Positions 1 to 57,192 of a DNA stretch of 57,192 nt are shown here, one piece after another. The position numbers were made by a program, and so were the translations under genes. The notes beneath the pieces were generated by a model. The model was given only the letters and a program-made list of their open reading frames with translations. It was not told where the DNA came from and did no database searches. Location of the stretch: NCBI GenBank assembly GCA_002440235.1, contig DJRZ01000023.1, positions 8,849-66,040 of the forward strand, read 5' to 3'. Every line of letters begins with the position of its first letter. Position 1 is the stretch's first letter. Origin of the DNA: Alphaproteobacteria bacterium UBA6347. GTDB lineage: Bacteria; Pseudomonadota; Alphaproteobacteria; CAAGCB01; CAG-977.

Positions 1-407
1 ACGATCAGCCGCAATTCGCTGCCCGACGGCATTTTGGACGACAGAATGAAAACCTCGTTATCCAAAGTATCCTCGTCCAGCGTCGAGAAGTAATCGCGGA
101 TCTGCCGCAGCGTCGCGCGCTTCATCGGTTCCACGTCCGGCACTTCGTCGCGCCGTTTGGCAAAGAACAGCTTTGCCCAGCGCGAAATCGTCTGCACGCT
201 GACGCCGACGATTTTGGCGATGGAGCTCATCGACAGTCCCGCCGCGTACAGCATGACCGCGACGCGTTTTTCGTTGTCGTCGCGACCGTGCGGTTTGGTT
301 TTCGTGTACTGATAACCGCACCGTTTGCATTTATAACGCTGCAATCCGAAAATAAACCCGTTTTTAACGGCTTCCTCGCACCCGCATTTCAGACATTTCA
401 ACTGCAT
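1..407 (-). CDS. IS1-like transposase protein, N-terminal part (runs off left edge)
   Basis: An open frame starts at ATG 407 and has no stop before the window edge, so about 135 residues are visible. The N-terminus is a zinc ribbon with CxxC pairs at residues 5/8 and 27/30 and a QRYKCKRCG motif, as in the InsA N-terminal domain of IS1-family elements. A basic linker and a helix-turn-helix follow (about residues 48-75, with SMSSIAKIVGVSVQTISRW). This matches the DNA-binding half of IS1-type transposases. The catalytic half would lie outside the window. No terminal inverted repeat could be identified upstream of the start. It may be an intact insertion sequence or a domesticated DNA-binding protein. 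Confidence 0.7.
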   Translation of the reverse strand, partial: MQLKCLKCGCEEAVKNGFIFGLQRYKCKRCGYQYTKTKPHGRDDNEKRVAVMLYAAGLSMSSIAKIVGVSVQTISRWAKLFFAKRRDEVPDVEPMKRATLRQIRDYFSTLDEDTLDNEVFILSSKMPSGSELRLI

Positions 408-749
408 TTCCGCCCCTTTTTTTCATTTTTTTACATAATGGCGAAAAAAAACGGTCGAATCAACAGATATTCAATCATCATCACGCATATAATGACAAAA
501 ACAAAAAATTTTATCTTTTTTAGCGGCTTAAAACATCGTTCAAAAAAGATGGGAAGAGCGTCAACCCAACCCGACGCTCAAGAGCGTAAAAATTTTTTAC
601 CCTTAATTTTCATTGCATTGTCGTTTTATATAAAACAAATCCCTCTTTAAAATATAAGCGTCATTATAAAAGTTAACATATCAAAAACAGCTTGCTTTTT
701 CGGTTTCGAACGCCGATTTTAGTTAAAACTTTTGAACAGGAAAAATCGC
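408..749. other. AT-rich intergenic region, 342 bp
   Basis: This stretch is clearly more AT-rich than its neighbours and has many A and T tracts. It separates the transposase-like gene on the minus strand from a plus-strand membrane protein gene, so it should hold both promoters. A plus-strand open frame at 288-650 crosses it, but it begins inside the transposase gene, has low-complexity Phe/Lys content and resembles no family. I see no clear RNA gene or repeat here. Confidence 0.5.
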
Positions 750-1460
750 ATGCTCGACCGTTTTTGGATCGCCCCCGCTTTGACAGCCGCCGTTCTGGCG
801 GTGTCGTACGGCGTCGGATTTTTGTTCTACGGAAACGCCCTGACCGTTTTCACCGCGGATTGGAACGCGCTGGATTTGACGACCTACGCCTGCTATCTGG
901 CGTTGTTTTTCAGCCTGTTCCGCCATCGCGGCGATTACGCGACGAAAACGGAAAAACGCAATTTCGCGCTTTTCTGCTTTTTCGCCCTGTCCGCGTTTCT
1001 GCGCGAAGCCGGAATCCAGCATTGGCTGGCGTCGTCGGACACGACGGCGTTCAAAATCAAATTTTTCACAAATCCGAACAATCCGCTTTTTGAAAAGGTC
1101 GCCTCCGCGCTGTGCCTGACCGCCGTCGGCGCCGCGTTCGCCTATACGATGTTTTTGTACCTGTCGCCGGCGTTTCGGGGATTGTTCAAAAAATACGCGG
1201 GATCATGGACAATCATCACATTGCTCGGTTGCGGGGCGTTGTGCAAAATCACCGACCGGATTCCGTCCAACCTGCGCAAAGCGGGATTTTTCCTGCCGAA
1301 AGACGGTTTGGCGCAGGGAATTATCGAAACAGCCGAGGAAACGCTGGAAACGATGTTGCCCGTTTTGGCGATTCTCGCTTTGGCGCAGTTTCATAAAAAC
1401 AAGGGATTGTTTTTCCCGCCCGCGAAACGGGTCACCGAGCCGCCGCGTTCAGAATCCTGA
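750..1460 (+). CDS. Polytopic membrane protein of unknown function
   Basis: A 236-residue protein with hydrophobic segments near residues 7-27, 44-60, 76-90, 121-140, 152-168 and 206-220, so probably five or six membrane spans in the inner membrane. I chose ATG 750 because an AGGAAA ribosome site lies seven bases before it. A TTG at 732 in the same frame has no good site. I do not recognise the family. The 3' end overlaps the end of the convergent DUF1893 gene by 29 bp, which suggests no long terminator between them. Confidence 0.65.
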   Translation: MLDRFWIAPALTAAVLAVSYGVGFLFYGNALTVFTADWNALDLTTYACYLALFFSLFRHRGDYATKTEKRNFALFCFFALSAFLREAGIQHWLASSDTTAFKIKFFTNPNNPLFEKVASALCLTAVGAAFAYTMFLYLSPAFRGLFKKYAGSWTIITLLGCGALCKITDRIPSNLRKAGFFLPKDGLAQGIIETAEETLETMLPVLAILALAQFHKNKGLFFPPAKRVTEPPRSES

Positions 1461-1890
1461 ACGCCTCGGCGGGATCGTCGGTGTTTTCGACGGCTTTTTC
1501 CCACGGATCAATCCTCGTTTTGTCGCGGTTGTGAATATATTCGACGACCTGATCCGAACTGAACGGGATATTGTATTTTTCATAAACCGGCAAAGCGGCT
1601 TTGGACAGAACCGGCGTGTAGACTTCCCGCGCGCCGCCGTAGACGTGCAGCAGCGCCGAAGCTTTGCCGACGACGCGGTCGGCGACGAAAGCGTCTTTGA
1701 ACGCGCCGTTTTCGACGCGCACCAGCAACGGCGCCAGCCCCCGTTCGTCGTAATAACGGATTTCGCCGTCCCGAACGGCGATCAGCGTGTGAACTTTCAG
1801 CCGTTCGCGCAAAAACGCCTTGTCGACGTTGCCGCGGACGGCGCATGCGGCGACGACCAGCATAATCAGGATTGAACAGATTTTTTTCAT
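1432..1890 (-). CDS. DUF1893 family protein with lipoprotein signal
   Basis: The 152-residue protein matches the DUF1893 family along its length: an ADRVVGKASALLHV segment, a KAALPVYEKYNIPFS segment, and a C-terminal NRDKTRIDPWEKAV stretch followed by a DDPAEA helix. Start ATG 1890 gives a short basic N-terminus, a hydrophobic stretch and a lipobox ending VAAC at Cys16. An upstream in-frame start at 1941 lies inside a terminator hairpin, so I rejected it. Family members are usually small soluble proteins, so export and lipidation would be unusual. Function is unknown. Confidence 0.75.
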   Translation of the reverse strand: MKKICSILIMLVVAACAVRGNVDKAFLRERLKVHTLIAVRDGEIRYYDERGLAPLLVRVENGAFKDAFVADRVVGKASALLHVYGGAREVYTPVLSKAALPVYEKYNIPFSSDQVVEYIHNRDKTRIDPWEKAVENTDDPAEAFRILNAAAR

Positions 1891-1912
1891 TGTTTTCCGG
1901 CTTTTTACATAA

Positions 1913-1938
1913 AAAAGAGGGCGAAACAGCCCTCTTTT
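1913..1938 (-). terminator. Rho-independent terminator after carD
   Basis: A perfect 10-bp stem (AAAAGAGGGC / GCCCTCTTTT) with a six-base loop, followed on the minus strand by a run of T. It lies 20 bp past the carD stop codon and also before the DUF1893 gene, so the two are probably separate transcripts. The A/T flanks are symmetric, so it may also act in the other direction. Confidence 0.85.
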
Positions 1939-1957
1939 CAATCATGCGGGAGGAATT

Positions 1958-2455
1958 TCATTCCTCTTTCAAAATATTGCACAGTTTGACCGTGGCTTCC
2001 TGCGCGTTGATCTTGTCCAGCGCCGCCAATTCGTTCGCCAGACGGTCCAAAGCCTGTTCGTAAATCTGGCGTTCGCTGTACGACTGATCGGACGCCGCGG
2101 GCGAACGGTACAGGTCGCGGACGACTTCGGCGATCGAAACGGGGTCGCCGGAATTGATTTTCGCTTCGTATTCCTGCGCGCGGCGGCTCCACATCGCGCG
2201 TTTCGATTTGGATTTTCCGCGCAGGGTTTCCAGCGCCGTGTCCATGATGTTTCTGTTGGACAGCTTGCGCAACCCCGAATTTTTCGCTTTCGCCATCGGA
2301 ACGCGCAACGTCATGCGGTCCTTGTCGAAATGAACCGCGATCAGTTCCAATTCCTGTCCCGCCACGGTGTCTTTCGTAATGCTCAAAACTTTGCCGACGC
2401 CGTGAGTCGGGTACACCACGAAATCACCGGTCGAAAAAGAAACTTCTTTTGCCAT
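1958..2455 (-). CDS. carD: CarD/CdnL-family transcription regulator
   Basis: The 165-residue protein starts with the CarD RNA-polymerase-interacting Tudor-like domain (residues 6-65; FSTGDFVVYPTHGVGKV and a later LRVPMAKA segment). A helical DNA-contacting C-terminal domain with WSRRAQEYEAKINSGD follows. These proteins bind the RNA polymerase beta subunit and stabilise open complexes, especially at rRNA promoters. It is monocistronic by context: a terminator follows it and about 200 bp of non-coding DNA precedes it. Confidence 0.93.
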   Translation of the reverse strand: MAKEVSFSTGDFVVYPTHGVGKVLSITKDTVAGQELELIAVHFDKDRMTLRVPMAKAKNSGLRKLSNRNIMDTALETLRGKSKSKRAMWSRRAQEYEAKINSGDPVSIAEVVRDLYRSPAASDQSYSERQIYEQALDRLANELAALDKINAQEATVKLCNILKEE

Positions 2456-2655
2456 TTTTTAGTATCCTGTTTCAAAGTTCGCTTTGCGCCGCGCGACGGG
2501 GGGACGATTTTCAATCCGGCGGACCGTCCGCGGCAACCAGCCGTAAAATAAAGGGAAACGCGCGGTTTCCCCAAAGGATACGTTCCTTATACCACAAATT
2601 CCGCCTTTTGGATAGGGATAAGTGGCGAAAACCGTTTTTTTTTAAACGCCGCGTT

Positions 2656-3453
2656 TCACCGGACGTTTTCAGCCTGTTCGCGTTCGGCGAAATCGAACGC
2701 CCGCGCGATCTGATCGGACGGCGACAGTTCGATTTCCAGCACCTCTTTCGAATCGCCCTTTTTGAATTTCAGGTAGTACGCCTGCAACAGCGCGTTGTTT
2801 TGAAATTCGCGGCTGTACGACGCCCCGTAAAGCGCGTCCGAAAACAGCGGGTGCTTAATATAGGAAAAATGCGCGCGAATCTGGCGCGGAAAAACCGTTT
2901 TCGGGCGAATGTCGACGTAGCTCGACCGTCCCAGACGCTTGACGACCGAAAATTCCGTTTCGGCTTTCACTCCGCGACCGAACGGCGCGGGACGGGTTTT
3001 GCCGTCTTCGCCGACCGTCAAAGACCGGTCGACGACGCCCTTTTCAACCGAAAAAGCCCATTCGACGACCGCGCGGTATTTCATTTCGACGCCACCGTTC
3101 GCCGCCTGTTCGCGCAAAAAATCGCGCTGGGATTCGTTTTTGGCGAACAAAACCAGCCCGTGCGCGTCCGAATCCACGTCGACGACCGGAAAAACGGTCG
3201 ACGGCGCGTCGTTTTCGCAAACAGCCTTGCGCCGCAACAGGGAAGACAGGTTTTCCGTTCCGCCTTTCGCGGCGAAAACGGGAACGCCCGACGGTTTGTT
3301 CGCGACCAGAACGTCGGCGTCCTCAAACACGATTTTGACCGATTTGGCGATTTCCGCGCAGGTCATCGGGCGGGCGGCGTCCGCGTCCAGCGGTTCCAGC
3401 CGGCACGCCGCCAACAGCGCGATTCCGACCGCAAGCCAAGCTTTTTTCATCAT
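2656..3453 (-). CDS. RluA-family pseudouridine synthase-like protein with lipoprotein signal
   Basis: From about residue 40 the 265-residue protein follows the RluA fold: VANKPSGVPV near the start, a catalytic-loop equivalent DVDSDAHGLVLFAKN, and later SYIKHPLFSDALYG. The Asp that acts as nucleophile in HRLDxxTSG is kept, but the preceding Arg is replaced by Asp and the TS by AH. The N-terminus (ATG 3453 or 3450, with a GGGGGA site) has a signal peptide and a lipobox LLAAC. A pseudouridine synthase acting outside the cytoplasm makes little sense, so either the enzyme has a new role or the signal is not used. It starts 17 bp after the glutamate dehydrogenase stop and is probably cotranscribed. 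Confidence 0.75.
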   Translation of the reverse strand: MMKKAWLAVGIALLAACRLEPLDADAARPMTCAEIAKSVKIVFEDADVLVANKPSGVPVFAAKGGTENLSSLLRRKAVCENDAPSTVFPVVDVDSDAHGLVLFAKNESQRDFLREQAANGGVEMKYRAVVEWAFSVEKGVVDRSLTVGEDGKTRPAPFGRGVKAETEFSVVKRLGRSSYVDIRPKTVFPRQIRAHFSYIKHPLFSDALYGASYSREFQNNALLQAYYLKFKKGDSKEVLEIELSPSDQIARAFDFAEREQAENVR

Positions 3454-3470
3454 TCGTCCCCCGTTTGAAA

Positions 3471-5801
3471 TCAAGCCGAAAACTCGGCGCGCAGCGCGCG
3501 GAACTTTTCGTCCCCGCGTTCTTCCCATTCTTTGATTTCGCCCGCGATGTCGTCCTCGTCCATGCCGTTGCGCAAAATCGTCAGCGTCATGTTTTCGATT
3601 TCGGCGACGATCCGGCGCATCGCGTCCGCCTGTTTGTCGGCGGGCATCGCGCCGTCTTTGGCTTCGATCATCGAAAACAGGGATTCGGTTTTATACGCTT
3701 CGGACACGATCATATAGGCTTTGACGACGGAAACGAACGGCGCGCCGCTTTCGCCGCGCATTTTGCCGATAAAGTTCACGCCGGCGCGGTTGATCAGGTT
3801 GTTGGCGATCATCGTCGCGACGATTTCGCGGCGCAGCGTGTGTTTCAAGATATATTCGCCCGCCGTTTCGCGCAACGCTTTGGGGAAATACAGCGGCAAC
3901 AGGCAGTCCCTGACGAACGGGTCGTCGGGCAGATCGCTGTTCAGCACGATGTCGTGCAGGCTCAGTTTCGCGTAAGCCATCAAAACAGCCAGTTCGGGAC
4001 GGGTCAGCCCCCGACCGCGCGTAAAGCGGACGTCCAGCTCCGCGTCCTGCGGCAAAGATTCCAGCGCGCGGTCCAGACGACCGTCCTTTTCCAGTTCGCG
4101 CATCAGCTTTTTATTGCCGGGGACGCTTTTCGCGCCGCGGTGCTGCATGTAGGAAATGATCTGCGTTTGCAGATAGTTGTCGCGCAAAACCAGCTCCGCC
4201 ACGTCGTCCTGCATGGATTTCAGCAACTTGTCGCGTTCTTCGCGCGTCATTTTTCCGTCGTCCGTCATCATGTTCAGCATGATTTTGATGTTGACTTCGT
4301 GGTCGGAACAGTCGACGCCGCCGGAATTGTCCACGGCGTCCGTGTTCAGCCGACCGCCGTTCATCGCGTATTGGACGCGCGCCTTTTGCGTCAAGCCCAG
4401 ATTCGCGCCTTCGGCGACGATTTTAGCGCGAATCCGCGTCGCGTCGATGCGGCAGTCCGCGTTCGCCCCGTCTTTGGCGTCCATCTGCGTTTCGACGTCG
4501 GATTTGACATAAGTTCCGATGCCGCCGAAATACAGCAGATCGACGGGGGCGGACAAAATCGCCTTGATCAGATCGTCGGGCGTCAGCACCGTCTGCGACA
4601 CGCCCAAAGCGGCGCACGCCTCTTTGGAAATGGTGATCAGCTTTTCCTTGCGGCTGTACACGCCGCCGCCCGCGGACAAAAGCGACCGGTCGTAATCGAC
4701 CCAGCCCGCCTCGGCTTTGAACAGGCGTTCGCGTTCCTTGAACGACACGGCGATATCGGGGTTCGGATCGATGAAAATCGACGACGAGTTGAACGCCGCG
4801 ATCAGTTTCATATGCGGCGAACACAGCATCGCGTTGCCGAACACGTCGCCCGCCATTGACCCGACGCCGACGGCGGTGAAATCCCGTTTCTGGCAGTCGA
4901 CGCCCGTTTCGCGGAAATGGCGTTTGACGCTTTCCCACGACCCTTTGGCGGTGATCGCCATGCCTTTGTGGCTGAATCCGGTCGAACCGCCCGAAGCGAA
5001 CGCGTCGTCCAGCCAATAGCCGTATTCCCGCGACAAACCGTTGGCGATGTCGGAAAAGTCCGCCGTTCCCTTGTCCGCCGCGACGACCAGATACGGATCG
5101 TCGTCGTCGTAGCGCACGACGTCGCGCGGGGGGACGACCTTGCCCGCGACGATGTTGTCGGTGACGTCCAGCAAACCGCGGATCATGGTTTTATAGGCGT
5201 TCACGGCGTATTCGCGGATTTCCTCTTTCGTGCCGTTTTCGGGCGGGTGCTTCGGGAAAAATCCGCCTTTGGATCCGACGGGGACGATCACGACGTTTTT
5301 AACCTGCTGCGCCTTGACCAGTCCCAGAATTTCGGTGCGGAAGTCCTCTTTTCTGTTCGACCAGCGGATTCCGCCGCGCGCGATTTTGCCGAAGCGCAGA
5401 TGAACGGCGTCGACGTCGTCGGAATGAACAAAGATTTCCGCCATGGGCTTCGGTTTGGGCAAATGGTGGATTTCGCGGGACGCGAGCTTGAACGACACAT
5501 AGTCCTTTCCGCCGCCGTTTTGAAAAAAGTTCGTCCGCAGCATCGCCTTTAAAACCGACCAGACCGCCTTCAACGCCGTGTTTTTCGGCATTTTGGCGTC
5601 GATTTCGCGTTCCAGCGGTTCAAATTCGCGGTCGGCGGCTTTGACCGGATTGAATTTGGCGTCGAAATAGCGCAAGAACATTTCCGTGATTTCGGGATTT
5701 TCCCGATAAGCCTGCAAAACCGCGCGTTTTGTCGCGATCGTCGTCTGACGGACATAAGAGGCAAAGGCGTTCAGCAGGAAATCTTGACGATTGAAAAGCA
5801 T
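3471..5801 (-). CDS. gdhB: NAD-specific glutamate dehydrogenase, catalytic portion (short form)
   Basis: This is the large bacterial NAD-GDH family, which converts glutamate to 2-oxoglutarate and ammonia. The catalytic core is easy to see: ARGGIRWSNRKEDFRTE, VIVPVGSKGGFF, DPYLVVAADKGTA, a TAVGVGSMAGDVFGN nucleotide site, GGIGTYVKS and NSGGVDCSDHEVNIK. Family members are about 1600 residues. This one has 776 and begins just before the catalytic domain, so the N-terminal ACT-type regulatory half is missing and the C-terminus is also shortened. No remnant of the missing half is visible in the 142 bp before the next gene. The start ATG 5801 has only a weak GAGAG ribosome site. Confidence 0.85.
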   Translation of the reverse strand: MLFNRQDFLLNAFASYVRQTTIATKRAVLQAYRENPEITEMFLRYFDAKFNPVKAADREFEPLEREIDAKMPKNTALKAVWSVLKAMLRTNFFQNGGGKDYVSFKLASREIHHLPKPKPMAEIFVHSDDVDAVHLRFGKIARGGIRWSNRKEDFRTEILGLVKAQQVKNVVIVPVGSKGGFFPKHPPENGTKEEIREYAVNAYKTMIRGLLDVTDNIVAGKVVPPRDVVRYDDDDPYLVVAADKGTADFSDIANGLSREYGYWLDDAFASGGSTGFSHKGMAITAKGSWESVKRHFRETGVDCQKRDFTAVGVGSMAGDVFGNAMLCSPHMKLIAAFNSSSIFIDPNPDIAVSFKERERLFKAEAGWVDYDRSLLSAGGGVYSRKEKLITISKEACAALGVSQTVLTPDDLIKAILSAPVDLLYFGGIGTYVKSDVETQMDAKDGANADCRIDATRIRAKIVAEGANLGLTQKARVQYAMNGGRLNTDAVDNSGGVDCSDHEVNIKIMLNMMTDDGKMTREERDKLLKSMQDDVAELVLRDNYLQTQIISYMQHRGAKSVPGNKKLMRELEKDGRLDRALESLPQDAELDVRFTRGRGLTRPELAVLMAYAKLSLHDIVLNSDLPDDPFVRDCLLPLYFPKALRETAGEYILKHTLRREIVATMIANNLINRAGVNFIGKMRGESGAPFVSVVKAYMIVSEAYKTESLFSMIEAKDGAMPADKQADAMRRIVAEIENMTLTILRNGMDEDDIAGEIKEWEERGDEKFRALRAEFSA

Positions 5802-5943
5802 GGGACACTCTCTGTTAAATTAAATTTCGGGTCAGAATATACTGTCGCCGCGTTTTCGACAAGCTTTTTTAAAAACGCCGAAAATTCTTCCCTTTTCGCG
5901 CCGAAACGGCTAAAAAAGAAAAGTGTGGTAAAGGAAGGACCGT

Positions 5944-6630
5944 TTGTTTTCGCAAATAAAAAAAATCGGCGTGTCGGCGATCGAATACCTGCTGTTCGCG
6001 GGCAATCTGGCGTTGCTTGCGGGGCTGGGCGTCAAAACGGTCCGCCTGTGGATCAACGAACCGTTCGATTTCGGGGACGTCGTCGCCGCTTTTCCGACCG
6101 AACCCGAATTCGTCGACAAGGTTTCCGCCGAAAAACAGTTCTGGTTCGCGCTGTCGTTCGAAACGCTGGTTTTCGTCATCGGCGGATTTTTATGCTACGA
6201 ACTGCTGATCCGGCAAAAAACATTGCGCCGCGGACTGATCGCGCCGTTCGCAGCCGTGTTCCTGTGGGCGTCGGGGGAAAGCGTCAACCTGTTCATGCCC
6301 GCCACCGACAAAGCCCGCGCCATCGAATCCTGCCGCGCGGCGGGCATCAGCTGGGACGCGAAACGCCACCGCTGCCGGCTGATGGATTTGGAACTGCGCC
6401 GGTTCGAACGGCTGAAAGCCGCCAAAGAAGCCGCCCTGCGCCGCAAAAAGGCTGAAAGAAAAGCCGCCGTCGACGCCGCCAAAGCCGCCGCCGAAAAAGC
6501 GAAAAGCCAAGAAAACGCCGTCCCCGAACGCGTTCCCGCCGTCGGGAAAAAGCCCGCCGCCAAACGCGCCGCTCCGCCGAAAAAGCCCGTTCAGCCGTCC
6601 CCCGCCGTTTCCGCCGCGCCGCGCCCGTAA
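5944..6630 (+). CDS. Membrane protein with Ala/Lys-rich cytoplasmic tail, unknown
   Basis: A TTG start at 5944 is supported by a strong AAGGAAGGA site five bases upstream. The 228-residue protein has hydrophobic segments near residues 12-32, 66-87 and 96-112. A charged coiled-coil-like stretch rich in Ala, Lys, Glu and Arg follows (about 145-195), then a Pro/Ala/Lys-rich tail. I do not recognise a family. The tail resembles low-complexity linkers of envelope proteins. It stands alone between the divergent glutamate dehydrogenase and mscS. Confidence 0.6.
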   Translation: MFSQIKKIGVSAIEYLLFAGNLALLAGLGVKTVRLWINEPFDFGDVVAAFPTEPEFVDKVSAEKQFWFALSFETLVFVIGGFLCYELLIRQKTLRRGLIAPFAAVFLWASGESVNLFMPATDKARAIESCRAAGISWDAKRHRCRLMDLELRRFERLKAAKEAALRRKKAERKAAVDAAKAAAEKAKSQENAVPERVPAVGKKPAAKRAAPPKKPVQPSPAVSAAPRP

Positions 6631-6698
6631 AGCGTTTTTATGGACGTTCGCCCTCCGGCGTGCTATCTTAAAGGCGTAAAAAAAACGACGGAGGCGCG

Positions 6699-7538
6699 AT
6701 GTTTTCCTTTTTAAACCAGCATTTGGCTTTCCTGCTGCCGATTTTGTACAAGGTTCTGCTGGCGGGCGGCATTTTGTTCGCGTCGTCCGTCGTGTCGCGG
6801 TTCGTCGCGGTTTCGCTGGACAAGGGCGTTCACAAAATCAAAAACGTCGACGACACTTTTCTGCCCGTCGCGACGCTGATCATTCAATACGGCGTGTACG
6901 GCATCGGCGGATTGTTCATCTTAAACCTGTTCGGCATCAACACCGCCAGCATCGTCACGCTGATCGGCGTCGGCGGGCTGTCGATCGGCTTCGCGCTGAA
7001 AGACGCGATTTCCAACATGGCGTCCGGACTGATGCTGCTGTTCCTGCGCCCGTTTAAAAACGGCGACGCCGTCGAAATCGGATCGACGGCGGGAACGATC
7101 AGGGAAATCGGACTGTTCACGACGCGGCTTCAAACTTTCGCCGGCGTGTACGTCTGCATGCCGAACAACCTGTTTTGGACGGCGCCGATCGTCAATTATT
7201 CGCGCAACAAAAAACGCCGCGTCGAAGCGGGCGTCGACCTGTCCTATTTCGATTCCCTGCAAGGCGCGGTCGACGCCCTGCGTCAAATCGCGCGGGACGA
7301 AAAGCGTTTTCTGGACGATCCCGCGCCGCAAATTCTGGTCAAACAGCTGAATTTCGATTCGACCCGTCTGGAACTGCGCGGCTGGGTGAAAAACGGCGAA
7401 TTTTGGGACGTGCAGTGGAGCGTCAACGAAAAGATCCGCCGTCTTGTCGAACGGGGCGAAATCAAGCCTCCCCTCGTCCGCCGCGAAATTCTGGTCAAAA
7501 ACGGGGACGGTCGGAATGAAAACATGCCTGACGTTTGA
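6699..7538 (+). CDS. mscS: Small-conductance mechanosensitive channel (MscS family)
   Basis: The 279-residue protein fits the length of MscS. It has three N-terminal membrane segments, with the Gly/Ala-rich pore helix around residues 88-105 (LIGVGGLSIGFALKDAISNMASGLML). The beta domain with RPFKNGDAVEIG follows, and then the MscS alpha/beta domain containing PNNLFW. The channel opens on membrane tension and releases solutes during hypo-osmotic shock. ATG 6699 follows a clean GGAGG. The 3' end overlaps the next gene by 23 bp. Confidence 0.92.
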   Translation: MFSFLNQHLAFLLPILYKVLLAGGILFASSVVSRFVAVSLDKGVHKIKNVDDTFLPVATLIIQYGVYGIGGLFILNLFGINTASIVTLIGVGGLSIGFALKDAISNMASGLMLLFLRPFKNGDAVEIGSTAGTIREIGLFTTRLQTFAGVYVCMPNNLFWTAPIVNYSRNKKRRVEAGVDLSYFDSLQGAVDALRQIARDEKRFLDDPAPQILVKQLNFDSTRLELRGWVKNGEFWDVQWSVNEKIRRLVERGEIKPPLVRREILVKNGDGRNENMPDV

Positions 7539-8166
7539 CCGTTTCTGGTTTTCGCCCGTCGGACGACGCGCGGCGAAACAGTTTCGAACTGTTTTCGACG
7601 TTTCCGGATTCGACGGCGTTCGGGCGGCGGCGATCGGTTCGGCGGTCTTTTTCGACGGCGTTTTTTCAAAAAACAAGCCCGATTTCGTTTTGCGCCGCGA
7701 CGCGCCGCCCGACGACGCTCCGCTTTTCCCGCTGGGCGAAGGACTGTCGCTCGACGCCGTTTTCATCGCCGAAACGAACGGCGCCGTTTATGAAAAGCGG
7801 GACGTTTTAATCAAAGAAGCCCGCCGCGTTTTGAAACCGGACGGCGTTTTTCTGCTGACGGTTAAAAACGACGCGTTTTTCCAGCCCCGCATCGGCGGCG
7901 TGCCGCAATCGAAACCGTCCGACGTTTTGCGGGCGCTGACCGCGCGCGGCGGATTTTCCGTTTGCGGACGAAAAAACGTGCTTTACCTGCCCTTTGACGG
8001 GAAAATCGCCGAAGCGGCGGACGCCGTCCTGACGCCGATGAACGCCGGCGGAGGCATGTTTTCCGTTTTCACCGCCCGCAAAGAAAGCCTCGTCCCGCAA
8101 AAAAGCGAAAATTACAGCGCCGCCCGCATAACCAAAGCGTCCGTTTTCACGTCGCCGCGCACGTAA
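7516..8166 (+). CDS. Class I SAM-dependent methyltransferase-like protein
   Basis: The 216-residue protein has the late part of a class I methyltransferase fold: a FDAVFIAE-type strand region around residues 75-85, then IKEARRVLKPDGVFLLTVKN, the usual segment after motif III in Methyltransf_11 proteins. The glycine-rich SAM loop at the N-terminus (VFDVSGFDG) is degenerate. ATG 7516 overlaps the mscS end and lies downstream of a GGGGACGG site, so the pair is probably cotranscribed. The substrate is unknown. Its last 55 bp overlap the 3' end of the convergent rimI. Confidence 0.6.
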   Translation: MKTCLTFDRFWFSPVGRRAAKQFRTVFDVSGFDGVRAAAIGSAVFFDGVFSKNKPDFVLRRDAPPDDAPLFPLGEGLSLDAVFIAETNGAVYEKRDVLIKEARRVLKPDGVFLLTVKNDAFFQPRIGGVPQSKPSDVLRALTARGGFSVCGRKNVLYLPFDGKIAEAADAVLTPMNAGGGMFSVFTARKESLVPQKSENYSAARITKASVFTSPRT

Positions 8167-8555
8167 TAATTCGGACGTTTGCCGACGCGTTCGAACCCGT
8201 GGCGTTCGTAAAGGGCGATCGCGTGGGGATTGTCGACGGCGACCTCTAAAAACAATTCGGAAATACCCCGACGCGCCAGCGCCCCGAACCCCGCGTCCAT
8301 CAATTCGTCGGAAACGCGTTTGCCGCGGAAATCGGGCAGGACGCCGAACGTGACGATGTCCGCCTGATCGACGCTGTACGCGAAAACGGCGATGCCCGCG
8401 GGGCGGTCGTCCTGATATGCGATCAGCCCCATCGCCCCCGGCATCAGCAGCATCTGGCGCATGGTGGATTCGTTCCACCCCTTTGCGAAACAGGCGGCGT
8501 GGATTTCGGCGTACATTCGGGCGAACGACGCGTCGCAAATCCTTATTTCCGACAC
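8112..8555 (-). CDS. rimI: GNAT acetyltransferase, RimI-like
   Basis: A 147-residue GNAT protein. The acetyl-CoA loop is VLPDFRGKRVSDELMDA, and NPHAIALYERHGFERVGKR is the conserved C-terminal motif of RimI. RimI acetylates the N-terminal alanine of ribosomal protein S18, though relatives have other targets. The GTG start at 8555 has a GGAGGTGA site four bases upstream and overlaps tsaB by 13 bp. The tsaB-rimI pairing is common in bacteria and supports the call. It is the last gene of the alaS operon. Confidence 0.88.
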   Translation of the reverse strand: MSEIRICDASFARMYAEIHAACFAKGWNESTMRQMLLMPGAMGLIAYQDDRPAGIAVFAYSVDQADIVTFGVLPDFRGKRVSDELMDAGFGALARRGISELFLEVAVDNPHAIALYERHGFERVGKRPNYYVRGDVKTDALVMRAAL

Positions 8556-9187
8556 GGGGTCACCTCCGCCTCGCGCAGATAAAGCGGCGCGGGAAAAGCG
8601 TCGCGCGGCTGTTTGGACGCGGCGAACAAAGCGACGTCCCCCGCCGTCGGCATTTTCACGGGGCAGACCGGAACGCCGCCGTTTTCACCGACGAAACGGT
8701 CGACGCCGTTGCCCGCGCAGACGTGCCCGCTTTCGACGAAAGGCTTGATTTCGGCGGCGGTCAGCGCGGCGGCTTCGGTCGTCGGGACGCCGTTTTCAAA
8801 ACACTGGACGTAATAGTCGTCGCGCTTCGTTTCCAAAATCAGGCAGAGCTTTCCGGTTTCCGGAAATCGCCGCGACGCTTTCCACGCCAGAACGTCCAAA
8901 ACGGAAACGCCGATCATCGGCAGTCCCGCCGCCAGCGCGATTCCGTCCGCCGCCGCCAGCCCAACGCGCACGCCCGTGAACGATCCGGGTCCCGTCGTCA
9001 CGGCGACCGCGTCGACGTCGGCGAACGACGCGCCCGCTTTTTTCAAAACGTCCCGCACCATGGGGATCAGACGTTCCGCCTGCCCGCGCTCCATCTGCTC
9101 GTCGATTTCGGAAACGATCTCGTCCCCGTCGCCCAAAGCGGCGGAACAGTCCCCGTGCGCGCAATCAATCGCCAGTATTTTTCGCAT
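8543..9187 (-). CDS. tsaB: tRNA N6-threonylcarbamoyladenosine biosynthesis protein TsaB
   Basis: The 214-residue ASKHA-fold protein opens with ILAIDCAHGDCSAALG and has the family motif TTGPGSFTGVRVGLAAADG at about residues 64-82. TsaB partners TsaD and TsaE to make the t6A modification at position 37 of tRNAs that read ANN codons. It overlaps the upstream CvpA-like gene by 23 bp and the downstream rimI by 13 bp, so expression is probably coupled. Confidence 0.95.
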   Translation of the reverse strand: MRKILAIDCAHGDCSAALGDGDEIVSEIDEQMERGQAERLIPMVRDVLKKAGASFADVDAVAVTTGPGSFTGVRVGLAAADGIALAAGLPMIGVSVLDVLAWKASRRFPETGKLCLILETKRDDYYVQCFENGVPTTEAAALTAAEIKPFVESGHVCAGNGVDRFVGENGGVPVCPVKMPTAGDVALFAASKQPRDAFPAPLYLREAEVTPCRK

Positions 9188-9974
9188 TTTCCTGCCTCAA
9201 TTTTTCCAACATTCTGCGTTCATACGCCGTCATCGGCATTCTGTCCAGCACCTTTTGCGCCTGATATTCGGCGATTTCGTCCCGCGATTTTCCCTCCATC
9301 GCCATGCGGAAAGCGTCGCAAAAATCGTCGCGGGAAATCTGCTGCCCGCTTTGCCGGACGTATTCGCGCCGCGCGTAGGCGCAGGCGTAGTCGAACAAAG
9401 GCTTTTCCCCTTTCGCGGTGTGAACTTTCGCCGTTTGCAGAAAACGCAGGGCGTTCTTTTTCCAGTCTTGGTCGTCCGCGGTTTCGTCCCGTTCGACCTT
9501 TTGCGCCATTTCGACGCCCGTCAGGTTCAGCGTCGCGTTGCGCGCCCCCCGATACGCGATTTGCAAAGCGCCCGAATTTTCGACCGCCCGCGGCAGAACG
9601 ACCGCGCAAACCGCGGCGGCGACCAGCGTGAAAAAGCACGCCCGAACCGCGCCGAACAGTGCGCCGCCCGTCCGGTCGATCCCTTTGTATTCGCCGTTTT
9701 TCACGCGTTTGATCGCGGGGGACAGCAAAATTCTGATTCCCATGGACACGATCAGCGCGGACATCATCAGCGCGGCGAGGATCCGCGCGGCTTCGTTTTC
9801 AATCTTCACCAGCGGTTTGACGACGGGAATCAACAGCCACCCGAACAGCCCCGCGACGGCGTAGGCGGCGAAACGCGTCCCCTCGTCGCAAAGCCCCCGC
9901 GACCAGCCGACGAAGACGGAAAGCGCCGCCGCCGCGATCAAAAGAACGTTTATGTTGTCGGCGACCGGCGTCAT
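9165..9974 (-). CDS. CvpA-family membrane protein, first copy
   Basis: A 269-residue protein with a CvpA-like N-terminal half of four hydrophobic segments (about residues 8-28, 32-56, 62-85, 105-128), including the GWSRGLCDEGTR segment typical after the first helix. The C-terminal 130 residues are soluble and charged, with no recognised domain. CvpA proteins are tied to colicin V production, purine control and envelope homeostasis. It starts 15 bp after the next CvpA gene and overlaps tsaB. The two CvpA proteins differ strongly in their tails. Confidence 0.75.
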   Translation of the reverse strand: MTPVADNINVLLIAAAALSVFVGWSRGLCDEGTRFAAYAVAGLFGWLLIPVVKPLVKIENEAARILAALMMSALIVSMGIRILLSPAIKRVKNGEYKGIDRTGGALFGAVRACFFTLVAAAVCAVVLPRAVENSGALQIAYRGARNATLNLTGVEMAQKVERDETADDQDWKKNALRFLQTAKVHTAKGEKPLFDYACAYARREYVRQSGQQISRDDFCDAFRMAMEGKSRDEIAEYQAQKVLDRMPMTAYERRMLEKLRQENAKNTGD

Positions 9975-9989
9975 GCGCGTTTCCCCGTG

Positions 9990-10781
9990 TTATTCGACGA
10001 CGGAATCCGTTTCGTCCATGCTTTCCAGAAACAGGCGGTCCAGCTCTTCGCGTTCGCGCTTGTCATAGCCCTGCGGCTGTTCCTTTTTCTTCGCGCCGAC
10101 CCGCGGGTTGTTCAGGGAATCGAACAGATCCTTTTCCTTTTTTTCGGGGTCGACGGGTTTTTCCTCTTGCGCGGCGGCGGACTTCGCCTTTTTGTTTTTC
10201 GATTTTTTCACCGTCTTTTTGGCGGGCGCGTTCAATTTTTCGATCAGTTCCTCGATTTCGTCGGGTTTTTGCTTTTCTTCCTTTTTGACGGGGTTGTCAA
10301 ACAGGGATTCGGGCATGTGTTCCTTGACGCTTTCGGTCACGCGTCCCAGATAAGGGAACAGCAGGCTTTCCTTTTGCTGTTGCGCCAGATATTTCGGCGT
10401 CAGCGTCATCAGCAGGAAATAAACCAGCACCAAAATCACGACGCCGCGCACCGCGCCGAAAATAAATCCCAGAAAGTGATCCAAACGGTTCAGGACGCTT
10501 TGGCGGACCTTTTTTTCGATTTTGGAACAGATCAGCGTCAGAACGACCAAAGTGACGATCGTGACGACGACCAGCGACGCGATGTTCGCCAACAGCGGTT
10601 TCGGCAGATACCGCAACGCGAACGGTTCCAGATACGGCATCGCGTAAAACCCGACGATCGACGCGATCAGCCACGACCCGATGCCCAGCATTTCGCTGAT
10701 AAAACCGCGCGAAAACGACAAAATGGCTGAAATCAGCACCACCGCCGCGATAAACACGTCAACGCCGTAAATATTTTCCAT
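9990..10781 (-). CDS. cvpA: CvpA family protein, second copy
   Basis: The 263-residue protein has the full CvpA membrane domain: four segments within residues 8-150, SFSRGFISEMLGIGSW after the first helix, and GFIFGAVRGVVILVL in the third to fourth. A Lys/Glu-rich tail of about 100 residues follows and should be cytoplasmic. ATG 10781 shares one base with the radA stop (TGATG). A GTG three bases earlier is the alternative. In many alphaproteobacteria cvpA follows radA, as here. Confidence 0.88.
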   Translation of the reverse strand: MENIYGVDVFIAAVVLISAILSFSRGFISEMLGIGSWLIASIVGFYAMPYLEPFALRYLPKPLLANIASLVVVTIVTLVVLTLICSKIEKKVRQSVLNRLDHFLGFIFGAVRGVVILVLVYFLLMTLTPKYLAQQQKESLLFPYLGRVTESVKEHMPESLFDNPVKKEEKQKPDEIEELIEKLNAPAKKTVKKSKNKKAKSAAAQEEKPVDPEKKEKDLFDSLNNPRVGAKKKEQPQGYDKREREELDRLFLESMDETDSVVE

Positions 10782-12190
10782 CACGAATCCCGTTTGTCCG
10801 ACAAACCGAACATTTCCGTCAAAGTCTTCAAATGTCCGATTTCGATAAGCCTCAGCGCAGTATCCGACTCTTTTCCTGATTTTTTATTAACGCGGACGGG
10901 CGGAATCAAAGCGCGGGCGAATCCCAGTTTAGCCGCCTCTTTCAGCCTTAAATCCGGTTGCGGCACGGCGCGGATTTCGCCCGACAGACCGACTTCGCCG
11001 AAAACGACGGCGTCCGCCGGAACGGGAATCTGCGCGACCGACGACAGCAAAGCCGCCGCCACCGCCAGATCCGCCGCGGGTTCCGTGATGCGGATTCCGC
11101 CCGCGACGTTCAGATACACGTCCCGCGCCGACATTTGAAAGCCGCAACGCGCCTCCAACACCGCCAGAACCATGTTCAGCCGCGACGAATCCCACCCGAC
11201 GACCGCGCGTCTGGGAGTGCCGCCGCCGGGGGCGACCAGCGCCTGAATTTCGACCAGCATCGGGCGCGACCCTTCGATTCCCGCGTAGACGCAGCTGCCC
11301 GTCACGTTGCCGCGCCGTTCCGCCAGAAACAAAGCCGACGGGTTGGGGACTTCGCTCAGCCCCCGTTCGGTCATTTCGAACACGCCGATTTCGTCGGTCG
11401 CGCCGAAACGGTTTTTCACGCCGCGCAAAATGCGGAAATGATGCCCGCGGTCGCCCTCGAAATAAAGGACGGTGTCGACCATATGCTCCAAAACGCGCGG
11501 TCCCGCCAAAGTCCCCTCTTTGGTCACGTGGCTGACCAGAAACAGGGCGAATCCGCGCCGTTTCGCCAGCCGGATCAGTTCGTTGCCGCACGCGCGCACC
11601 TGCCCGACCGTTCCGGGGGCGGAATCCATCGTGTCCACAAACATGGTTTGAATAGAATCGATGACGACGACGTCGGGGGCTTCGCCGCAATCCAGCGTCG
11701 CGATGATGTCGCGGACGTTCGTCGCGCTCGCCAGTTCGACGTTCGCTTTCGCCAGTCCCAGGCGGGCGGCGCGCAACCGCACCTGATCCACGGATTCTTC
11801 GCCCGAAATGTAGACGCAACGCACGGGCACGCCCTTGACGTTGCAAACCGCCGACAAAGCCGCCGTCACCTGCAGCAGCAGCGTCGATTTGCCGATCCCC
11901 GGATCGCCGCCGATCAGCAGAACAGACCCCGCGACCAGACCGCCGCCGCACACGCGGTCCAGCTCTTTGATCCCCGATTTCAGGCGGAAAGACGTTTCCG
12001 GCACGCCGTCCAGACCGACGAATTCGATTTTCCGTCCGCCCTTGCCGCCCGTCGCCTTCGGCGCGGACGCGGCCGCCGTTTCCTCTTCGATAATGGTGTT
12101 CCATTCGCCGCAGGCTTCGCACTTGCCCGCCCACCGCGGGAACACCGCGCCGCAGTTCTGGCATACGAAACGCGAAGTGTTCTTTGCCAT
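10781..12190 (-). CDS. radA: DNA repair protein RadA
   Basis: The 469-residue protein has the complete RadA layout: an N-terminal zinc finger (Cys10-x2-Cys13, Cys24-x2-Cys27), a RecA-like ATPase with Walker A GGDPGIGKS at residues 94-102, the RadA-specific KNRFG motif, and a C-terminal Lon-like domain (GGIRITEPAADLAVAAAL). RadA is a DnaB-type helicase that drives branch migration in recombination. The start shares bases with the mlaF stop (TGATG). Confidence 0.97.
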   Translation of the reverse strand: MAKNTSRFVCQNCGAVFPRWAGKCEACGEWNTIIEEETAAASAPKATGGKGGRKIEFVGLDGVPETSFRLKSGIKELDRVCGGGLVAGSVLLIGGDPGIGKSTLLLQVTAALSAVCNVKGVPVRCVYISGEESVDQVRLRAARLGLAKANVELASATNVRDIIATLDCGEAPDVVVIDSIQTMFVDTMDSAPGTVGQVRACGNELIRLAKRRGFALFLVSHVTKEGTLAGPRVLEHMVDTVLYFEGDRGHHFRILRGVKNRFGATDEIGVFEMTERGLSEVPNPSALFLAERRGNVTGSCVYAGIEGSRPMLVEIQALVAPGGGTPRRAVVGWDSSRLNMVLAVLEARCGFQMSARDVYLNVAGGIRITEPAADLAVAAALLSSVAQIPVPADAVVFGEVGLSGEIRAVPQPDLRLKEAAKLGFARALIPPVRVNKKSGKESDTALRLIEIGHLKTLTEMFGLSDKRDS

Positions 12191-12978
12191 CAGCCGCGCA
12201 CTTCCATTTGAATGGGACCGTCGGCGCGACCGTTGATGAACTGTTCAACGTACGGGTTTCCGGAATCGTCAATTTCGTCGACGCCGCCGCACCAGATGAT
12301 TTTTCCTTTGTACAGCATCGCGACCCTGTCGGCGATTTTGCGCACCGAAGACATGTCGTGCGTGATCGTGATGCCCGTCGCGCCCAAATCCGTGACGCAC
12401 GACCGGATCAGATCGTTGATGACGTCCGACATGATCGGATCCAGCCCCGTCGTCGGTTCGTCAAAGAAAATCAGTTCGGGATCGGTTGCGATCGCGCGCG
12501 CCAGTCCGACGCGTTTTTTCATACCGCCCGACAGTTCGTCGGGGTACAGGTTCGCGACGTCCGCGCTCAGCCCCACCTGCGCCAGCTTTTGCATGGCGAT
12601 TTCGCGGGCGGGGGCGCGTTTCATCTTTTTGCCCTGAATCAAGCCGAAAGCCACGTTTTCCCAAATGTTCAAGCTGTCGAACAGCGCCGCGCCCTGAAAC
12701 AGCATGCCCGTTTGCGCGTTGATTTTTTCCATTTCCCGCGCGCCCAGCCCGACGATTTCCCGCCCGTCGATTTGAATCGACCCCGAATCGGGCGTCAGCA
12801 ATCCCTGAATACACTTGATCGTCACGGACTTGCCCGTTCCCGACCCGCCGATGATGACGAGGGATTCGCCCTTTTTGACGTCCAGCGTCACGCCGTCCAA
12901 AACGACTTTTTTACCGAAAGCCTTGCGAACACCGGTCATTTTCACTTTGATATCGCCGTCCATCGCCGCCCCCGTCAT
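12190..12978 (-). CDS. mlaF: MlaF-like ABC transporter ATP-binding protein (phospholipid transport)
   Basis: A 262-residue ABC ATPase with Walker A GGSGTGKS (residues 44-51), signature LSGGM, and Walker B FFDEPTTGLDP. The MlaF branch is shown by SGGMKKRVGLARAI and the adjacent permease gene. With MlaE it forms the inner-membrane complex that moves phospholipids between inner and outer membranes. ATG 12978 overlaps the mlaE stop as ATGA. ATG 12963 with a GGGGGCGG site is an equally good start. The usual mlaD and mlaC genes are not next to it. Confidence 0.92.
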   Translation of the reverse strand: MTGAAMDGDIKVKMTGVRKAFGKKVVLDGVTLDVKKGESLVIIGGSGTGKSVTIKCIQGLLTPDSGSIQIDGREIVGLGAREMEKINAQTGMLFQGAALFDSLNIWENVAFGLIQGKKMKRAPAREIAMQKLAQVGLSADVANLYPDELSGGMKKRVGLARAIATDPELIFFDEPTTGLDPIMSDVINDLIRSCVTDLGATGITITHDMSSVRKIADRVAMLYKGKIIWCGGVDEIDDSGNPYVEQFINGRADGPIQMEVRG

Positions 12979-13748
12979 TTGGAAAAGAACAGTTCGGTCA
13001 GCATATAGTTGCTGATCAAAATCAAAATCGACGACGACACGACCGCGTTCGTGGTCGCCTTGCCGACGCCTTCCGCCCCGCCCTTGGAATAAAATCCGTG
13101 ATAGCACCCCATCAGCGTGACGATGAAACCGAACGCCGCCGCCTTTGTCATGCCCGACGCGATGTCGACCGCCTGCATGAAATTCCACGTGTTGCGCAAA
13201 TAATTGATCGCATTGAAGTCCAGTTTGTACACGCAGATCAGATACCCGCCGTAAATCCCGATCACGTCGCCGATCAGCACCAGAACGGGCAACATCAGCA
13301 TTCCCGCGACGACGCGCGGCACGACCAGATATTTGAACGGATTGGTCGACAGCGTCGTCAGCGCGTCGATCTGTTCCGTCACGCGCATCGTTCCCAGTTC
13401 AGCCGCCATCGCCGCCCCGACGCGCCCCGCGACCATCAGCGCCGCCAGAACGGGTCCCAGCTCGCGCGTCACCGTCAGTTCAACGACCGAAGCGACGACC
13501 CCCTCCGACGACAGGGTGGACAATCCCGAATAGCTTTGCAAAGCGATGACCAGCCCCGAAAACATCGTCGTCAGCGCGACGACGGGCAGGGAATAAAACC
13601 CGATTTCCACCATTTGCGAAAACAGCGTGCGGAAATAAAACGGCGGACGGAAACAGCAGGACAGCGATTTCGCCGAAAACAGCGTCAGCCGTCCGGCGGA
13701 GCGCAAAAAGTCCAGAAAAACCCTGCCGATAGGGGCGAATATGTTCAT
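12975..13748 (-). CDS. mlaE: MlaE-family permease (phospholipid transport)
   Basis: The 257-residue permease has five or six membrane helices and the MlaE hallmark stretch around residues 95-135 (TRELGPVLAALMVAGRVGAAMAAELGTMRVTEQIDAL). Two copies form the membrane channel of the Mla transporter with MlaF. I chose ATG 13748, 11 bases after the alr stop and just after an AAAGG site. A TTG at 13763 overlapping the alr stop is possible but less likely. Confidence 0.92.
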   Translation of the reverse strand: MNIFAPIGRVFLDFLRSAGRLTLFSAKSLSCCFRPPFYFRTLFSQMVEIGFYSLPVVALTTMFSGLVIALQSYSGLSTLSSEGVVASVVELTVTRELGPVLAALMVAGRVGAAMAAELGTMRVTEQIDALTTLSTNPFKYLVVPRVVAGMLMLPVLVLIGDVIGIYGGYLICVYKLDFNAINYLRNTWNFMQAVDIASGMTKAAAFGFIVTLMGCYHGFYSKGGAEGVGKATTNAVVSSSILILISNYMLTELFFSK

Positions 13749-13759
13749 CGTTCTGCCTT

Positions 13760-14842
13760 TCAATCCGTATAGGCGCGGTAAAAACGACCGCCGAGGTTCG
13801 TCAGCAGTTCATAATCTATCGTTCCCGCGATTTTTGCAATTTCTTTCAACGGGCAATGTTCGCCGTAAATTTCCGCCGTTTCCGCTTTTGCCAAATCCGC
13901 GGCGGGAACGTCCGTCACGTCAACGGTCGTCAAATCCATTGAAATCCGCCCGACGACCAGTGCTTTTGTTCCGGCGATCCATACGAATCCCCTGTTCGCC
14001 AAAGACCGGGGATAACCGTCGCCGTACCCGATCGCCAGCGTCGCGATTTTCGCGGGTTTGTCAAACGTCCGCGTCGCGCCGTATCCGACGGTTTGTCCCG
14101 CCGCCGCGTCCTGAATTTGCAGGATTTTAGCGCGCAGGGAAACCGCGCCGTTATATAAATCGTGCCCCAAACGGACGACGTCCTTGTAAAACCGCGCGTC
14201 GGGCAGATTAGCCCCGTCGGTCGCGGACAGGCTTTGTTCGAACGGTTCGGGCAGCGCCGCGCGCAATTTGGCGCACAGCGCGTCAAAACGGCTCAGCTGG
14301 TCTTCGCTTTTCGGATTTTCGGGATCGTCGGCGCACGCCAAATGACTGATCACCAGACCGATCTTTAAATTTTCCGGCGCGTTCGCGCACAAGACGTCCG
14401 CGTCCGCCTCCGTCAGTCCCAGACGGGTCATGCCCGTGTCGACGTGAACCGCGGCGGGCAAAACGGCGTTTTTCCGTCGGGCGAAAGCGTCCCAGCGGCG
14501 GATTTGATCAAGCGTGCTTAAAACCGGAATCAAATCGTTTTCCGCGAAATCAGACTCCGTATCCGGCAGGACGCCGTGCAGGGCGTAAATCTTCGCGTCG
14601 CGCGGCAAAACTGCCCGCAACGCCGCGCCCTCGAACCCGTAGGCGGTAAAAAAGTCGCGGCACCCCGCGTCATACAGGGCGCGGGCGATTCTTTCCGCCC
14701 CCAGTCCGTAGGCGTCGGTCTTCAGCACCGCCGCGACGCGGGTTCGAGCGCCGACGCGGGCTTGCGCCGCGCGCCGGTTTTCGACGATCCTTTTCAAATC
14801 GACGGTCAGAACGGCGCCCGCCCGTTCGGGGGTCAAGCTCAT
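13760..14842 (-). CDS. alr: Alanine racemase
   Basis: A 360-residue fold-type III PLP enzyme. Lys41 in [11 protein letters not shown] is the PLP lysine, and Tyr254 in GYGATRTF is the opposing catalytic base. The C-terminal beta domain contains [13 protein letters not shown]. It makes D-alanine for peptidoglycan. It overlaps the alaS stop as ATGA, so translation is coupled to alanyl-tRNA synthetase. The pairing ties two alanine-using steps together. Confidence 0.96.
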
Positions 14843-17475
14843 GCCCCCAGCGCCTTTTCAATGACGGACAGGACTTCCGCGGTTTTGGAAACGTCCGAAC
14901 CGCCCGCCTGCGCCATGTCGGGACGACCGCCGCCGCCCTTTCCGTCCGCCGCCGCCGCGCCCAGACGAACCAGATCGACCGCGTTGATTTTGGCGGTCAG
15001 ATCGTTCGTCACGCCGACGACGATCGACACTTTGCCGTTGTCCGTGCAGACCAGAGCGACGACGCCGGAACCGATCTGTTTTTTGATTTCGTCCGCCATG
15101 CCTTTCAGTTCTTTGGCGGGAATGCCGCTGAGCACGCGACCGACAAAGGACACGCCGTTGATTTTCTTCGCGCCGTTGTCGCCGGACGTTCCGCCCGCCG
15201 CCAGCTTTTTGCGCAAATCGGACAGTTCGCGTTCCAGCTTTTTGCGTTCGTCGATCAGCGCCTGAACGCGGGCGGGAATGTCGGCGACGGGAGCCTTCAG
15301 GCTTTCCGCCGTTTTCGCCAGCAGATCGTCGCGGCTTTGCGCGTAAGCCAGGGCAGGCATGCCCGTCACGGCTTCGATGCGGCGGACGCCCGCCGCCAAA
15401 GCGGCTTCGGACAAAATGCGGAAAGAACCGATGTCGCCCGTGCGTTTGACGTGCGTTCCGCCGCACAGTTCGACGGACACCTTGTCCGCGCCCGATCCCA
15501 TGGACACGACGCGGACTTCGTCGCCGTATTTTTCGCCGAACAAAGCCATCGCGCCCTCTTTCACCGCCGCGTCGGGCGTGGTGATGCGGGTCGCGACCTC
15601 AAGGTTTTTCAAAATGTTGCGGTTGACTTCGTTTTCGACGGCGCGCAGTTCGTCAAACGTGATCGGACGGGGCTGCGAAAAGTCGAAACGCATGCCGTCG
15701 GGGCGCACCGAAGACCCTTTTTGCGTCACATGGTCGCCCAAAATCTTGCGCAAAGCCGCCTGCAGCAGGTGAGTCACGGAATGGTGGCGCGCCGTCGCCG
15801 CGCGGCGTTCGGCGTCAACCGTCATCAAAACGTCTAAGCCCTTTTTCAGATCGCCTTTTTTCAAAACGCCGAAATGAATGAACAGATCGCCGACTTTTTT
15901 CTGCGTGTCGGTCACGTCGAACAGAACGGAATCCGCGACCGCGATCGTCCCCGTGTCGCCGACCTGCCCGCCGGATTCGCCGTAAAACGGCGTCTGGTTC
16001 GTGATGACGGCGGCTTTCTGTCCCTCTTTCACGGAATCGACTTCTTTGCCGTCGACGACCAAAGCGACGATCTGCCCTTCCGCCTGCAAGGTTTCATAGC
16101 CCAGAAATTCCGTGCCGCCGACCTTTTCCTTTGTTTCGAACCAAACGGCGTCCGTCGCGGCTTCGCCCGATCCCGCCCAAGCTTTGCGCGCTTCGGCTTT
16201 CTGGCGTTCCATGGCGGCTTCGAATCCCCGCGTGTCGACGCTCATATGCTTGCCGCGCAAAACGTCTTGCGTCAGATCCAGCGGGAAACCGTAGGTGTCG
16301 TACAGTCTGAACGCGACATCACCCGACAAAACGCCGCCGTCCGCCAGTTTTGCGGATTCCATGTCCAACAGTTTCAAACCGCGTCCCAGCGTTTCCTTGA
16401 ACCGCGTTTCCTCCAGCCGCAGGGTTTCGGTGATCAAAGCCTGCGCGCGCACCAATTCGGGGAACACGTCGCCCATCAGCCGCACCAAAGCCGGCACCAG
16501 CCGCCACATCAGCGGTTCCTGACAGCCCATCATGTGCGCGTGGCGCATCGCGCGGCGCATAATGCGGCGCAGGACGTATCCGCGCCCCTCGTTCGACGGC
16601 AGGACGCCGTCCGCGATCAGGAAGCAGGACGAACGCAAATGGTCGGCGATGATGCGCAGCGACGTTTTGAATTCGCCGTAGGGCTCGACGCCCGCCGTTC
16701 CCGCCGCCGCCAGAATCAAGCCTTTCAGGATTTCGGTTTCATAGTTGTCGTTGGTGCCCAGCATCACCGCGCCCATGCGTTCCAGCCCCATGCCCGTGTC
16801 GATGCACCGGTGCGGCAGATCGATCAGCCGACCGTCCGCCAGCTGTTCGTTCTGCATGAACACCAGATTCCAGATTTCGACGAAACGGTCGCCGTCTTCG
16901 TCCGGAGATCCCGGAGGACCGCCCTGAATATGCTCGCCGTGGTCGTAAAAGATTTCGGAACACGGTCCGCACGGTCCCGTGTCGCCCATCGACCAGAAGT
17001 TGTCCTTTGTCGGAATGCGAATGATCCGTTCGTCGGGCAGACCGGCGATTTTTTTCCACAGGTTGTAGGCTTCGTCGTCGGTGTGATAGACGGTCGCCGT
17101 CAGTTTTTCCCGCGGCAGACCGAATTCCCGCGTCACCAGATTCCACGCGTAGTAAATGGCTTTTTCCTTGAAATAGTCGCCGAAGCTCCAGTTCCCCAGC
17201 ATTTCAAAAAACGTGTGGTGGCGCACGGTGTACCCGACGTTGTCCAGATCGTTGTGCTTGCCGCCGGCGCGGACGCATTTCTGGTCGGACGCGGCGCGGA
17301 CGTAGGGGCGTTTTTCCATGCCCGTAAAAATGTTTTTAAACTGCACCATTCCCGAATTGGTGAACATCAAAGTCGGGTCGTTATGCGGCACCAAGGAACT
17401 GGACGGCACGATTTCGTGATCGTTTTTGCGGAAATAATCCAGAAAAGTGCGCCGAATTTCGCCGGTTGTCATCAT
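14839..17475 (-). CDS. alaS: Alanyl-tRNA synthetase
   Basis: An 878-residue enzyme of normal length. The class II core shows [18 protein letters not shown] and a MGLERM segment. The editing domain has [13 protein letters not shown] and the [15 protein letters not shown] zinc motif. The C-terminal Gly-rich C-Ala domain ends with [13 protein letters not shown] chose ATG 17475 (an immediately following ATG is possible) because an AGGATA site precedes it; an upstream in-frame start at 17541 adds 22 unlikely residues. It is the first gene of the nine-gene operon running down to rimI. Confidence 0.97.
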
Positions 17476-17588
17476 GGTCGTTGTATCCTGTGTTAAAAAA
17501 ATTAAATCCTTTGAAGGTGAGTTATAGCGCAAAATCGCCAAAGAAACACCTTTTTTCGCACACTAGAATAAAATATTTAACCCGACTG

Positions 17589-17617
17589 TTGACCTGACGC
17601 GTCAAAAACCGTATTAA
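17589..17617 (+). promoter_or_regulatory. Probable sigma-70-type promoter of the def operon
   Basis: TTGACC (17589-17594) and TATTAA (17612-17617) are separated by exactly 17 bp and lie 26 bp before the def start. The spacer opens with the perfect 10-bp palindrome TGACGCGTCA (17595-17604), which could be an operator. The alaS operon runs the other way from the same 167-bp gap. Confidence 0.6.
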
Positions 17618-17642
17618 ATGGGGAAAAACAAAGGAAAACGCC

Positions 17643-18164
17643 ATGGCTTTACTGAAAATTCTGGAAGTCCCCGACCCGCTGTTGAAAAAGAAAAGCGCGA
17701 AAGTCGAAAAAATCGACGACGCCCTGCGCAAAACGCTGGACGACATGCTGGAAACCATGTACGACGCGCCGGGGGTCGGGCTCGCCGCGCCGCAGGTGGG
17801 AATTTTGAAACGCATGGTCGTCATCGACGTGACGCGCGACGACGAACCGAAACGCCCCTACAAAATGATCAACCCCGTCATCACCGCGCACGGCGACGCG
17901 ACCGTCATGCACGACGAAGGCTGCCTGTCCGTCCCCGAACAGTACGCGCCGGTCGAACGCTATGAAACCGTGACCGCCGAATACACGGACGAAAACGGCG
18001 AACGGCGAACCGTGCGCGCCGACGGACTGCTGGCGATCTGCATTCAGCACGAACTGGAACATCTGGACGGCAAGCTGTTCATTGACCATTTGTCCAAAGT
18101 CAAACGCGACATGATCGTCCGCCGCGTCGAAAAGGAACGCCGTTGGAAACAGGACAACGAATAG
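17643..18164 (+). CDS. def: Peptide deformylase
   Basis: A 173-residue enzyme with the three deformylase motifs: GVGLAAPQVG (44-53), EGCLS with metal ligand Cys94, and QHELEHLDG with His136, Glu137 and His140. The usual second motif is HEMDH or HELDH; here the fourth residue is Glu, which keeps the HExxH chemistry. It removes the N-formyl group from new proteins. Its last 22 bp overlap the next gene. Confidence 0.96.
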   Translation: MALLKILEVPDPLLKKKSAKVEKIDDALRKTLDDMLETMYDAPGVGLAAPQVGILKRMVVIDVTRDDEPKRPYKMINPVITAHGDATVMHDEGCLSVPEQYAPVERYETVTAEYTDENGERRTVRADGLLAICIQHELEHLDGKLFIDHLSKVKRDMIVRRVEKERRWKQDNE

Positions 18165-19612
18165 ACCGCGTTTCGCGGCTGGCGGCGCTTTACCTGATTC
18201 CCGTTTCGACCGTCGTCGGTCTGAAAGCCGGAACCGACGCGCTGAACGACGGGTCTCTGCCGCTTTGGTTCGTTTTGCGCTATTACGCGACCGCGGTCGT
18301 CCTGTGCGCCGGATTCGGCTATTACTTTTCGCGGCTGTTCCTGCCCGTCTTCAAGCCCGCCGTTTCCGTCTGCGCGTTCGTTTTCTGGTTCGCGGCGTTT
18401 TGCTATTTGCTTTCTTTCGCCCTGACGAAAAGCCTGCCGAACGAAAGCGTTTTCGTCACGGTTTTCGACGCGACCGCCCCGCACACCCGCGATTTTCTGA
18501 AAATCGTTCCCGTTTGGATTTGGGCGGCGGTCGCGCTTTACTGGGCGCTGTTCGTCCTCTGCGTCAAATCCGTCAAGCCGTTCGACCGCCGAAAGGGCGA
18601 CGTCCCGCTTTACGGCGCGCCGACCGTTCTTTTCGCCGTTTTGTGCTGTTATACGCAATGGTCGGATTCCCTGTTTTCCCGCGCGGTCAAATCCTGCCGC
18701 CTGTACGCGGGATTGAAAGCGCAAATCGCCGCCGCGCTGAAAAACGAACGGACGGGAACCGTCGACGTCCTGTCCCCCGAAATAAAACGGACGATCGTCG
18801 TCGTCGTCGGAGAATCGGCGAACCGCCGCGTATTCAACGACAACATCGCCGATTTCGAACAAAAAACCGCTTTTTTGAAAAACAAGCCCGTTTTCGTCCC
18901 CGACGCGACGGCGAAACACGTTTCGACCGCCTACATCGTCAAAGACATGCTGATGCCGGAAAACGTCAATCTGATCGCCGCCTATAAACGCGCGGGGTTT
19001 AAAACGTTCTGGCTGTCCAACCATTTCAAAAGCGGCAAACACGACAATCTGATTTACGCGACGGTGCGCGATTTCGACGTTCTGCGGTATTTCAACTTTA
19101 CGCAGACGGACCAATCGTTCGAATGGACAAGCTCGCGTTACGACGACGTCCTGCTGGATCCGTTTTCCGCCGCGCTGAACGATCCCGCCGGCAAAAAGCT
19201 GATCTTCGTCCACCTGTTCGGATCGCATTTCCCCTACACCGGTCGGTATCCGGACGCGACGGAAAGCTTTATCGTCGACCAGTACGCGGCGTCGATCCGC
19301 TACACGAACCTGATTCTGGCGGAAATTCTGAAACGGACGGAAGCGTCGAACCAAAACGCGGCGCTGTTGTATTTTTCGGACCACGGGACGATTCCGGAAA
19401 ATCCGTTCGAACGCTTTTCGACCGTTCCCGACATGATCGAAGTCCCGATGTTTTACTGGCTGTCCGAACCGTATTTGAAAACGCCGGCGGCGAAAGCCGC
19501 GAAGACGCTTTCGACGCTGAAAAAAACGACGACGTCGGAAACGTCCTTTATCATCAACGAATTGTCGGGTATAACTGTCAAACCCGCTTTACCAACCGAG
19601 GAGCCGTTATGA
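18143..19612 (+). CDS. Phosphoethanolamine transferase-like sulfatase-family membrane enzyme
   Basis: The 489-residue protein has about five N-terminal membrane helices (within residues 10-180) and a periplasmic alkaline-phosphatase-fold domain. Likely metal and catalytic residues are Glu in VVVGESANRR, Thr in HVSTAYIV (nucleophile position), and Asp-His in YFSDHGT. This is the EptA/CptA layout, in which phosphoethanolamine is moved to lipid A or core sugars. The cysteines that normally bracket the nucleophile are absent, so the acceptor could differ. It overlaps def by 22 bp and fmt by 4 bp (ATGA), placing an envelope enzyme inside the formyl-methionine operon. Confidence 0.8.
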   Translation: METGQRIDRVSRLAALYLIPVSTVVGLKAGTDALNDGSLPLWFVLRYYATAVVLCAGFGYYFSRLFLPVFKPAVSVCAFVFWFAAFCYLLSFALTKSLPNESVFVTVFDATAPHTRDFLKIVPVWIWAAVALYWALFVLCVKSVKPFDRRKGDVPLYGAPTVLFAVLCCYTQWSDSLFSRAVKSCRLYAGLKAQIAAALKNERTGTVDVLSPEIKRTIVVVVGESANRRVFNDNIADFEQKTAFLKNKPVFVPDATAKHVSTAYIVKDMLMPENVNLIAAYKRAGFKTFWLSNHFKSGKHDNLIYATVRDFDVLRYFNFTQTDQSFEWTSSRYDDVLLDPFSAALNDPAGKKLIFVHLFGSHFPYTGRYPDATESFIVDQYAASIRYTNLILAEILKRTEASNQNAALLYFSDHGTIPENPFERFSTVPDMIEVPMFYWLSEPYLKTPAAKAAKTLSTLKKTTTSETSFIINELSGITVKPALPTEEPL

Positions 19613-20532
19613 AAGCCGTTTTTATGGGAACCCCCGATTTCGCGCTGGAAGCGCTGAAAGCCCTGCGTTCGAAACACGACGTCGTCTGCGTCTACACCCA
19701 GCCGCCGCGCCCCAGCGGACGCGGACACAAATTGACGCCGTCGCCCGTCCAGCTGTACGCCGAGGAACACGGCATTCCCGTGCGCTGTCCTCCGTCGTTC
19801 AAACCGCAAGAGGAAAAGGACGCGTTCGCCGCGCTGGACGCCGACATCGCGGTCGTGGCGGCTTACGGACTTTTGCTGCCGAAAGCCTGCCTGAACGCGT
19901 TTAAACGCGGCTGCGTGAACATTCACGGGTCGCTGCTGCCGCGCTGGCGCGGCGCCGCCCCGATTCAGCGCGCGATCATGGCGGGGGACGCCGAAACGGG
20001 CGTCACGCTGATGCAGATGGACGCCGGCATGGACACGGGCGACATGCTGCTGGTCAAAAAACTGCCGATCGGATCGAAAGACACGTCGGGAACCGTCTTT
20101 GACAAGCTGGCGGCGCTGGGCGGCGAAGCTCTGCTGGAAGGGCTGGATTTGTTGGAACAAGGCAAACTGCCGCCGGTCAAACAGCCCGCGGACGGCGTCA
20201 CGCACGCCGCCAAGGTCGCGAAAGAGGAAGGCTTGATTTCCTTTAACGTTCCCGCGCGCGAACTGGATTGCAAAATCCGCGGACTGCTGCCGCACCCCGG
20301 CGCGTGGTTCTTTTACAACGGCGAACGGATTTCCGTTCTGGACGCCGATCCGGTCGAACTGGACGCCTCCGTCCCCGCCGGAACGGTGTGCGCGAACCTG
20401 ACCGTCGCTTGTAAAACGGGCGGGTTAAAGCTGAACATCCTGCGCCGCGACGGTAAAAAAGCGTTGCCCGCCGCCGATTTCCTGCGCGGTTTCGATTTGC
20501 CCGAGGGGGCTGTTCTGAATGCCCAGATATAA
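19609..20532 (+). CDS. fmt: Methionyl-tRNA formyltransferase
   Basis: A 307-residue enzyme with the formyl-transfer core VNIHGSLLPRWRGAAPIQRAI (Asn104, His106), a DTGDMLL segment, and a C-terminal OB-like domain. It formylates initiator Met-tRNA, the step that def later reverses on the protein. ATG 19609 overlaps the previous stop as ATGA and follows GAGGAG. The C-terminus overlaps truA by 14 bp. Confidence 0.96.
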   Translation: MKAVFMGTPDFALEALKALRSKHDVVCVYTQPPRPSGRGHKLTPSPVQLYAEEHGIPVRCPPSFKPQEEKDAFAALDADIAVVAAYGLLLPKACLNAFKRGCVNIHGSLLPRWRGAAPIQRAIMAGDAETGVTLMQMDAGMDTGDMLLVKKLPIGSKDTSGTVFDKLAALGGEALLEGLDLLEQGKLPPVKQPADGVTHAAKVAKEEGLISFNVPARELDCKIRGLLPHPGAWFFYNGERISVLDADPVELDASVPAGTVCANLTVACKTGGLKLNILRRDGKKALPAADFLRGFDLPEGAVLNAQI

Positions 20533-21256
20533 AATCACCGTCGAATACGACGGCACGGACTACGCGGGCTGGCAACAGCAAAAGGACGCCCCGTCGATTC
20601 AGGAAGAACTGCAAAAAGCCGCTTTCGCCTTTCTGAACGAAAACGTCGTCGTCACGGGCGCGGGACGCACGGACGCGGGCGTTCACGCGACGGGACAGGT
20701 CGCGCATTTCGACACGGAAAAGAACGTCGATCCGTTCCGCGTGAGCCAAGCGTTCAACGCCCACCTGCGCCCGCAACCCGTTTCCGTTTTGGACGCCGAA
20801 ATCGTCCCCGACGACTTTCACGCCCGTTTCAGCGCGCAAAAACGGCACTACGTCTATAAAATCCTGAACCGGCGTTCCCGCCCCGCCCTGTACGAAAACC
20901 GCGTGTGGTGGGTTCAGCGCCCGCTGGACGAATCGAAAATGGCGGACGCGGCGCGGATTTTGATCGGCAGACACGACTTCACGACTTTCCGCGCCGCCGC
21001 GTGCCAAGCGAAATCGCCGGTCAAAACGCTGGACGAAATCAGAATCGAACGGTACGGGGATTTCGTGTTTTTCTATTTTTCGGCGCGGTCGTTCCTGCAT
21101 CATCAGGTGCGCAACATCGTCGGCACGCTGAAGCTGGTCGGCGAAGGGTTATGGACAAAACAAGATGTCGTCAACGCCTTGAACGCCAAAGACAGAAAAG
21201 CGGGCGGCCCCACCGCCGACGCCGCCGGATTGTATTTCGACCACGTGGATTATTGA
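20519..21256 (+). CDS. truA: tRNA pseudouridine(38-40) synthase TruA
   Basis: The 245-residue protein contains the TruA active-site motif GAGRTDAGVHATGQ with catalytic Asp52, and the RSFLHHQVRNIVGTL segment in the second half. It modifies the anticodon stem-loop of many tRNAs. It is the last gene of the def-fmt-truA operon, overlapping fmt by 14 bp; the fmt-truA pairing is common. Confidence 0.96.
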   Translation: MPRYKITVEYDGTDYAGWQQQKDAPSIQEELQKAAFAFLNENVVVTGAGRTDAGVHATGQVAHFDTEKNVDPFRVSQAFNAHLRPQPVSVLDAEIVPDDFHARFSAQKRHYVYKILNRRSRPALYENRVWWVQRPLDESKMADAARILIGRHDFTTFRAAACQAKSPVKTLDEIRIERYGDFVFFYFSARSFLHHQVRNIVGTLKLVGEGLWTKQDVVNALNAKDRKAGGPTADAAGLYFDHVDY

Positions 21257-21423
21257 CGTGATTTTAATCCTTTCCGCCCGCATTCTTGTACGACATAAGA
21301 TACAAAATAAACATCTGCTATAATCCGATTGACCGCAAATATTCGAATGGACGGACGTATCCCGTCGCCGCACTGTCAAATGCTGAACGTCGTTGCCGGA
21401 CAATCTGGCGGAACTGCTGATGT

Positions 21424-22332
21424 TCAAGCGCGAATCGTTTGCTGAAACGAGGCGGTTTCCCGCAAGCGGTTCAAAAACAGCACGGCTGCGGGGGAAAAGA
21501 TTTGCCCTTTCTTCCACACAATATCCAACCCCGATTCAACCGTCGGGGACAAAGGGCGGAATGCAATATTTTCAACCGCCATTGTATCAACCAGTCCTCC
21601 CAAACAGAGAACGCAGCCGACATTCCGCTCTGCCATCAAAGCGGCGTTGAACAACAGGTTATAAGTGGCGACAATGTTTGTTTTTTCAAAATCCGTGCCG
21701 AACAAGCTTTTGAAAAAGCCGTCTGCTTCACGCTTTTGAAGCAACTGTTTCGAACACAGCAGAGGTATTTCGGTCAAATCGGAGGGAGAAACGTGTTTCT
21801 TTCGCGCCAAGGGATGACTTTTGTTTATCAGCACGCCCCAAATATCTTTGACGGGCAAGGACAACGAAGCGTATTTTGACAAATCCGTCGGCTGAATCAG
21901 AACGCCAAAATCTAACAATCCTTTGTCCAGTCTTTCGGTTATGTCTTCGGCGTTGCCGCTGTGCAGATGAAAACGAATGTCGGGAAAATCGCGGCGCAAA
22001 TCGGCGATGACGGCGGCAATCAACCGCATGCCCTGCGTTTCGCCGCCGCCGATGTATACATCCCCCGCAACGTCGTCGGCGCTTGAAAAGTCGGCTTTGG
22101 TTTTGCCAACCATATCCAAAATTTCCTCGGCGCGCTTGCGCAGGACATATCCCGCCGCCGTCAGCGTTACGGCGTGCGCCGAACGGACAAACAGCGGCTG
22201 CCCCAATTCGGCTTCAAGATCTTTGATTTGCCGCGACAAAGTCGGCTGGGTTACATTCAAACTTTGCGCCGCTTTGGTATAACCGCCTTCGCGAGCGATT
22301 GCCAGAAAATACCGTAAAACACGAAATTCCAT
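21424..22332 (-). CDS. LysR-family transcription regulator
   Basis: A 302-residue protein with the N-terminal winged helix-turn-helix of LysR regulators (residues 1-60: EGGYTKAAQSLNVTQPTLSRQIKDLEAELG) and the type 2 periplasmic-binding-fold effector domain. It is divergent from the secreted hydrolase gene, the usual arrangement in which a LysR protein controls its neighbour. The effector is unknown. The region has a lower GC content than the operons on either side. Confidence 0.92.
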   Translation of the reverse strand: MEFRVLRYFLAIAREGGYTKAAQSLNVTQPTLSRQIKDLEAELGQPLFVRSAHAVTLTAAGYVLRKRAEEILDMVGKTKADFSSADDVAGDVYIGGGETQGMRLIAAVIADLRRDFPDIRFHLHSGNAEDITERLDKGLLDFGVLIQPTDLSKYASLSLPVKDIWGVLINKSHPLARKKHVSPSDLTEIPLLCSKQLLQKREADGFFKSLFGTDFEKTNIVATYNLLFNAALMAERNVGCVLCLGGLVDTMAVENIAFRPLSPTVESGLDIVWKKGQIFSPAAVLFLNRLRETASFQQTIRA

Positions 22333-22448
22333 AGAGTTCCCCTTATTATGCTTTTTAGGTATAACATAGCATACAGTATAAGTATTTGCTATTTCAAAAA
22401 AACATCCTTACCATAAAAATCAGAATGAAACAAAGAAGGAGGTTTCAA
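22333..22448. promoter_or_regulatory. Divergent LysR/hydrolase control region
   Basis: This AT-rich 116-bp gap carries an inverted repeat TATGC-N17-GCATA (22347-22351 and 22369-22373) and several overlapping T-N11-A motifs of the kind LysR proteins bind. AAGGAGG at 22436-22442 is the ribosome site of the hydrolase gene. Confidence 0.45.
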
Positions 22449-23489
22449 ATGAAGCTGTGCAAGAAAAAGATTTTTCCTTTGTTACTGACCGCGTTGTTTG
22501 CCGCGCCTGTTTCCGCCCAAAACACGGATATTCCGAACGGAGCGAACAATTTTTACCAAAGCGCCGTTTTAAAATCGGAAAAGGTCGAATTCAAAAATAT
22601 GTATGATATGACCGTTGCGGGACGGTTGTACGCGCCCAAAAATCAAACCGCGAAACTGCCCGCTTTGATTGTCGGGCATCCGATGGGCGCGGTCAAGGAA
22701 CAGTCCGCTCAGCTGTATGCGCAAAAAATGGCGGAAAAAGGTTTTGTGACTTTGGCGGTTGATTTGCCGTTTTGGGGCGAAAGCGGCGGATTGCCGCGCA
22801 ACAACGTGTCGCCCGAAATCTATGCGGACGCGTTCAGTGCGGCGGCGGACTATTTGTCAACCAGAAACGATGTCGATGCTGACAAAATCGGCGTTATCGG
22901 CATTTGCGGGTCGGGCAGTTTCGCCGTCAGCGAAGCCAAAATCGACCCGCGGCTGAAAGCGGTCGCCACGGTCAGCATGTACGACATGGGGGCAGCGTCC
23001 CGCAACGGGCTGCGCAAAGGCGTATCCCTTGAACAGCGCAAAGAAATCATTGCGGAGTCAATCAAACGGCGCGAAGCCGAATTCAAAGGCGCAAAGACAG
23101 CATATACAGGCGGGACGGTGCATGAATTGACGGACAAATCGTCCCCCGTCGAACGTGAATTTTACGGCTTTTACCGTACAAAACGCGGCGAATTCACTCC
23201 GAAAGGGGCGACGGATTTGACGACGACGCATCCGACTTTGGCGTCAAACACGAAGTTTATGAACTTTTATCCGTTCAACGACATTGAAACGATTTCGCCG
23301 CGTCCGATGATGTTTATCGCGGGGGAAAACGCTCATTCGATTGAATTCAGTCAAGACGCTTACGCCAAAGCGGCGGAACCCAAAGAGCTGGTCGTTGTGC
23401 CGAACGCGGGGCATGTCGATTTGTACGACAGGATCGATTTGATACCGTTCGACAAGCTGGAACGGTTTTTCAAAAATGCTTTGAAATGA
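22449..23489 (+). CDS. Secreted alpha/beta-hydrolase (dienelactone hydrolase-like)
   Basis: A 346-residue protein with a classic Sec signal peptide (basic KLCKKK, hydrophobic core, AAPVSA cleavage site near residue 23). The alpha/beta hydrolase core has nucleophile Ser in GICGSGSFAV and a catalytic-His candidate in NAGHVDLYDR; an acid residue probably lies near AGENAHSIEF. Related proteins occur next to LysR regulators and are annotated as acetylxylan-esterase or dienelactone-hydrolase-like. ATG 22449 has a strong AAGGAGG site. The substrate is unknown. Confidence 0.85.
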   Translation: MKLCKKKIFPLLLTALFAAPVSAQNTDIPNGANNFYQSAVLKSEKVEFKNMYDMTVAGRLYAPKNQTAKLPALIVGHPMGAVKEQSAQLYAQKMAEKGFVTLAVDLPFWGESGGLPRNNVSPEIYADAFSAAADYLSTRNDVDADKIGVIGICGSGSFAVSEAKIDPRLKAVATVSMYDMGAASRNGLRKGVSLEQRKEIIAESIKRREAEFKGAKTAYTGGTVHELTDKSSPVEREFYGFYRTKRGEFTPKGATDLTTTHPTLASNTKFMNFYPFNDIETISPRPMMFIAGENAHSIEFSQDAYAKAAEPKELVVVPNAGHVDLYDRIDLIPFDKLERFFKNALK

Positions 23490-23493
23490 TATC

Positions 23494-23519
23494 AAAGGCG
23501 GGGAGTTTTCTCCGCCTTT
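23494..23519 (+). terminator. Hairpin after the hydrolase gene
   Basis: AAAGGCGG and CCGCCTTT pair around a GGAG/CTCC-extended loop, five bases after the stop codon. There is no long T run, so it may work as a bidirectional or weak terminator between the hydrolase gene and the convergent pseudogene. Confidence 0.6.
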
Positions 23520-23522
23520 GCG

Positions 23523-23830
23523 CTAAACGCCTTCAATAATCGTGCAAGATTTGGTTTTATAAGTTACAATCTTGCTGACGGGGCAGACGGTTTCCTGCAT
23601 TTCACCCGTCAAGAACGCGTGCAGTTCGTTTGCCGCGTTTTTGCCCGAAGCGACCGCTTCGACGATTGTCGCCCCGCCGTGATTGCAGTCGCCCGCGTAA
23701 AGGACTTTGGCGGCTTCTGTTTTGGGGTCGGCTCGATCCCACAGCCATAACGACAAGTTTGAAATCGGGGCGTTTGACGGTGATTTCGGGAATGTCTTCC
23801 AGCCCGCGATCCGTTAAATCGCAGTCAAGC
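23523..23830 (-). pseudogene. Remnant of an FAD/NAD(P)-dependent oxidoreductase (GltD/PreT-like)
   Basis: Two frames together give the C-terminal end of a flavoprotein: DLTDRGLEDIPE and FKLVVMAVG in one frame (near 23830-23750), then PKTEAAKVLYAGDCNHGGATIVEAVASGKNAA in the other (23740-23600). The AGDxxxGGATxVEAxxxGxxAA pattern is the FAD-contacting C-terminal motif of the glutamate synthase small subunit and dihydropyrimidine dehydrogenase families. The N-terminal two thirds are missing and a frameshift lies near 23750, so the gene is dead. Confidence 0.75.
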
Positions 23831-23944
23831 GCATGTTGCGAACACGCAGATAAAGCCGGCAAAAAAAACGACCAAGCGTCCGAACAAAATCCCTCTCCTC
23901 TCGCGGGTTCATTATAAAACGTCGCCGTGAAAGAGCAACCCTTA

Positions 23945-23977
23945 AACAAAATCCCGCCGACTTGTCCGTCCGGCGGG
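23945..23977 (-). terminator. Rho-independent terminator of the SulP gene
   Basis: CCCGCCG and CGGCGGG form a 7-bp GC stem. On the minus strand it is followed by ATTTTGTTT. It lies 12 bp past the SulP stop codon. Confidence 0.8.
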
Positions 23978-23988
23978 AGAATGCGCTT

Positions 23989-25728
23989 TTACGCCTTTTT
24001 GCTTTCCTCGTCCTCGATCAGGCGTTCGGACAGGGACAAAGCCTGCCGGAACCGCGCCGCCCAAGCGACCGTCGTGTTCAGCCGCCGTTTGATGATTTCC
24101 ATTTTCAAAACTTTGCGCGGCTGGTCTTTGGCGTTGCTGACGACGATTTTCGTTTTGCGTTCGCGGCATTGCTTGATGAAATCGACCAGAATGTTGACCG
24201 CGGTCGCGTCCATCATCGGCACGGACCCCATGCGCAGAATGATGATCTTCGGCGGATTGGGCAGGGTGTCGAAAAACTCCGTCAGCCGCGACGCCGCCCC
24301 GAAGAACAGCGGACCGCTGATGCGGAAAGCGACGACGCCGTCGGGCAGGTTGCCGACGAAATCGGTCGAAGACAGCATTTCGTGCTTGTGTTCGTCGGTC
24401 AGCCGCAAATCGCTTTCAACCGCGAAATTGACGGACATGCGGTGCATGAAGATCAGGCTCGCCATCACGACGCCAACTTCGATCGCGGTGTTCAAATCGA
24501 CGAAAACGGTCAGCAGAAACGTGACGATCATCGTCAGCCGGTCGCCCATTTGCGCCGACATCAGCAGGCGGATCTTGTCAAAGCCGCTCATGTTCCACGC
24601 GACGATCACCAAAACCGCCGCCAGCCCCGCCAAAGGAACGAACGACGCCAGCGGAGCGAGAAACACCATGAACAACAGCAGGGCGACGGCGTGAATCATG
24701 CCCGACACGGGGGAATAAGCCCCCGCGCGAATGTTCGTCGCCGTTCGGGCGATCGCGCCCGTCGCGGGAATGCCACCGAACAGAACCGAAGCGACGTTCG
24801 CCGTTCCTTCGGCGACCAGTTCGCAGTTCGACAAATGGCGGTCGCCCGTCATGCCGTCGGCGACGACGGCGGACAGCAGCGATTCGATCCCCGCCAGAAA
24901 GGCGATCGTGAACGCGCTGGGGAACAGCAGAGCCAGCTCTTCCCACGAAAACGTCGGGAACGACGGCGTGGGCAGGCTGTCGGGAATGCCGCCGAATTTC
25001 GATCCGATCGTGTCCACCGGCAGGTGCAAAGCATACACGGCGACAGCGCCGACGACGACGCCGATCAGAAAATTCGGCAGACGCGGCGCGAATTTGCGCA
25101 ACAAAAGCATCACCGCCAGCGTGGACAGCGCGATGGCGGTCGAAGCGGGGTCGAACGTGTGCTTATAGGCGAAAAACGCCTGCCACTTTTCGATGATTTC
25201 GGCGGGAACGCTGTCGATTTGCAGTCCGAACAAGTCTTTGATCTGGCTGGAAAAGATGATGACGGCGATGCCCGCGGTGAACCCCGTCACGACGGGATAG
25301 GGAATGTATTTGATCAGCGCGCCCAAACGGAAAAATCCCGCCAGAATCAGCATCAGCCCCGCCATGATCGTCGCCAGCGCCAACCCGTTGTAGCCATAGG
25401 TCGCGATGATGTTGTAAATCACGACGACGAACGCGCCCGTCGGACCGCCGATCTGAAAACGGCTGCCGCCCAGCAGGGAAATCAGGAAACCCGCGACGAT
25501 CGCGGTGAACAGCCCGCGGTCGGGCGTCGTTCCCGACGCGATCGCCAGCGCCATGGACAGCGGCAAAGCGACGATCGCGACCGTCACGCCCGCGGTAATG
25601 TCGCGGCGCAGTTCCGAAAACGTGTAGTTTTCCTTGAACACGCGGAAGAATTTAGGCACGAAGCCCTGAAAATAAAGCGGCAGGTTCCGGCTGAACCGGT
25701 ACCATTTTTCGCGGGAAATGAACTGCAT
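23989..25728 (-). CDS. SulP-family anion transporter with STAS domain
   Basis: A 579-residue inner-membrane protein. The SulP signature region DITAGVTVAIVALPLSMALAIASG lies at about residues 42-66, and 10-12 membrane segments follow. The C-terminal STAS domain (about 430-560) includes VVAFRISGPLFFGAA and MDATAVNIL, where Asp-Ala-Thr replaces the usual Asp-Ser-Thr. SulP proteins carry sulfate, bicarbonate or dicarboxylates; the sequence alone does not tell which. It is probably monocistronic, with its own terminator. Confidence 0.93.
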   Translation of the reverse strand: MQFISREKWYRFSRNLPLYFQGFVPKFFRVFKENYTFSELRRDITAGVTVAIVALPLSMALAIASGTTPDRGLFTAIVAGFLISLLGGSRFQIGGPTGAFVVVIYNIIATYGYNGLALATIMAGLMLILAGFFRLGALIKYIPYPVVTGFTAGIAVIIFSSQIKDLFGLQIDSVPAEIIEKWQAFFAYKHTFDPASTAIALSTLAVMLLLRKFAPRLPNFLIGVVVGAVAVYALHLPVDTIGSKFGGIPDSLPTPSFPTFSWEELALLFPSAFTIAFLAGIESLLSAVVADGMTGDRHLSNCELVAEGTANVASVLFGGIPATGAIARTATNIRAGAYSPVSGMIHAVALLLFMVFLAPLASFVPLAGLAAVLVIVAWNMSGFDKIRLLMSAQMGDRLTMIVTFLLTVFVDLNTAIEVGVVMASLIFMHRMSVNFAVESDLRLTDEHKHEMLSSTDFVGNLPDGVVAFRISGPLFFGAASRLTEFFDTLPNPPKIIILRMGSVPMMDATAVNILVDFIKQCRERKTKIVVSNAKDQPRKVLKMEIIKRRLNTTVAWAARFRQALSLSERLIEDEESKKA

Positions 25729-25822
25729 GGCGTTTTGTCCGATACTGGTGAATACTTTTCGGGCGCAAAGTATTCTTTTTTTCCTTTTAATTCAAGGGAA
25801 AATCCGGTTTTCGCCGATTTTT

Positions 25823-27556
25823 TCAGACATTGAACTGGCTGTTGTACAAATTCGCGTAAAATCCGCCTTTTTCCAACAATTCCGCATGCGTTCCGCGTTC
25901 GACGACGCGTCCCGAATCCATGACCAGAATCAAATCGGCGCGGCGAATCGTCGAAAGCCTGTGCGCGACGACAAAGCTTGTCCGCCCTTTCATCATTTCG
26001 TCAAAGGCTTTCTGAACGTAAATTTCCGTGCGCGTGTCGATCGAACTTGTCGCTTCGTCCAAAATCAGCATGGACGGCAGGGACAGCATAGCGCGCGCGA
26101 TGCACAGCAGCTGTTTCTGCCCTTGCGACAAACTGCCGCCGTCTTCGCCGATCACGGTGTCGTACCCGTCGGGCAGACGTTTGATAAACCCGTCGGCGTG
26201 CGCGGCGACCGCGGCGGAAACGATTTCGTAATCGGACGCGTCCGGCTTGCCGTAGGCGATGTTTTCCCGCACCGTTCCCGATTTCAGCCACGTTTCTTGC
26301 AACACCATGCCGAACTGGGCGCGCAGACTGTCGCGCGTCATTTCTTCAACGTTGGTTTCGGAAACGGAAATACTGCCCGAATCGACGTCGTAAAACCGCA
26401 TCAACAGGTTGATCAGCGTCGTTTTGCCGCACCCCGTTTTTCCGACAATGGCGATTTTCCGCCCCGCTTCGACGTTCAGGGACAGGTCTTCGATCAGCTT
26501 GATTTCCGGAACGTAAGAAAAATAAACGTGTTCCAAATCGACCGTGCCGTCCGCGCGTCCCAAAATTTTCGCGTCGGGGGCGTCCGGCGTTTCCGGCGTC
26601 GCGTCGATGATCTCGAACAGCCGTTTCGCGGACGCCAGCGCGCTTTGCAATTCGGCGATCACGCCCGAAATTTCGTTGAACGGCTTGGTGTACTGGTTCG
26701 CGTAGCTTAAAAAGCACGACAGCTGCCCGACGGTCAGCGCGCCGGCGACCGCGCTCAGCGCGCCGACAATGCCGACCAGCGTATAAACGACGCCGTTGAC
26801 AAAGCGCGTGCAGGGGTTGGTGATAGAGGAAAAGAACAACGCCCTGACCCCGCAATCCCGCAAACGGGCGTTGATTTCGTCAAACTTTTCGCGCGAACGG
26901 GATTCATAGCCGAACGCTTTGACCAATTTCAAATTGCCCACCGTTTCGTTGATCAGCGCGGTCATTTCGCCGCGCGTTTCCGACTGTACTTTGAAGAATT
27001 TAAAAGTGCGTTTGGCGATAAAGTTCGCGACAAACAGCGATAACGGCGTGACGAACACGACCAGCAGCGTGATTTTAACGTTGATGACCGCCATGAATCC
27101 AATCGTGCCGAAAATCGTGACAACGCCCGTGAACAGTTGCGTAAATCCCATCAACAGCCCGTCCGCGACCTGTTCCGCATCCACCGCCACGCGGCTGAGG
27201 ATGTCGCCGTGCGGCATCGTGTCGATAAAGCGCAAGGGGACTTTTTGCAATCGGTCGAACGCCTTGACGCGAATGTCGCGCACGGTCAGATAGGTGATTT
27301 TGTTCGTGCAAAGCCCCATCAGCCATTGCGACGCGGCGGCGATCGCGACAACGACCGCCAGCATTTCCAAAACGGCTTTCAGCGCCTGAAAATCGACCGC
27401 GCCTTTGCCGGCGACCAAGTCGATCGCGCGCCCCGTCAGCACGGGGGCGTACAACGTCATCGACACGCCGACGACCGCGAAAAACAGCGCCAAAGCCAAA
27501 TAGGACAAGTACGGGCGCGTAAAGGACAGCAAACGTTTCAGCAGACTTTGTTGCAT
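25823..27556 (-). CDS. ABC exporter half-transporter, subunit with complete ATPase site
   Basis: The 577-residue protein has a six-helix exporter membrane domain (residues 15-310) fused to an ATPase domain: Walker A GKTGCGKTT, signature LSQGQ, Walker B ILDEATSSID with the catalytic Glu, and an H-loop VAHRLSTI. It pairs with the upstream half-transporter, whose stop overlaps this start as TAATG. The pair resembles multidrug/lipid exporters of the LmrCD/TM287-288 type. The substrate is unknown. Confidence 0.92.
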   Translation of the reverse strand: MQQSLLKRLLSFTRPYLSYLALALFFAVVGVSMTLYAPVLTGRAIDLVAGKGAVDFQALKAVLEMLAVVVAIAAASQWLMGLCTNKITYLTVRDIRVKAFDRLQKVPLRFIDTMPHGDILSRVAVDAEQVADGLLMGFTQLFTGVVTIFGTIGFMAVINVKITLLVVFVTPLSLFVANFIAKRTFKFFKVQSETRGEMTALINETVGNLKLVKAFGYESRSREKFDEINARLRDCGVRALFFSSITNPCTRFVNGVVYTLVGIVGALSAVAGALTVGQLSCFLSYANQYTKPFNEISGVIAELQSALASAKRLFEIIDATPETPDAPDAKILGRADGTVDLEHVYFSYVPEIKLIEDLSLNVEAGRKIAIVGKTGCGKTTLINLLMRFYDVDSGSISVSETNVEEMTRDSLRAQFGMVLQETWLKSGTVRENIAYGKPDASDYEIVSAAVAAHADGFIKRLPDGYDTVIGEDGGSLSQGQKQLLCIARAMLSLPSMLILDEATSSIDTRTEIYVQKAFDEMMKGRTSFVVAHRLSTIRRADLILVMDSGRVVERGTHAELLEKGGFYANLYNSQFNV

Positions 27557-29283
27557 TACGCCGCCTCCTCTTTTTCCAGTTGCGACAGGCAGATTTCGCG
27601 GTAAACGGGGCAGTTTTCAAACAAATCGTCGTGCGTTCCGATCCCGACCGCCTTTCCGTCGTCCAGAACGACGATGAAATCCGCGCCGCGCACCGTCGAA
27701 ACGCGTTGGGACACAAGGAACACCGTCGCCCCGTTGATGTCGTTTTTAATCGCTTTGCGCAGTTTCGCGTCGGTCGCGAAGTCCAAAGCCGACGCGCTGT
27801 CGTCCAAAATCAAAATGTCGGGCGAACCGACCAAAGCCCGCGCGATCGTCAAACGCTGCCGCTGCCCGCCCGACAGGTTGCGCCCGCCCTGCGCGATCAA
27901 AGTGTCCAGCTTTTCGGGCTTGGTCGAAACAAATTCCTCGCCCTGCGCGGTTTTCAGCGCGTTCCAAATCTCCGCGTCCGACGCGTCGGCTTTCGCCCAG
28001 CGCATATTGTCGCGGATCGTGCCTTTGAACAAAACGGCTTTCTGCGGAACGACGCCGATTTTGCGGCGTAAAACGGCGAAAGGATAATCCCGAACGTCGA
28101 CGCCGTCGATCAGCACCCGCCCCTTTGTCGCGTCGTAAAAGCGGGACAGCAGGTTGACCAGCGTCGTTTTGCCCGATCCCGTGCCGCCGATGACGCCGAC
28201 CGTCGCCCCCGCCGGAACGGCAAAGTCGATGCCGGACAAGGATTCCGCCTCGGCGTTTTTATAGGCGAACGAAACGTTTTCAAACCGCACGCGCGGCGCG
28301 CCGGTCAACGGTTCCACCGTTTTTCCGCTTTCCGTGACCGTCGGGAAAATCGCGAACACGTCGTTGATGCGCGCGGCGGACGCGGACGCTTTGGTGAACA
28401 CGACGATCAAATTCGCCAACGCGACCAGCGCCAGCAGAATTTGCGACATATAATTAACCAAAGCGATCACCTCGCCCTGCGTCAAATCGCCCGCGTCGAC
28501 CCTAAATCCGCCGCCCTGAACGATCGCTATCACCGCCAGATTGACGACGACGTACGTCGCGGGGTTTAGCAAAGCCGCGATTTTTCCCGCCGTCACCTGT
28601 TCGTTCATCAGCGTTTCGCACGTTTGTTCAAACGCCGCGCGTTCCCCGCTCTGTTTGGAAAAGGCGCGGATCACGCGGACGCCCGTCAAATTTTCCCGCA
28701 CCAGCAGGGACACTTTGTCCATGCAGGCTTGAATCCGTTTGTAATACGGCAGGCATTTCGCCATGACGAACCAGATGACCGCCCCGATCATCGGCGCGGC
28801 GACCAGAAAAATCATCGCCAGCTTCGCATCGACGAAAAACGCCATGACGATCGCGCCGACGACGATGAACGGAGAGCGCAAAAACAGCCGCAAGCCCAGA
28901 TTCACGCCCGACTGCGCCTGATTGATGTCACCCGTCAGCCGCGTAATCAAAGACGGCGCGCCGATTTCGTCCAGTTCGGCGTAGGACAGACCGCCGACGT
29001 GGCGGAACAGCGCGCCGCGCAACGCCGTGCCGAATCCCATGGACGCCTTGGCGGCGAAATACTGCGCTGTCAGCGAACACGCCAGTCCCAGCAGTCCCAG
29101 CGCCACCATCACGCCGCCCATTTTGCAAATATAGGCGGTGTCGCCGTTTTTAATGCCGACGTCAATGATGCCCGCCATGACCAGAGGAACGAACAGTTCG
29201 AAGCACGCCTCCAAAAACTTGAACAGCGGACCGACGACGCATTCTTTTTTGTAATCCGCTAAAAAGCGGGCGAGTTTGAACAT
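27556..29283 (-). CDS. ABC exporter half-transporter, subunit with degenerate ATPase site
   Basis: The 575-residue protein has the same layout as its partner: membrane domain to about residue 310, Walker A GGTGSGKTT, signature LSGGQ. The Walker B reads ILDDSASALD, with Asp in place of the catalytic Glu, and the H-loop position has Gln in VSQRVSTV instead of His. This is the known asymmetry of heterodimeric exporters, in which one of the two ATP sites hydrolyses poorly. It is the first gene of the two-gene operon. Confidence 0.92.
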   Translation of the reverse strand: MFKLARFLADYKKECVVGPLFKFLEACFELFVPLVMAGIIDVGIKNGDTAYICKMGGVMVALGLLGLACSLTAQYFAAKASMGFGTALRGALFRHVGGLSYAELDEIGAPSLITRLTGDINQAQSGVNLGLRLFLRSPFIVVGAIVMAFFVDAKLAMIFLVAAPMIGAVIWFVMAKCLPYYKRIQACMDKVSLLVRENLTGVRVIRAFSKQSGERAAFEQTCETLMNEQVTAGKIAALLNPATYVVVNLAVIAIVQGGGFRVDAGDLTQGEVIALVNYMSQILLALVALANLIVVFTKASASAARINDVFAIFPTVTESGKTVEPLTGAPRVRFENVSFAYKNAEAESLSGIDFAVPAGATVGVIGGTGSGKTTLVNLLSRFYDATKGRVLIDGVDVRDYPFAVLRRKIGVVPQKAVLFKGTIRDNMRWAKADASDAEIWNALKTAQGEEFVSTKPEKLDTLIAQGGRNLSGGQRQRLTIARALVGSPDILILDDSASALDFATDAKLRKAIKNDINGATVFLVSQRVSTVRGADFIVVLDDGKAVGIGTHDDLFENCPVYREICLSQLEKEEAA

Positions 29284-29354
29284 GGCGGCACCTCGGACGA
29301 AAGGAAGTTTCAGAAATTCCTACACGTCCGCGGCGGGAAAAACAAGGAAAAAAC

Positions 29355-30461
29355 TTATCTGCCGCGGCGGGCGGACAGAACGGTTCGCGCGACGGCGGAC
29401 GCCTGTTTTCCGGCGCGGGCGCGGGTCTGCCCGACCGTCATTTTCAGAATTTGCCCCAGTTCGTCCGGATCTTTGACGGAAATCGTCGGAAAACACTTGT
29501 CCGATTTGTCCGTAATGCGGTTTTTGTCGCCGTTCGTCACATGAACGACGAACACGCGATCCGCCGCGCCTTTGGATTCGAAATAATCGCGCACGGCTTC
29601 GACCATGTCGCGGTCGGTGCCGTTTTTAGCCAGACTGTCGCCCAGCACCAGAACGGGACCGCCCTTTTCAAACGCCCGATCCAGAAATCCGGACCGTTCC
29701 ACCCCGTTGCGCTTGCTTTGGTTTCTGGAACGGATTTCCATCGACCCCGTCGGTTCGACCGTGTAAAACAGCGCGCCGTTCGGGTTTTCGGGCGCGGATT
29801 CGTTTTTCGATCCGTCGGGATTGAGTCCGCTCATCACACGTTTCATGCGGGCGTCGACGAAATCGAACAGCTCTTTGCCTTTGGCGGGCGATTCCTTGAT
29901 AAACTCCGCCAGATTCAGATAGCTCAGATGCTTTTTGTATTCGGCGAGGATTTTGCCGCGCGCTTCGGGACAGCGTTCAAAAATCTCTTGTTTCAGCGCC
30001 AGCACGTTTTCCCCGACGTGGCGTTCGAATTTCTGTTCTTTCAGGGCGTCTTCGGGCGTCGCGGCGCGGCGCAAAACCCGCGTTTGCCCGTTTTCGACGA
30101 CCAAACGCCCGTGTCCGGCGACGACGTCGGCGTTTTCAAAATCCTTCACCCCGCCCAGCAAATCGTGAAAAGCCCCGTCCGGCACCTTTTCCCCCGTCGC
30201 GTCGTTCACGCGCGCGTCCGCCCAATGCCGCCCCGTCACGATGAAATACGCCCCGCCCGTTTCGGGCAAAGCCGTCAGCGCGCGGCGGACGTCCGGCTGC
30301 ATGTAGCACCCGTCCCTGCCGGTTTCGGCTTTGTTTTCGGCGGCGTAGGCGGCGTTCTTTTCAACGCACGACGTCATGTCCAAATCCGTAAAGACGACGA
30401 CGGGCTTTTCCCCCGCCAGTTTCAGCAAACGGGACAAGTTTCGACGGGAATCCGAATCCAT
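29355..30461 (-). CDS. HAD-superfamily phosphatase-like protein
   Basis: A 368-residue protein with HAD motif I as FTDLDMTSC (DxDxT, residues 25-33), motif II in FIVTGRHW, and motif IV as VLGDSLAKNGTDRDMVEAV (Gly-Asp ... Gly-Thr-Asp). This layout is closest to the trehalose-6-phosphate phosphatase and Cof type (HAD class IIB). It lacks a trehalose synthase neighbour, so the substrate is open. The basic C-terminal tail is low complexity. It is divergent from the flagellar genes. Confidence 0.7.
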   Translation of the reverse strand: MDSDSRRNLSRLLKLAGEKPVVVFTDLDMTSCVEKNAAYAAENKAETGRDGCYMQPDVRRALTALPETGGAYFIVTGRHWADARVNDATGEKVPDGAFHDLLGGVKDFENADVVAGHGRLVVENGQTRVLRRAATPEDALKEQKFERHVGENVLALKQEIFERCPEARGKILAEYKKHLSYLNLAEFIKESPAKGKELFDFVDARMKRVMSGLNPDGSKNESAPENPNGALFYTVEPTGSMEIRSRNQSKRNGVERSGFLDRAFEKGGPVLVLGDSLAKNGTDRDMVEAVRDYFESKGAADRVFVVHVTNGDKNRITDKSDKCFPTISVKDPDELGQILKMTVGQTRARAGKQASAVARTVLSARRGR

Positions 30462-30573
30462 AACGATTTTCCTTATCGTGTTGTTTTTTGCAGGATAGCA
30501 TACAAATCCGCCGCCGTTAAATTTTTTTTAAGCCGGTCGAGTCAGACTCGGTTCGAAAGGAACGGAGTCGGAT

Positions 30574-30858
30574 ATGGCGCAGGAAAAACGCACCGTCGCG
30601 GTCGCTTTGCGGTTTGATCCCGAAACGGGGGAAACGCCAACGGTCGCCGCCAGCGGATACGGACACGTCGCCGAACGGATTTTGGATCTGGCGTTCGCCG
30701 CGGGGGTCAAAGTCCGGCGGGACGCCGATCTGGCGGAAATTCTGGCGGCGGTCGATTTGGACATGGAAATCCCGCCCGAAGCGTTCGCCGCCGTCGCCGA
30801 AATTCTTTCCTATATCTACGAACTGAACGCTTCCGCGGGAGGGGGCGCGCAACCATGA
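30574..30858 (+). CDS. FlhB-like export switch domain protein (FhlB type)
   Basis: A 94-residue soluble protein matching the cytoplasmic C-terminal domain of FlhB/YscU export switch proteins: VAVALRFDPETG near the start, GHVAERILDLAFAAGVKV, and EIPPEAFAAVAEILSYIY at the end. The autocleaved NPTH motif of true FlhB is absent, as in stand-alone FlhB-like proteins that can partly replace the FlhB domain. It leads the fliO-fliP cluster. ATG 30574 follows GGAACGGAG. Confidence 0.85.
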   Translation: MAQEKRTVAVALRFDPETGETPTVAASGYGHVAERILDLAFAAGVKVRRDADLAEILAAVDLDMEIPPEAFAAVAEILSYIYELNASAGGGAQP

Positions 30859-31106
30859 CGCAAGACATTCGATTTGAAATGGAAAAAGCTTCCGCCCTGT
30901 TGACCGCGGCGACCGATTTGATGAACGCGGGACGGCTGGTCAGCATTTCGGCGCTGAACGGCAAAATCGCGACCATTTGCGCTTTGGCGCAAAAGGCGGG
31001 ATACGACCGTTGCGCCGCGTTCAAACCGTTGATGCTGCGTTTAAACGAACAAATGGAACAATTCCGCGCGGCGATGGAAAGCCGCTACGGATCCTTTATC
31101 CGCTGA
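30855..31106 (+). CDS. Small helical protein in flagellar cluster, unknown
   Basis: An 83-residue, mostly alpha-helical protein coupled to the FlhB-like gene by an ATGA overlap and followed 18 bp later by fliO. It has no membrane segment. The size and context suggest a flagellar export chaperone or assembly factor, but I see no family motif and leave it unnamed. Confidence 0.65.
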   Translation: MTQDIRFEMEKASALLTAATDLMNAGRLVSISALNGKIATICALAQKAGYDRCAAFKPLMLRLNEQMEQFRAAMESRYGSFIR

Positions 31107-31124
31107 AAGAAAACAGGTCGAACC

Positions 31125-31448
31125 ATGCACCGCGAACCGTCTTTTTTAACCGCTTTGGCAGGATTGATTTTCGTTCTGGGAATTATCTTTTTGATTTCAT
31201 GGCTGTTCAAACGGTTCGGCGGGGGATTGATCGCGGGCGTCGCCCCCGTCAGAAAAAAAGCCGAAATCGAACTGCTGGAAATCCGCCCCGTCGATCCGAA
31301 AAACCGGCTGGTGCTGGCGCGGTGCAAAGGCAGGGAATACCTGCTGTTGACGGGGGAAAACAACGCGGTGGTTGATTCTTTCGCCGCAAACGGAGATAAT
31401 TCGGCGAGATTCGAACCGAACGAAAAGGACACCCTGATCGATGCTTAA
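31125..31448 (+). CDS. fliO: Flagellar biosynthesis protein FliO
   Basis: A 107-residue protein with one N-terminal membrane helix (residues 8-28), a short basic stretch, and a cytoplasmic domain with IELLEIRPVDPKNRLVLARCKGREYLLL, the typical FliO core. FliO helps assemble the FliP ring of the flagellar export gate. It overlaps fliP by 8 bp. Confidence 0.88.
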   Translation: MHREPSFLTALAGLIFVLGIIFLISWLFKRFGGGLIAGVAPVRKKAEIELLEIRPVDPKNRLVLARCKGREYLLLTGENNAVVDSFAANGDNSARFEPNEKDTLIDA

Positions 31449-32172
31449 AAAAATCCTGACCGCGCTGTTTCTGTCAAGCGCGACGGCTCTGCCCGCCGCC
31501 GCGCAAAGTGTCAATATCGATTTGGGCGACACGGGCGGGTCTTCGACCGCCAGAATCGTCCAGCTGGTTTTGCTGCTGACGGTGCTGTCCGTCGCCCCCA
31601 GCATTTTGATCATGGTCACGTCGTTCACGCGCATCGCCGTCGTCCTGTCGATCACGCGGCAGGCGCTGGGCACGTCGCAAACCCCGTCCAACATGATTTT
31701 GGTCGCTTTGGCGCTGTTTATGACGGGATACGTCATGACGCCGACGTTCGAACGGGCGTGGGACAACGGGCTGTACCCGCTGATACAGGAAAAAATCGAA
31801 ACAAAGACCGCCGTTGAACGCACCGTCGCGCCGTTCAGGGAATTCATGCTGAAAAACGTGCGGGAAAAGGATTTGCGCCTGTTTATGAACTTTTCAAAGG
31901 AAACGCAGGTCGAAAAACCCGAAGACACGCCGCTGACGGCGCTGGTTCCCGCGTTTATGATCAGCGAACTGCGCCGCGCGTTCGAAATCGGATTTCTGAT
32001 TTTCGTGCCGTTTCTGATCATCGACATGGTGGTGGCGTCCGTGCTGATGAGCATGGGCATGATGATGCTGCCGCCGTCCATGCTGTCGATGCCGTTCAAA
32101 CTGATTTTCTTCGTCGTCGTCGACGGGTGGTACATGCTGGTCGGCAGTCTGGTCAAAAGCTTCGCGACCTGA
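31441..32172 (+). CDS. fliP: Flagellar export gate protein FliP
   Basis: A 243-residue protein with a cleavable-type signal peptide (ending PAAAQ near residue 22) and the FliP membrane core: SFTRIAVVLSITRQALGTSQTPSNMILVALALFMT, a periplasmic loop, and the C-terminal helix pair with GMMMLPPSMLSMPFKLIFFV. FliP forms the core pore of the flagellar type III export gate with FliQ and FliR, which are not in this window. The tRNA-Arg gene follows 51 bp later. Confidence 0.96.
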   Translation: MLKKILTALFLSSATALPAAAQSVNIDLGDTGGSSTARIVQLVLLLTVLSVAPSILIMVTSFTRIAVVLSITRQALGTSQTPSNMILVALALFMTGYVMTPTFERAWDNGLYPLIQEKIETKTAVERTVAPFREFMLKNVREKDLRLFMNFSKETQVEKPEDTPLTALVPAFMISELRRAFEIGFLIFVPFLIIDMVVASVLMSMGMMMLPPSMLSMPFKLIFFVVVDGWYMLVGSLVKSFAT

Positions 32173-32223
32173 ACAAAAAAAGCTTGCCATAACCCCGCAA
32201 ACGGGATAAACAGTCAGATGTGT

Positions 32224-32300
32224 GGTCCCGTAGCTCAGCTGGATAGAGCAACAGCCTTCTAAGCTGTGGGTCCCGCGTTCGAATCGCGGCGGGATCACCA
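32224..32300 (+). tRNA. tRNA-Arg (anticodon TCT)
   Basis: A full cloverleaf of 77 nt including the encoded CCA. The acceptor stem pairs GGTCCCG with CGGGATC (one G-T pair). The D arm is GCTC/GAGC, the anticodon stem ACAGC/GCTGT with loop CTTCTAA gives anticodon TCT, and the T arm is CCGCG/CGCGG with loop TTCGAAT. It reads AGA/AGG codons. It marks the switch from chromosomal housekeeping genes to conjugation genes and is the likely integration site of the element. Confidence 0.97.
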
Positions 32301-32303
32301 ATA

Positions 32304-32332
32304 AAAAGCCCTTGAAATTCAAGGGCTTTTTT
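32304..32332 (+). terminator. Strong terminator after tRNA-Arg
   Basis: A near-perfect palindrome (AAAAGCCCTTGAA, one central base, TTCAAGGGCTTTT) followed by TTGTTTTT, four bases after the tRNA CCA end. It should end the tRNA transcript, and possibly the fliP transcript as well. Confidence 0.9.
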
Positions 32333-32619
32333 GTTTTTCAACATCGGTTTGAAAACACCGAAAATCAAAAGTGTCTAACAACTGTCTAACAAAAAAATCG
32401 AAAAAAAAGGACTGTCCTCAAAAAAAATTAATCTCCAACCGCCTCTTTTGAAGATTGCGGCAATTGGGAAATTCGGGAAAACAGGGAATCGATTTTGAAC
32501 GAATCGCCCGAATATTGAGATTCATCGCTCTTTCTCAGCATGGAAATTTACGGGAAAATTCGGAAATTCAGTTTCAACAAGAGATACGGCAACCGTTCCG
32601 GTCGAACAGGTTGATTTAA
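32333..32619. other. Non-coding left end of the element
   Basis: This AT-rich stretch of 287 bp between the tRNA terminator and the hairpin leader should contain the left attachment boundary. It holds a tandem GTGTCTAACA / CTGTCTAACA pair (32372-32394 region) and an AGGAC-T-GTCCT palindrome near 32410, which could be recombinase or regulator sites. No gene is supported here. Confidence 0.4.
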
Positions 32620-32822
32620 TTTCTTGCTTGTCAATCCCCGAGCCTTTGGAACAAAAACGGTGTCCCCGACTTTCGCGATGCTGCAAGACGGGCGAGCCCC
32701 CTCCGTTTTTGCTGGGATAATGACAAGCCGCTTTCTTCTCTCCGACGAAGCACCTCGAAAGGGTTTCAGGCGCGATGCCCAAAACCCTTTAACAAGTGCT
32801 TTTTAAGAGAAGGAACAAGACA
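32620..32822 (+). promoter_or_regulatory. 203-bp hairpin leader, copy 1, upstream of ardC
   Basis: This leader is repeated at 35149-35351 with six substitutions and no indels. It can fold into a long hairpin: GCTTGTCA (32626-32633) with TGACAAGC (32721-32728), ATCCC (32634-32638) with GGGAT (32714-32718), and CAAAAACGG (32652-32660) with CCGTTTTTG (32703-32711). A second hairpin, AAAGGGTTT (32758-32766) with AAACCCTTT (32782-32790), encloses GGC/GCC. An extended -10-like TGGGATAAT lies at 32713-32721, and TTGACA reads on the minus strand at 32635-32630. It ends with an AGAAGGA ribosome site before ATG 32823. It is either a structured RNA leader or a promoter active on single-stranded DNA. Confidence 0.75.
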
Positions 32823-33695
32823 ATGACTAATAAAGGCGACCTTATCGAAACCGTGGCAAACACCATTATTGAACGGCTGGAAAACTTTTCGGGCGAATGG
32901 GAAAAGCCGTTCTTTACGTCTTTCGCCCGCAACGTCGCGACGCAAAAAGCTTATCGCGGCATCAACGTCTTGATTTTGAACTTTGCTGCCGCCGTCAACG
33001 GTTTTACGTCGTCTGTTTGGGGAACTTACCAGCAATGGCAGGAAAAAGGCTGTCAGGTCAAAAAAGGCGAGAAGTCAACGACCGTTGTTTTTTGGAAACC
33101 GCTTTCCTACAAATGCGAAGTCGAAAACACCGAAACGGGCGACGTTGAAGAAGTCGAAAACCAGTCTTTTGTCGCCCGCGCTTATGCCGTGTTCAACGGT
33201 TCGCAAGTCGAAGGTTTCTCGGCGGAAAACGAAAGAGCCGATTTTGACATTCAAGCGGACGTGATGAAATTTTTTGACAATACGGACATCGCTTATTTTT
33301 ACGGCGCAAATCTGGCTGGGTACGACAGCCGGCGGAACGTTGTGCTGATGCCCGCGCGAAACGATTTTAAGACGGAAACGGGTTTTGTTTCGACTTTGGC
33401 GCACGAAACCGTCCACGCCATGGGACACAAAAACCGCTTGAACCGCGATATGAAAGGACGGTTCGGAAATGAAGCTTATGCTTTTGAAGAACTGATTGCT
33501 GACATCGGCGCGGGCTTTGTCGCGGGGTATTTGGGCTATGATTATCAGTTTTTAAAGGACAATCTGGCGTATCTGCAAAGCTGGCTGAAAGTTTTGAAAA
33601 ACGACAAGCGCGCGATTTTCAAGGCGTGTTCCGAAGCGCAGAAGGCTTTCGACTATCTGCTGACGTTTCAAGAAACAAACGGAGAAGCGGCTTGA
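32823..33695 (+). CDS. ardC: ArdC-family antirestriction protein
   Basis: A 290-residue protein with the ArdC layout. The N-terminal ssDNA-binding domain (about 5-125) includes AYRGINVLIL, a WGTYQQWQEKG segment and KGEKSTTVVFWKP. The C-terminal metallopeptidase-like domain has zinc site HETVHAMGH (His194, Glu195, His198) and EELIADIGAGF. ArdC proteins bind single-stranded DNA and protect incoming plasmid DNA from restriction in the recipient. I chose ATG 32823 because the same start and leader recur at 35352. The gene lies on the leading-region side of oriT, where such genes are expected. Confidence 0.92.
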   Translation: MTNKGDLIETVANTIIERLENFSGEWEKPFFTSFARNVATQKAYRGINVLILNFAAAVNGFTSSVWGTYQQWQEKGCQVKKGEKSTTVVFWKPLSYKCEVENTETGDVEEVENQSFVARAYAVFNGSQVEGFSAENERADFDIQADVMKFFDNTDIAYFYGANLAGYDSRRNVVLMPARNDFKTETGFVSTLAHETVHAMGHKNRLNRDMKGRFGNEAYAFEELIADIGAGFVAGYLGYDYQFLKDNLAYLQSWLKVLKNDKRAIFKACSEAQKAFDYLLTFQETNGEAA

Positions 33696-33713
33696 TGCCG
33701 CTTCATTTTCCAA

Positions 33714-33759
33714 ATCCGTTCGCCCAACCTCTCCACAACATTGTTGCGCCCGAACGGAT
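33714..33759. repeat. Inverted repeat between ardC and the ATPase gene
   Basis: ATCCGTTCG (33714-33722) and CGAACGGAT (33751-33759) are perfect inverted 9-mers with a 28-bp spacer. No T run follows, so an operator is more likely than a terminator. A related CCCGAACGG core recurs before the HipB-like gene near 55800. Confidence 0.45.
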
Positions 33760-33847
33760 ATGTGTTGCGTCCGCATTCAAATGCGCCTATATTGTTAATA
33801 CGAATTTTTATTGATAACTGTGTTTTTGCGTAATAGGAGTCATTCCC

Positions 33848-35104
33848 ATGCAAGCGATTAAACGCGACATCTATCTGAACAGGCTGATTGAACGCAAGGA
33901 AAACGGAGCGATCAAAGTCATTACGGGCATTCGTCGGTGCGGGAAATCCTATCTTTTGTTCAATTTGTATTACGACTATCTGCTTTCCTGCGGCATCGGC
34001 AAAGACAGAATCATCAAAATCGCGCTTGACGATGAAGAAGCCGAAAATTTAACGGATGCAAAAACTTTGGCGGCTTTTATCAAAGAGCGGCTGAAAGACG
34101 AAAACACGTATTACGTTTTCCTTGACGAAATCCAATTCGTCAAAGATTTTGAGAAAGTTTTGAACAGCTTAAACCGTCTGCCGAATCTGGATATTTACGT
34201 CACGGGCAGCAATTCCAAATTCCTGTCTTCCGATATTTTAACCGAGTTCCGCGGCAGAGGGGACGAAGTTCGCGTCCACCCGCTTTGTTTCGCCGAGTAT
34301 GTTTCGGCATATAAAGGTTCGGCGGCTGACGCTTGGAACGACTATTTCACTTACGGCGGCTTGCCTCAAATACTGACGCGATCGACCGACGAGCTGAAAA
34401 CGCAATATCTGACAAACCTGTTCCAAACGGTTTATCTGGCTGACATTATCGACCGCAATAAAGTTCGGGCGAAAGAAACGCTCAACACCCTTGTCAACGT
34501 TTTAGCGTCGTCCATCGGTTCTTTGACAAACCCGCGAAAACTTGCCGCCGTGTTCGCCCATTCCGGAGACAAGGAAGTGACGGATAAAACCGTCGGCGCG
34601 TATCTGGATTATCTGACGGATTCATTCTTGATCAACAAGGCGGAACGCTATGATATCAAGGGCAAGAAATATATCGCCTCTCCCTATAAATACTACTTTG
34701 AAGATGTCGGACTGCGCAACGCAAGGCTGAATTTCCGCCAGCAGGAAGAAAATCATATTATGGAAAACATCATCTATAACGAATTGCTTGTGCGCGGGTA
34801 CAATGTTGACGTCGGCATTGTCGATTGCTACGACAAGGACGAACAAGGCAAGCAGGTTTTAAAACGCAGGGAAGTCGATTTTGTCTGCAACAAAGGCAGC
34901 CGGCGGTATTACGTTCAATCGGCTTTTGCCATTCCCGACGATGAAAAAATGGCGCAGGAAAAGATGTCTTTGGTCAAGATTAAAGACTCTTTCAAGAAAA
35001 TCATTGTTGTCAAAGACAACATCAAACTCTGGCGGACGGAAGACGGCATTGTCGTTATGGGATTGCAAGAATTTTTGCTGAACCAAAACAGTCTCGAACT
35101 TTGA
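33848..35104 (+). CDS. AAA ATPase with DUF4143 domain (first copy)
   Basis: A 418-residue protein. Walker A is TGIRRCGKSYLL (about residues 26-37), Walker B VFLDEIQFV, and the sensor region YVTGSNSKFL. The C-terminal DUF4143 domain contains an RREVDFVCNKG segment resembling a PD-(D/E)xK-like nuclease core. These AAA_14/DUF4143 proteins are very common on mobile elements and in genomic islands of host-associated bacteria. Their function is not settled; roles as nucleases or in toxin-antitoxin-like systems have been suggested. It shares the family, but little sequence, with the ATPase at 52696. Confidence 0.88.
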   Translation: MQAIKRDIYLNRLIERKENGAIKVITGIRRCGKSYLLFNLYYDYLLSCGIGKDRIIKIALDDEEAENLTDAKTLAAFIKERLKDENTYYVFLDEIQFVKDFEKVLNSLNRLPNLDIYVTGSNSKFLSSDILTEFRGRGDEVRVHPLCFAEYVSAYKGSAADAWNDYFTYGGLPQILTRSTDELKTQYLTNLFQTVYLADIIDRNKVRAKETLNTLVNVLASSIGSLTNPRKLAAVFAHSGDKEVTDKTVGAYLDYLTDSFLINKAERYDIKGKKYIASPYKYYFEDVGLRNARLNFRQQEENHIMENIIYNELLVRGYNVDVGIVDCYDKDEQGKQVLKRREVDFVCNKGSRRYYVQSAFAIPDDEKMAQEKMSLVKIKDSFKKIIVVKDNIKLWRTEDGIVVMGLQEFLLNQNSLEL

Positions 35105-35110
35105 TTTAAC

Positions 35111-35137
35111 CCCGTTTCGGGCGCCCATAAAAACGGG
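35111..35137 (+). terminator. Terminator-like hairpin after the first ATPase gene
   Basis: CCCGTTT and AAACGGG pair around a GGGCGCCC palindrome, followed by CGACTTTTGCTTTT. It separates the ATPase transcript from the second hairpin leader, which begins 11 bp later. Confidence 0.6.
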
Positions 35138-35148
35138 CGACTTTTGCT

Positions 35149-35351
35149 TTTCTTGCTTGTCAATCCCCAAGCCTTTGGAACAAAAACGATGTCCCCGACT
35201 TTCGCGATGCTGCAAGACGGGTGATACCCCTCCGTTTTTGCTGGGATAATGACAAGCCGCTTTCTTCTCTCCGACGAAGCACCTCGAAAGGGTTTCAGGC
35301 GCGATGCCTAAAACCCTTTAACAAGTGCTTTTTAAGAGAAGGAACAAGACA
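35149..35351 (+). promoter_or_regulatory. 203-bp hairpin leader, copy 2, upstream of the DUF2958 gene
   Basis: About 97% identical to 32620-32822 and collinear to the base. The differences fall at copy-1 positions 32640, 32660, 32693, 32696, 32697 and 32780, all in loops, bulges or a terminal pair, so the stems stay intact. The outer stem is GCTTGTCA (35155-35162) with TGACAAGC (35250-35257), and the -10-like TGGGATAAT is at 35242-35250. Identity continues into the first codons of the gene (both proteins begin MT[N/D]KGD). Confidence 0.75.
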
Positions 35352-35765
35352 ATGACTGACAAAGGCGACCAAGCTTTAACCGAATTAAACACAACGCTTC
35401 AACCGTTTATGCCGCATAAACAGGCGCAAATTCTCATTCAAAATCTGACAACTTCCGAAGAAGCCGAAACGTTCGCGGATATTATTCTGACTCTAGCCGA
35501 ACGCGTCAAAGCGATGCCGCAACCGTATGAAACGGACGGACAAGGCAAAGTCGCGACGGCTCAACTGCACTATTTTGTCGGTTCTTATGATGCCTACATC
35601 GTCGAAAAAGACGCGTCCGAAAAACAAATTCAGGCTTTCGGCTGGGCGAGTTTCGGATACGGGTTCGAGTGCGGCTACATCTCGATTGACGAACTTTTGG
35701 ATTTGGCAGAGCTGGACTTGTATTTCACGCCTTGCGCCGTCGCCGAAGCGATTAAGGAGGACTGA
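35352..35765 (+). CDS. DUF2958 family protein
   Basis: A 137-residue protein. The second half matches DUF2958: TAQLHYFVGSYDAYIVEKD, then CGYISIDELLDLAELDLYFTPC. DUF2958 genes are common on conjugative plasmids and elements, often near antirestriction genes; their role is unknown. The start shares its leader and first codons with ardC, which suggests the two are switched on together. The next gene begins 3 bp after its stop. Confidence 0.85.
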   Translation: MTDKGDQALTELNTTLQPFMPHKQAQILIQNLTTSEEAETFADIILTLAERVKAMPQPYETDGQGKVATAQLHYFVGSYDAYIVEKDASEKQIQAFGWASFGYGFECGYISIDELLDLAELDLYFTPCAVAEAIKED

Positions 35766-35768
35766 CCG

Positions 35769-36041
35769 ATGTTGTACTGGGACTTAATCGAGGAGTTTCT
35801 GCCCGACTTTGAAGAACGCGCTGACGTGAAATTCGACACCTCTCTGTTCAGCTTCATTCACGGCGGAGAAGTGCCGGAAGAAGACTTGCCGGCATTAAAA
35901 ACTTTGGCAAAAAGCGGCTGGCTGGCGGAAGTGTTTTTTGCGACGGAAAAGCACCTGCTCAACGAGGCGTTCGAGGCTTATTTTGAAAAGGAAATTGCCC
36001 CGAAAATTTATTACAAGCAAAAGGAATGCGGCTCTGAATAG
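35769..36041 (+). CDS. Small acidic protein of unknown function
   Basis: A 90-residue acidic protein with no membrane segment or recognised motif. It follows the DUF2958 gene by 3 bp with an AAGGAGGA site inside that gene's end, so the two form an operon. It ends inside the terminator before oriT. Being small, acidic and in the leading region, it could be an anti-defence protein, but this is only position-based. Confidence 0.7.
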   Translation: MLYWDLIEEFLPDFEERADVKFDTSLFSFIHGGEVPEEDLPALKTLAKSGWLAEVFFATEKHLLNEAFEAYFEKEIAPKIYYKQKECGSE

Positions 36042-36058
36042 AGCCGCGTCCGTTTTTT
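36028..36058 (+). terminator. Terminator of the leading-region operon
   Basis: GCGGCTC and GAGCCGC pair around TGAATA, followed by GTCCGTTTTTTG. The stop codon of the preceding gene lies in the hairpin. Confidence 0.85.
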
Positions 36059-36060
36059 GA

Positions 36061-36289
36061 AAATCGGTCGCCGCACGCGCGGCGACACCGTTCGCGACAC
36101 CTCTAACAAAGGGCGGTCGGGCGGGTTTAGAGGTGTTTCGGCTGATTTGCAACTGCTTGATTTTATTGTTGAAGGTTTTTGGGCAGGATAGCCTTTTCGT
36201 ATGACGAAAAGCGGCGTTGCGTTCAAATTTTCGTTCGGCTATAATACTCCCGTCACACACATTTGAACGCTTAACTCTGCGAGGCATTT
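36061..36289. other. oriT: Probable origin of transfer (oriT)
   Basis: This non-coding stretch next to mobC and the relaxase gene is packed with inverted repeats: GTCGCCG/CGGCGAC (36067-36086), ACACCTCTAA/TTAGAGGTGT (36097-36106, 36127-36136), TTTTCG/CGAAAA (36194-36210) and GCGTTCAAAT/ATTTGAACGC (36219-36228, 36261-36270). GGGCAGGATAG (36181-36191) equals the RP4/RK2 nic core as I recall it. On the minus strand this reads CTATCCTG|CCC, placing the nick between 36184 and 36183. The TTTTCG repeat sits just 5' of it on that strand, as the TraJ-binding repeat does in RP4. Confidence 0.8.
36217..36270 (+). promoter_or_regulatory. mobC promoter with flanking operator repeat
   Basis: TTGCGT (36217-36222) and TATAAT (36240-36245) are 17 bp apart. 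The perfect inverted repeat GCGTTCAAAT/ATTTGAACGC overlaps the -35 and lies downstream of the start region. Binding of MobC or the relaxosome there would shut off its own synthesis, a common arrangement at oriT. Confidence 0.65.
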
Positions 36290-36619
36290 ATGGCGCGTAT
36301 TGTCAAGTCGTTCAGAATAGAACAAGAAATCTGGGACAGGCTGGAAGCCCGTTCGGGAAACACCTCCGAGCTGGTGCGCCTGTTCATCGTAACGGGGCTT
36401 TTTAAAATGGAACTGCCCCGACAAACCGAAATTGAAAAGCTCTGCGTTATTGAAGATCAGACGCGCCGCATCGGCGTGAACTTGAACCAAGCCGTCAAGG
36501 CTCTGAACGTTTCCTCCGACCACCAGAACGCTTTACCGGAAATCCGGCAAGCCTGCATGGATATACGCTTTTTGCGGCTGGCGATTCATAAATTAGTGAG
36601 CACCTACTATGGAAAATGA
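36290..36619 (+). CDS. mobC: MobC-like relaxosome accessory protein
   Basis: A 109-residue basic protein with a ribbon-helix-helix-like N-terminus (VKSFRIEQEIWDRLEARSGNTSELVRLFI) and the MobC motif RRIGVNLNQAVKALN in the middle. MobC proteins bind oriT and help the relaxase open the DNA. It overlaps the relaxase gene by 11 bp and directly follows the oriT region. Confidence 0.85.
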   Translation: MARIVKSFRIEQEIWDRLEARSGNTSELVRLFIVTGLFKMELPRQTEIEKLCVIEDQTRRIGVNLNQAVKALNVSSDHQNALPEIRQACMDIRFLRLAIHKLVSTYYGK

Positions 36620-37379
36620 ATACGATCTGCTGAAACGGCATTTGCGCGGGACTTATGTGAAGCGGGAAAAATTTCCGCTTTATTACACGCCTCCATGCAA
36701 AAAAGCGGCATCCATAAAATCGTGCGCCCGCCTGTTGCCGGAAGCCGTCGTCAAAGTGGCTTCATACATTAAAACGCCCGCAGAAGCGAAAAACGCCTTG
36801 CTGTATATTGCCCGAAAATCGGAAGGATTAGAGCGGGACGCACTTGTTTGCAATGAAAGTCTTGACTCGCTTCCCGTTTCGGAATTTGACAATGAAATCG
36901 CTTCTTACGCTTTCAAACAGCATCGCAAAAACGGCAATCAAATGGTGCATCTGATCGTGTCTTTCCCGAAGCGAATGAATGTGTCGGAACAGGACGCCTA
37001 CCGATTTATGGGACGATACATGGATCCGTTCGGGAAAAAGGGCTATCGATATTTGTACGCCGTTCACTCGCACCAATCGGCGACGCACGGGCATGTTTTG
37101 CTCTGCCTGTCGAACGGACGGGAACGATTGCAGTTCAAAAAGCCGCAGCTGATCATGCTCCGCCAACATCAGGTCGAAGTCGCCAAAGAGTTCGGCTGGG
37201 AAATGCAGGCGACGCGGTTTCAAGACAGGGATTTTTCGCTGACGCAGATGGTTATTCCGCGCAAGCACAAAACGATCCGGCAGCTTCGTGAGCTTCACGA
37301 ACGGAGGAAACCGAGAGAAAAAGATAGAAACGAGTCTTCAATTTTTGAACGAGTCGTCTATCTATCAAGAGTCTTTTAA
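36609..37379 (+). CDS. Relaxase (MOBP-like), possibly truncated
   Basis: A 256-residue protein with the relaxase core. A candidate catalytic Tyr66 lies in KNALLYIARK (motif I), and a histidine triad region VHSHQSATHGHVLL (His153, His155, His160, His162) matches motif III. VHLIVSFPKRM precedes it. The RP4-type nic match nearby fits the MOBP class. Relaxases usually carry long C-terminal domains; this one ends shortly after the nicking domain, at the point where base composition falls sharply into the restriction island, so the tail may have been lost. MobC overlaps its start. Confidence 0.8.
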   Translation: MENEYDLLKRHLRGTYVKREKFPLYYTPPCKKAASIKSCARLLPEAVVKVASYIKTPAEAKNALLYIARKSEGLERDALVCNESLDSLPVSEFDNEIASYAFKQHRKNGNQMVHLIVSFPKRMNVSEQDAYRFMGRYMDPFGKKGYRYLYAVHSHQSATHGHVLLCLSNGRERLQFKKPQLIMLRQHQVEVAKEFGWEMQATRFQDRDFSLTQMVIPRKHKTIRQLRELHERRKPREKDRNESSIFERVVYLSRVF

Positions 37380-37495
37380 ATCTGTCATTTTTTGAATTGA
37401 AAAGACACATTCCTTAGGTTATCATTTTTTTGTTCAAAGCCAAAATGAATGCTATGGTTCGATGGAAAGATTAAACTCTGTTTCAGGATATACTG

Positions 37496-40018
37496 ATGAA
37501 AACTTATGTTAGCTTGTTTAGCAGTGCTGGTATAGGTTGCTATGGATTCAAGATGGAGGGTTTTGAGTGCATTGCCACCAACGAAATAATTAAACGTCGC
37601 CTTGATATCCAAAAGTCTAACGGCAAGTGCAAGTATTCGACGGGATATATTTGCGGAGATATTACAAAAGACGAGACAAAAAAACAATTATATGATGAAA
37701 TTGATTTTTGGAAATCAAAAGAAAAAATCAAAAAAGTGGATGTTGTGATTGCTACTCCGCCCTGCCAGGGTATGTCTGTAGCAAATCACAAAAAAACTGA
37801 TACAGAAATTATTCGTAACTCCCTTGTTGTAGAATCGATTAAGATTGTTAAAGCGATTCACCCAAATTTCTTTATATTTGAGAATGTTCCGGCTTTTATG
37901 AAAACGGTTTGTACCGATCTTGATGGTTTAGACAAGCCTATAGCTGAAGCAATCAAAAATAACCTTAGTGCAGACTATTCTTATGCCTATCGAATTATCA
38001 ATTTCAAGAATTATGGGGCCTGTTCAAGCAGAACGAGAACGGTTGTAATTGGTGTAAGCAAGGAGTTTTCTGACGAAGTGTCTCCGTTTGAACTCTACCC
38101 TGATACAAAACCGGAAAAGACTTTGCGCCAAGTTATTGGGGCAATGAAAAGATTGAAAAATTTTTCTGAGATAGATCCGCTTGATATTTACCATTCTTTC
38201 AGAGCGTATCCAGAATATATGCGAGAGTGGATTGCAGATCTGAAAGAAGGTGAATCAGCTTTCGACAATGCCGATGAGAAAAAAAGGCCGCACCAAATTA
38301 TTGATGGGAAAATCGTTCTTAATCAACGGAAGAATGGAGATAAATACCGCAGACAAATTTGGGACAAAGTTGGTCCATGCGTTCACACAAGAAATGATCA
38401 GTTAGCAAGTCAGAATACCATTCATCCAGAAGATGATCGAGTATTCAGTATTCGGGAGCTTATGCGGATGATGACCGTCCCCGATTCATTCAAGTGGAGT
38501 GATGAATCTCTTGAACAACTGAACGAATTGCCAGAATCACAAAAAAGGGCATACTTGAAAAGAGAAGAAATCAAAATTAGACAGTCATTGGGCGAGGCTG
38601 TTCCGACTATCATATTCCAAAAAATTGCGGCTAATATCCGTTCTGTATTAGATACCACCCCCATAAATAGTGCTACTATTAACAGGATGGTTAACCAATA
38701 TAGATTTCAAAGTGTAGACGAGATAATTGCGTTTATTGAGACAAACCCGAAGAATCTTTCCATCTCCGCATTAAGCAGAATCGCAGAAATGTCGAATACA
38801 AGTCGAACAGATAACGCTGCTTTCTACACAAATAAGACTCTAATTACAGAAATAATTAAATCACTTCCGGATATCGAGAAAGACGAAATACGGATATTGG
38901 AACCATCGGCAGGTGTTGGTAATTTTATCCCCCTTATTCTCAAGCGTTTCGAGGGAAAAAATTTAATTATCGACTTGGTTGACATTGATCCAAACAGTTT
39001 AAGAATTGCAAAAGCATTATTGAAAAAGAACGGGCTTCCAGATTCTTGCCATATCAATTATATCGTAGACGATTTTCTACTCCATAAATTTAAAGAAAGA
39101 TACGATTTCATCATCGGTAATCCACCATTTTTCAAAATGAAAAACAATGCCTCATTACTAAAAAAATACCTTGAGTCGGCTATAAATAAAGAAACAACTA
39201 ATATCTGTTCTTTCTTTTTAGATAAGGCTGTAGAGATAGCTGATTATGTAGCGATTGTTTTCCCAAAATTCATTTTAAACACGCCTGAATTTGCTGTGTC
39301 AAGAAGCTATCTTTCCAAGAAAAGAATAGAGTGTATTATTGATTTTGGAGAAAAAGGTTTTCCAGGTGTTTTGATAGAAACGATAGCTTTGTTCGTCAAT
39401 ACTTATGCAAAACCTGAAAAAACGAAAGTTATATCTGTTACACATAATTTCGATATTTTGCAGAAACAATCATATATCTGTGATGAGAAACTACCTTACT
39501 GGATAATATACAGAAATGAGTTGTTTGATTCTGTTTTTCGAAAGATGGACTTTGATTGTTTTACGGTTTTTAGAGATCGTCAGATTACAAATAACAATAC
39601 GTCTTGTAGTGGTGAAATTAGGGTTTTGAAATCGAGAAACATTAGTGATGATGGTGCTAAAATCATTAACATTGATGGTTATGATTCTTACATTAAGAAA
39701 TCAACAGCATTAAGCTTGTCTGTATACGATTATTTGGAACGTAGTGATGTCTATATCACTCCCAATATGACTTATAAACCAAGAGTAATGAAAAAACCTA
39801 AAGGTCTATTGGTAAATGGCTCCCTCGCTATTCTGATTCCAAAGAACGGAATAAAGCTTTCAAAAGAACAATGCTTATACTTTTCAAGTAACGAATATAG
39901 ACAATTCTATCAGATTGCGAGAAACTATCAAACCCGTTCTCTAAATGTTGATGCTTGTTCTGTATTTTTCTATGGAGCACTACACGATGGGAAAAAGTTT
40001 TCTCCTGCTTATAAGTAA
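37496..40018 (+). CDS. Fused m5C + m6A DNA methyltransferase
   Basis: An 840-residue protein with two complete catalytic modules. Residues 1-385 are a cytosine-5 methyltransferase: motif I SLFSSAGIG (6-14), motif IV TPPCQG with catalytic Cys90, ENVPAF (129-134), SRTRTVVIG, and a closing GEAVPT motif near 366. Residues 440-640 are an N6-adenine methyltransferase: motif I LEPSAGVGNF (468-477) and motif IV NPPF (542-545). A 200-residue C-terminal target-recognition region follows. Fusions of both chemistries suit an asymmetric recognition site, where each strand needs a different mark. Its partner nuclease is the next gene. Confidence 0.9.
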   Translation: MKTYVSLFSSAGIGCYGFKMEGFECIATNEIIKRRLDIQKSNGKCKYSTGYICGDITKDETKKQLYDEIDFWKSKEKIKKVDVVIATPPCQGMSVANHKKTDTEIIRNSLVVESIKIVKAIHPNFFIFENVPAFMKTVCTDLDGLDKPIAEAIKNNLSADYSYAYRIINFKNYGACSSRTRTVVIGVSKEFSDEVSPFELYPDTKPEKTLRQVIGAMKRLKNFSEIDPLDIYHSFRAYPEYMREWIADLKEGESAFDNADEKKRPHQIIDGKIVLNQRKNGDKYRRQIWDKVGPCVHTRNDQLASQNTIHPEDDRVFSIRELMRMMTVPDSFKWSDESLEQLNELPESQKRAYLKREEIKIRQSLGEAVPTIIFQKIAANIRSVLDTTPINSATINRMVNQYRFQSVDEIIAFIETNPKNLSISALSRIAEMSNTSRTDNAAFYTNKTLITEIIKSLPDIEKDEIRILEPSAGVGNFIPLILKRFEGKNLIIDLVDIDPNSLRIAKALLKKNGLPDSCHINYIVDDFLLHKFKERYDFIIGNPPFFKMKNNASLLKKYLESAINKETTNICSFFLDKAVEIADYVAIVFPKFILNTPEFAVSRSYLSKKRIECIIDFGEKGFPGVLIETIALFVNTYAKPEKTKVISVTHNFDILQKQSYICDEKLPYWIIYRNELFDSVFRKMDFDCFTVFRDRQITNNNTSCSGEIRVLKSRNISDDGAKIINIDGYDSYIKKSTALSLSVYDYLERSDVYITPNMTYKPRVMKKPKGLLVNGSLAILIPKNGIKLSKEQCLYFSSNEYRQFYQIARNYQTRSLNVDACSVFFYGALHDGKKFSPAYK

Positions 40019-40073
40019 AGAGGTTGGTTTTCAGCAAAACTATTATCTTATGCTGATTTGGAGGTAAGCTTAT

Positions 40074-41300
40074 ATGCTAACGCAAGAAGATATACGGACA
40101 TTTTTGAATATAAAAAACTATGATTTAAGAATTAGCGGCAATGGTCGTTGGATTGATCAGAAATGCGCCGCTGATGTGGTAACGGTTGTTGCTGACTGCA
40201 TTATGAATTTTGGCTTTTCCCATAAAAAGGAGTTTTTTACTACTCTTGATGTTTGGCATTATGATTATACAGTTGAGAATGTCGAAGCAATTTTCAGAAA
40301 GCCTGGTGTTGAGCACATTAGCGCAAAAAACGAATATGATAAGTTCTTTCAGCAACCTATGGAAATGCTTGCATATTCAGGCGTGTTAAGGAAAGAAAAA
40401 AGAGGTTCTAGAAATTATTATGCCATTGCAAATGCTGGCGTGCTAGAGTATATCGCGTTACGCGAACGTAATGCTTTGTTCTTTCTCAGAACTTACATTG
40501 AGTGTGTTCTGCGAGATAGTGGTATTTACCATCTTTTCGAGGATTTTTTCCGCTTACAAACCAAAGACTCTTATGCTGATATGAAACAAGGATATGCTGA
40601 CTTCATAATGCAACATACCAAAATTAACGGTGCAGTAGAGTGCAATAGAATCTTTATAAAAGTCCTTAATCCTCTTGCATACTATAATCGTTCTTGTGGA
40701 ACCGAGAAAGGCCGAATGTCTGAACAGCCTATCACATACGATATGCTGATGTATAACCGCAATAATTTCAGAGATATTTATGCGAATAAGCCAAAAGGCA
40801 TTACTCGTAAAGAGTATGCGGCTGAACATTCTGCCGAAATTAATGATGCTTACTATCATTATCAGTCGGCAAAAGCAAAACGTTTTCTGCGAATCTTCAA
40901 TGATCAGACCAGAAATGGGAAAACGGAGCATTTGGATGGTATTCATATCAATGATAGGGCAATTCATATGCATCACATTTTTCCGGAAACAGAGTTTCCA
41001 GAGATTTGTTCCTATTTAGAGAATATTATCGCTCTAACCCCTACACAGCATTTGGGATATGCTCATCCGAACGGAAGAACATTGGAAATAAATAACGCCT
41101 ATCAACATCTGCTATTGCTTTCAAAAGCCGATAGAATCCAAGAAAATCTCAACAGTGCAACCGTCGAACATATTTATGATTTTTCAAATTTGTTGTATGT
41201 ATTGAATATCGGTTTTGATGATGATGTTGTTCTTGATATAGCAGATATGGATTTTGCTTCTGTTGTTAATGCAATCAACGTTCACTATGCTTCAGTATAA
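40074..41300 (+). CDS. HNH-type restriction endonuclease
   Basis: A 408-residue protein with an HNH site at residues 298-331: HMHHIFPETEF (His300, His301), Asn317 in LENIIALTPTQH, and His326. The rest has no domain I recognise and should carry target recognition. It begins 55 bp after the methyltransferase with a GGAGG site, the normal arrangement of a Type II restriction pair. Because the methyltransferase is a two-chemistry fusion, the site is probably asymmetric. A role as an unrelated HNH nuclease is less likely given the context. Confidence 0.78.
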   Translation: MLTQEDIRTFLNIKNYDLRISGNGRWIDQKCAADVVTVVADCIMNFGFSHKKEFFTTLDVWHYDYTVENVEAIFRKPGVEHISAKNEYDKFFQQPMEMLAYSGVLRKEKRGSRNYYAIANAGVLEYIALRERNALFFLRTYIECVLRDSGIYHLFEDFFRLQTKDSYADMKQGYADFIMQHTKINGAVECNRIFIKVLNPLAYYNRSCGTEKGRMSEQPITYDMLMYNRNNFRDIYANKPKGITRKEYAAEHSAEINDAYYHYQSAKAKRFLRIFNDQTRNGKTEHLDGIHINDRAIHMHHIFPETEFPEICSYLENIIALTPTQHLGYAHPNGRTLEINNAYQHLLLLSKADRIQENLNSATVEHIYDFSNLLYVLNIGFDDDVVLDIADMDFASVVNAINVHYASV

Positions 41301-41315
41301 TAAAGAGGAAATATT

Positions 41316-41726
41316 ATGATAAAGTTGTCATACGGGGTTCAAAGACAAGTTTGTTTTAACAACTTTTATGAATATTACTTTGCTTTGTGTTTTTTAGCTG
41401 ATTCAAGAAATGCAGAACTTCGATGGGAAAACAACGAAGATCAGGGTGCATGGGGAAGCGAGGGACGTATCCATTGCTTAGTTCCAGAAACAAATTTTCC
41501 TCCATTTTTTAAGTTTACTGCCGGACGCGGAAACGTATATGCAAGAATTAATTGTAATGAATATGTTGCAACTCTGATAAGGGAGCATAATTTCGAACAA
41601 AAATCCAAGCATCAAGATATAGAGGCTATTATGAAAACAGTCCCTCTTGAATACAGGCAATCTTTTCAAGATGGCTATGGTAGTAAATTAAATATGAATC
41701 CCGTATATGAAAAAAAATACTGTTAA
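41316..41726 (+). CDS. Unknown protein in restriction island
   Basis: A 136-residue protein following the HNH gene by 15 bp with an AGAGGA site. It is rich in aromatic residues and has no membrane segment. I do not recognise it. Position suggests an accessory or control factor of the restriction system. Confidence 0.6.
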   Translation: MIKLSYGVQRQVCFNNFYEYYFALCFLADSRNAELRWENNEDQGAWGSEGRIHCLVPETNFPPFFKFTAGRGNVYARINCNEYVATLIREHNFEQKSKHQDIEAIMKTVPLEYRQSFQDGYGSKLNMNPVYEKKYC

Positions 41727-41988
41727 ATATCAAACCAGCAACAGAACTGTAAACAAGGAGGTTATTCACTCATCAAGAACAGCATCTAATCCAGTTCATA
41801 CGATTTCTCAATCTTCTTCTCTTATTGAGATTTCTGTTGGAGATAAAGTTATTCACACGACTTTTGGTGAGGGAGTAATTATTACAATCAACGGAAAGAT
41901 TCTTTGTGTAAGCTTTCCAATACATGGAGAAAAAAAATTCTCAAATCCTTCTTCTTTTACAGATGGATTTCTGAAGAAAATTAAATAA
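41707..41988 (+). CDS. Small beta-rich protein, UvrD C-terminal-like domain
   Basis: A 93-residue protein. Residues 40-93 (SVGDKVIHTTFGEGVI, then VSFPIHGEKKFSNP) resemble the small Tudor-like domain at the C-terminus of UvrD/PcrA helicases, which binds RNA polymerase or proteins. It overlaps the preceding gene by 20 bp and has no convincing ribosome site, so the exact start is unsure. Confidence 0.6.
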   Translation: MKKNTVKYQTSNRTVNKEVIHSSRTASNPVHTISQSSSLIEISVGDKVIHTTFGEGVIITINGKILCVSFPIHGEKKFSNPSSFTDGFLKKIK

Positions 41989-42090
41989 ATTCCATCCTAT
42001 TTTTATAAACAGAAATATTAAATGCCCAAGAAAATGCCAAAAATCCTATAACGGCTGTTATGAATACGAAAAGCAGAAGCGGAAAACCAG

Positions 42091-43023
42091 TTATTTTTTC
42101 CCGAACGGAATATATCCTTTTGCAAAATTGACCGCTTTGTTCGGCAGATGTCCGATAAAGGTCAGAACAGGATTTGCGTCATTGACGTTCCCGACGTTCA
42201 GGATTTGGGACGGCGTGCCGATGATGATGCCGTAGGCTCCCCAAAGGAGTGCGCCGGTAAAGAGCATTTGCATATATCCGACCGTGCCGACCGTTACGGC
42301 AACGTTGTTGTCCTGGAACAGATTGAGGCTGTTCAGGTAAGTCAGGATTATGCCGATCGTGCCGCAGGACAGAACGATTTGAAGGCTGTTCGTCAGGAGA
42401 ATCCTTATCGCCGTATAGCTTGCCCTTTGAAACGGCGGCAAGGCGTAAAACGCGCAGAGAACGGGCGCAAGCAAAGTTATTGCGAACAACTGGACAAACA
42501 CGTTGAACAGGCTTGCGAATATCCGCCAAAGCAACAGGAAATAAATGACGGCGACAGGAATAATAGCGATTGCGAGTTTCAGGCTCGTCCACGAAACATC
42601 GCTCATCATCACGCCGATCTTGTCCAGAACGGGCGTAAAAGCGGATTCGACATAAGTCAACAAGGCCTCCGTGCCGGAGGACGATTTCAAAACGGCTTGC
42701 CCCTCGGACGTAATTTGCAGGATTCTGATGCCCAACTCCATTCCAAAATTGTAAATCCAGAAGCAGATGCCGCTCCAATACTGAAAGCTCTGCAACAACG
42801 CCGTCGCAATCGAAAGGTCGATGAACTCTTTTATCAAGCCTTGAATGTTCGGTTCCCTGCCGATCAGAGATTCACAAAGCCGGTAAATGATCCAAAGCAA
42901 AAACAGATAGGCCAGAAGCGACTTCAATTCGGGTGTTACGGCCTCGAAGAACGCCTGACAAAAAGAGAGCGTTTTCTGATTGAACACGTCAAAAATCTGA
43001 CAGGAATAGCACGTTTCAGCCAT
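42091..43023 (-). CDS. virB6: T4SS inner-membrane protein VirB6
   Basis: A 310-residue polytopic protein with about six membrane segments (near residues 35-52, 68-90, 145-175, 180-205, 215-238, 250-275), matching VirB6/TrbL. VirB6 forms part of the inner-membrane channel. ATG 43023 has a GGAG site and overlaps the virD4 stop by 8 bp. It is the last gene of the secretion operon; its usual position near virB5 has changed. Confidence 0.85.
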   Translation of the reverse strand: MAETCYSCQIFDVFNQKTLSFCQAFFEAVTPELKSLLAYLFLLWIIYRLCESLIGREPNIQGLIKEFIDLSIATALLQSFQYWSGICFWIYNFGMELGIRILQITSEGQAVLKSSSGTEALLTYVESAFTPVLDKIGVMMSDVSWTSLKLAIAIIPVAVIYFLLLWRIFASLFNVFVQLFAITLLAPVLCAFYALPPFQRASYTAIRILLTNSLQIVLSCGTIGIILTYLNSLNLFQDNNVAVTVGTVGYMQMLFTGALLWGAYGIIIGTPSQILNVGNVNDANPVLTFIGHLPNKAVNFAKGYIPFGKK

Positions 43024-44743
43024 CAAGTTTCTCCGTAAATCGTTTCTCGTTGAAGTAAAGCGGTGTTTCGCAATAAACGGGATGCGTCATAAAGCCCTGA
43101 CACAACAAAACGTGCCACCCGAACGGAATGGCTCCCCAATCCGCGACGGACATTAAATCACGCCCCTCGGCGTTATGGGAAACGGACGTATCACCTTTAC
43201 TTGACCGCGACAGGCTCCGCCGCTTTGCCGTTGTTTTACCGGTCATTTGGGACAGTTCCCTTTGCGTATTGAAGTTGTTTTGCGCATAAACCAATAAATA
43301 GGAACAGTTCGTTTTGATCGTGTCGAAGCCTTTGTCGCCGTATGTTGATTTGATTTGCGCGAAGTCCTGAACGATGATCCAGATGACCGCGCCCATGCCC
43401 GCGCCTTTGGACAGGAAGTCCGTCATCAGGTTGATCTTGGGCAGACTGGCGAACTCGTCGGCAAGAATCGCGATCGGACACTCGTCCGGCTTTTTCGGAA
43501 CGTCCAAAGCCCAGCCGAAGAACGTTTCAAAAAACAAAGCCGTCAGCACGCCCAAAGACTGCGCGTCTTGCTGCGGGAACTTGATGAACACGACGGACGG
43601 CGTGGCGCGCAAGTCCCGCCATTCAAACGAACATTCCCTTGTCGCGCCTTTGACCGCCCGACTGCGCCAGATTTGAAGCTTTGACAAAAACGTCGTCGTA
43701 TGCGATCCCGCTTCGTTGTCGGGCGCGTTCACCCAAGACGCAAGGTCGGTTAAAATCCGCCGCGGCGCGCCGACCTCCGCCGCAAAGCGAAGCAGGTCGC
43801 GCAGGTTGTCCTTGGCGGAATTGACCGCCTCCGCCCCTTTTGAAAGCAGCGTCTGCACATCGACGTCTTTGGCGACAAACCCGAACACGCGGGACAAGTG
43901 CGGTTCGCGGTAGGTTTCATAGTTGGCGACGGTCGCGGGATTGTTCGGATCAAGCCGCTGTTCCGCAATTTCCGCCAGATACACGGCAAGCAAAATCAGC
44001 GCCGCGATATGCTTTTTGGCGTTTGCCTCCCAGTGATCTTCCGACTGCCCTTTCTGACCGACCAGCATCGCGGCGATACGCTCCGCCTGCCGTTCCGCTT
44101 TACCGAAAGAGGAAAGAACGGACGGAAACACCTTTAACGACAAGGGATTCCAAGAATCTTTCGAGTATTCATCAGACCAGTCGATCGTGTAAACCGTCTT
44201 GCCCGCTTTTTTCAACGGCTCGGCAAGCAGAGTTTTCAGCTCGCCTTTCGGATCGGCGATAATCAGCGCCCCTTTGAACGACAAAGCCGTCGGAATCACA
44301 AACCCCGCCGTCTTGCCGCTTCGCGTCGGAGCCAGAGCGATTCCGTGACGCAAACAGGTCGGGGAAAGCAGTTTCCGATCAACCTTGCCCACAATCACAC
44401 CCGAAGCGTTCTTTCGGTCGGTCAGCCCCATGCGTTTCAGGTCGGGAACGGTCGCAAACCGCGCTTCGCCGTAAGCGGATTCCTTTGCGATAAAACAGGC
44501 ATACGCCGCCCAAAGCATCAACGCGGCAAGCAACAAAAATCCGCTTGCCCCGATACCGAACTTTTGCCAATCGACGCCCGCAAAATCCGCCTTGACCACA
44601 ACGGCGCGGGCATAACGCAAACAAGCGGCGAACACTTTGCCGTCCCGCACGGCGCCGCCGTACACGGCGCACAGAACGCACAAAACAATCCCGCACAACA
44701 AAACGCGCCGTTGCAGCTGCCGCGTTTCAGACCATGGCGTCAT
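43016..44743 (-). CDS. virD4: Conjugative coupling protein VirD4
   Basis: A 575-residue protein with two N-terminal membrane helices (13-32, 64-84), Walker A APTRSGKT (138-145), a DPKGEL segment just after, and Walker B IAILADEFASL with a later VQDFAQIKS motif. Coupling proteins bring the relaxase-DNA complex to the secretion channel and pump DNA. ATG 44743 shares bases with the virB11 stop (TGATG). Confidence 0.95.
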   Translation of the reverse strand: MTPWSETRQLQRRVLLCGIVLCVLCAVYGGAVRDGKVFAACLRYARAVVVKADFAGVDWQKFGIGASGFLLLAALMLWAAYACFIAKESAYGEARFATVPDLKRMGLTDRKNASGVIVGKVDRKLLSPTCLRHGIALAPTRSGKTAGFVIPTALSFKGALIIADPKGELKTLLAEPLKKAGKTVYTIDWSDEYSKDSWNPLSLKVFPSVLSSFGKAERQAERIAAMLVGQKGQSEDHWEANAKKHIAALILLAVYLAEIAEQRLDPNNPATVANYETYREPHLSRVFGFVAKDVDVQTLLSKGAEAVNSAKDNLRDLLRFAAEVGAPRRILTDLASWVNAPDNEAGSHTTTFLSKLQIWRSRAVKGATRECSFEWRDLRATPSVVFIKFPQQDAQSLGVLTALFFETFFGWALDVPKKPDECPIAILADEFASLPKINLMTDFLSKGAGMGAVIWIIVQDFAQIKSTYGDKGFDTIKTNCSYLLVYAQNNFNTQRELSQMTGKTTAKRRSLSRSSKGDTSVSHNAEGRDLMSVADWGAIPFGWHVLLCQGFMTHPVYCETPLYFNEKRFTEKLDG

Positions 44744-45762
44744 CAGTAGTCCTTTCCTCTTAAAGCAATATCCGCGATGTAGCGCACGCCTTCGGACACT
44801 TTGATCTGAATGACGCAGTCCAGACATTCCCGCACAATCTTTTCCATAACGTCCTTGTCCACGCTTTTGTCGCCCGTCATCGCGTTCGTCACCACCTTGG
44901 ACAAAGCGTGCATTGCCGACCCCGCGTGTATGGTCGTCATACAGCCGCCGTGTCCGTTGTTCAGCAAAGACAAAAGCGTCCAAGTGTTCCGGCTTCGCAG
45001 TTCTCCGCAAGCGATGCGGTCGGGACGCAACCGCATCATCGCATCTATGACATCGTTCTGAGTGATTGAGTTTTCGCCCGTACGGTTAGTACCGCCCGAA
45101 CGGTAGTTCCCATTATCAGGCAGAACAAAGTGAACCGTGTTTTTCAAATGCGTCGTGTCCAATTCCCGCACGTCTTCCATCGTTAAAAAGCGGTCGGTTT
45201 CGGGAACGTGTTTCAACAGCACGTTTAACAGGTTCGTCTTGCCCGAACCCGTCGCGCCGCTGATCAGAATGTTGCGCTTTTCCAGCACCAGACGGCGCAG
45301 ACTGTTCGGCACGTCCGCAAAGTCGAACGTCATTTCCGGCTTCGGCGCAAAGGATTTTTCGGTCAGAAAGTTCTCTATCGTCAGGTTTCTCGCCCGTTTT
45401 AAACGCACGGCGGCGCACAGCCCGCTTTCAACCGTCGTCCCCATGCACAAGTGCAGACGATGTCCGTCCGGCAGCTCCGCCCCCAAGTACGGATGCGCGT
45501 CAAAGTCCGTTCCCGCGCGGTTGGCAAGAATGCGACCGACGGACAGGAACATCTCTTTCGTAATGTTTTGATCGCGAACGAACTCCCAGCCCGACAAGCC
45601 TTCCAAAACGACCTCGCGTTCGCGGTTCACAATCACTTCGTTCGTTCCCGTCAGTTCCAAGTACGGCTCCAACGGGCGCAGGGCGTTTTTCAAAGCGATA
45701 CTATCCACAGGGCAAATTCGGCTGTATCGTGTTTGACACGCAAACACCGCTCCCCGCATCAT
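44743..45762 (-). CDS. virB11: T4SS ATPase VirB11
   Basis: A 339-residue secretion ATPase of normal length. Walker A is SGATGSGKTN (residues 168-177), followed by the Asp box (MEDVRELD), Walker B-type LRPDRIACGELR and the His box GHGGCMTTIHAGSA. VirB11 powers assembly and substrate transfer. ATG 45762 has an AAGGGG site. It overlaps the end of the cysteine-rich gene by about 60 bp. Confidence 0.93.
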   Translation of the reverse strand: MMRGAVFACQTRYSRICPVDSIALKNALRPLEPYLELTGTNEVIVNREREVVLEGLSGWEFVRDQNITKEMFLSVGRILANRAGTDFDAHPYLGAELPDGHRLHLCMGTTVESGLCAAVRLKRARNLTIENFLTEKSFAPKPEMTFDFADVPNSLRRLVLEKRNILISGATGSGKTNLLNVLLKHVPETDRFLTMEDVRELDTTHLKNTVHFVLPDNGNYRSGGTNRTGENSITQNDVIDAMMRLRPDRIACGELRSRNTWTLLSLLNNGHGGCMTTIHAGSAMHALSKVVTNAMTGDKSVDKDVMEKIVRECLDCVIQIKVSEGVRYIADIALRGKDY

Positions 45763-47788
45763 ATTGAGCCCCTTGACAGCTCGGTCCGGAACAAGCCGTA
45801 GCAGAACAAGATGATCTTGATCTGCCAATATTTTGTCCCGCATACTGCCACGACGAACAGATATATTGCTTCGTCGCCGGATTATAGCTTTTCGTGCGCC
45901 TATAATGATACTCGCCGAAATTGTAGTACGTGACATGACTTTTCCACGGTTTCGGACGCTTCTTATACCACCCCGTATAAACTCCGACGGAAGCCCCTTG
46001 TGTTTCATCTCGGCAGATATATCGGGTTTTCGGTTCTGTGATATAAACATAGTTGTAAATCATATTGCCGTTCGGCAAGAGATAGCCCGTCTTGATTTGC
46101 TGACGCTCGTTTTCATAACAACCGGTGTAGGACAGTTCGCCCGAACCGATGATTTCTTCCGTTTGTTTTGCCAAAGGAATCGTAATGCTGTCTTTCGTTA
46201 CCGCCGCGTCCGCGATTTTGACGCGACCTTTCGGCAAATCGATGTAGTAAGCAATCAACGATGTCGCCGTCAAAGCGTTAAAGTCCGCTTGCCAGTCTTC
46301 GATGACCGCCTGATGAGCGTAAGTCGTCGTCGATACCGCGCATTGCGTGATGAAGTGCTGTCGATTATCCTTGTCGATGTAATAATAACGGCTCCACCCC
46401 TTGCTGAACCCGCCTTTAAAATCGTCCGTATGAAGCGTTTCACAGCCGTCAACCGTTTCGATGATGTCCGTTTGACTGACCGGCTGACAATCGGTGATAT
46501 AGACAACGCCTTTGATCGTGTTCAGCTTTTGCCGTTCGTAGCGCAACATCTTCTTTGACGCCATGTTCTCTTTGTACGAGCAAAATTCGTTTTCGACAGG
46601 ATACGTCAAGCCGCTATCCTGACATGTCGAAACGTCAACGCTCTGTCCGTCCTTTTCAAAAAAGTATTTGCCTTGCTGATACGCCAAGCCCGCGTCGCTG
46701 TCCAAACGATATGAACACGTGTCGTAAGTAAACTGCAAATCGAACGTGCGTGTCGTATCCCTGATCTGACATTCGGAAACGGTAACGTCCCGTTCCGTGT
46801 CGTCCGTGTAATACAGATATGACAGTTCTTTAACCGTATTGTTTTGAGTATCGACCAACGGCGTGCATTCAATGCTTTCCTTGACCGGATAAGCCTTTTC
46901 AATATCGCGGGTGCAGTCTTTCAGAAACTTCTGTTCGCCCTGATCCAAAAAGTAAGGTTTGTACATCTTATACACCGTTAAATCCTGCAGAACGACATCA
47001 TCGGAACATTCGGCATAAGAGCGCAAAATCTCCACAGGAAAGTCGGAATCCTGACATCCTTGCCGTTCAACGTCCGTCCCATTGACCGACTTGACAACTT
47101 CGTTCTGGTAATAAACCTGCTCATTGTCCCAATCTATCCGAATGGGACAGGCGTCCAACCGGAACGCAATCTCGTCCTCCTGTTTTTCGGCGATTTCAAT
47201 AGCGGAAGAGTCATAACTTTCTTTGACATCGTCCGAAGACTTATTTCCGGAACCGCCGATTGGAACGGCAATCATCGCGGCTGCGTTTTTTTCCATAACG
47301 GACGCGGCGTCTTCAGTCTTTTGGTTTTCTGAAAGCTCAAGGAACAAAACCGGTAAAACGCTTGTCAGCTGATCTTTCCCCGCAGAAACGGACAGAACCG
47401 TCCCGTCTTTGACGACTCTTTCCGGTTCAGGCTTTTCCGTCGTCGTCATCGGAACGCTCAACCCGACAGAGCGGTCGTTCCCGATATGCCGAAGCTCCGT
47501 CCATTCGACCGTGTAAGCCTCTTTGTCCGTTCCCGTGATTTTACCCGTCAGTTCGATTTGCGACATATCATAGCATTTAAACCGGCGGTCGTCGTCCAAA
47601 CCGACAAAGGAAGCCGCCGTCGGCGCGTCCGGTTCCAACGTTGTGTCCTCTTTGACCGAAACGCTGAACTTTTCTTCGACAACAGGCTGTTCCCCGAAAC
47701 ACTTATACGCCGCCAAAACAATGAAGGAAGCGGCAACCGCCGCAATCAAGCGGTTTCGTGCTTTCCTTTTCTTTTGAAGATATGTCAT
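45701..47788 (-). CDS. Large exported cysteine-rich tandem-repeat protein in T4SS operon
   Basis: A 695-residue protein I do not recognise. After an N-terminal hydrophobic anchor (residues 12-28) and a 180-residue acidic linker, residues 214-483 contain about six tandem units of about 47 residues. Each has the spacing C-x30-33-C-x13-17-C (Cys 214, 245, 261, 292, 308, 340, 358, 389, 403, 434, 449, 483) with recurring aromatic and YPV-like positions. Further Cys pairs lie at 557/592 and in a Cys/Ser/Gly-rich tail. Many paired cysteines suggest disulfides and a life outside the cytoplasm. It overlaps virB10 as ATGA and virB11 by 62 bp, so it is made together with the secretion core and may be an adhesin or pore cap. 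Confidence 0.8.
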   Translation of the reverse strand: MTYLQKKRKARNRLIAAVAASFIVLAAYKCFGEQPVVEEKFSVSVKEDTTLEPDAPTAASFVGLDDDRRFKCYDMSQIELTGKITGTDKEAYTVEWTELRHIGNDRSVGLSVPMTTTEKPEPERVVKDGTVLSVSAGKDQLTSVLPVLFLELSENQKTEDAASVMEKNAAAMIAVPIGGSGNKSSDDVKESYDSSAIEIAEKQEDEIAFRLDACPIRIDWDNEQVYYQNEVVKSVNGTDVERQGCQDSDFPVEILRSYAECSDDVVLQDLTVYKMYKPYFLDQGEQKFLKDCTRDIEKAYPVKESIECTPLVDTQNNTVKELSYLYYTDDTERDVTVSECQIRDTTRTFDLQFTYDTCSYRLDSDAGLAYQQGKYFFEKDGQSVDVSTCQDSGLTYPVENEFCSYKENMASKKMLRYERQKLNTIKGVVYITDCQPVSQTDIIETVDGCETLHTDDFKGGFSKGWSRYYYIDKDNRQHFITQCAVSTTTYAHQAVIEDWQADFNALTATSLIAYYIDLPKGRVKIADAAVTKDSITIPLAKQTEEIIGSGELSYTGCYENERQQIKTGYLLPNGNMIYNYVYITEPKTRYICRDETQGASVGVYTGWYKKRPKPWKSHVTYYNFGEYHYRRTKSYNPATKQYICSSWQYAGQNIGRSRSSCSATACSGPSCQGAQYDAGSGVCVSNTIQPNLPCG

Positions 47789-48900
47789 TTTTCCTCCTTT
47801 CCCGTCGGGTGCTTCAAGGAAATATCAGCCGCCAGACGGATCAAAATCGGTTCGCCCTGCGCAATCGTGATGACCGGGGCGATGTTCATATACTGCTCCA
47901 ACACTTTTGTCGTGATTTCCGTGGTGCTGTCGGACAGGCGGTTCCAAAATTCCTCGTATTCGTTGCCTTTGACTTTGGCTTTTCCCAAGCCCGCCAATCC
48001 GCCGATCAAAGACGTGCCGAACGCCAACCCGTAACGTTCCCAATTCCGGTTGTCCACGTCGCCGACCAAACCCGCGCGCCCCATCTTGTCCGCCGCATAC
48101 GCGAACGCCGTTCCGGCAGAGTAGATTTCCGCTCCGTCCGCCGAACGGATAATCCGGTAAAACGAAACGCCCAGACGGGTTTCCCCGACTTTTGTCGTCT
48201 TGTCGTATCTGCCTAATACGATATCGCCTTTTTCAAGCAGCTTATACCGACCGTCCGCGCCGAACACGTCTTCGGCGACCATCGCCCGAACCGTCCCCGG
48301 AATCTGACTGTTGACCCCGTCCAACAAAACGGCGGCGATAGTTCTGTCCTCCGTTAAAATAAAAGACCTGTCCACCGGATAAGAGCTTAAAACCATTGGT
48401 GCCGCATAAGTCTTGTCTTTCATCGACACCTGAACGGAAACCTTTGCTTCAAGCGGCTGTTTTTGTTCCGGCTCGCTACCCCTTGTTAAAAAGGAGCCGC
48501 CCGCCTGCCGCCTTAAAACGCGGATCAGTTCCGACCGCTGTTTGACGTATTCCCGAAAGTCCTGTTTTTTCTCCGTTTCTTTTCTGATTTCCTGACGGCG
48601 TTCGGTTTCACGGGCTTGAACGACGGCTTTCCTCCGTTCCCGTTCAATCCGTTTTTGCGCCTTTTCCTCCGCCAGTTTTTCCGCTTTGCGTTCGATCTCC
48701 TTTTGAACGTAAACCGTTTGAACGACCGGCTTCGGCGGTTCAGGCAGAACGACAAAGTAGTCGGCAGGATAATCCGCCGTAATCGGAACAACGTTCGACG
48801 GCGGCGGATTATCCTTTTTTTCACAAGCCGCTACCAGCCGTAGGGGCAAAAACATTGAAAAGAACAACCGTAAAACCTTCAGTTTCCGCGCTTTAAGCAT
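47785..48900 (-). CDS. virB10: T4SS core-complex protein VirB10
   Basis: A 371-residue protein. After a Glu/Lys/Arg-rich helical linker (about 65-140), the VirB10/TrbI beta-barrel domain follows with VLLDGVNSQIPGTVRAMVAEDVFG, DIVLGRYD, and near the end an NIAPVITIAQGEPILIRL segment. VirB10 spans both membranes and senses ATP use by VirB11/VirD4. The N-terminus is short, and its hydrophobic stretch ends in a lipobox-like VAAC at Cys26, so it could be lipid-anchored rather than spanning. ATG 48900 overlaps virB9 by 22 bp. Confidence 0.9.
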   Translation of the reverse strand: MLKARKLKVLRLFFSMFLPLRLVAACEKKDNPPPSNVVPITADYPADYFVVLPEPPKPVVQTVYVQKEIERKAEKLAEEKAQKRIERERRKAVVQARETERRQEIRKETEKKQDFREYVKQRSELIRVLRRQAGGSFLTRGSEPEQKQPLEAKVSVQVSMKDKTYAAPMVLSSYPVDRSFILTEDRTIAAVLLDGVNSQIPGTVRAMVAEDVFGADGRYKLLEKGDIVLGRYDKTTKVGETRLGVSFYRIIRSADGAEIYSAGTAFAYAADKMGRAGLVGDVDNRNWERYGLAFGTSLIGGLAGLGKAKVKGNEYEEFWNRLSDSTTEITTKVLEQYMNIAPVITIAQGEPILIRLAADISLKHPTGKEEK

Positions 48901-49841
48901 ACCGTTTTCTCCCCGTATCGCAGGGTTATCGGATTGATTGTTTCCACCACCAGATACCGCCCGTCCGGCGATTTGCGCACGTTGACAGGCTGATCCACCC
49001 GATCGACGACTTGATACGCGACCGGCCACACGCGGCTGTCGCTGTCGTGTCCGTAATCCAGATATGTGAAACGCTCGTCGCGGAACACCAATACGGGCGC
49101 AAGCTCTTTGTCCCCGCGCATTTCAACGTCGTGCCGGATTTTCGTCGGATTGAATTTCAGTTCGTTCAACCACGTCTTCTTTTCGTTCTTCGTCAGCTTT
49201 TCAAAGGTATCGACGCTTTCCTTGCGCTTTAAGTCGCCTTCCGTGTCAAAGAACTTCTTAACGCTCGGCATCGCGGCGTCCACATAAACGACCTGATCGC
49301 TGATGTTGTCGGAAAAAACGCTCTCGCTCTCCAGATAAAAGTTGTAAATGTTCCCGCTTTTGCCGATCAAAGACAGGCTTGTGTCCGCACCGGCGGACAA
49401 AGCCTCCACATACAGCATCGAAGCATTGTTCATCTCTTTTTGCCGGAAGTTCACACTGTCCGCCAAAACGGACTGGTCGAGGCTGTCCCAATCGGGCAGT
49501 TTGAACACCGTTCCCATACCCTCGCGCAAAATCACTTTAAACGTCCGTCCGCGTCCCCAGACGAACACTTTGTTTCCGGCTCTCGTTTCCGTCTTCTGTC
49601 GGCTCCACGCCTTTTGCGTCAGCGGCAACGGCGGACGGTATTCCGCCGCCTTGTCGAACTTGCCCGACAAAACGGCGTCTATGCTTTTAAGCAAATCCGC
49701 TTCGTCTTTTTTTTCCGCTGCAAGAGGTTTCACTTCCACGACCGGAACCGGTGCCGCTTTCGGCGCAATCGGAGAAACCGGCGCGGCGTCGGCGTTTGCC
49801 GCCGCGCAAATTAAAGTCGTTATTAAAAACAGTTTTCTCAT
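48879..49841 (-). CDS. virB9: T4SS core-complex protein VirB9
   Basis: A 320-residue exported protein with a signal peptide (cut near ANADA, residue 19), a Pro/Ala-rich linker, and the VirB9/TrbG beta domains. The C-terminal part reads VFRDERFTYLDYGHD, then VRKSPDGRYLVVETINPITLRYG. VirB9 forms the outer-membrane ring with VirB7 and VirB10. It starts in an ATGA overlap with virB8. Confidence 0.9.
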   Translation of the reverse strand: MRKLFLITTLICAAANADAAPVSPIAPKAAPVPVVEVKPLAAEKKDEADLLKSIDAVLSGKFDKAAEYRPPLPLTQKAWSRQKTETRAGNKVFVWGRGRTFKVILREGMGTVFKLPDWDSLDQSVLADSVNFRQKEMNNASMLYVEALSAGADTSLSLIGKSGNIYNFYLESESVFSDNISDQVVYVDAAMPSVKKFFDTEGDLKRKESVDTFEKLTKNEKKTWLNELKFNPTKIRHDVEMRGDKELAPVLVFRDERFTYLDYGHDSDSRVWPVAYQVVDRVDQPVNVRKSPDGRYLVVETINPITLRYGEKTVCLKRGN

Positions 49842-50527
49842 AAGTTGTTGTCCTTATCGTTCGGTCGTCCCTTGACGGCGACGGCATAGTTTTCAACAAT
49901 CAATCCGAACGGATTCAGACTTGCTTTCGTCCTGTCCGTCTGAACCGCCGCCGTATAGGCTTTGAATGTCGCCACAAAACTCTTTGTTCTGACGCTTTGA
50001 CCGCTTTTGCGGTCGGTCGCGACATACTCCGCCCGCCAAACGTGATCCGTGCCGGGGATCGATTCCAACGATTGAACGTAAACGTCCCGCGTCAGTTCGT
50101 TTTTCGCGTAATACACAAGCGGGCTGTCGGGATTGCTCGAGTTCATATGTTCCGCGAACAACTTGAACCATTGAGGGTGCGTGAACGCCTGAACCCACGC
50201 GAACCGTTCTCCCTCGTCAACGAAATTGATTGTTTCCCGTTTCCTGATGTAATCGAACAAAACGGAGCGGATATATTCCTCTTTCGTCGTCCGATCGATT
50301 TCCTGCGGCAGCAAACGAACCATTTGTTGCCCGTCTTTCATCGACACGAAAACCGTTTCCGTCTTCTTTAACGGGAACAACGCCAAGACGACGCAAAAAC
50401 TCCCGACCACTGAAAACACACTGATCGCCGCGATGTTCGAAAGCAAAGCGACCGACTTTTCCAATCGGCGCAGATAACTCGCGCCGTTCGTCGCGGGCTG
50501 GTCAAGCGTCGGTTCTTCCCCGTTCAT
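49838..50527 (-). CDS. virB8: T4SS assembly protein VirB8
   Basis: A 229-residue protein with one N-terminal membrane helix (about 34-58) and a periplasmic NTF2-like domain, ending with RTKASLNPFGLIVENYAV, the VirB8 hallmark (NPxG). VirB8 nucleates the inner-membrane complex. ATG 50527 overlaps the preceding small gene's stop as ATGA; the frame stays open further upstream but without need. Confidence 0.9.
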   Translation of the reverse strand: MNGEEPTLDQPATNGASYLRRLEKSVALLSNIAAISVFSVVGSFCVVLALFPLKKTETVFVSMKDGQQMVRLLPQEIDRTTKEEYIRSVLFDYIRKRETINFVDEGERFAWVQAFTHPQWFKLFAEHMNSSNPDSPLVYYAKNELTRDVYVQSLESIPGTDHVWRAEYVATDRKSGQSVRTKSFVATFKAYTAAVQTDRTKASLNPFGLIVENYAVAVKGRPNDKDNNL

Positions 50528-50706
50528 TCCCCGACCCTTTCCACAAAGCCGCATTTAAAGCAGTCTTTCAGCACCGCAAGCGCGATCATCGCGTCCAGCC
50601 GCAATCCGCTGTCGTTCGGCAAAGCCTCTTCCAGCCGCCGTTGCAGCATCTCCACCCTTTCCAAATCCAGATAACTCTGCTTGACCTTGTTGACTTTCCC
50701 GACCAT
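50524..50706 (-). CDS. Small protein heading the virB8 block, unknown
   Basis: A 60-residue, mostly helical protein with two cysteines near the end. It has a GGGAGGAAG ribosome site, and its stop overlaps the virB8 start. No family is recognised. The position suggests a secretion-system accessory protein. Confidence 0.65.
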   Translation of the reverse strand: MVGKVNKVKQSYLDLERVEMLQRRLEEALPNDSGLRLDAMIALAVLKDCFKCGFVERVGE

Positions 50707-50754
50707 GCGTTCTTCCTCCCGCGGTTTGTTCGGAAAAAGTCTATCCCCTTACGC

Positions 50755-50796
50755 AAAAAGCCCCGAATGTCTTTTCGGAGCTTTTTGGGGCTTTTT
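50755..50796 (-). terminator. Terminator after the HD phosphohydrolase gene
   Basis: AAAAAGCCCC and GGGGCTTTTT form a 10-bp stem with an inner CCGAA/TTCGG hairpin. It lies 13 bp past the HD gene stop. It divides the accessory genes from the virB8 block, which must then have its own promoter in 50707-50754 or rely on readthrough. Confidence 0.85.
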
Positions 50797-50808
50797 ATGC
50801 AAAAAGCA

Positions 50809-52173
50809 TCAAATTGAATAACTGTTAATCTTTTCTATGACCTCTTTTTCTAAATTTTTTTTATCTTTCGACAAGTAGGCGAAGAAAAAAATTATTTGTT
50901 TTTTCTCTTCTGAAAAAGGATATTTCTCTGATTTCCCTTGTCCAAGATTAATAAGAATTTCATCGCCTTTCAGGAAAGACAGCTTTGCTTCAGATTTTAA
51001 TATTATAAAATCGCCATCATCTAAATTTAAACTTTTGCGTATACTAGAAGCAACCATTTCTGATTTAATATTTATTCTTTTTACATGTTCTTCTGTCTGT
51101 TTAATTAAAGATTTAAATTCTACATAATTTTTCCAAAGAGGATATAATTTGTGTTTCCTAGAAAGGATTTCTTCTGCGTAAGTGTTGCGAGAAATATTAT
51201 TTTTTAAAATACATATAATATCACCATCACTTAACATTCCCTGGGGAGATTGGAAAGAAGAAAGCTTGAAAAAATCTTCTTTAAAACATTTATCATTAAC
51301 TGCTTTTTCAACTGCTTTTTCCAAAAGATAAACTTCATACAAAACCTTATGATGTGTATAAATCCACCGATATAAGAAATTTCTTGCCTCAACAGCATTC
51401 TGCAAAACGGATAAAGCATTACTACGGAAAGATAATTTATAATTACTACCACTTTTAAGTATTGATAACGAACTTAACAATCGTTTTATATCTACGGAGG
51501 AGTTCTGAACGCCAGATGCCCATGTGTCTCTGAGTATATAATCTAATTTATCTACATCTATTGAAAAGCCATTTAACAAGGATATCCATATGTTCTTTAT
51601 TTGGTCTGTTTCACTTGCTACCCCTGTGTATGGGCACCCCACTATGCATCGTGCTATAAACTCTATATCTTCTTTTGTGTAGCCCAATTCCATAATCTTA
51701 TCTTTATAATATGTAGCGACAAGATATGCGCTTACGGTTTCGTGTGGAGCACAGGTGAATGATGTAAAATCTCTTTCAAAATCACTAGATAATTCTTTTG
51801 CCAGATCATTTGTAAGTTCTTCATTTTTAGAAGAATAATACTTTTCAAGGGTATGCGAAAAAGGAGAATGCCCACAATCATGCAGCAAACAAGCAATTTG
51901 AAAAGCTGTAGAGCATCTTTCCATTAAAAATGGGTCGATTCCTAATTTTTCAGAATTTCTACACAAACAATCAGATGCATATTTTCCTAGATGATAAACA
52001 CCTAAAGAATGAATAAATCTATCATGTCTAGCTCCTGGATACAAAACCCTCATAGAGGTTTGCTCAATTTGCCTTAATCTCTGAAAAATAAATGTATCAA
52101 TAAATACATTACACCATTCACTTTTGATTTCTATATATCCATGAACGGGATCTCTAAAAGTTTTCATTTGCAT
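50809..52173 (-). CDS. HD-superfamily phosphohydrolase (dGTPase/SAMHD1-like)
   Basis: A 454-residue protein with the metal-binding HD set: His55 in RFIHSLG, His98-Asp99 in LLHDCGHSPFSH, and a later Asp in SIDVDKLDYILRD. The start (MKTFRDPVHGYIEI) is the standard opening of the SAMHD1/YwfO group, which cuts dNTPs. It is very AT-rich compared with its neighbours. A second ATG at 52167 overlaps the preceding small gene's stop as ATGA and may be the true start. Such enzymes can act in phage defence by draining dNTPs, but here that is a guess. Confidence 0.85.
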   Translation of the reverse strand: MQMKTFRDPVHGYIEIKSEWCNVFIDTFIFQRLRQIEQTSMRVLYPGARHDRFIHSLGVYHLGKYASDCLCRNSEKLGIDPFLMERCSTAFQIACLLHDCGHSPFSHTLEKYYSSKNEELTNDLAKELSSDFERDFTSFTCAPHETVSAYLVATYYKDKIMELGYTKEDIEFIARCIVGCPYTGVASETDQIKNIWISLLNGFSIDVDKLDYILRDTWASGVQNSSVDIKRLLSSLSILKSGSNYKLSFRSNALSVLQNAVEARNFLYRWIYTHHKVLYEVYLLEKAVEKAVNDKCFKEDFFKLSSFQSPQGMLSDGDIICILKNNISRNTYAEEILSRKHKLYPLWKNYVEFKSLIKQTEEHVKRINIKSEMVASSIRKSLNLDDGDFIILKSEAKLSFLKGDEILINLGQGKSEKYPFSEEKKQIIFFFAYLSKDKKNLEKEVIEKINSYSI

Positions 52174-52379
52174 ATAATTTTCTTACCATCAAATTCCATT
52201 TCTCGTTTCGATAAAGCAAGAGCATTGATAATAGATGCGGGAGATAAATCAAAATGTATCTCTGTTTTTGAACGTTTTTCAACACGTTTTGCATAAGCCA
52301 ATAAATCTGAAATAGATATTTCAGTTTTACTGCAAATACATGAAAAAATAACACGCTCCGCATCATAGAATTTACACAT
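52164..52379 (-). CDS. Small partner gene of the HD protein
   Basis: A 71-residue protein with a strong GGAGGAG ribosome site before ATG 52379. Its stop overlaps the HD start, so the two are translated together. It is rich in Ser, Lys and Ile with no recognised domain. A longer overlapping frame at 52154-52384 is out of phase and low complexity, and I rejected it. An antitoxin, adaptor or regulator of the HD enzyme is possible. Confidence 0.65.
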   Translation of the reverse strand: MCKFYDAERVIFSCICSKTEISISDLLAYAKRVEKRSKTEIHFDLSPASIINALALSKREMEFDGKKIICK

Positions 52380-52695
52380 ACCACTCTCCTCCGAGCTTAT
52401 TCATTTTTTTCATAGCATATAAAAAATTTTTAATCAACTCTAAATTTTTTATGTTTAATTAAGAAAAATCAATGTCGTTCGTTTTTCAAACATGCACTTG
52501 ACCTGCCTTCCGATCAAGTGACACCTTGGGCAACGGTTTCGATACACAACTTTTTGGATATTTGATAATATGATGCAAGCGCATAAGTTTGTCTTTGATA
52601 ACATCGGGTCATTAAGCGCATTGTCGCCACGTCTTCGGGCTAAACAAATACCAGAGCACTCCTAATAAAAAAATTTTAAGACGAATGCTTTTTTT
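52380..52695. other. AT-rich gap of 316 bp between HD pair and ATPase
   Basis: This gap holds the decayed HTH gene copy (52455-52650) and, near 52384-52440, the probable promoter and strong ribosome site of the HD pair. No other gene or RNA is supported. Confidence 0.5.
52455..52650 (-). pseudogene. Decayed second copy of the HTH gene at 54130
   Basis: Translating the minus strand gives FV-stop-PEDVATMRL in one frame and, after a small deletion and frameshift, a run ending KRTTLIFLN-stop. This lines up without gaps with the last 42 residues of the HTH protein at 54130-54420 (FVLPEDMAMMRF ... to its stop). At DNA level 52614-52645 matches 54299-54330 at 27 of 32 bases. It is therefore a dead paralogue. 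The DUF4143 ATPase gene lies between the live and dead copies. Confidence 0.65.
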
Positions 52696-54039
52696 TCAAA
52701 AATTCACGTCCACAGCCACTTTCAAACCGCTTAAATCCCGCTGTTTGAAAAACATCGCCATGTACCACGGCAGATAAAGAATCCGCCCGCTTGTTTCGAT
52801 ATTGCCCGAGCAAAAAACAACGCCTTGTTCCAAAGCCCATTCTTCAACGCTTAAAGCTTTATCCAAAGCGGCGTGTTTTTTGTAATCCTTGCCCGATTTG
52901 ATTTCAACGGGAACGACCTTGTTCCCGCGCTGAACGACAAAATCCAATTCCCCGACGCTTTTTTTATTCAGATAGCGAAGCGCGAAACCGTTCGCTTTTA
53001 ATATCTGCGCGAACACGTTTTCCAGAACGCCGCCCATATTGACCGCCATATTGCCTTGCAAAATATCGAACTGGACGTTCTCCATTCCCATTGCGCAAAG
53101 CAACCCCGTATCGTTCATAAACAGCTTGAACAAACGACTCTGTTCGTTCATCTTCAACGGGATTTTAGGTTCGGACAAATTATAGCACGGTAATGCGACA
53201 CCCGCGTCCTGCAACCATAGAAAGGCGTCTTCGTATTCGCGCAGACGCACTTTTTTATCAATGGCAGCCAAGGAGAACCGTCTGTTTTTATCGTCCAGCT
53301 GCGCCGGAATTTGATCGAAAATATTTTTAACTTTCGCTTTCTTTTCCCGCGTGTATTGGCTGATATCCTGTTGGTATTGCGCCAGAATGTCCTTTTGCAA
53401 AGCGACGACCCGTCCGATGTCGTGCGTGTCGATAAAAGTCTGAACAACCGCGGGCATTCCGCCGACAATGACATAATACCGGAACAGATCGGTCATTTTA
53501 TTATGAACAACCTCCGATACCGATTCGTGCCGGTCGAAACAATCGTTCAAATATTTGATCGTTTCCGGCTGAACGCCGTTCGCCAGACAAAACTCTTCAA
53601 AATCCATCGGATACATTTGAAAGGTTTGTTCGTACCCGACGGGAAAAGACGGAACGTGTTTATAATTCACGCCCAGCAAAGAACCGGATTCAATGTAATC
53701 GAAACGCCCGTCGTCAACCAGAAACTTGATTGCCGTCCGCGCGTTCGGACATTCTTGGATCTCGTCCAGAAAAACAAGTGTTTTGCCTTTCTCCAAAGAT
53801 GTTCCCAAAAAAGCGGTCAGGTTCATAACCAACGTGTCCGCGTTCAAATCGCCTTTGAAAATGTCCGCCGCGCTTGGCTGCGTCAAAAAATTGATCTCGA
53901 CGAATTTGTCATAGTTTGCTTTTCCGAATTGGCGCACCAAGTATGTTTTCCCGATTTGACGCGCCCCTGTCACCAGCAACGCTTTTTTATCGGGATTGTT
54001 TTTCCATTCTTGAAATTTTTGCTCGGCTTTCCTGAACAT
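52696..54039 (-). CDS. AAA ATPase with DUF4143 domain (second copy)
   Basis: A 447-residue protein. Walker A is VTGARQIGKTYLV (about residues 23-35), Walker B VFLDEIQECP, and the sensor YIESGSLLG. The C-terminal DUF4143 part ends in GELDFVVQRGNKVVPVEIKSG, the Glu-Asp ... Glu-x-Lys pattern of PD-(D/E)xK nucleases. It interrupts the secretion operon between the virB7-like/HTH genes and virB8. Three 13-bp repeats lie before it (54061-54140). It is cargo rather than a secretion part. Confidence 0.88.
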   Translation of the reverse strand: MFRKAEQKFQEWKNNPDKKALLVTGARQIGKTYLVRQFGKANYDKFVEINFLTQPSAADIFKGDLNADTLVMNLTAFLGTSLEKGKTLVFLDEIQECPNARTAIKFLVDDGRFDYIESGSLLGVNYKHVPSFPVGYEQTFQMYPMDFEEFCLANGVQPETIKYLNDCFDRHESVSEVVHNKMTDLFRYYVIVGGMPAVVQTFIDTHDIGRVVALQKDILAQYQQDISQYTREKKAKVKNIFDQIPAQLDDKNRRFSLAAIDKKVRLREYEDAFLWLQDAGVALPCYNLSEPKIPLKMNEQSRLFKLFMNDTGLLCAMGMENVQFDILQGNMAVNMGGVLENVFAQILKANGFALRYLNKKSVGELDFVVQRGNKVVPVEIKSGKDYKKHAALDKALSVEEWALEQGVVFCSGNIETSGRILYLPWYMAMFFKQRDLSGLKVAVDVNF

Positions 54040-54060
54040 ACCGGTTCTCCGTTTTCAAAG

Positions 54061-54140
54061 GAATCACGTTTTTCCGATATAATTCTACCTTGAAAATCAC
54101 GTTTTTCAACATAAAAACCACTCTAAAAATCACGTTTTTC
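54061..54140. repeat. Three direct repeats (iteron-like) before the ATPase gene
   Basis: AATCACGTTTTTC occurs exactly at 54061-54073, 54094-54106 and 54128-54140, 33 and 34 bp apart, about three helical turns, so all copies face the same side of the DNA. They lie in the promoter region of the DUF4143 ATPase and run into the end of the HTH gene. The likeliest role is an operator array, perhaps for the HTH protein next door. Confidence 0.8.
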
Positions 54141-54420
54141 TTAAAGCGGCGATTTCCCTTCCGAACACCCGCTTCGCCTGACCTTCGGTCAGCCCTACCT
54201 TTTTTGCGATGGATTTCCAGCACAGCCCTTGGGAACGGAGCCAGACGATGCAGCGGGCGCGCAGATCGGCGATTTGCGGCATCAGGGTATCAATGACAAA
54301 GCGCATCATCGCCATGTCTTCGGGCAGAACGAACGGCGGAACGCTTCCGTCCTGCGACAAAAGCAGTTCCGTCTGCGCCGCCGTTTTGAACATTCCGGCA
54401 ATGTTTTTCGGTGTTTTCAT
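54130..54420 (-). CDS. DUF6362-like helix-turn-helix protein
   Basis: A 96-residue protein. The C-terminal half (RARCIVWLRSQGLCWKSIAKKVGLTEGQAKRVFG) reads as a helix-turn-helix with a tryptophan-led recognition region, similar to DUF6362 proteins of phages and mobile elements. It follows the virB7-like gene by 2 bp, so it is in the secretion operon and could control it. A dead paralogue is at 52455-52650. Confidence 0.65.
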   Translation of the reverse strand: MKTPKNIAGMFKTAAQTELLLSQDGSVPPFVLPEDMAMMRFVIDTLMPQIADLRARCIVWLRSQGLCWKSIAKKVGLTEGQAKRVFGREIAALRKT

Positions 54421-54422
54421 AC

Positions 54423-54569
54423 TTATCCAAAATTCGGCTGTTCAATCGGCAGACAGGCGCAAGGGCTGAGCTTGTAGCTGTCCGTGCCGCTTCCGATGCC
54501 TTGGACGCTTTGCGTTGCCGAACACGCCGACAAGACGGTCAGTAAAGCCAATATCGTCAGTTTCTTCAT
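54423..54569 (-). CDS. virB7: VirB7-like small lipoprotein
   Basis: A 48-residue lipoprotein: MKKLTILALLTVLSAC is a lipoprotein signal with lipobox LSAC (Cys16), followed by a 32-residue mature part with a CAC motif and a proline-containing end. The size, lipidation and position after the virB5-like gene fit VirB7, which caps the outer-membrane ring with VirB9. ATG 54569 overlaps the previous stop as ATGA. Confidence 0.8.
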   Translation of the reverse strand: MKKLTILALLTVLSACSATQSVQGIGSGTDSYKLSPCACLPIEQPNFG

Positions 54570-55351
54570 TTCGTTTTCTCCTCTTGTGTCAAAGCCGCGT
54601 CAATCGCTATCGTCCCTTCGACGAGCTTTTCTTTCGCGGCGATAATCTGCAAAATATTCGCGGTTAAGATGTTTTGCTGAACCAAAGCCGCGTGAATGTC
54701 CGCCAAAGCCCTGTTCGTTTGCGACAGCTTTTCCATTACGGTCAGCGCGCCGTTTGTGTCCTGCACGATCGCCGTCGCCGCCTGCGTCAACTCCGATGTT
54801 TTGGCTTTGACAGCCATGGCGTTCGCCAAGCCGTCGTCAACGCTCTTTTTGTGGAAGTCCGCGCGGGCTTTTTTGACCTTGCGCCATTGCTTTTTCGACC
54901 GGTTGTTCGCCGTCGTGATGCCGCGCCACGAATAACCGCCGCCCGCCACACCGGAAACCGTATTCAGCGCGCCCTGCACATCGTCGTTTGTCGGCAAGTC
55001 CAATGCTTGCCGGATATAGTCCTGCGCCGTGCAGATGTTCGTTACTTCAAAATTCATACCGTCCAAAAGGAACTGCGGCGTTACGCATTGCAGCAGCTCG
55101 TTCGCGTTCGTGATAAAGCTCTGCGCCGTCAGCGCCAAAGACACCGCCCCGCCGACCGTGTCCGTGATCTGTTTTGTCGCGTCCAAGCCCTCTTTGGTCG
55201 TGTCCCATATCGCCTTGCCGTTTTCCAAAATCGCCGCCATCGTCGCGTTCTGCTTGATGCTTTCCGCCAAGCCGTTTGTGTCGATGACTGCCATTTGAGC
55301 GTTCGCCGCATGGGTGAAAAACAGCACACAGAAGAGAAAAAATTTAAACAT
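54566..55351 (-). CDS. virB5: VirB5/TrbJ-like T4SS protein
   Basis: A 261-residue exported protein with a signal peptide (cut near AANAQ, residue 18) and long amphipathic helices, as in VirB5/TrbJ proteins at the pilus tip. The middle has a Cys pair (QCVTPQF ... NICTAQDY). Family sequences vary widely, so the call rests on length, helical content and operon position. ATG 55351 has a GGGAAAG site. It is the first secretion gene on this strand; virB1-B4 are not to be seen. Confidence 0.7.
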   Translation of the reverse strand: MFKFFLFCVLFFTHAANAQMAVIDTNGLAESIKQNATMAAILENGKAIWDTTKEGLDATKQITDTVGGAVSLALTAQSFITNANELLQCVTPQFLLDGMNFEVTNICTAQDYIRQALDLPTNDDVQGALNTVSGVAGGGYSWRGITTANNRSKKQWRKVKKARADFHKKSVDDGLANAMAVKAKTSELTQAATAIVQDTNGALTVMEKLSQTNRALADIHAALVQQNILTANILQIIAAKEKLVEGTIAIDAALTQEEKTK

Positions 55352-55375
55352 ACGGCTTTCCCGCAAAAACAACAA

Positions 55376-55549
55376 ACTTCAAAAGTTTTGTTATTTTATG
55401 CGGTCTTCACTCAGCCGGTTAGCGCGTTTTTGGTGCAAAACGGTGCATTATGGAGCGACAGACACTTCGTTTTCCATAAAACGACTGCGCTGTTCTATCG
55501 TTTTTAAAATTCGTTCATAAACGGGAGAGGAATAAGGCGAAGCGTTCGG
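55376..55549. other. Gap between HipB-like and virB5-like genes
   Basis: 174 bp that should hold the promoter of the virB5-led secretion transcript. I see no gene and no hipA fragment. Confidence 0.4.
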
Positions 55550-55774
55550 TCACAGTTCTCCAGCTTTGGATTCGATATTGACGGTCAATCCCAGCATTTG
55601 CAGCACGTTCAGCACTTTTTGAATTTCACAAGTCGGTTTGCCGCGTTCCAACTCTTTGATAAAACGAATGCCGACGCCGCTGTACGCCGCCAGCTTTTCC
55701 TGCGTTATCTTTTGCGATTTCCGCATGGAATGAATCAACGCGCCCAATTCTTCGCTTGATGTGATTTGCTTCAT
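55550..55774 (-). CDS. HipB-like XRE-family regulator
   Basis: A 74-residue Cro/C1-type helix-turn-helix protein (ITQEKLAAYSGVGIRFIKELERGK) with a C-terminal strand LTVNIES, the HipB/y4mF pattern. HipB normally works with the kinase HipA, but no hipA lies downstream in the 200 bp before the secretion genes, so it stands alone. ATG 55774 has an AAGGAC site. Two TATCCCGAACGG boxes precede it. Confidence 0.82.
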   Translation of the reverse strand: MKQITSSEELGALIHSMRKSQKITQEKLAAYSGVGIRFIKELERGKPTCEIQKVLNVLQMLGLTVNIESKAGEL

Positions 55775-55793
55775 CAAAGTGTCCTTCTAAAAC

Positions 55794-55857
55794 TATCCCG
55801 AACGGTATGATTTTAGCAAATCCAGCGCAAAATACAACAAAATTATCCCGAACGGGT
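55794..55857. promoter_or_regulatory. Paired TATCCCGAACGG operator boxes
   Basis: TATCCCGAACGG occurs at 55794-55805 and 55844-55855, exactly 50 bp apart. Each extends into an imperfect palindrome centred on AA (ATCCCG-AA-CGGT/G). They lie between the divergent HipB-like and Fic genes. HipB operators also start with TATCC, which supports self-control. Confidence 0.65.
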
Positions 55858-55918
55858 TACTTTTTTGAAAAATTCTCGGTCGGGCGACGCACCAGAAAAC
55901 TTGCACAATCGTTTCAAA

Positions 55919-55952
55919 AATGATACGATTTGACCGTTAAAATGATACGATT
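55919..55952 (+). repeat. Tandem AATGATACGATT boxes before the Fic gene
   Basis: AATGATACGATT occurs at 55919-55930 and 55941-55952, 22 bp apart, ending just before the GGAGGGG ribosome site of the Fic gene. Being next to a protein with an N-terminal winged helix, they are a likely operator for self-repression. Confidence 0.6.
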
Positions 55953-55961
55953 GGAGGGGCA

Positions 55962-57005
55962 ATGTACTCTAAACGCCAAGAAGCTTTGCTGAATTTTATT
56001 CAAGCGCACAAATCCGTTCGTCGGGAAGAAATCGAAACTTTTTTGAATACGGCGGGATTTCCTGTATCCAAAATAACGGTATTGCGTGATTTGGATATGC
56101 TGTTAAAAGACGGCTTGATTGTGAAAACAGGCAACGCGAAAGCGACGCTTTACGCGCCGTCCCCCCGTTCGGCATTGTTGGAGCAGATTGACGTTGAAGA
56201 ATATTTCGGCACAGACCAAGACCTGCGGAAAAACGTCAAAACATCCTTTAATTTCGACATTTTTCAATCCCTGTCAAATTTGTTGACGGAAGCCGAGAAG
56301 GCGGAATTGGCTTTGCTGAACGAAACGTATCGGAAAAAACGCGACGCTTTGCCGCCCAATTTGCGCCAAAAGGAATTTGAACGCCTGACGGTCGAACTGG
56401 CGTGGAAATCTTCCAAAATCGAGGGAAACACATATACCTTGCTGGACACGGAACGGCTGTTGAAAGAAAACGTTTCCGCCAAAGGTAAAACCGCCGAAGA
56501 AACCAAAATGGTGCTGAACCACAAAACAGCGTTGGATTATGTGTTGCAGTCGCCCGAATACTTTCGGCGGCTGAGTGTTTCCAAGATCGAAGAAGTGCAT
56601 CGTTTGCTGACAAGCGGCTTGCAAGTCGCATCGGGTATCCGTCAAGGTATGGTTGGCATTGTCGGCACAAACTATCGCCCATTGGACAACAGTTATCAAA
56701 TCAAAGAAGCTTTGCAGCACCTGATTTCAACCGTCAATCAAACGGAAAATCCCGTTGAAAAAGCGCTTGTCGCCGTTTTGATGATTGCGTATATCCAGCC
56801 GTTTGAAGACGGCAACAAGCGCACGTCAAGGATTTTGGGAAACGCGCTGTTGCTGGCAGATGATTATTGTCCGCTTTCTTACCGCAGCGTTGACGAAATC
56901 GAATACAAAAAAGGCATCATTTTGTTTTACGAACAAAACAACGCCTCTTATTTCAAGCAACTGTTTTTGGAACAGTTCAGACAAGCCGTTAAAAAGTATT
57001 TCTGA
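55962..57005 (+). CDS. Fic-domain protein with winged-helix N-terminus and His-to-Gln active site
   Basis: A 347-residue protein. Residues 1-65 are a DeoR-like winged helix (SKITVLRDLDMLLKDGLI). The Fic domain shows the inhibitory-helix motif SSKIEG (150-155, S-x3-E-G) and the active loop QPFEDGNKR at 279-287. The consensus is HPFxDGN(G/K)R, and the first His, the general base for AMP transfer, is Gln here (codon CAG, one base from His). The rest of the phosphate-binding loop is intact. The protein may bind nucleotide without transferring it, or act mainly as a regulator. Confidence 0.88.
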   Translation: MYSKRQEALLNFIQAHKSVRREEIETFLNTAGFPVSKITVLRDLDMLLKDGLIVKTGNAKATLYAPSPRSALLEQIDVEEYFGTDQDLRKNVKTSFNFDIFQSLSNLLTEAEKAELALLNETYRKKRDALPPNLRQKEFERLTVELAWKSSKIEGNTYTLLDTERLLKENVSAKGKTAEETKMVLNHKTALDYVLQSPEYFRRLSVSKIEEVHRLLTSGLQVASGIRQGMVGIVGTNYRPLDNSYQIKEALQHLISTVNQTENPVEKALVAVLMIAYIQPFEDGNKRTSRILGNALLLADDYCPLSYRSVDEIEYKKGIILFYEQNNASYFKQLFLEQFRQAVKKYF

Positions 57006-57139
57006 TTTCCTCTTTCTCCATCGGGCGTTTCTGTAATGCCTAAGACGGTAAGCCGCCTGCAACAAAGGCGAATGGAAAAAATTTGAAAAAGCCCTCCGAA
57101 TGCTTTATCTTGCGAAAAAAACAAAAACGGAGGTTACCG

Positions 57140-57192
57140 GTGGTCAAGTTTCTTTTTTTAATCCTTTTATTATGCGCTGAAACAGCCAACTC
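57140..57192 (+). CDS. Start of an exported or membrane protein (runs off right edge)
   Basis: GGAGG at 57129-57133 precedes GTG 57140 by six bases. The visible 17 residues (MVKFLFLILLLCAETAN) form a signal peptide or membrane anchor. This may be the next secretion gene (VirB1-B4 are missing from the window), but the sequence is too short to tell. Confidence 0.5.
   Translation, partial: MVKFLFLILLLCAETAN

What the first reader, a model, noticed from the sequence alone, without database searches (positions are those of the whole stretch)
32620..35351. Duplicated 203-bp hairpin leader before ardC and the DUF2958 gene: candidate single-stranded-DNA promoter or structured RNA
Two collinear copies differ at six positions with no indels, while the genes they precede are unrelated beyond the first six codons. 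Three nested stems plus a second hairpin can form, and all six differences avoid the stems or sit at a stem end. The nic site at 36183/36184 makes this the leading region, and the transferred (minus) strand is the template for both genes. F-plasmid Frpo and ssi-type elements are known folded ssDNA promoters that drive early antirestriction genes in the recipient. The same job is proposed here. A cis-acting RNA in ordinary transcription is the alternative.
Basis: partly seen in the sequence, partly recalled or inferred. Interest (0 to 1): 0.88.

Follow-up and report, generated by a model that had tools for sequence, protein, structure and literature searches.

The report
Folded leader of conjugation early-entry genes
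A 200-base DNA leader that folds into hairpins stands in front of two early-entry genes of this mobile element, and relatives of it stand in front of antirestriction and other settling-in genes on many plasmids, which suggests a little-known switch that turns such genes on when the DNA first enters a new cell as a single strand.

Summary
In detail: 32620-32822 and 35149-35351 differ at six positions with no indels, and both fold better than 200 shuffles. Its hairpin-1 core is a family: 72 matches in 47 of 50 loci searched (most were fetched because they carry it) and 15 of 398 genomes of the phylum. BLAST relatives lie mostly on alphaproteobacterial plasmids, a few on beta- and gammaproteobacterial ones. 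It precedes ArdC, ArdA, ArdB-type, ParB, DUF2958, DUF3768, DUF3846, DUF932-like and methylase genes; in 47 of 50 measured copies the start codon is 80-111 nt on. The hairpin covaries: score 0.513 against 0.143 in shuffles. In 20 of 23 oriented copies the inferred transferred strand is the template. Sense A.C cells outnumber G.U, unlike RNA, but two columns carry much of that. No match in the viral and phage searches made, no Rfam match, no description found. I favour a promoter-like signal on the incoming single strand (0.48). It lacks the -35/-10 pair, so it is not filed as Frpo. An RNA leader is the main rival: in the window's family hairpin 2 hides the Shine-Dalgarno.

The parts
32620..32822 (+). 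leader copy 1, upstream of ardC
   Evidence: R1 match 32621-32825, 204 bits
32626..32728 (+). hairpin 1 of copy 1 (nested stems and conserved inner helix)
32650..32713 (+). family core of hairpin 1 (outer stem plus TCCCC..TGCA..GGGNGA)
   Evidence: R2 match 63.6 bits, E 4.5e-14
32629..32634 (-). TTGACA on the transferred strand at the base of hairpin 1; no -10 partner inside the duplex
   Evidence: 13 of 14 copies of the window's family; absent from the diverged members' cores
32732..32815 (+). hairpin 2 of copy 1; its 3' arm holds the Shine-Dalgarno-like AGAAGGA (32808-32814)
   Evidence: Shine-Dalgarno pairing probability 1.0
32823..33695 (+). ardC (ArdcN + zincin-like metallopeptidase)
   Evidence: Pfam PF08401 1.1e-34, PF18818 2.3e-36
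33848..35104 (+). AAA_14/DUF4143 gene between the two leaders, without a leader of its own
   Evidence: no R1 or R2 match directly upstream
35122..35139 (+). terminator-like hairpin just before leader copy 2
   Evidence: 10 such sites found against 7.4 by chance
35149..35351 (+). leader copy 2, upstream of the DUF2958-like gene
   Evidence: R1 match 35150-35354, 210.8 bits
35155..35257 (+). hairpin 1 of copy 2
35179..35242 (+). family core of copy 2
   Evidence: R2 match 61.8 bits, E 1.4e-13
35261..35344 (+). hairpin 2 of copy 2
35352..35765 (+). DUF2958-like gene
   Evidence: translation; no Pfam hit; E 2e-4 to a DUF2958 protein
35769..36041 (+). 90-aa gene next to the DUF2958-like gene
   Evidence: 64-92% identity in L009-L014
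36184..36190 (-). nic-like motif; inferred cut 36183/36184, leading region to the left, minus strand transferred
   Evidence: recurs in L009, L010, L013, not in L014; MOBP nic consensus recalled
36290..36619 (+). MobC-like gene
   Evidence: below Pfam cut-off
36609..37379 (+). relaxase (MobA/VirD2-like)
   Evidence: PF03432 1e-11
32224..32297 (+). tRNA beside which the element lies

Best explanation
The repeat is one member of a multi-hairpin control element of establishment genes in conjugative elements of Alphaproteobacteria, with some beta- and gammaproteobacterial plasmids. SHOWN: it lies 80-111 nt before antirestriction, ParB-like and other leading-region-type genes; its hairpin is kept by compensating changes; it is usually oriented so that the inferred transferred strand is the template. 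INFERRED: after nicking near 36183/36184 the minus strand enters the recipient, hairpin 1 folds on it at once and is recognised there, most likely by RNA polymerase, and transcription runs out of the hairpin into ardC and the DUF2958-like gene before the complementary strand exists. Conversion to double strand removes the hairpin, so expression is a pulse. Hairpins 2 and 3 would lie in the transcribed 5' UTR, where hairpin 2 may act as RNA.
For: Covariation: A6, 30 copies, 21 pairs: 90.0% of cells paired; 155 cells changed on both sides (shuffles 52.2); score 0.513 against 0.143+-0.014 (shuffles) and 0.09-0.17 (slid). Gene association: ArdC, ArdA, ArdB-type, ParB, DUF2958, DUF3768, DUF3846, DUF932-like, DUF4942, N6 methylase (Pfam; annotations). 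Spacing 80-111 nt in 47 of 50. Orientation: transferred strand as template in 20 of 23 copies of eight sources, direction taken from relaxase genes and nic-like motifs. Searches outside conjugative DNA were empty: 0 of 23 viral-contig loci with ArdC- or DUF2958-like genes, 0 strict-pattern hits in viral contigs, no BLAST hit of three leaders in phage records. Wobble: sense A.C 42 events against G.U 16 in 27 clusters; 10 tRNA acceptor stems show the reverse, G.U 5 and A.C 1. No double-strand promoter above chance in the window.
Against: No transcript evidence of any kind. No -35/-10 in the family core (0 of 72). All 24 inner-helix A.C events are in two columns that may be an internal loop; the outer helix alone gives 18 against 9 (p 0.12). 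Single-strand folding energy does not tell the strands apart once composition is controlled (-2.18 against -1.65 kcal/mol). Two covariation measures did not clearly exceed shuffles: pairs changed on both sides (13, reached by 40 of 500) and pair types (32, by 490 of 500). Hairpin 2 of the window's family holds fixed sense G.U pairs and hides the Shine-Dalgarno, both RNA-like. Three of 23 copies point away: in each of two related Caulobacter plasmids one beside nic, before a MerR-like gene that looks frame-broken in L076, and one in pDE2 without a clear gene. The strict pattern sees only the GC-rich form, not the window's own. Three of 11 plasmid regions fetched by BLAST hit (L094-L096) have no R2 match.
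Confidence: 0.48

Rival explanations
1. Cis-acting RNA leader: the hairpins are transcribed from an upstream double-strand promoter and control translation or termination of the early genes, for instance by hiding the Shine-Dalgarno sequence.
For: Lies before the gene at a fixed distance from ATG; sense RNA folds strongly. In the five copies of the window's family that were folded the Shine-Dalgarno-like hexamer is paired with probability 0.99-1.0, and 9 of 25 copies overall are at 0.7 or more. Hairpin 2 keeps sense G.U pairs.
Against: Hiding is not general: in 4 of 25 copies the pairing probability is 0.3 or less, and most others lie between (the L051 start entered there was off). Outer helix of hairpin 1 has few G.U and more A.C. 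No match in the viral and phage searches though ArdC occurs there.
Confidence: 0.3
2. Read-through insulator or repressible double-strand regulatory region, as for EGeRS1 on pLS20: it blocks transcription from outside and keeps establishment genes silent in settled cells.
For: EGeRS1 is a repeated, inverted-repeat-rich region before ardC and other establishment operons that blocks read-through (PMC8708921, passages).
Against: Stems of copies in one plasmid differ in sequence while staying paired, so they are not plain operators. In pLS20 the transferred strand is the non-template, here it is the template in 20 of 23.
Confidence: 0.1
3. Single-strand initiation site for primase: the folded transferred strand starts complementary-strand synthesis.
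For: Acts on the same strand; several hairpins in a row; Frpo is described as also making primers (title of Masai and Arai 1997 in a reference list; not read).
Against: One copy per early gene at a fixed distance from ATG is not needed for priming. R2 finds nothing in phage G4, which has an annotated complementary-strand origin.
Confidence: 0.09
4. Selfish palindrome spread by a transposase-like enzyme, parked before genes without function.
For: Multi-copy, near-identical copies in one plasmid; copies shuffle between genes; 4 of 46 copies have no ORF of 45 codons behind them.
Against: Spacing and gene class and covariation.
Confidence: 0.03

Closest known systems
Frpo / ssi single-strand promoters of F and ColIb-P9
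   Same: Hairpin on the transferred strand before leading-region genes; the F stretch read here holds antirestriction, ParB-like, DUF932 and methylase genes, as the genes behind our element.
   Different: No -35/-10 hexamers in the family core; R2 finds nothing in 20,001 bases of F.
EGeRS1 of pLS20-family plasmids
   Same: Repeated inverted-repeat region before ardC and other establishment operons; no constitutive sigma-A promoter found there.
   Different: 420-751 bp on Bacillus plasmids; the transferred strand is the non-template there.
STAXI motif (RF01728)
   Same: Structured repeat near antirestriction and ssb genes; its authors considered single-stranded DNA but favoured RNA (passage).
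   Different: Tandem pseudoknots in Enterobacteriales; no Rfam match in the stretches searched here.

Membership tests
Frpo/ssi single-strand promoters | lies before a leading-region gene whose template is the transferred strand | tested here: met
   20 of 23 oriented copies; window 2 of 2. One L075 copy may lie outside the leading region
Frpo/ssi single-strand promoters | single strand folds into a promoter-mimicking hairpin | tested here: inconclusive
   the hairpin folds and covaries but promoter mimicry is not seen
Frpo/ssi single-strand promoters | -35 and -10 consensus in the stem | tested here: not met
   0 of 72 cores hold either hexamer exactly; promoter scan of the window at chance. 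TTGACA alone stands at the stem base in 13 of 14 copies of the window's family
Frpo/ssi single-strand promoters | sequence homology to a known Frpo | tested here: inconclusive
   R2 0 matches in 20,001 bases of F; the individual Frpo sequences were not fetched or aligned
Frpo/ssi single-strand promoters | RNA made from the folded single strand | not testable with these tools
   needs in vitro transcription or early-entry RNA-seq
EGeRS1 | repeated inverted-repeat region before establishment operons | tested here: met
EGeRS1 | transferred strand is the non-template | tested here: not met
   20 of 23 copies the other way
STAXI (RF01728) | match to the Rfam model | tested here: not met
   window and seven loci searched
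cis-regulatory RNA | helices kept with G.U preferred to A.C on the sense strand | tested here: inconclusive
   hairpin 1: G.U 16, A.C 42 events, opposite to RNA; hairpin 2 of the window's family has fixed G.U pairs
cis-regulatory RNA | hides the Shine-Dalgarno throughout the family | tested here: not met
   paired at 0.7 or more in 9 of 25, at 0.3 or less in 4 of 25; strong in the window's own family
G4-type primase origin | similarity to the phage G4 origin | tested here: not met
   R2 0 matches in phage G4; the converse model was not built

The most novel reading that the evidence does not exclude
A second, independent family of single-stranded-DNA promoters, without sigma-70 hexamers, read through a conserved hairpin core (TCCCC..TGCA(A/G)G..GGGNGAT), drives early antirestriction and ParB-like genes in conjugative elements across Alphaproteobacteria and beyond.
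Probability: 0.4. Interest if true: 0.92.

Novelty: new variant of a known kind. Interest (0 to 1): 0.8.

Why it matters
How conjugative elements outside Enterobacteria express antirestriction genes before their DNA is double-stranded is, as far as I know, largely open. The two published scans whose passages I read looked for Frpo by BLAST, one also for -35/-10 in hairpins, and would probably miss this family. The covariance model gives a testable marker of leading regions, points to early genes of unknown function (DUF3768, DUF3846, DUF4942, DUF2958), and makes single-strand transcription in Alphaproteobacteria directly testable.

Tried and rejected
Exact pattern GGTTTCAGGCGCGATGCC in viral contigs gave 3 hits that by eye share nothing else with the leader. 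BLAST of the window leader found nothing in plasmids or phages; only the diverged relatives led on. Folding energy of the two strands as a strand test was dropped: composition explains most of the difference. Operator-palindrome reading rejected: stems vary in sequence and stay paired. Shine-Dalgarno hiding as the general mechanism is not supported (4 of 25 free, 9 of 25 strongly paired) but is strong in the window's family, so it is not excluded there. The pattern search over 385 genomes found 3 against 7 of 385 by R1: too strict. A higher earlier figure in my notebook for viral loci (27) was a miscount; it is 23.

Rows dropped before counts. Spacing uses 50 copies with an identifiable start, values entered by hand. 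Left out are, among others, L077 28354, L091, L068, L070, L092, L081 26964 (no ORF or a tiny or doubtful one), L074 (IS-interrupted), L079 14258, L097 3994, L045, L046, L038, L076 6184, L076 10331, L104, L105, L107, L108 and the weak matches L111-L114 and L117. Orientation uses eight sources with a placed relaxase (window, L013, L074-L077, L079, L082), entered by hand; related loci L009-L012 and L014 were not added; L076 and L082 are relatives; no nic motif was found in L079, so its direction rests on gene order. Wobble counts use 66 distinct of 72 rows. One search lists 46 of the 47 matches (L046 left out). Shine-Dalgarno folds use 25 chosen copies.
Full report
OBSERVATION. The window holds a conjugative element beside a tRNA gene: ardC, an AAA_14/DUF4143 gene, a DUF2958-like gene, mobC, relaxase and T4SS genes. 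Two 203-nt leaders stand before ardC and the DUF2958-like gene with six differences and no indels; the similarity runs through six codons. Sense RNA and minus-strand DNA of each copy fold better than all of 200 shuffles.

IT IS A FAMILY. BLAST of the leader found nothing in plasmids or phages and Rfam nothing over it. Relatives of the DUF2958-like protein in genome contigs gave six close loci, L009-L014. In L011-L014 the leader stands before both genes. L009 holds it before its DUF2958-like gene, with no ardC found in the locus. L010 is cut by a contig end, so only the leader's 3' end is seen. Of 12 held genomes of that family, 7 have a match. One, L051, is 75% alike over the aligned core and has the same layout, with z -9.9 as RNA. 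Model R1, run on 385 genomes of the class, matched 7, among them copies before a ParB-type gene and a DUF932-like gene in one genome (L066) and before ardC in two others (L067 by Pfam, L069 by eye). BLAST with leaders of L067, L066, L080 and L106 gave 33, 42, 61 and 78 plasmid records, mostly alphaproteobacterial (Sphingobium, Paracoccus, Rhizobium, Caulobacter and others), with Thiothrix, Sedimenticola and Tenderia (gamma) and Nitrosospira (beta). Copies are multiple: Tardibacter pHSL1 and Sphingobium baderi pDE2 have four each. Not every BLAST hit is a full member: of 11 regions fetched, three (L094-L096) have no R2 match.

ANATOMY (sense strand). Outer stem of free sequence; TCCCC-N-N-C(C/T)T; variable loop; TGCA(A/G)G-N-C-GGG-N-GA; second outer arm; in the GC-rich members a linker near TTGCTACCCC, a small hairpin with loop TCGCC and a third variable hairpin; Shine-Dalgarno; ATG. 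By eye the window's CTCTCCGACGAAGCA resembles the TCTCGCCGACGGGCA of hairpin 2 elsewhere.

STRUCTURE TEST. On 30 copies (A6), 21 named pairs: 90.0% of cells paired (shuffles 69.2), 155 cells changed on both sides (52.2), covariation score 0.513 (0.143+-0.014), each reached by 0 of 500 shuffles; partners slid by 1-3 columns give scores of 0.09-0.17. Two measures were not above shuffles in the same way: 13 pairs changed on both sides (11.3; 40 of 500 reached it) and 32 further pair types (35.9; 490 of 500). The alignment is MAFFT's, not fitted to the structure. R2 matched 15 of 398 genomes of the phylum at E<=0.01, two of them weakly (9e-4, 0.0048), with strict filters. In 812 kb of held loci it gave 47 matches, none weaker than 5e-9 at a limit of 0.1, and in 50 loci 72 matches, 47 of the 50 having one. 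Most of those loci were fetched because they carry the element, so this is not prevalence.

GENES BEHIND IT. Pfam: ArdC (window, L067, L100), ArdA (L106, L109, L086), Antirestrict PF03230 (L084), DUF2958 (L080), DUF3846 (L089), N6 methylase (L075), DUF3768 (L079), DUF4942 (L080, second gene after the element), ParB (L110, L077); L066's ParB-type and DUF932 hits are below the curated cut-offs; four proteins had no family (L081, L080:24108, L079:16079, P0001). Of 46 copies listed, four had no ORF of 45 codons or more (L068, L070, L092, L081 26964), and several others are degenerate or of doubtful frame. Spacing from the core to the start codon: 47 of 50 at 80-111 nt, three at 161-162. The F stretch that I fetched holds antirestriction, ParB-type, DUF932 and methylase genes in the same array.

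STRAND. Nic-like motifs and relaxase genes give the transferred strand; it is the template for 20 of 23 copies in eight sources (p 0.0005 if independent, which they are not). Exceptions: one inverted copy beside nic in each of two related Caulobacter plasmids, before a MerR-like gene (apparently frame-broken in L076), and one pDE2 copy without a clear gene. Wobble: a sense A.C cell is a T.G wobble on the transferred strand, a sense G.U cell an A.C mismatch there. In 66 distinct copies, 27 clusters: A.C 42 events, G.U 16, p 0.0009. But all 24 inner-helix A.C events sit in columns 19 and 20, which may simply be an internal loop; the outer helix alone gives 18 against 9, p 0.12. Ten tRNA acceptor stems gave G.U 5, A.C 1, a small control. 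DNA folding energy did not discriminate after composition control.

RNA-LEVEL SIGNS. Hairpin 2 of the window's family holds fixed sense G.U pairs, and there the Shine-Dalgarno-like hexamer is paired with probability 0.99-1.0 in the five copies folded. Over 25 chosen copies it is 0.7 or more in 9 and 0.3 or less in 4, so hiding is not a family feature. A DNA-like hairpin 1 and an RNA-like hairpin 2 would fit a start site between them; this is a guess.

PROMOTER SIGNS. 0 of 72 cores hold TTGACA or TATAAT on either strand. In the window's family TTGACA stands on the transferred strand at the base of hairpin 1 in 13 of 14 copies, but a -10 at the usual distance would lie outside the hairpin. The promoter scan of 32300-36320 found 4 sites against 3.6 by chance, one of them inside copy 2.

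CONTROLS. None of 23 viral-contig loci with ArdC- or DUF2958-like genes (L001-L005, L017-L034) has a match. No viral contig matches the strict pattern, which sees only the GC-rich form. Phage records have no BLAST match to three leaders. The F stretch and phage G4 have no match to R2.

EVOLUTION. Leaders do not group by gene or element: L013's ardC leader is closest to L009's DUF leader (98.1%), L012's ardC leader to L013's DUF leader (95.8%), while the window pair is 97.1% alike. They behave as interchangeable modules.

LITERATURE (passages seen, no paper read whole). PMC11541004 sought Frpo/ssi by BLAST and by -35/-10 plus fold; PMC12826799 ran those sequences on PLSDB; PMC8708921 describes EGeRS1; PMC2864571 describes STAXI; PMC7213743 reports that ardC expression is required in the recipient (abstract start, passages). 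Searches showed no description of this element; their listings were capped and most subscription papers are not in the library, so this is not proof of novelty.

VERDICT. A real, conserved, structured control element of establishment genes (about 0.95). Action on the incoming single strand is the best reading (0.48), an RNA leader the main rival (0.3). On checking, moved these by two to three points from 0.5 and 0.27, and the novel case from 0.42 to 0.4, because the Shine-Dalgarno is strongly hidden in the window's own family.

Noticed in passing
window 37496-40015: Methylase gene with C5 and Eco57I-type domains is 99.8% identical at protein level to L010 2264-4783 while the neighbouring relaxase is only about 64% identical: a recent swap.
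   Followed up: no
window 33848-35104 and 52696-54039: Two AAA_14/DUF4143 genes in the window; the first sits between the two leaders without a leader.
   Followed up: no
P0076, P0078, P0079: Near-identical insertion of about 35 residues in ArdC homologues at the same site.
   Followed up: no
L046 804-971: Leader cut after hairpin 1 and followed by what looks like the inside of a DUF2958-like gene, divergent from a gene that looks like umuC (by eye).
   Followed up: partly
L070 13113-13180 and L068 576-647: Diverged copies without a long ORF behind them; L070 has a 25-codon hydrophobic ORF and a tRNA gene about 0.75 kb upstream.
   Followed up: no
L076 10331-10400 (-), L082 11963-12033 (+): Inverted copy beside the nic-like motif, before a MerR-like gene in L082.
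   Followed up: partly
L094, L095, L096: BLAST relatives of the leader of L066 without an R2 core; L095 and L096 still stand before an ArdC-type and a DUF932 gene, so a core-less form may exist.
   Followed up: no
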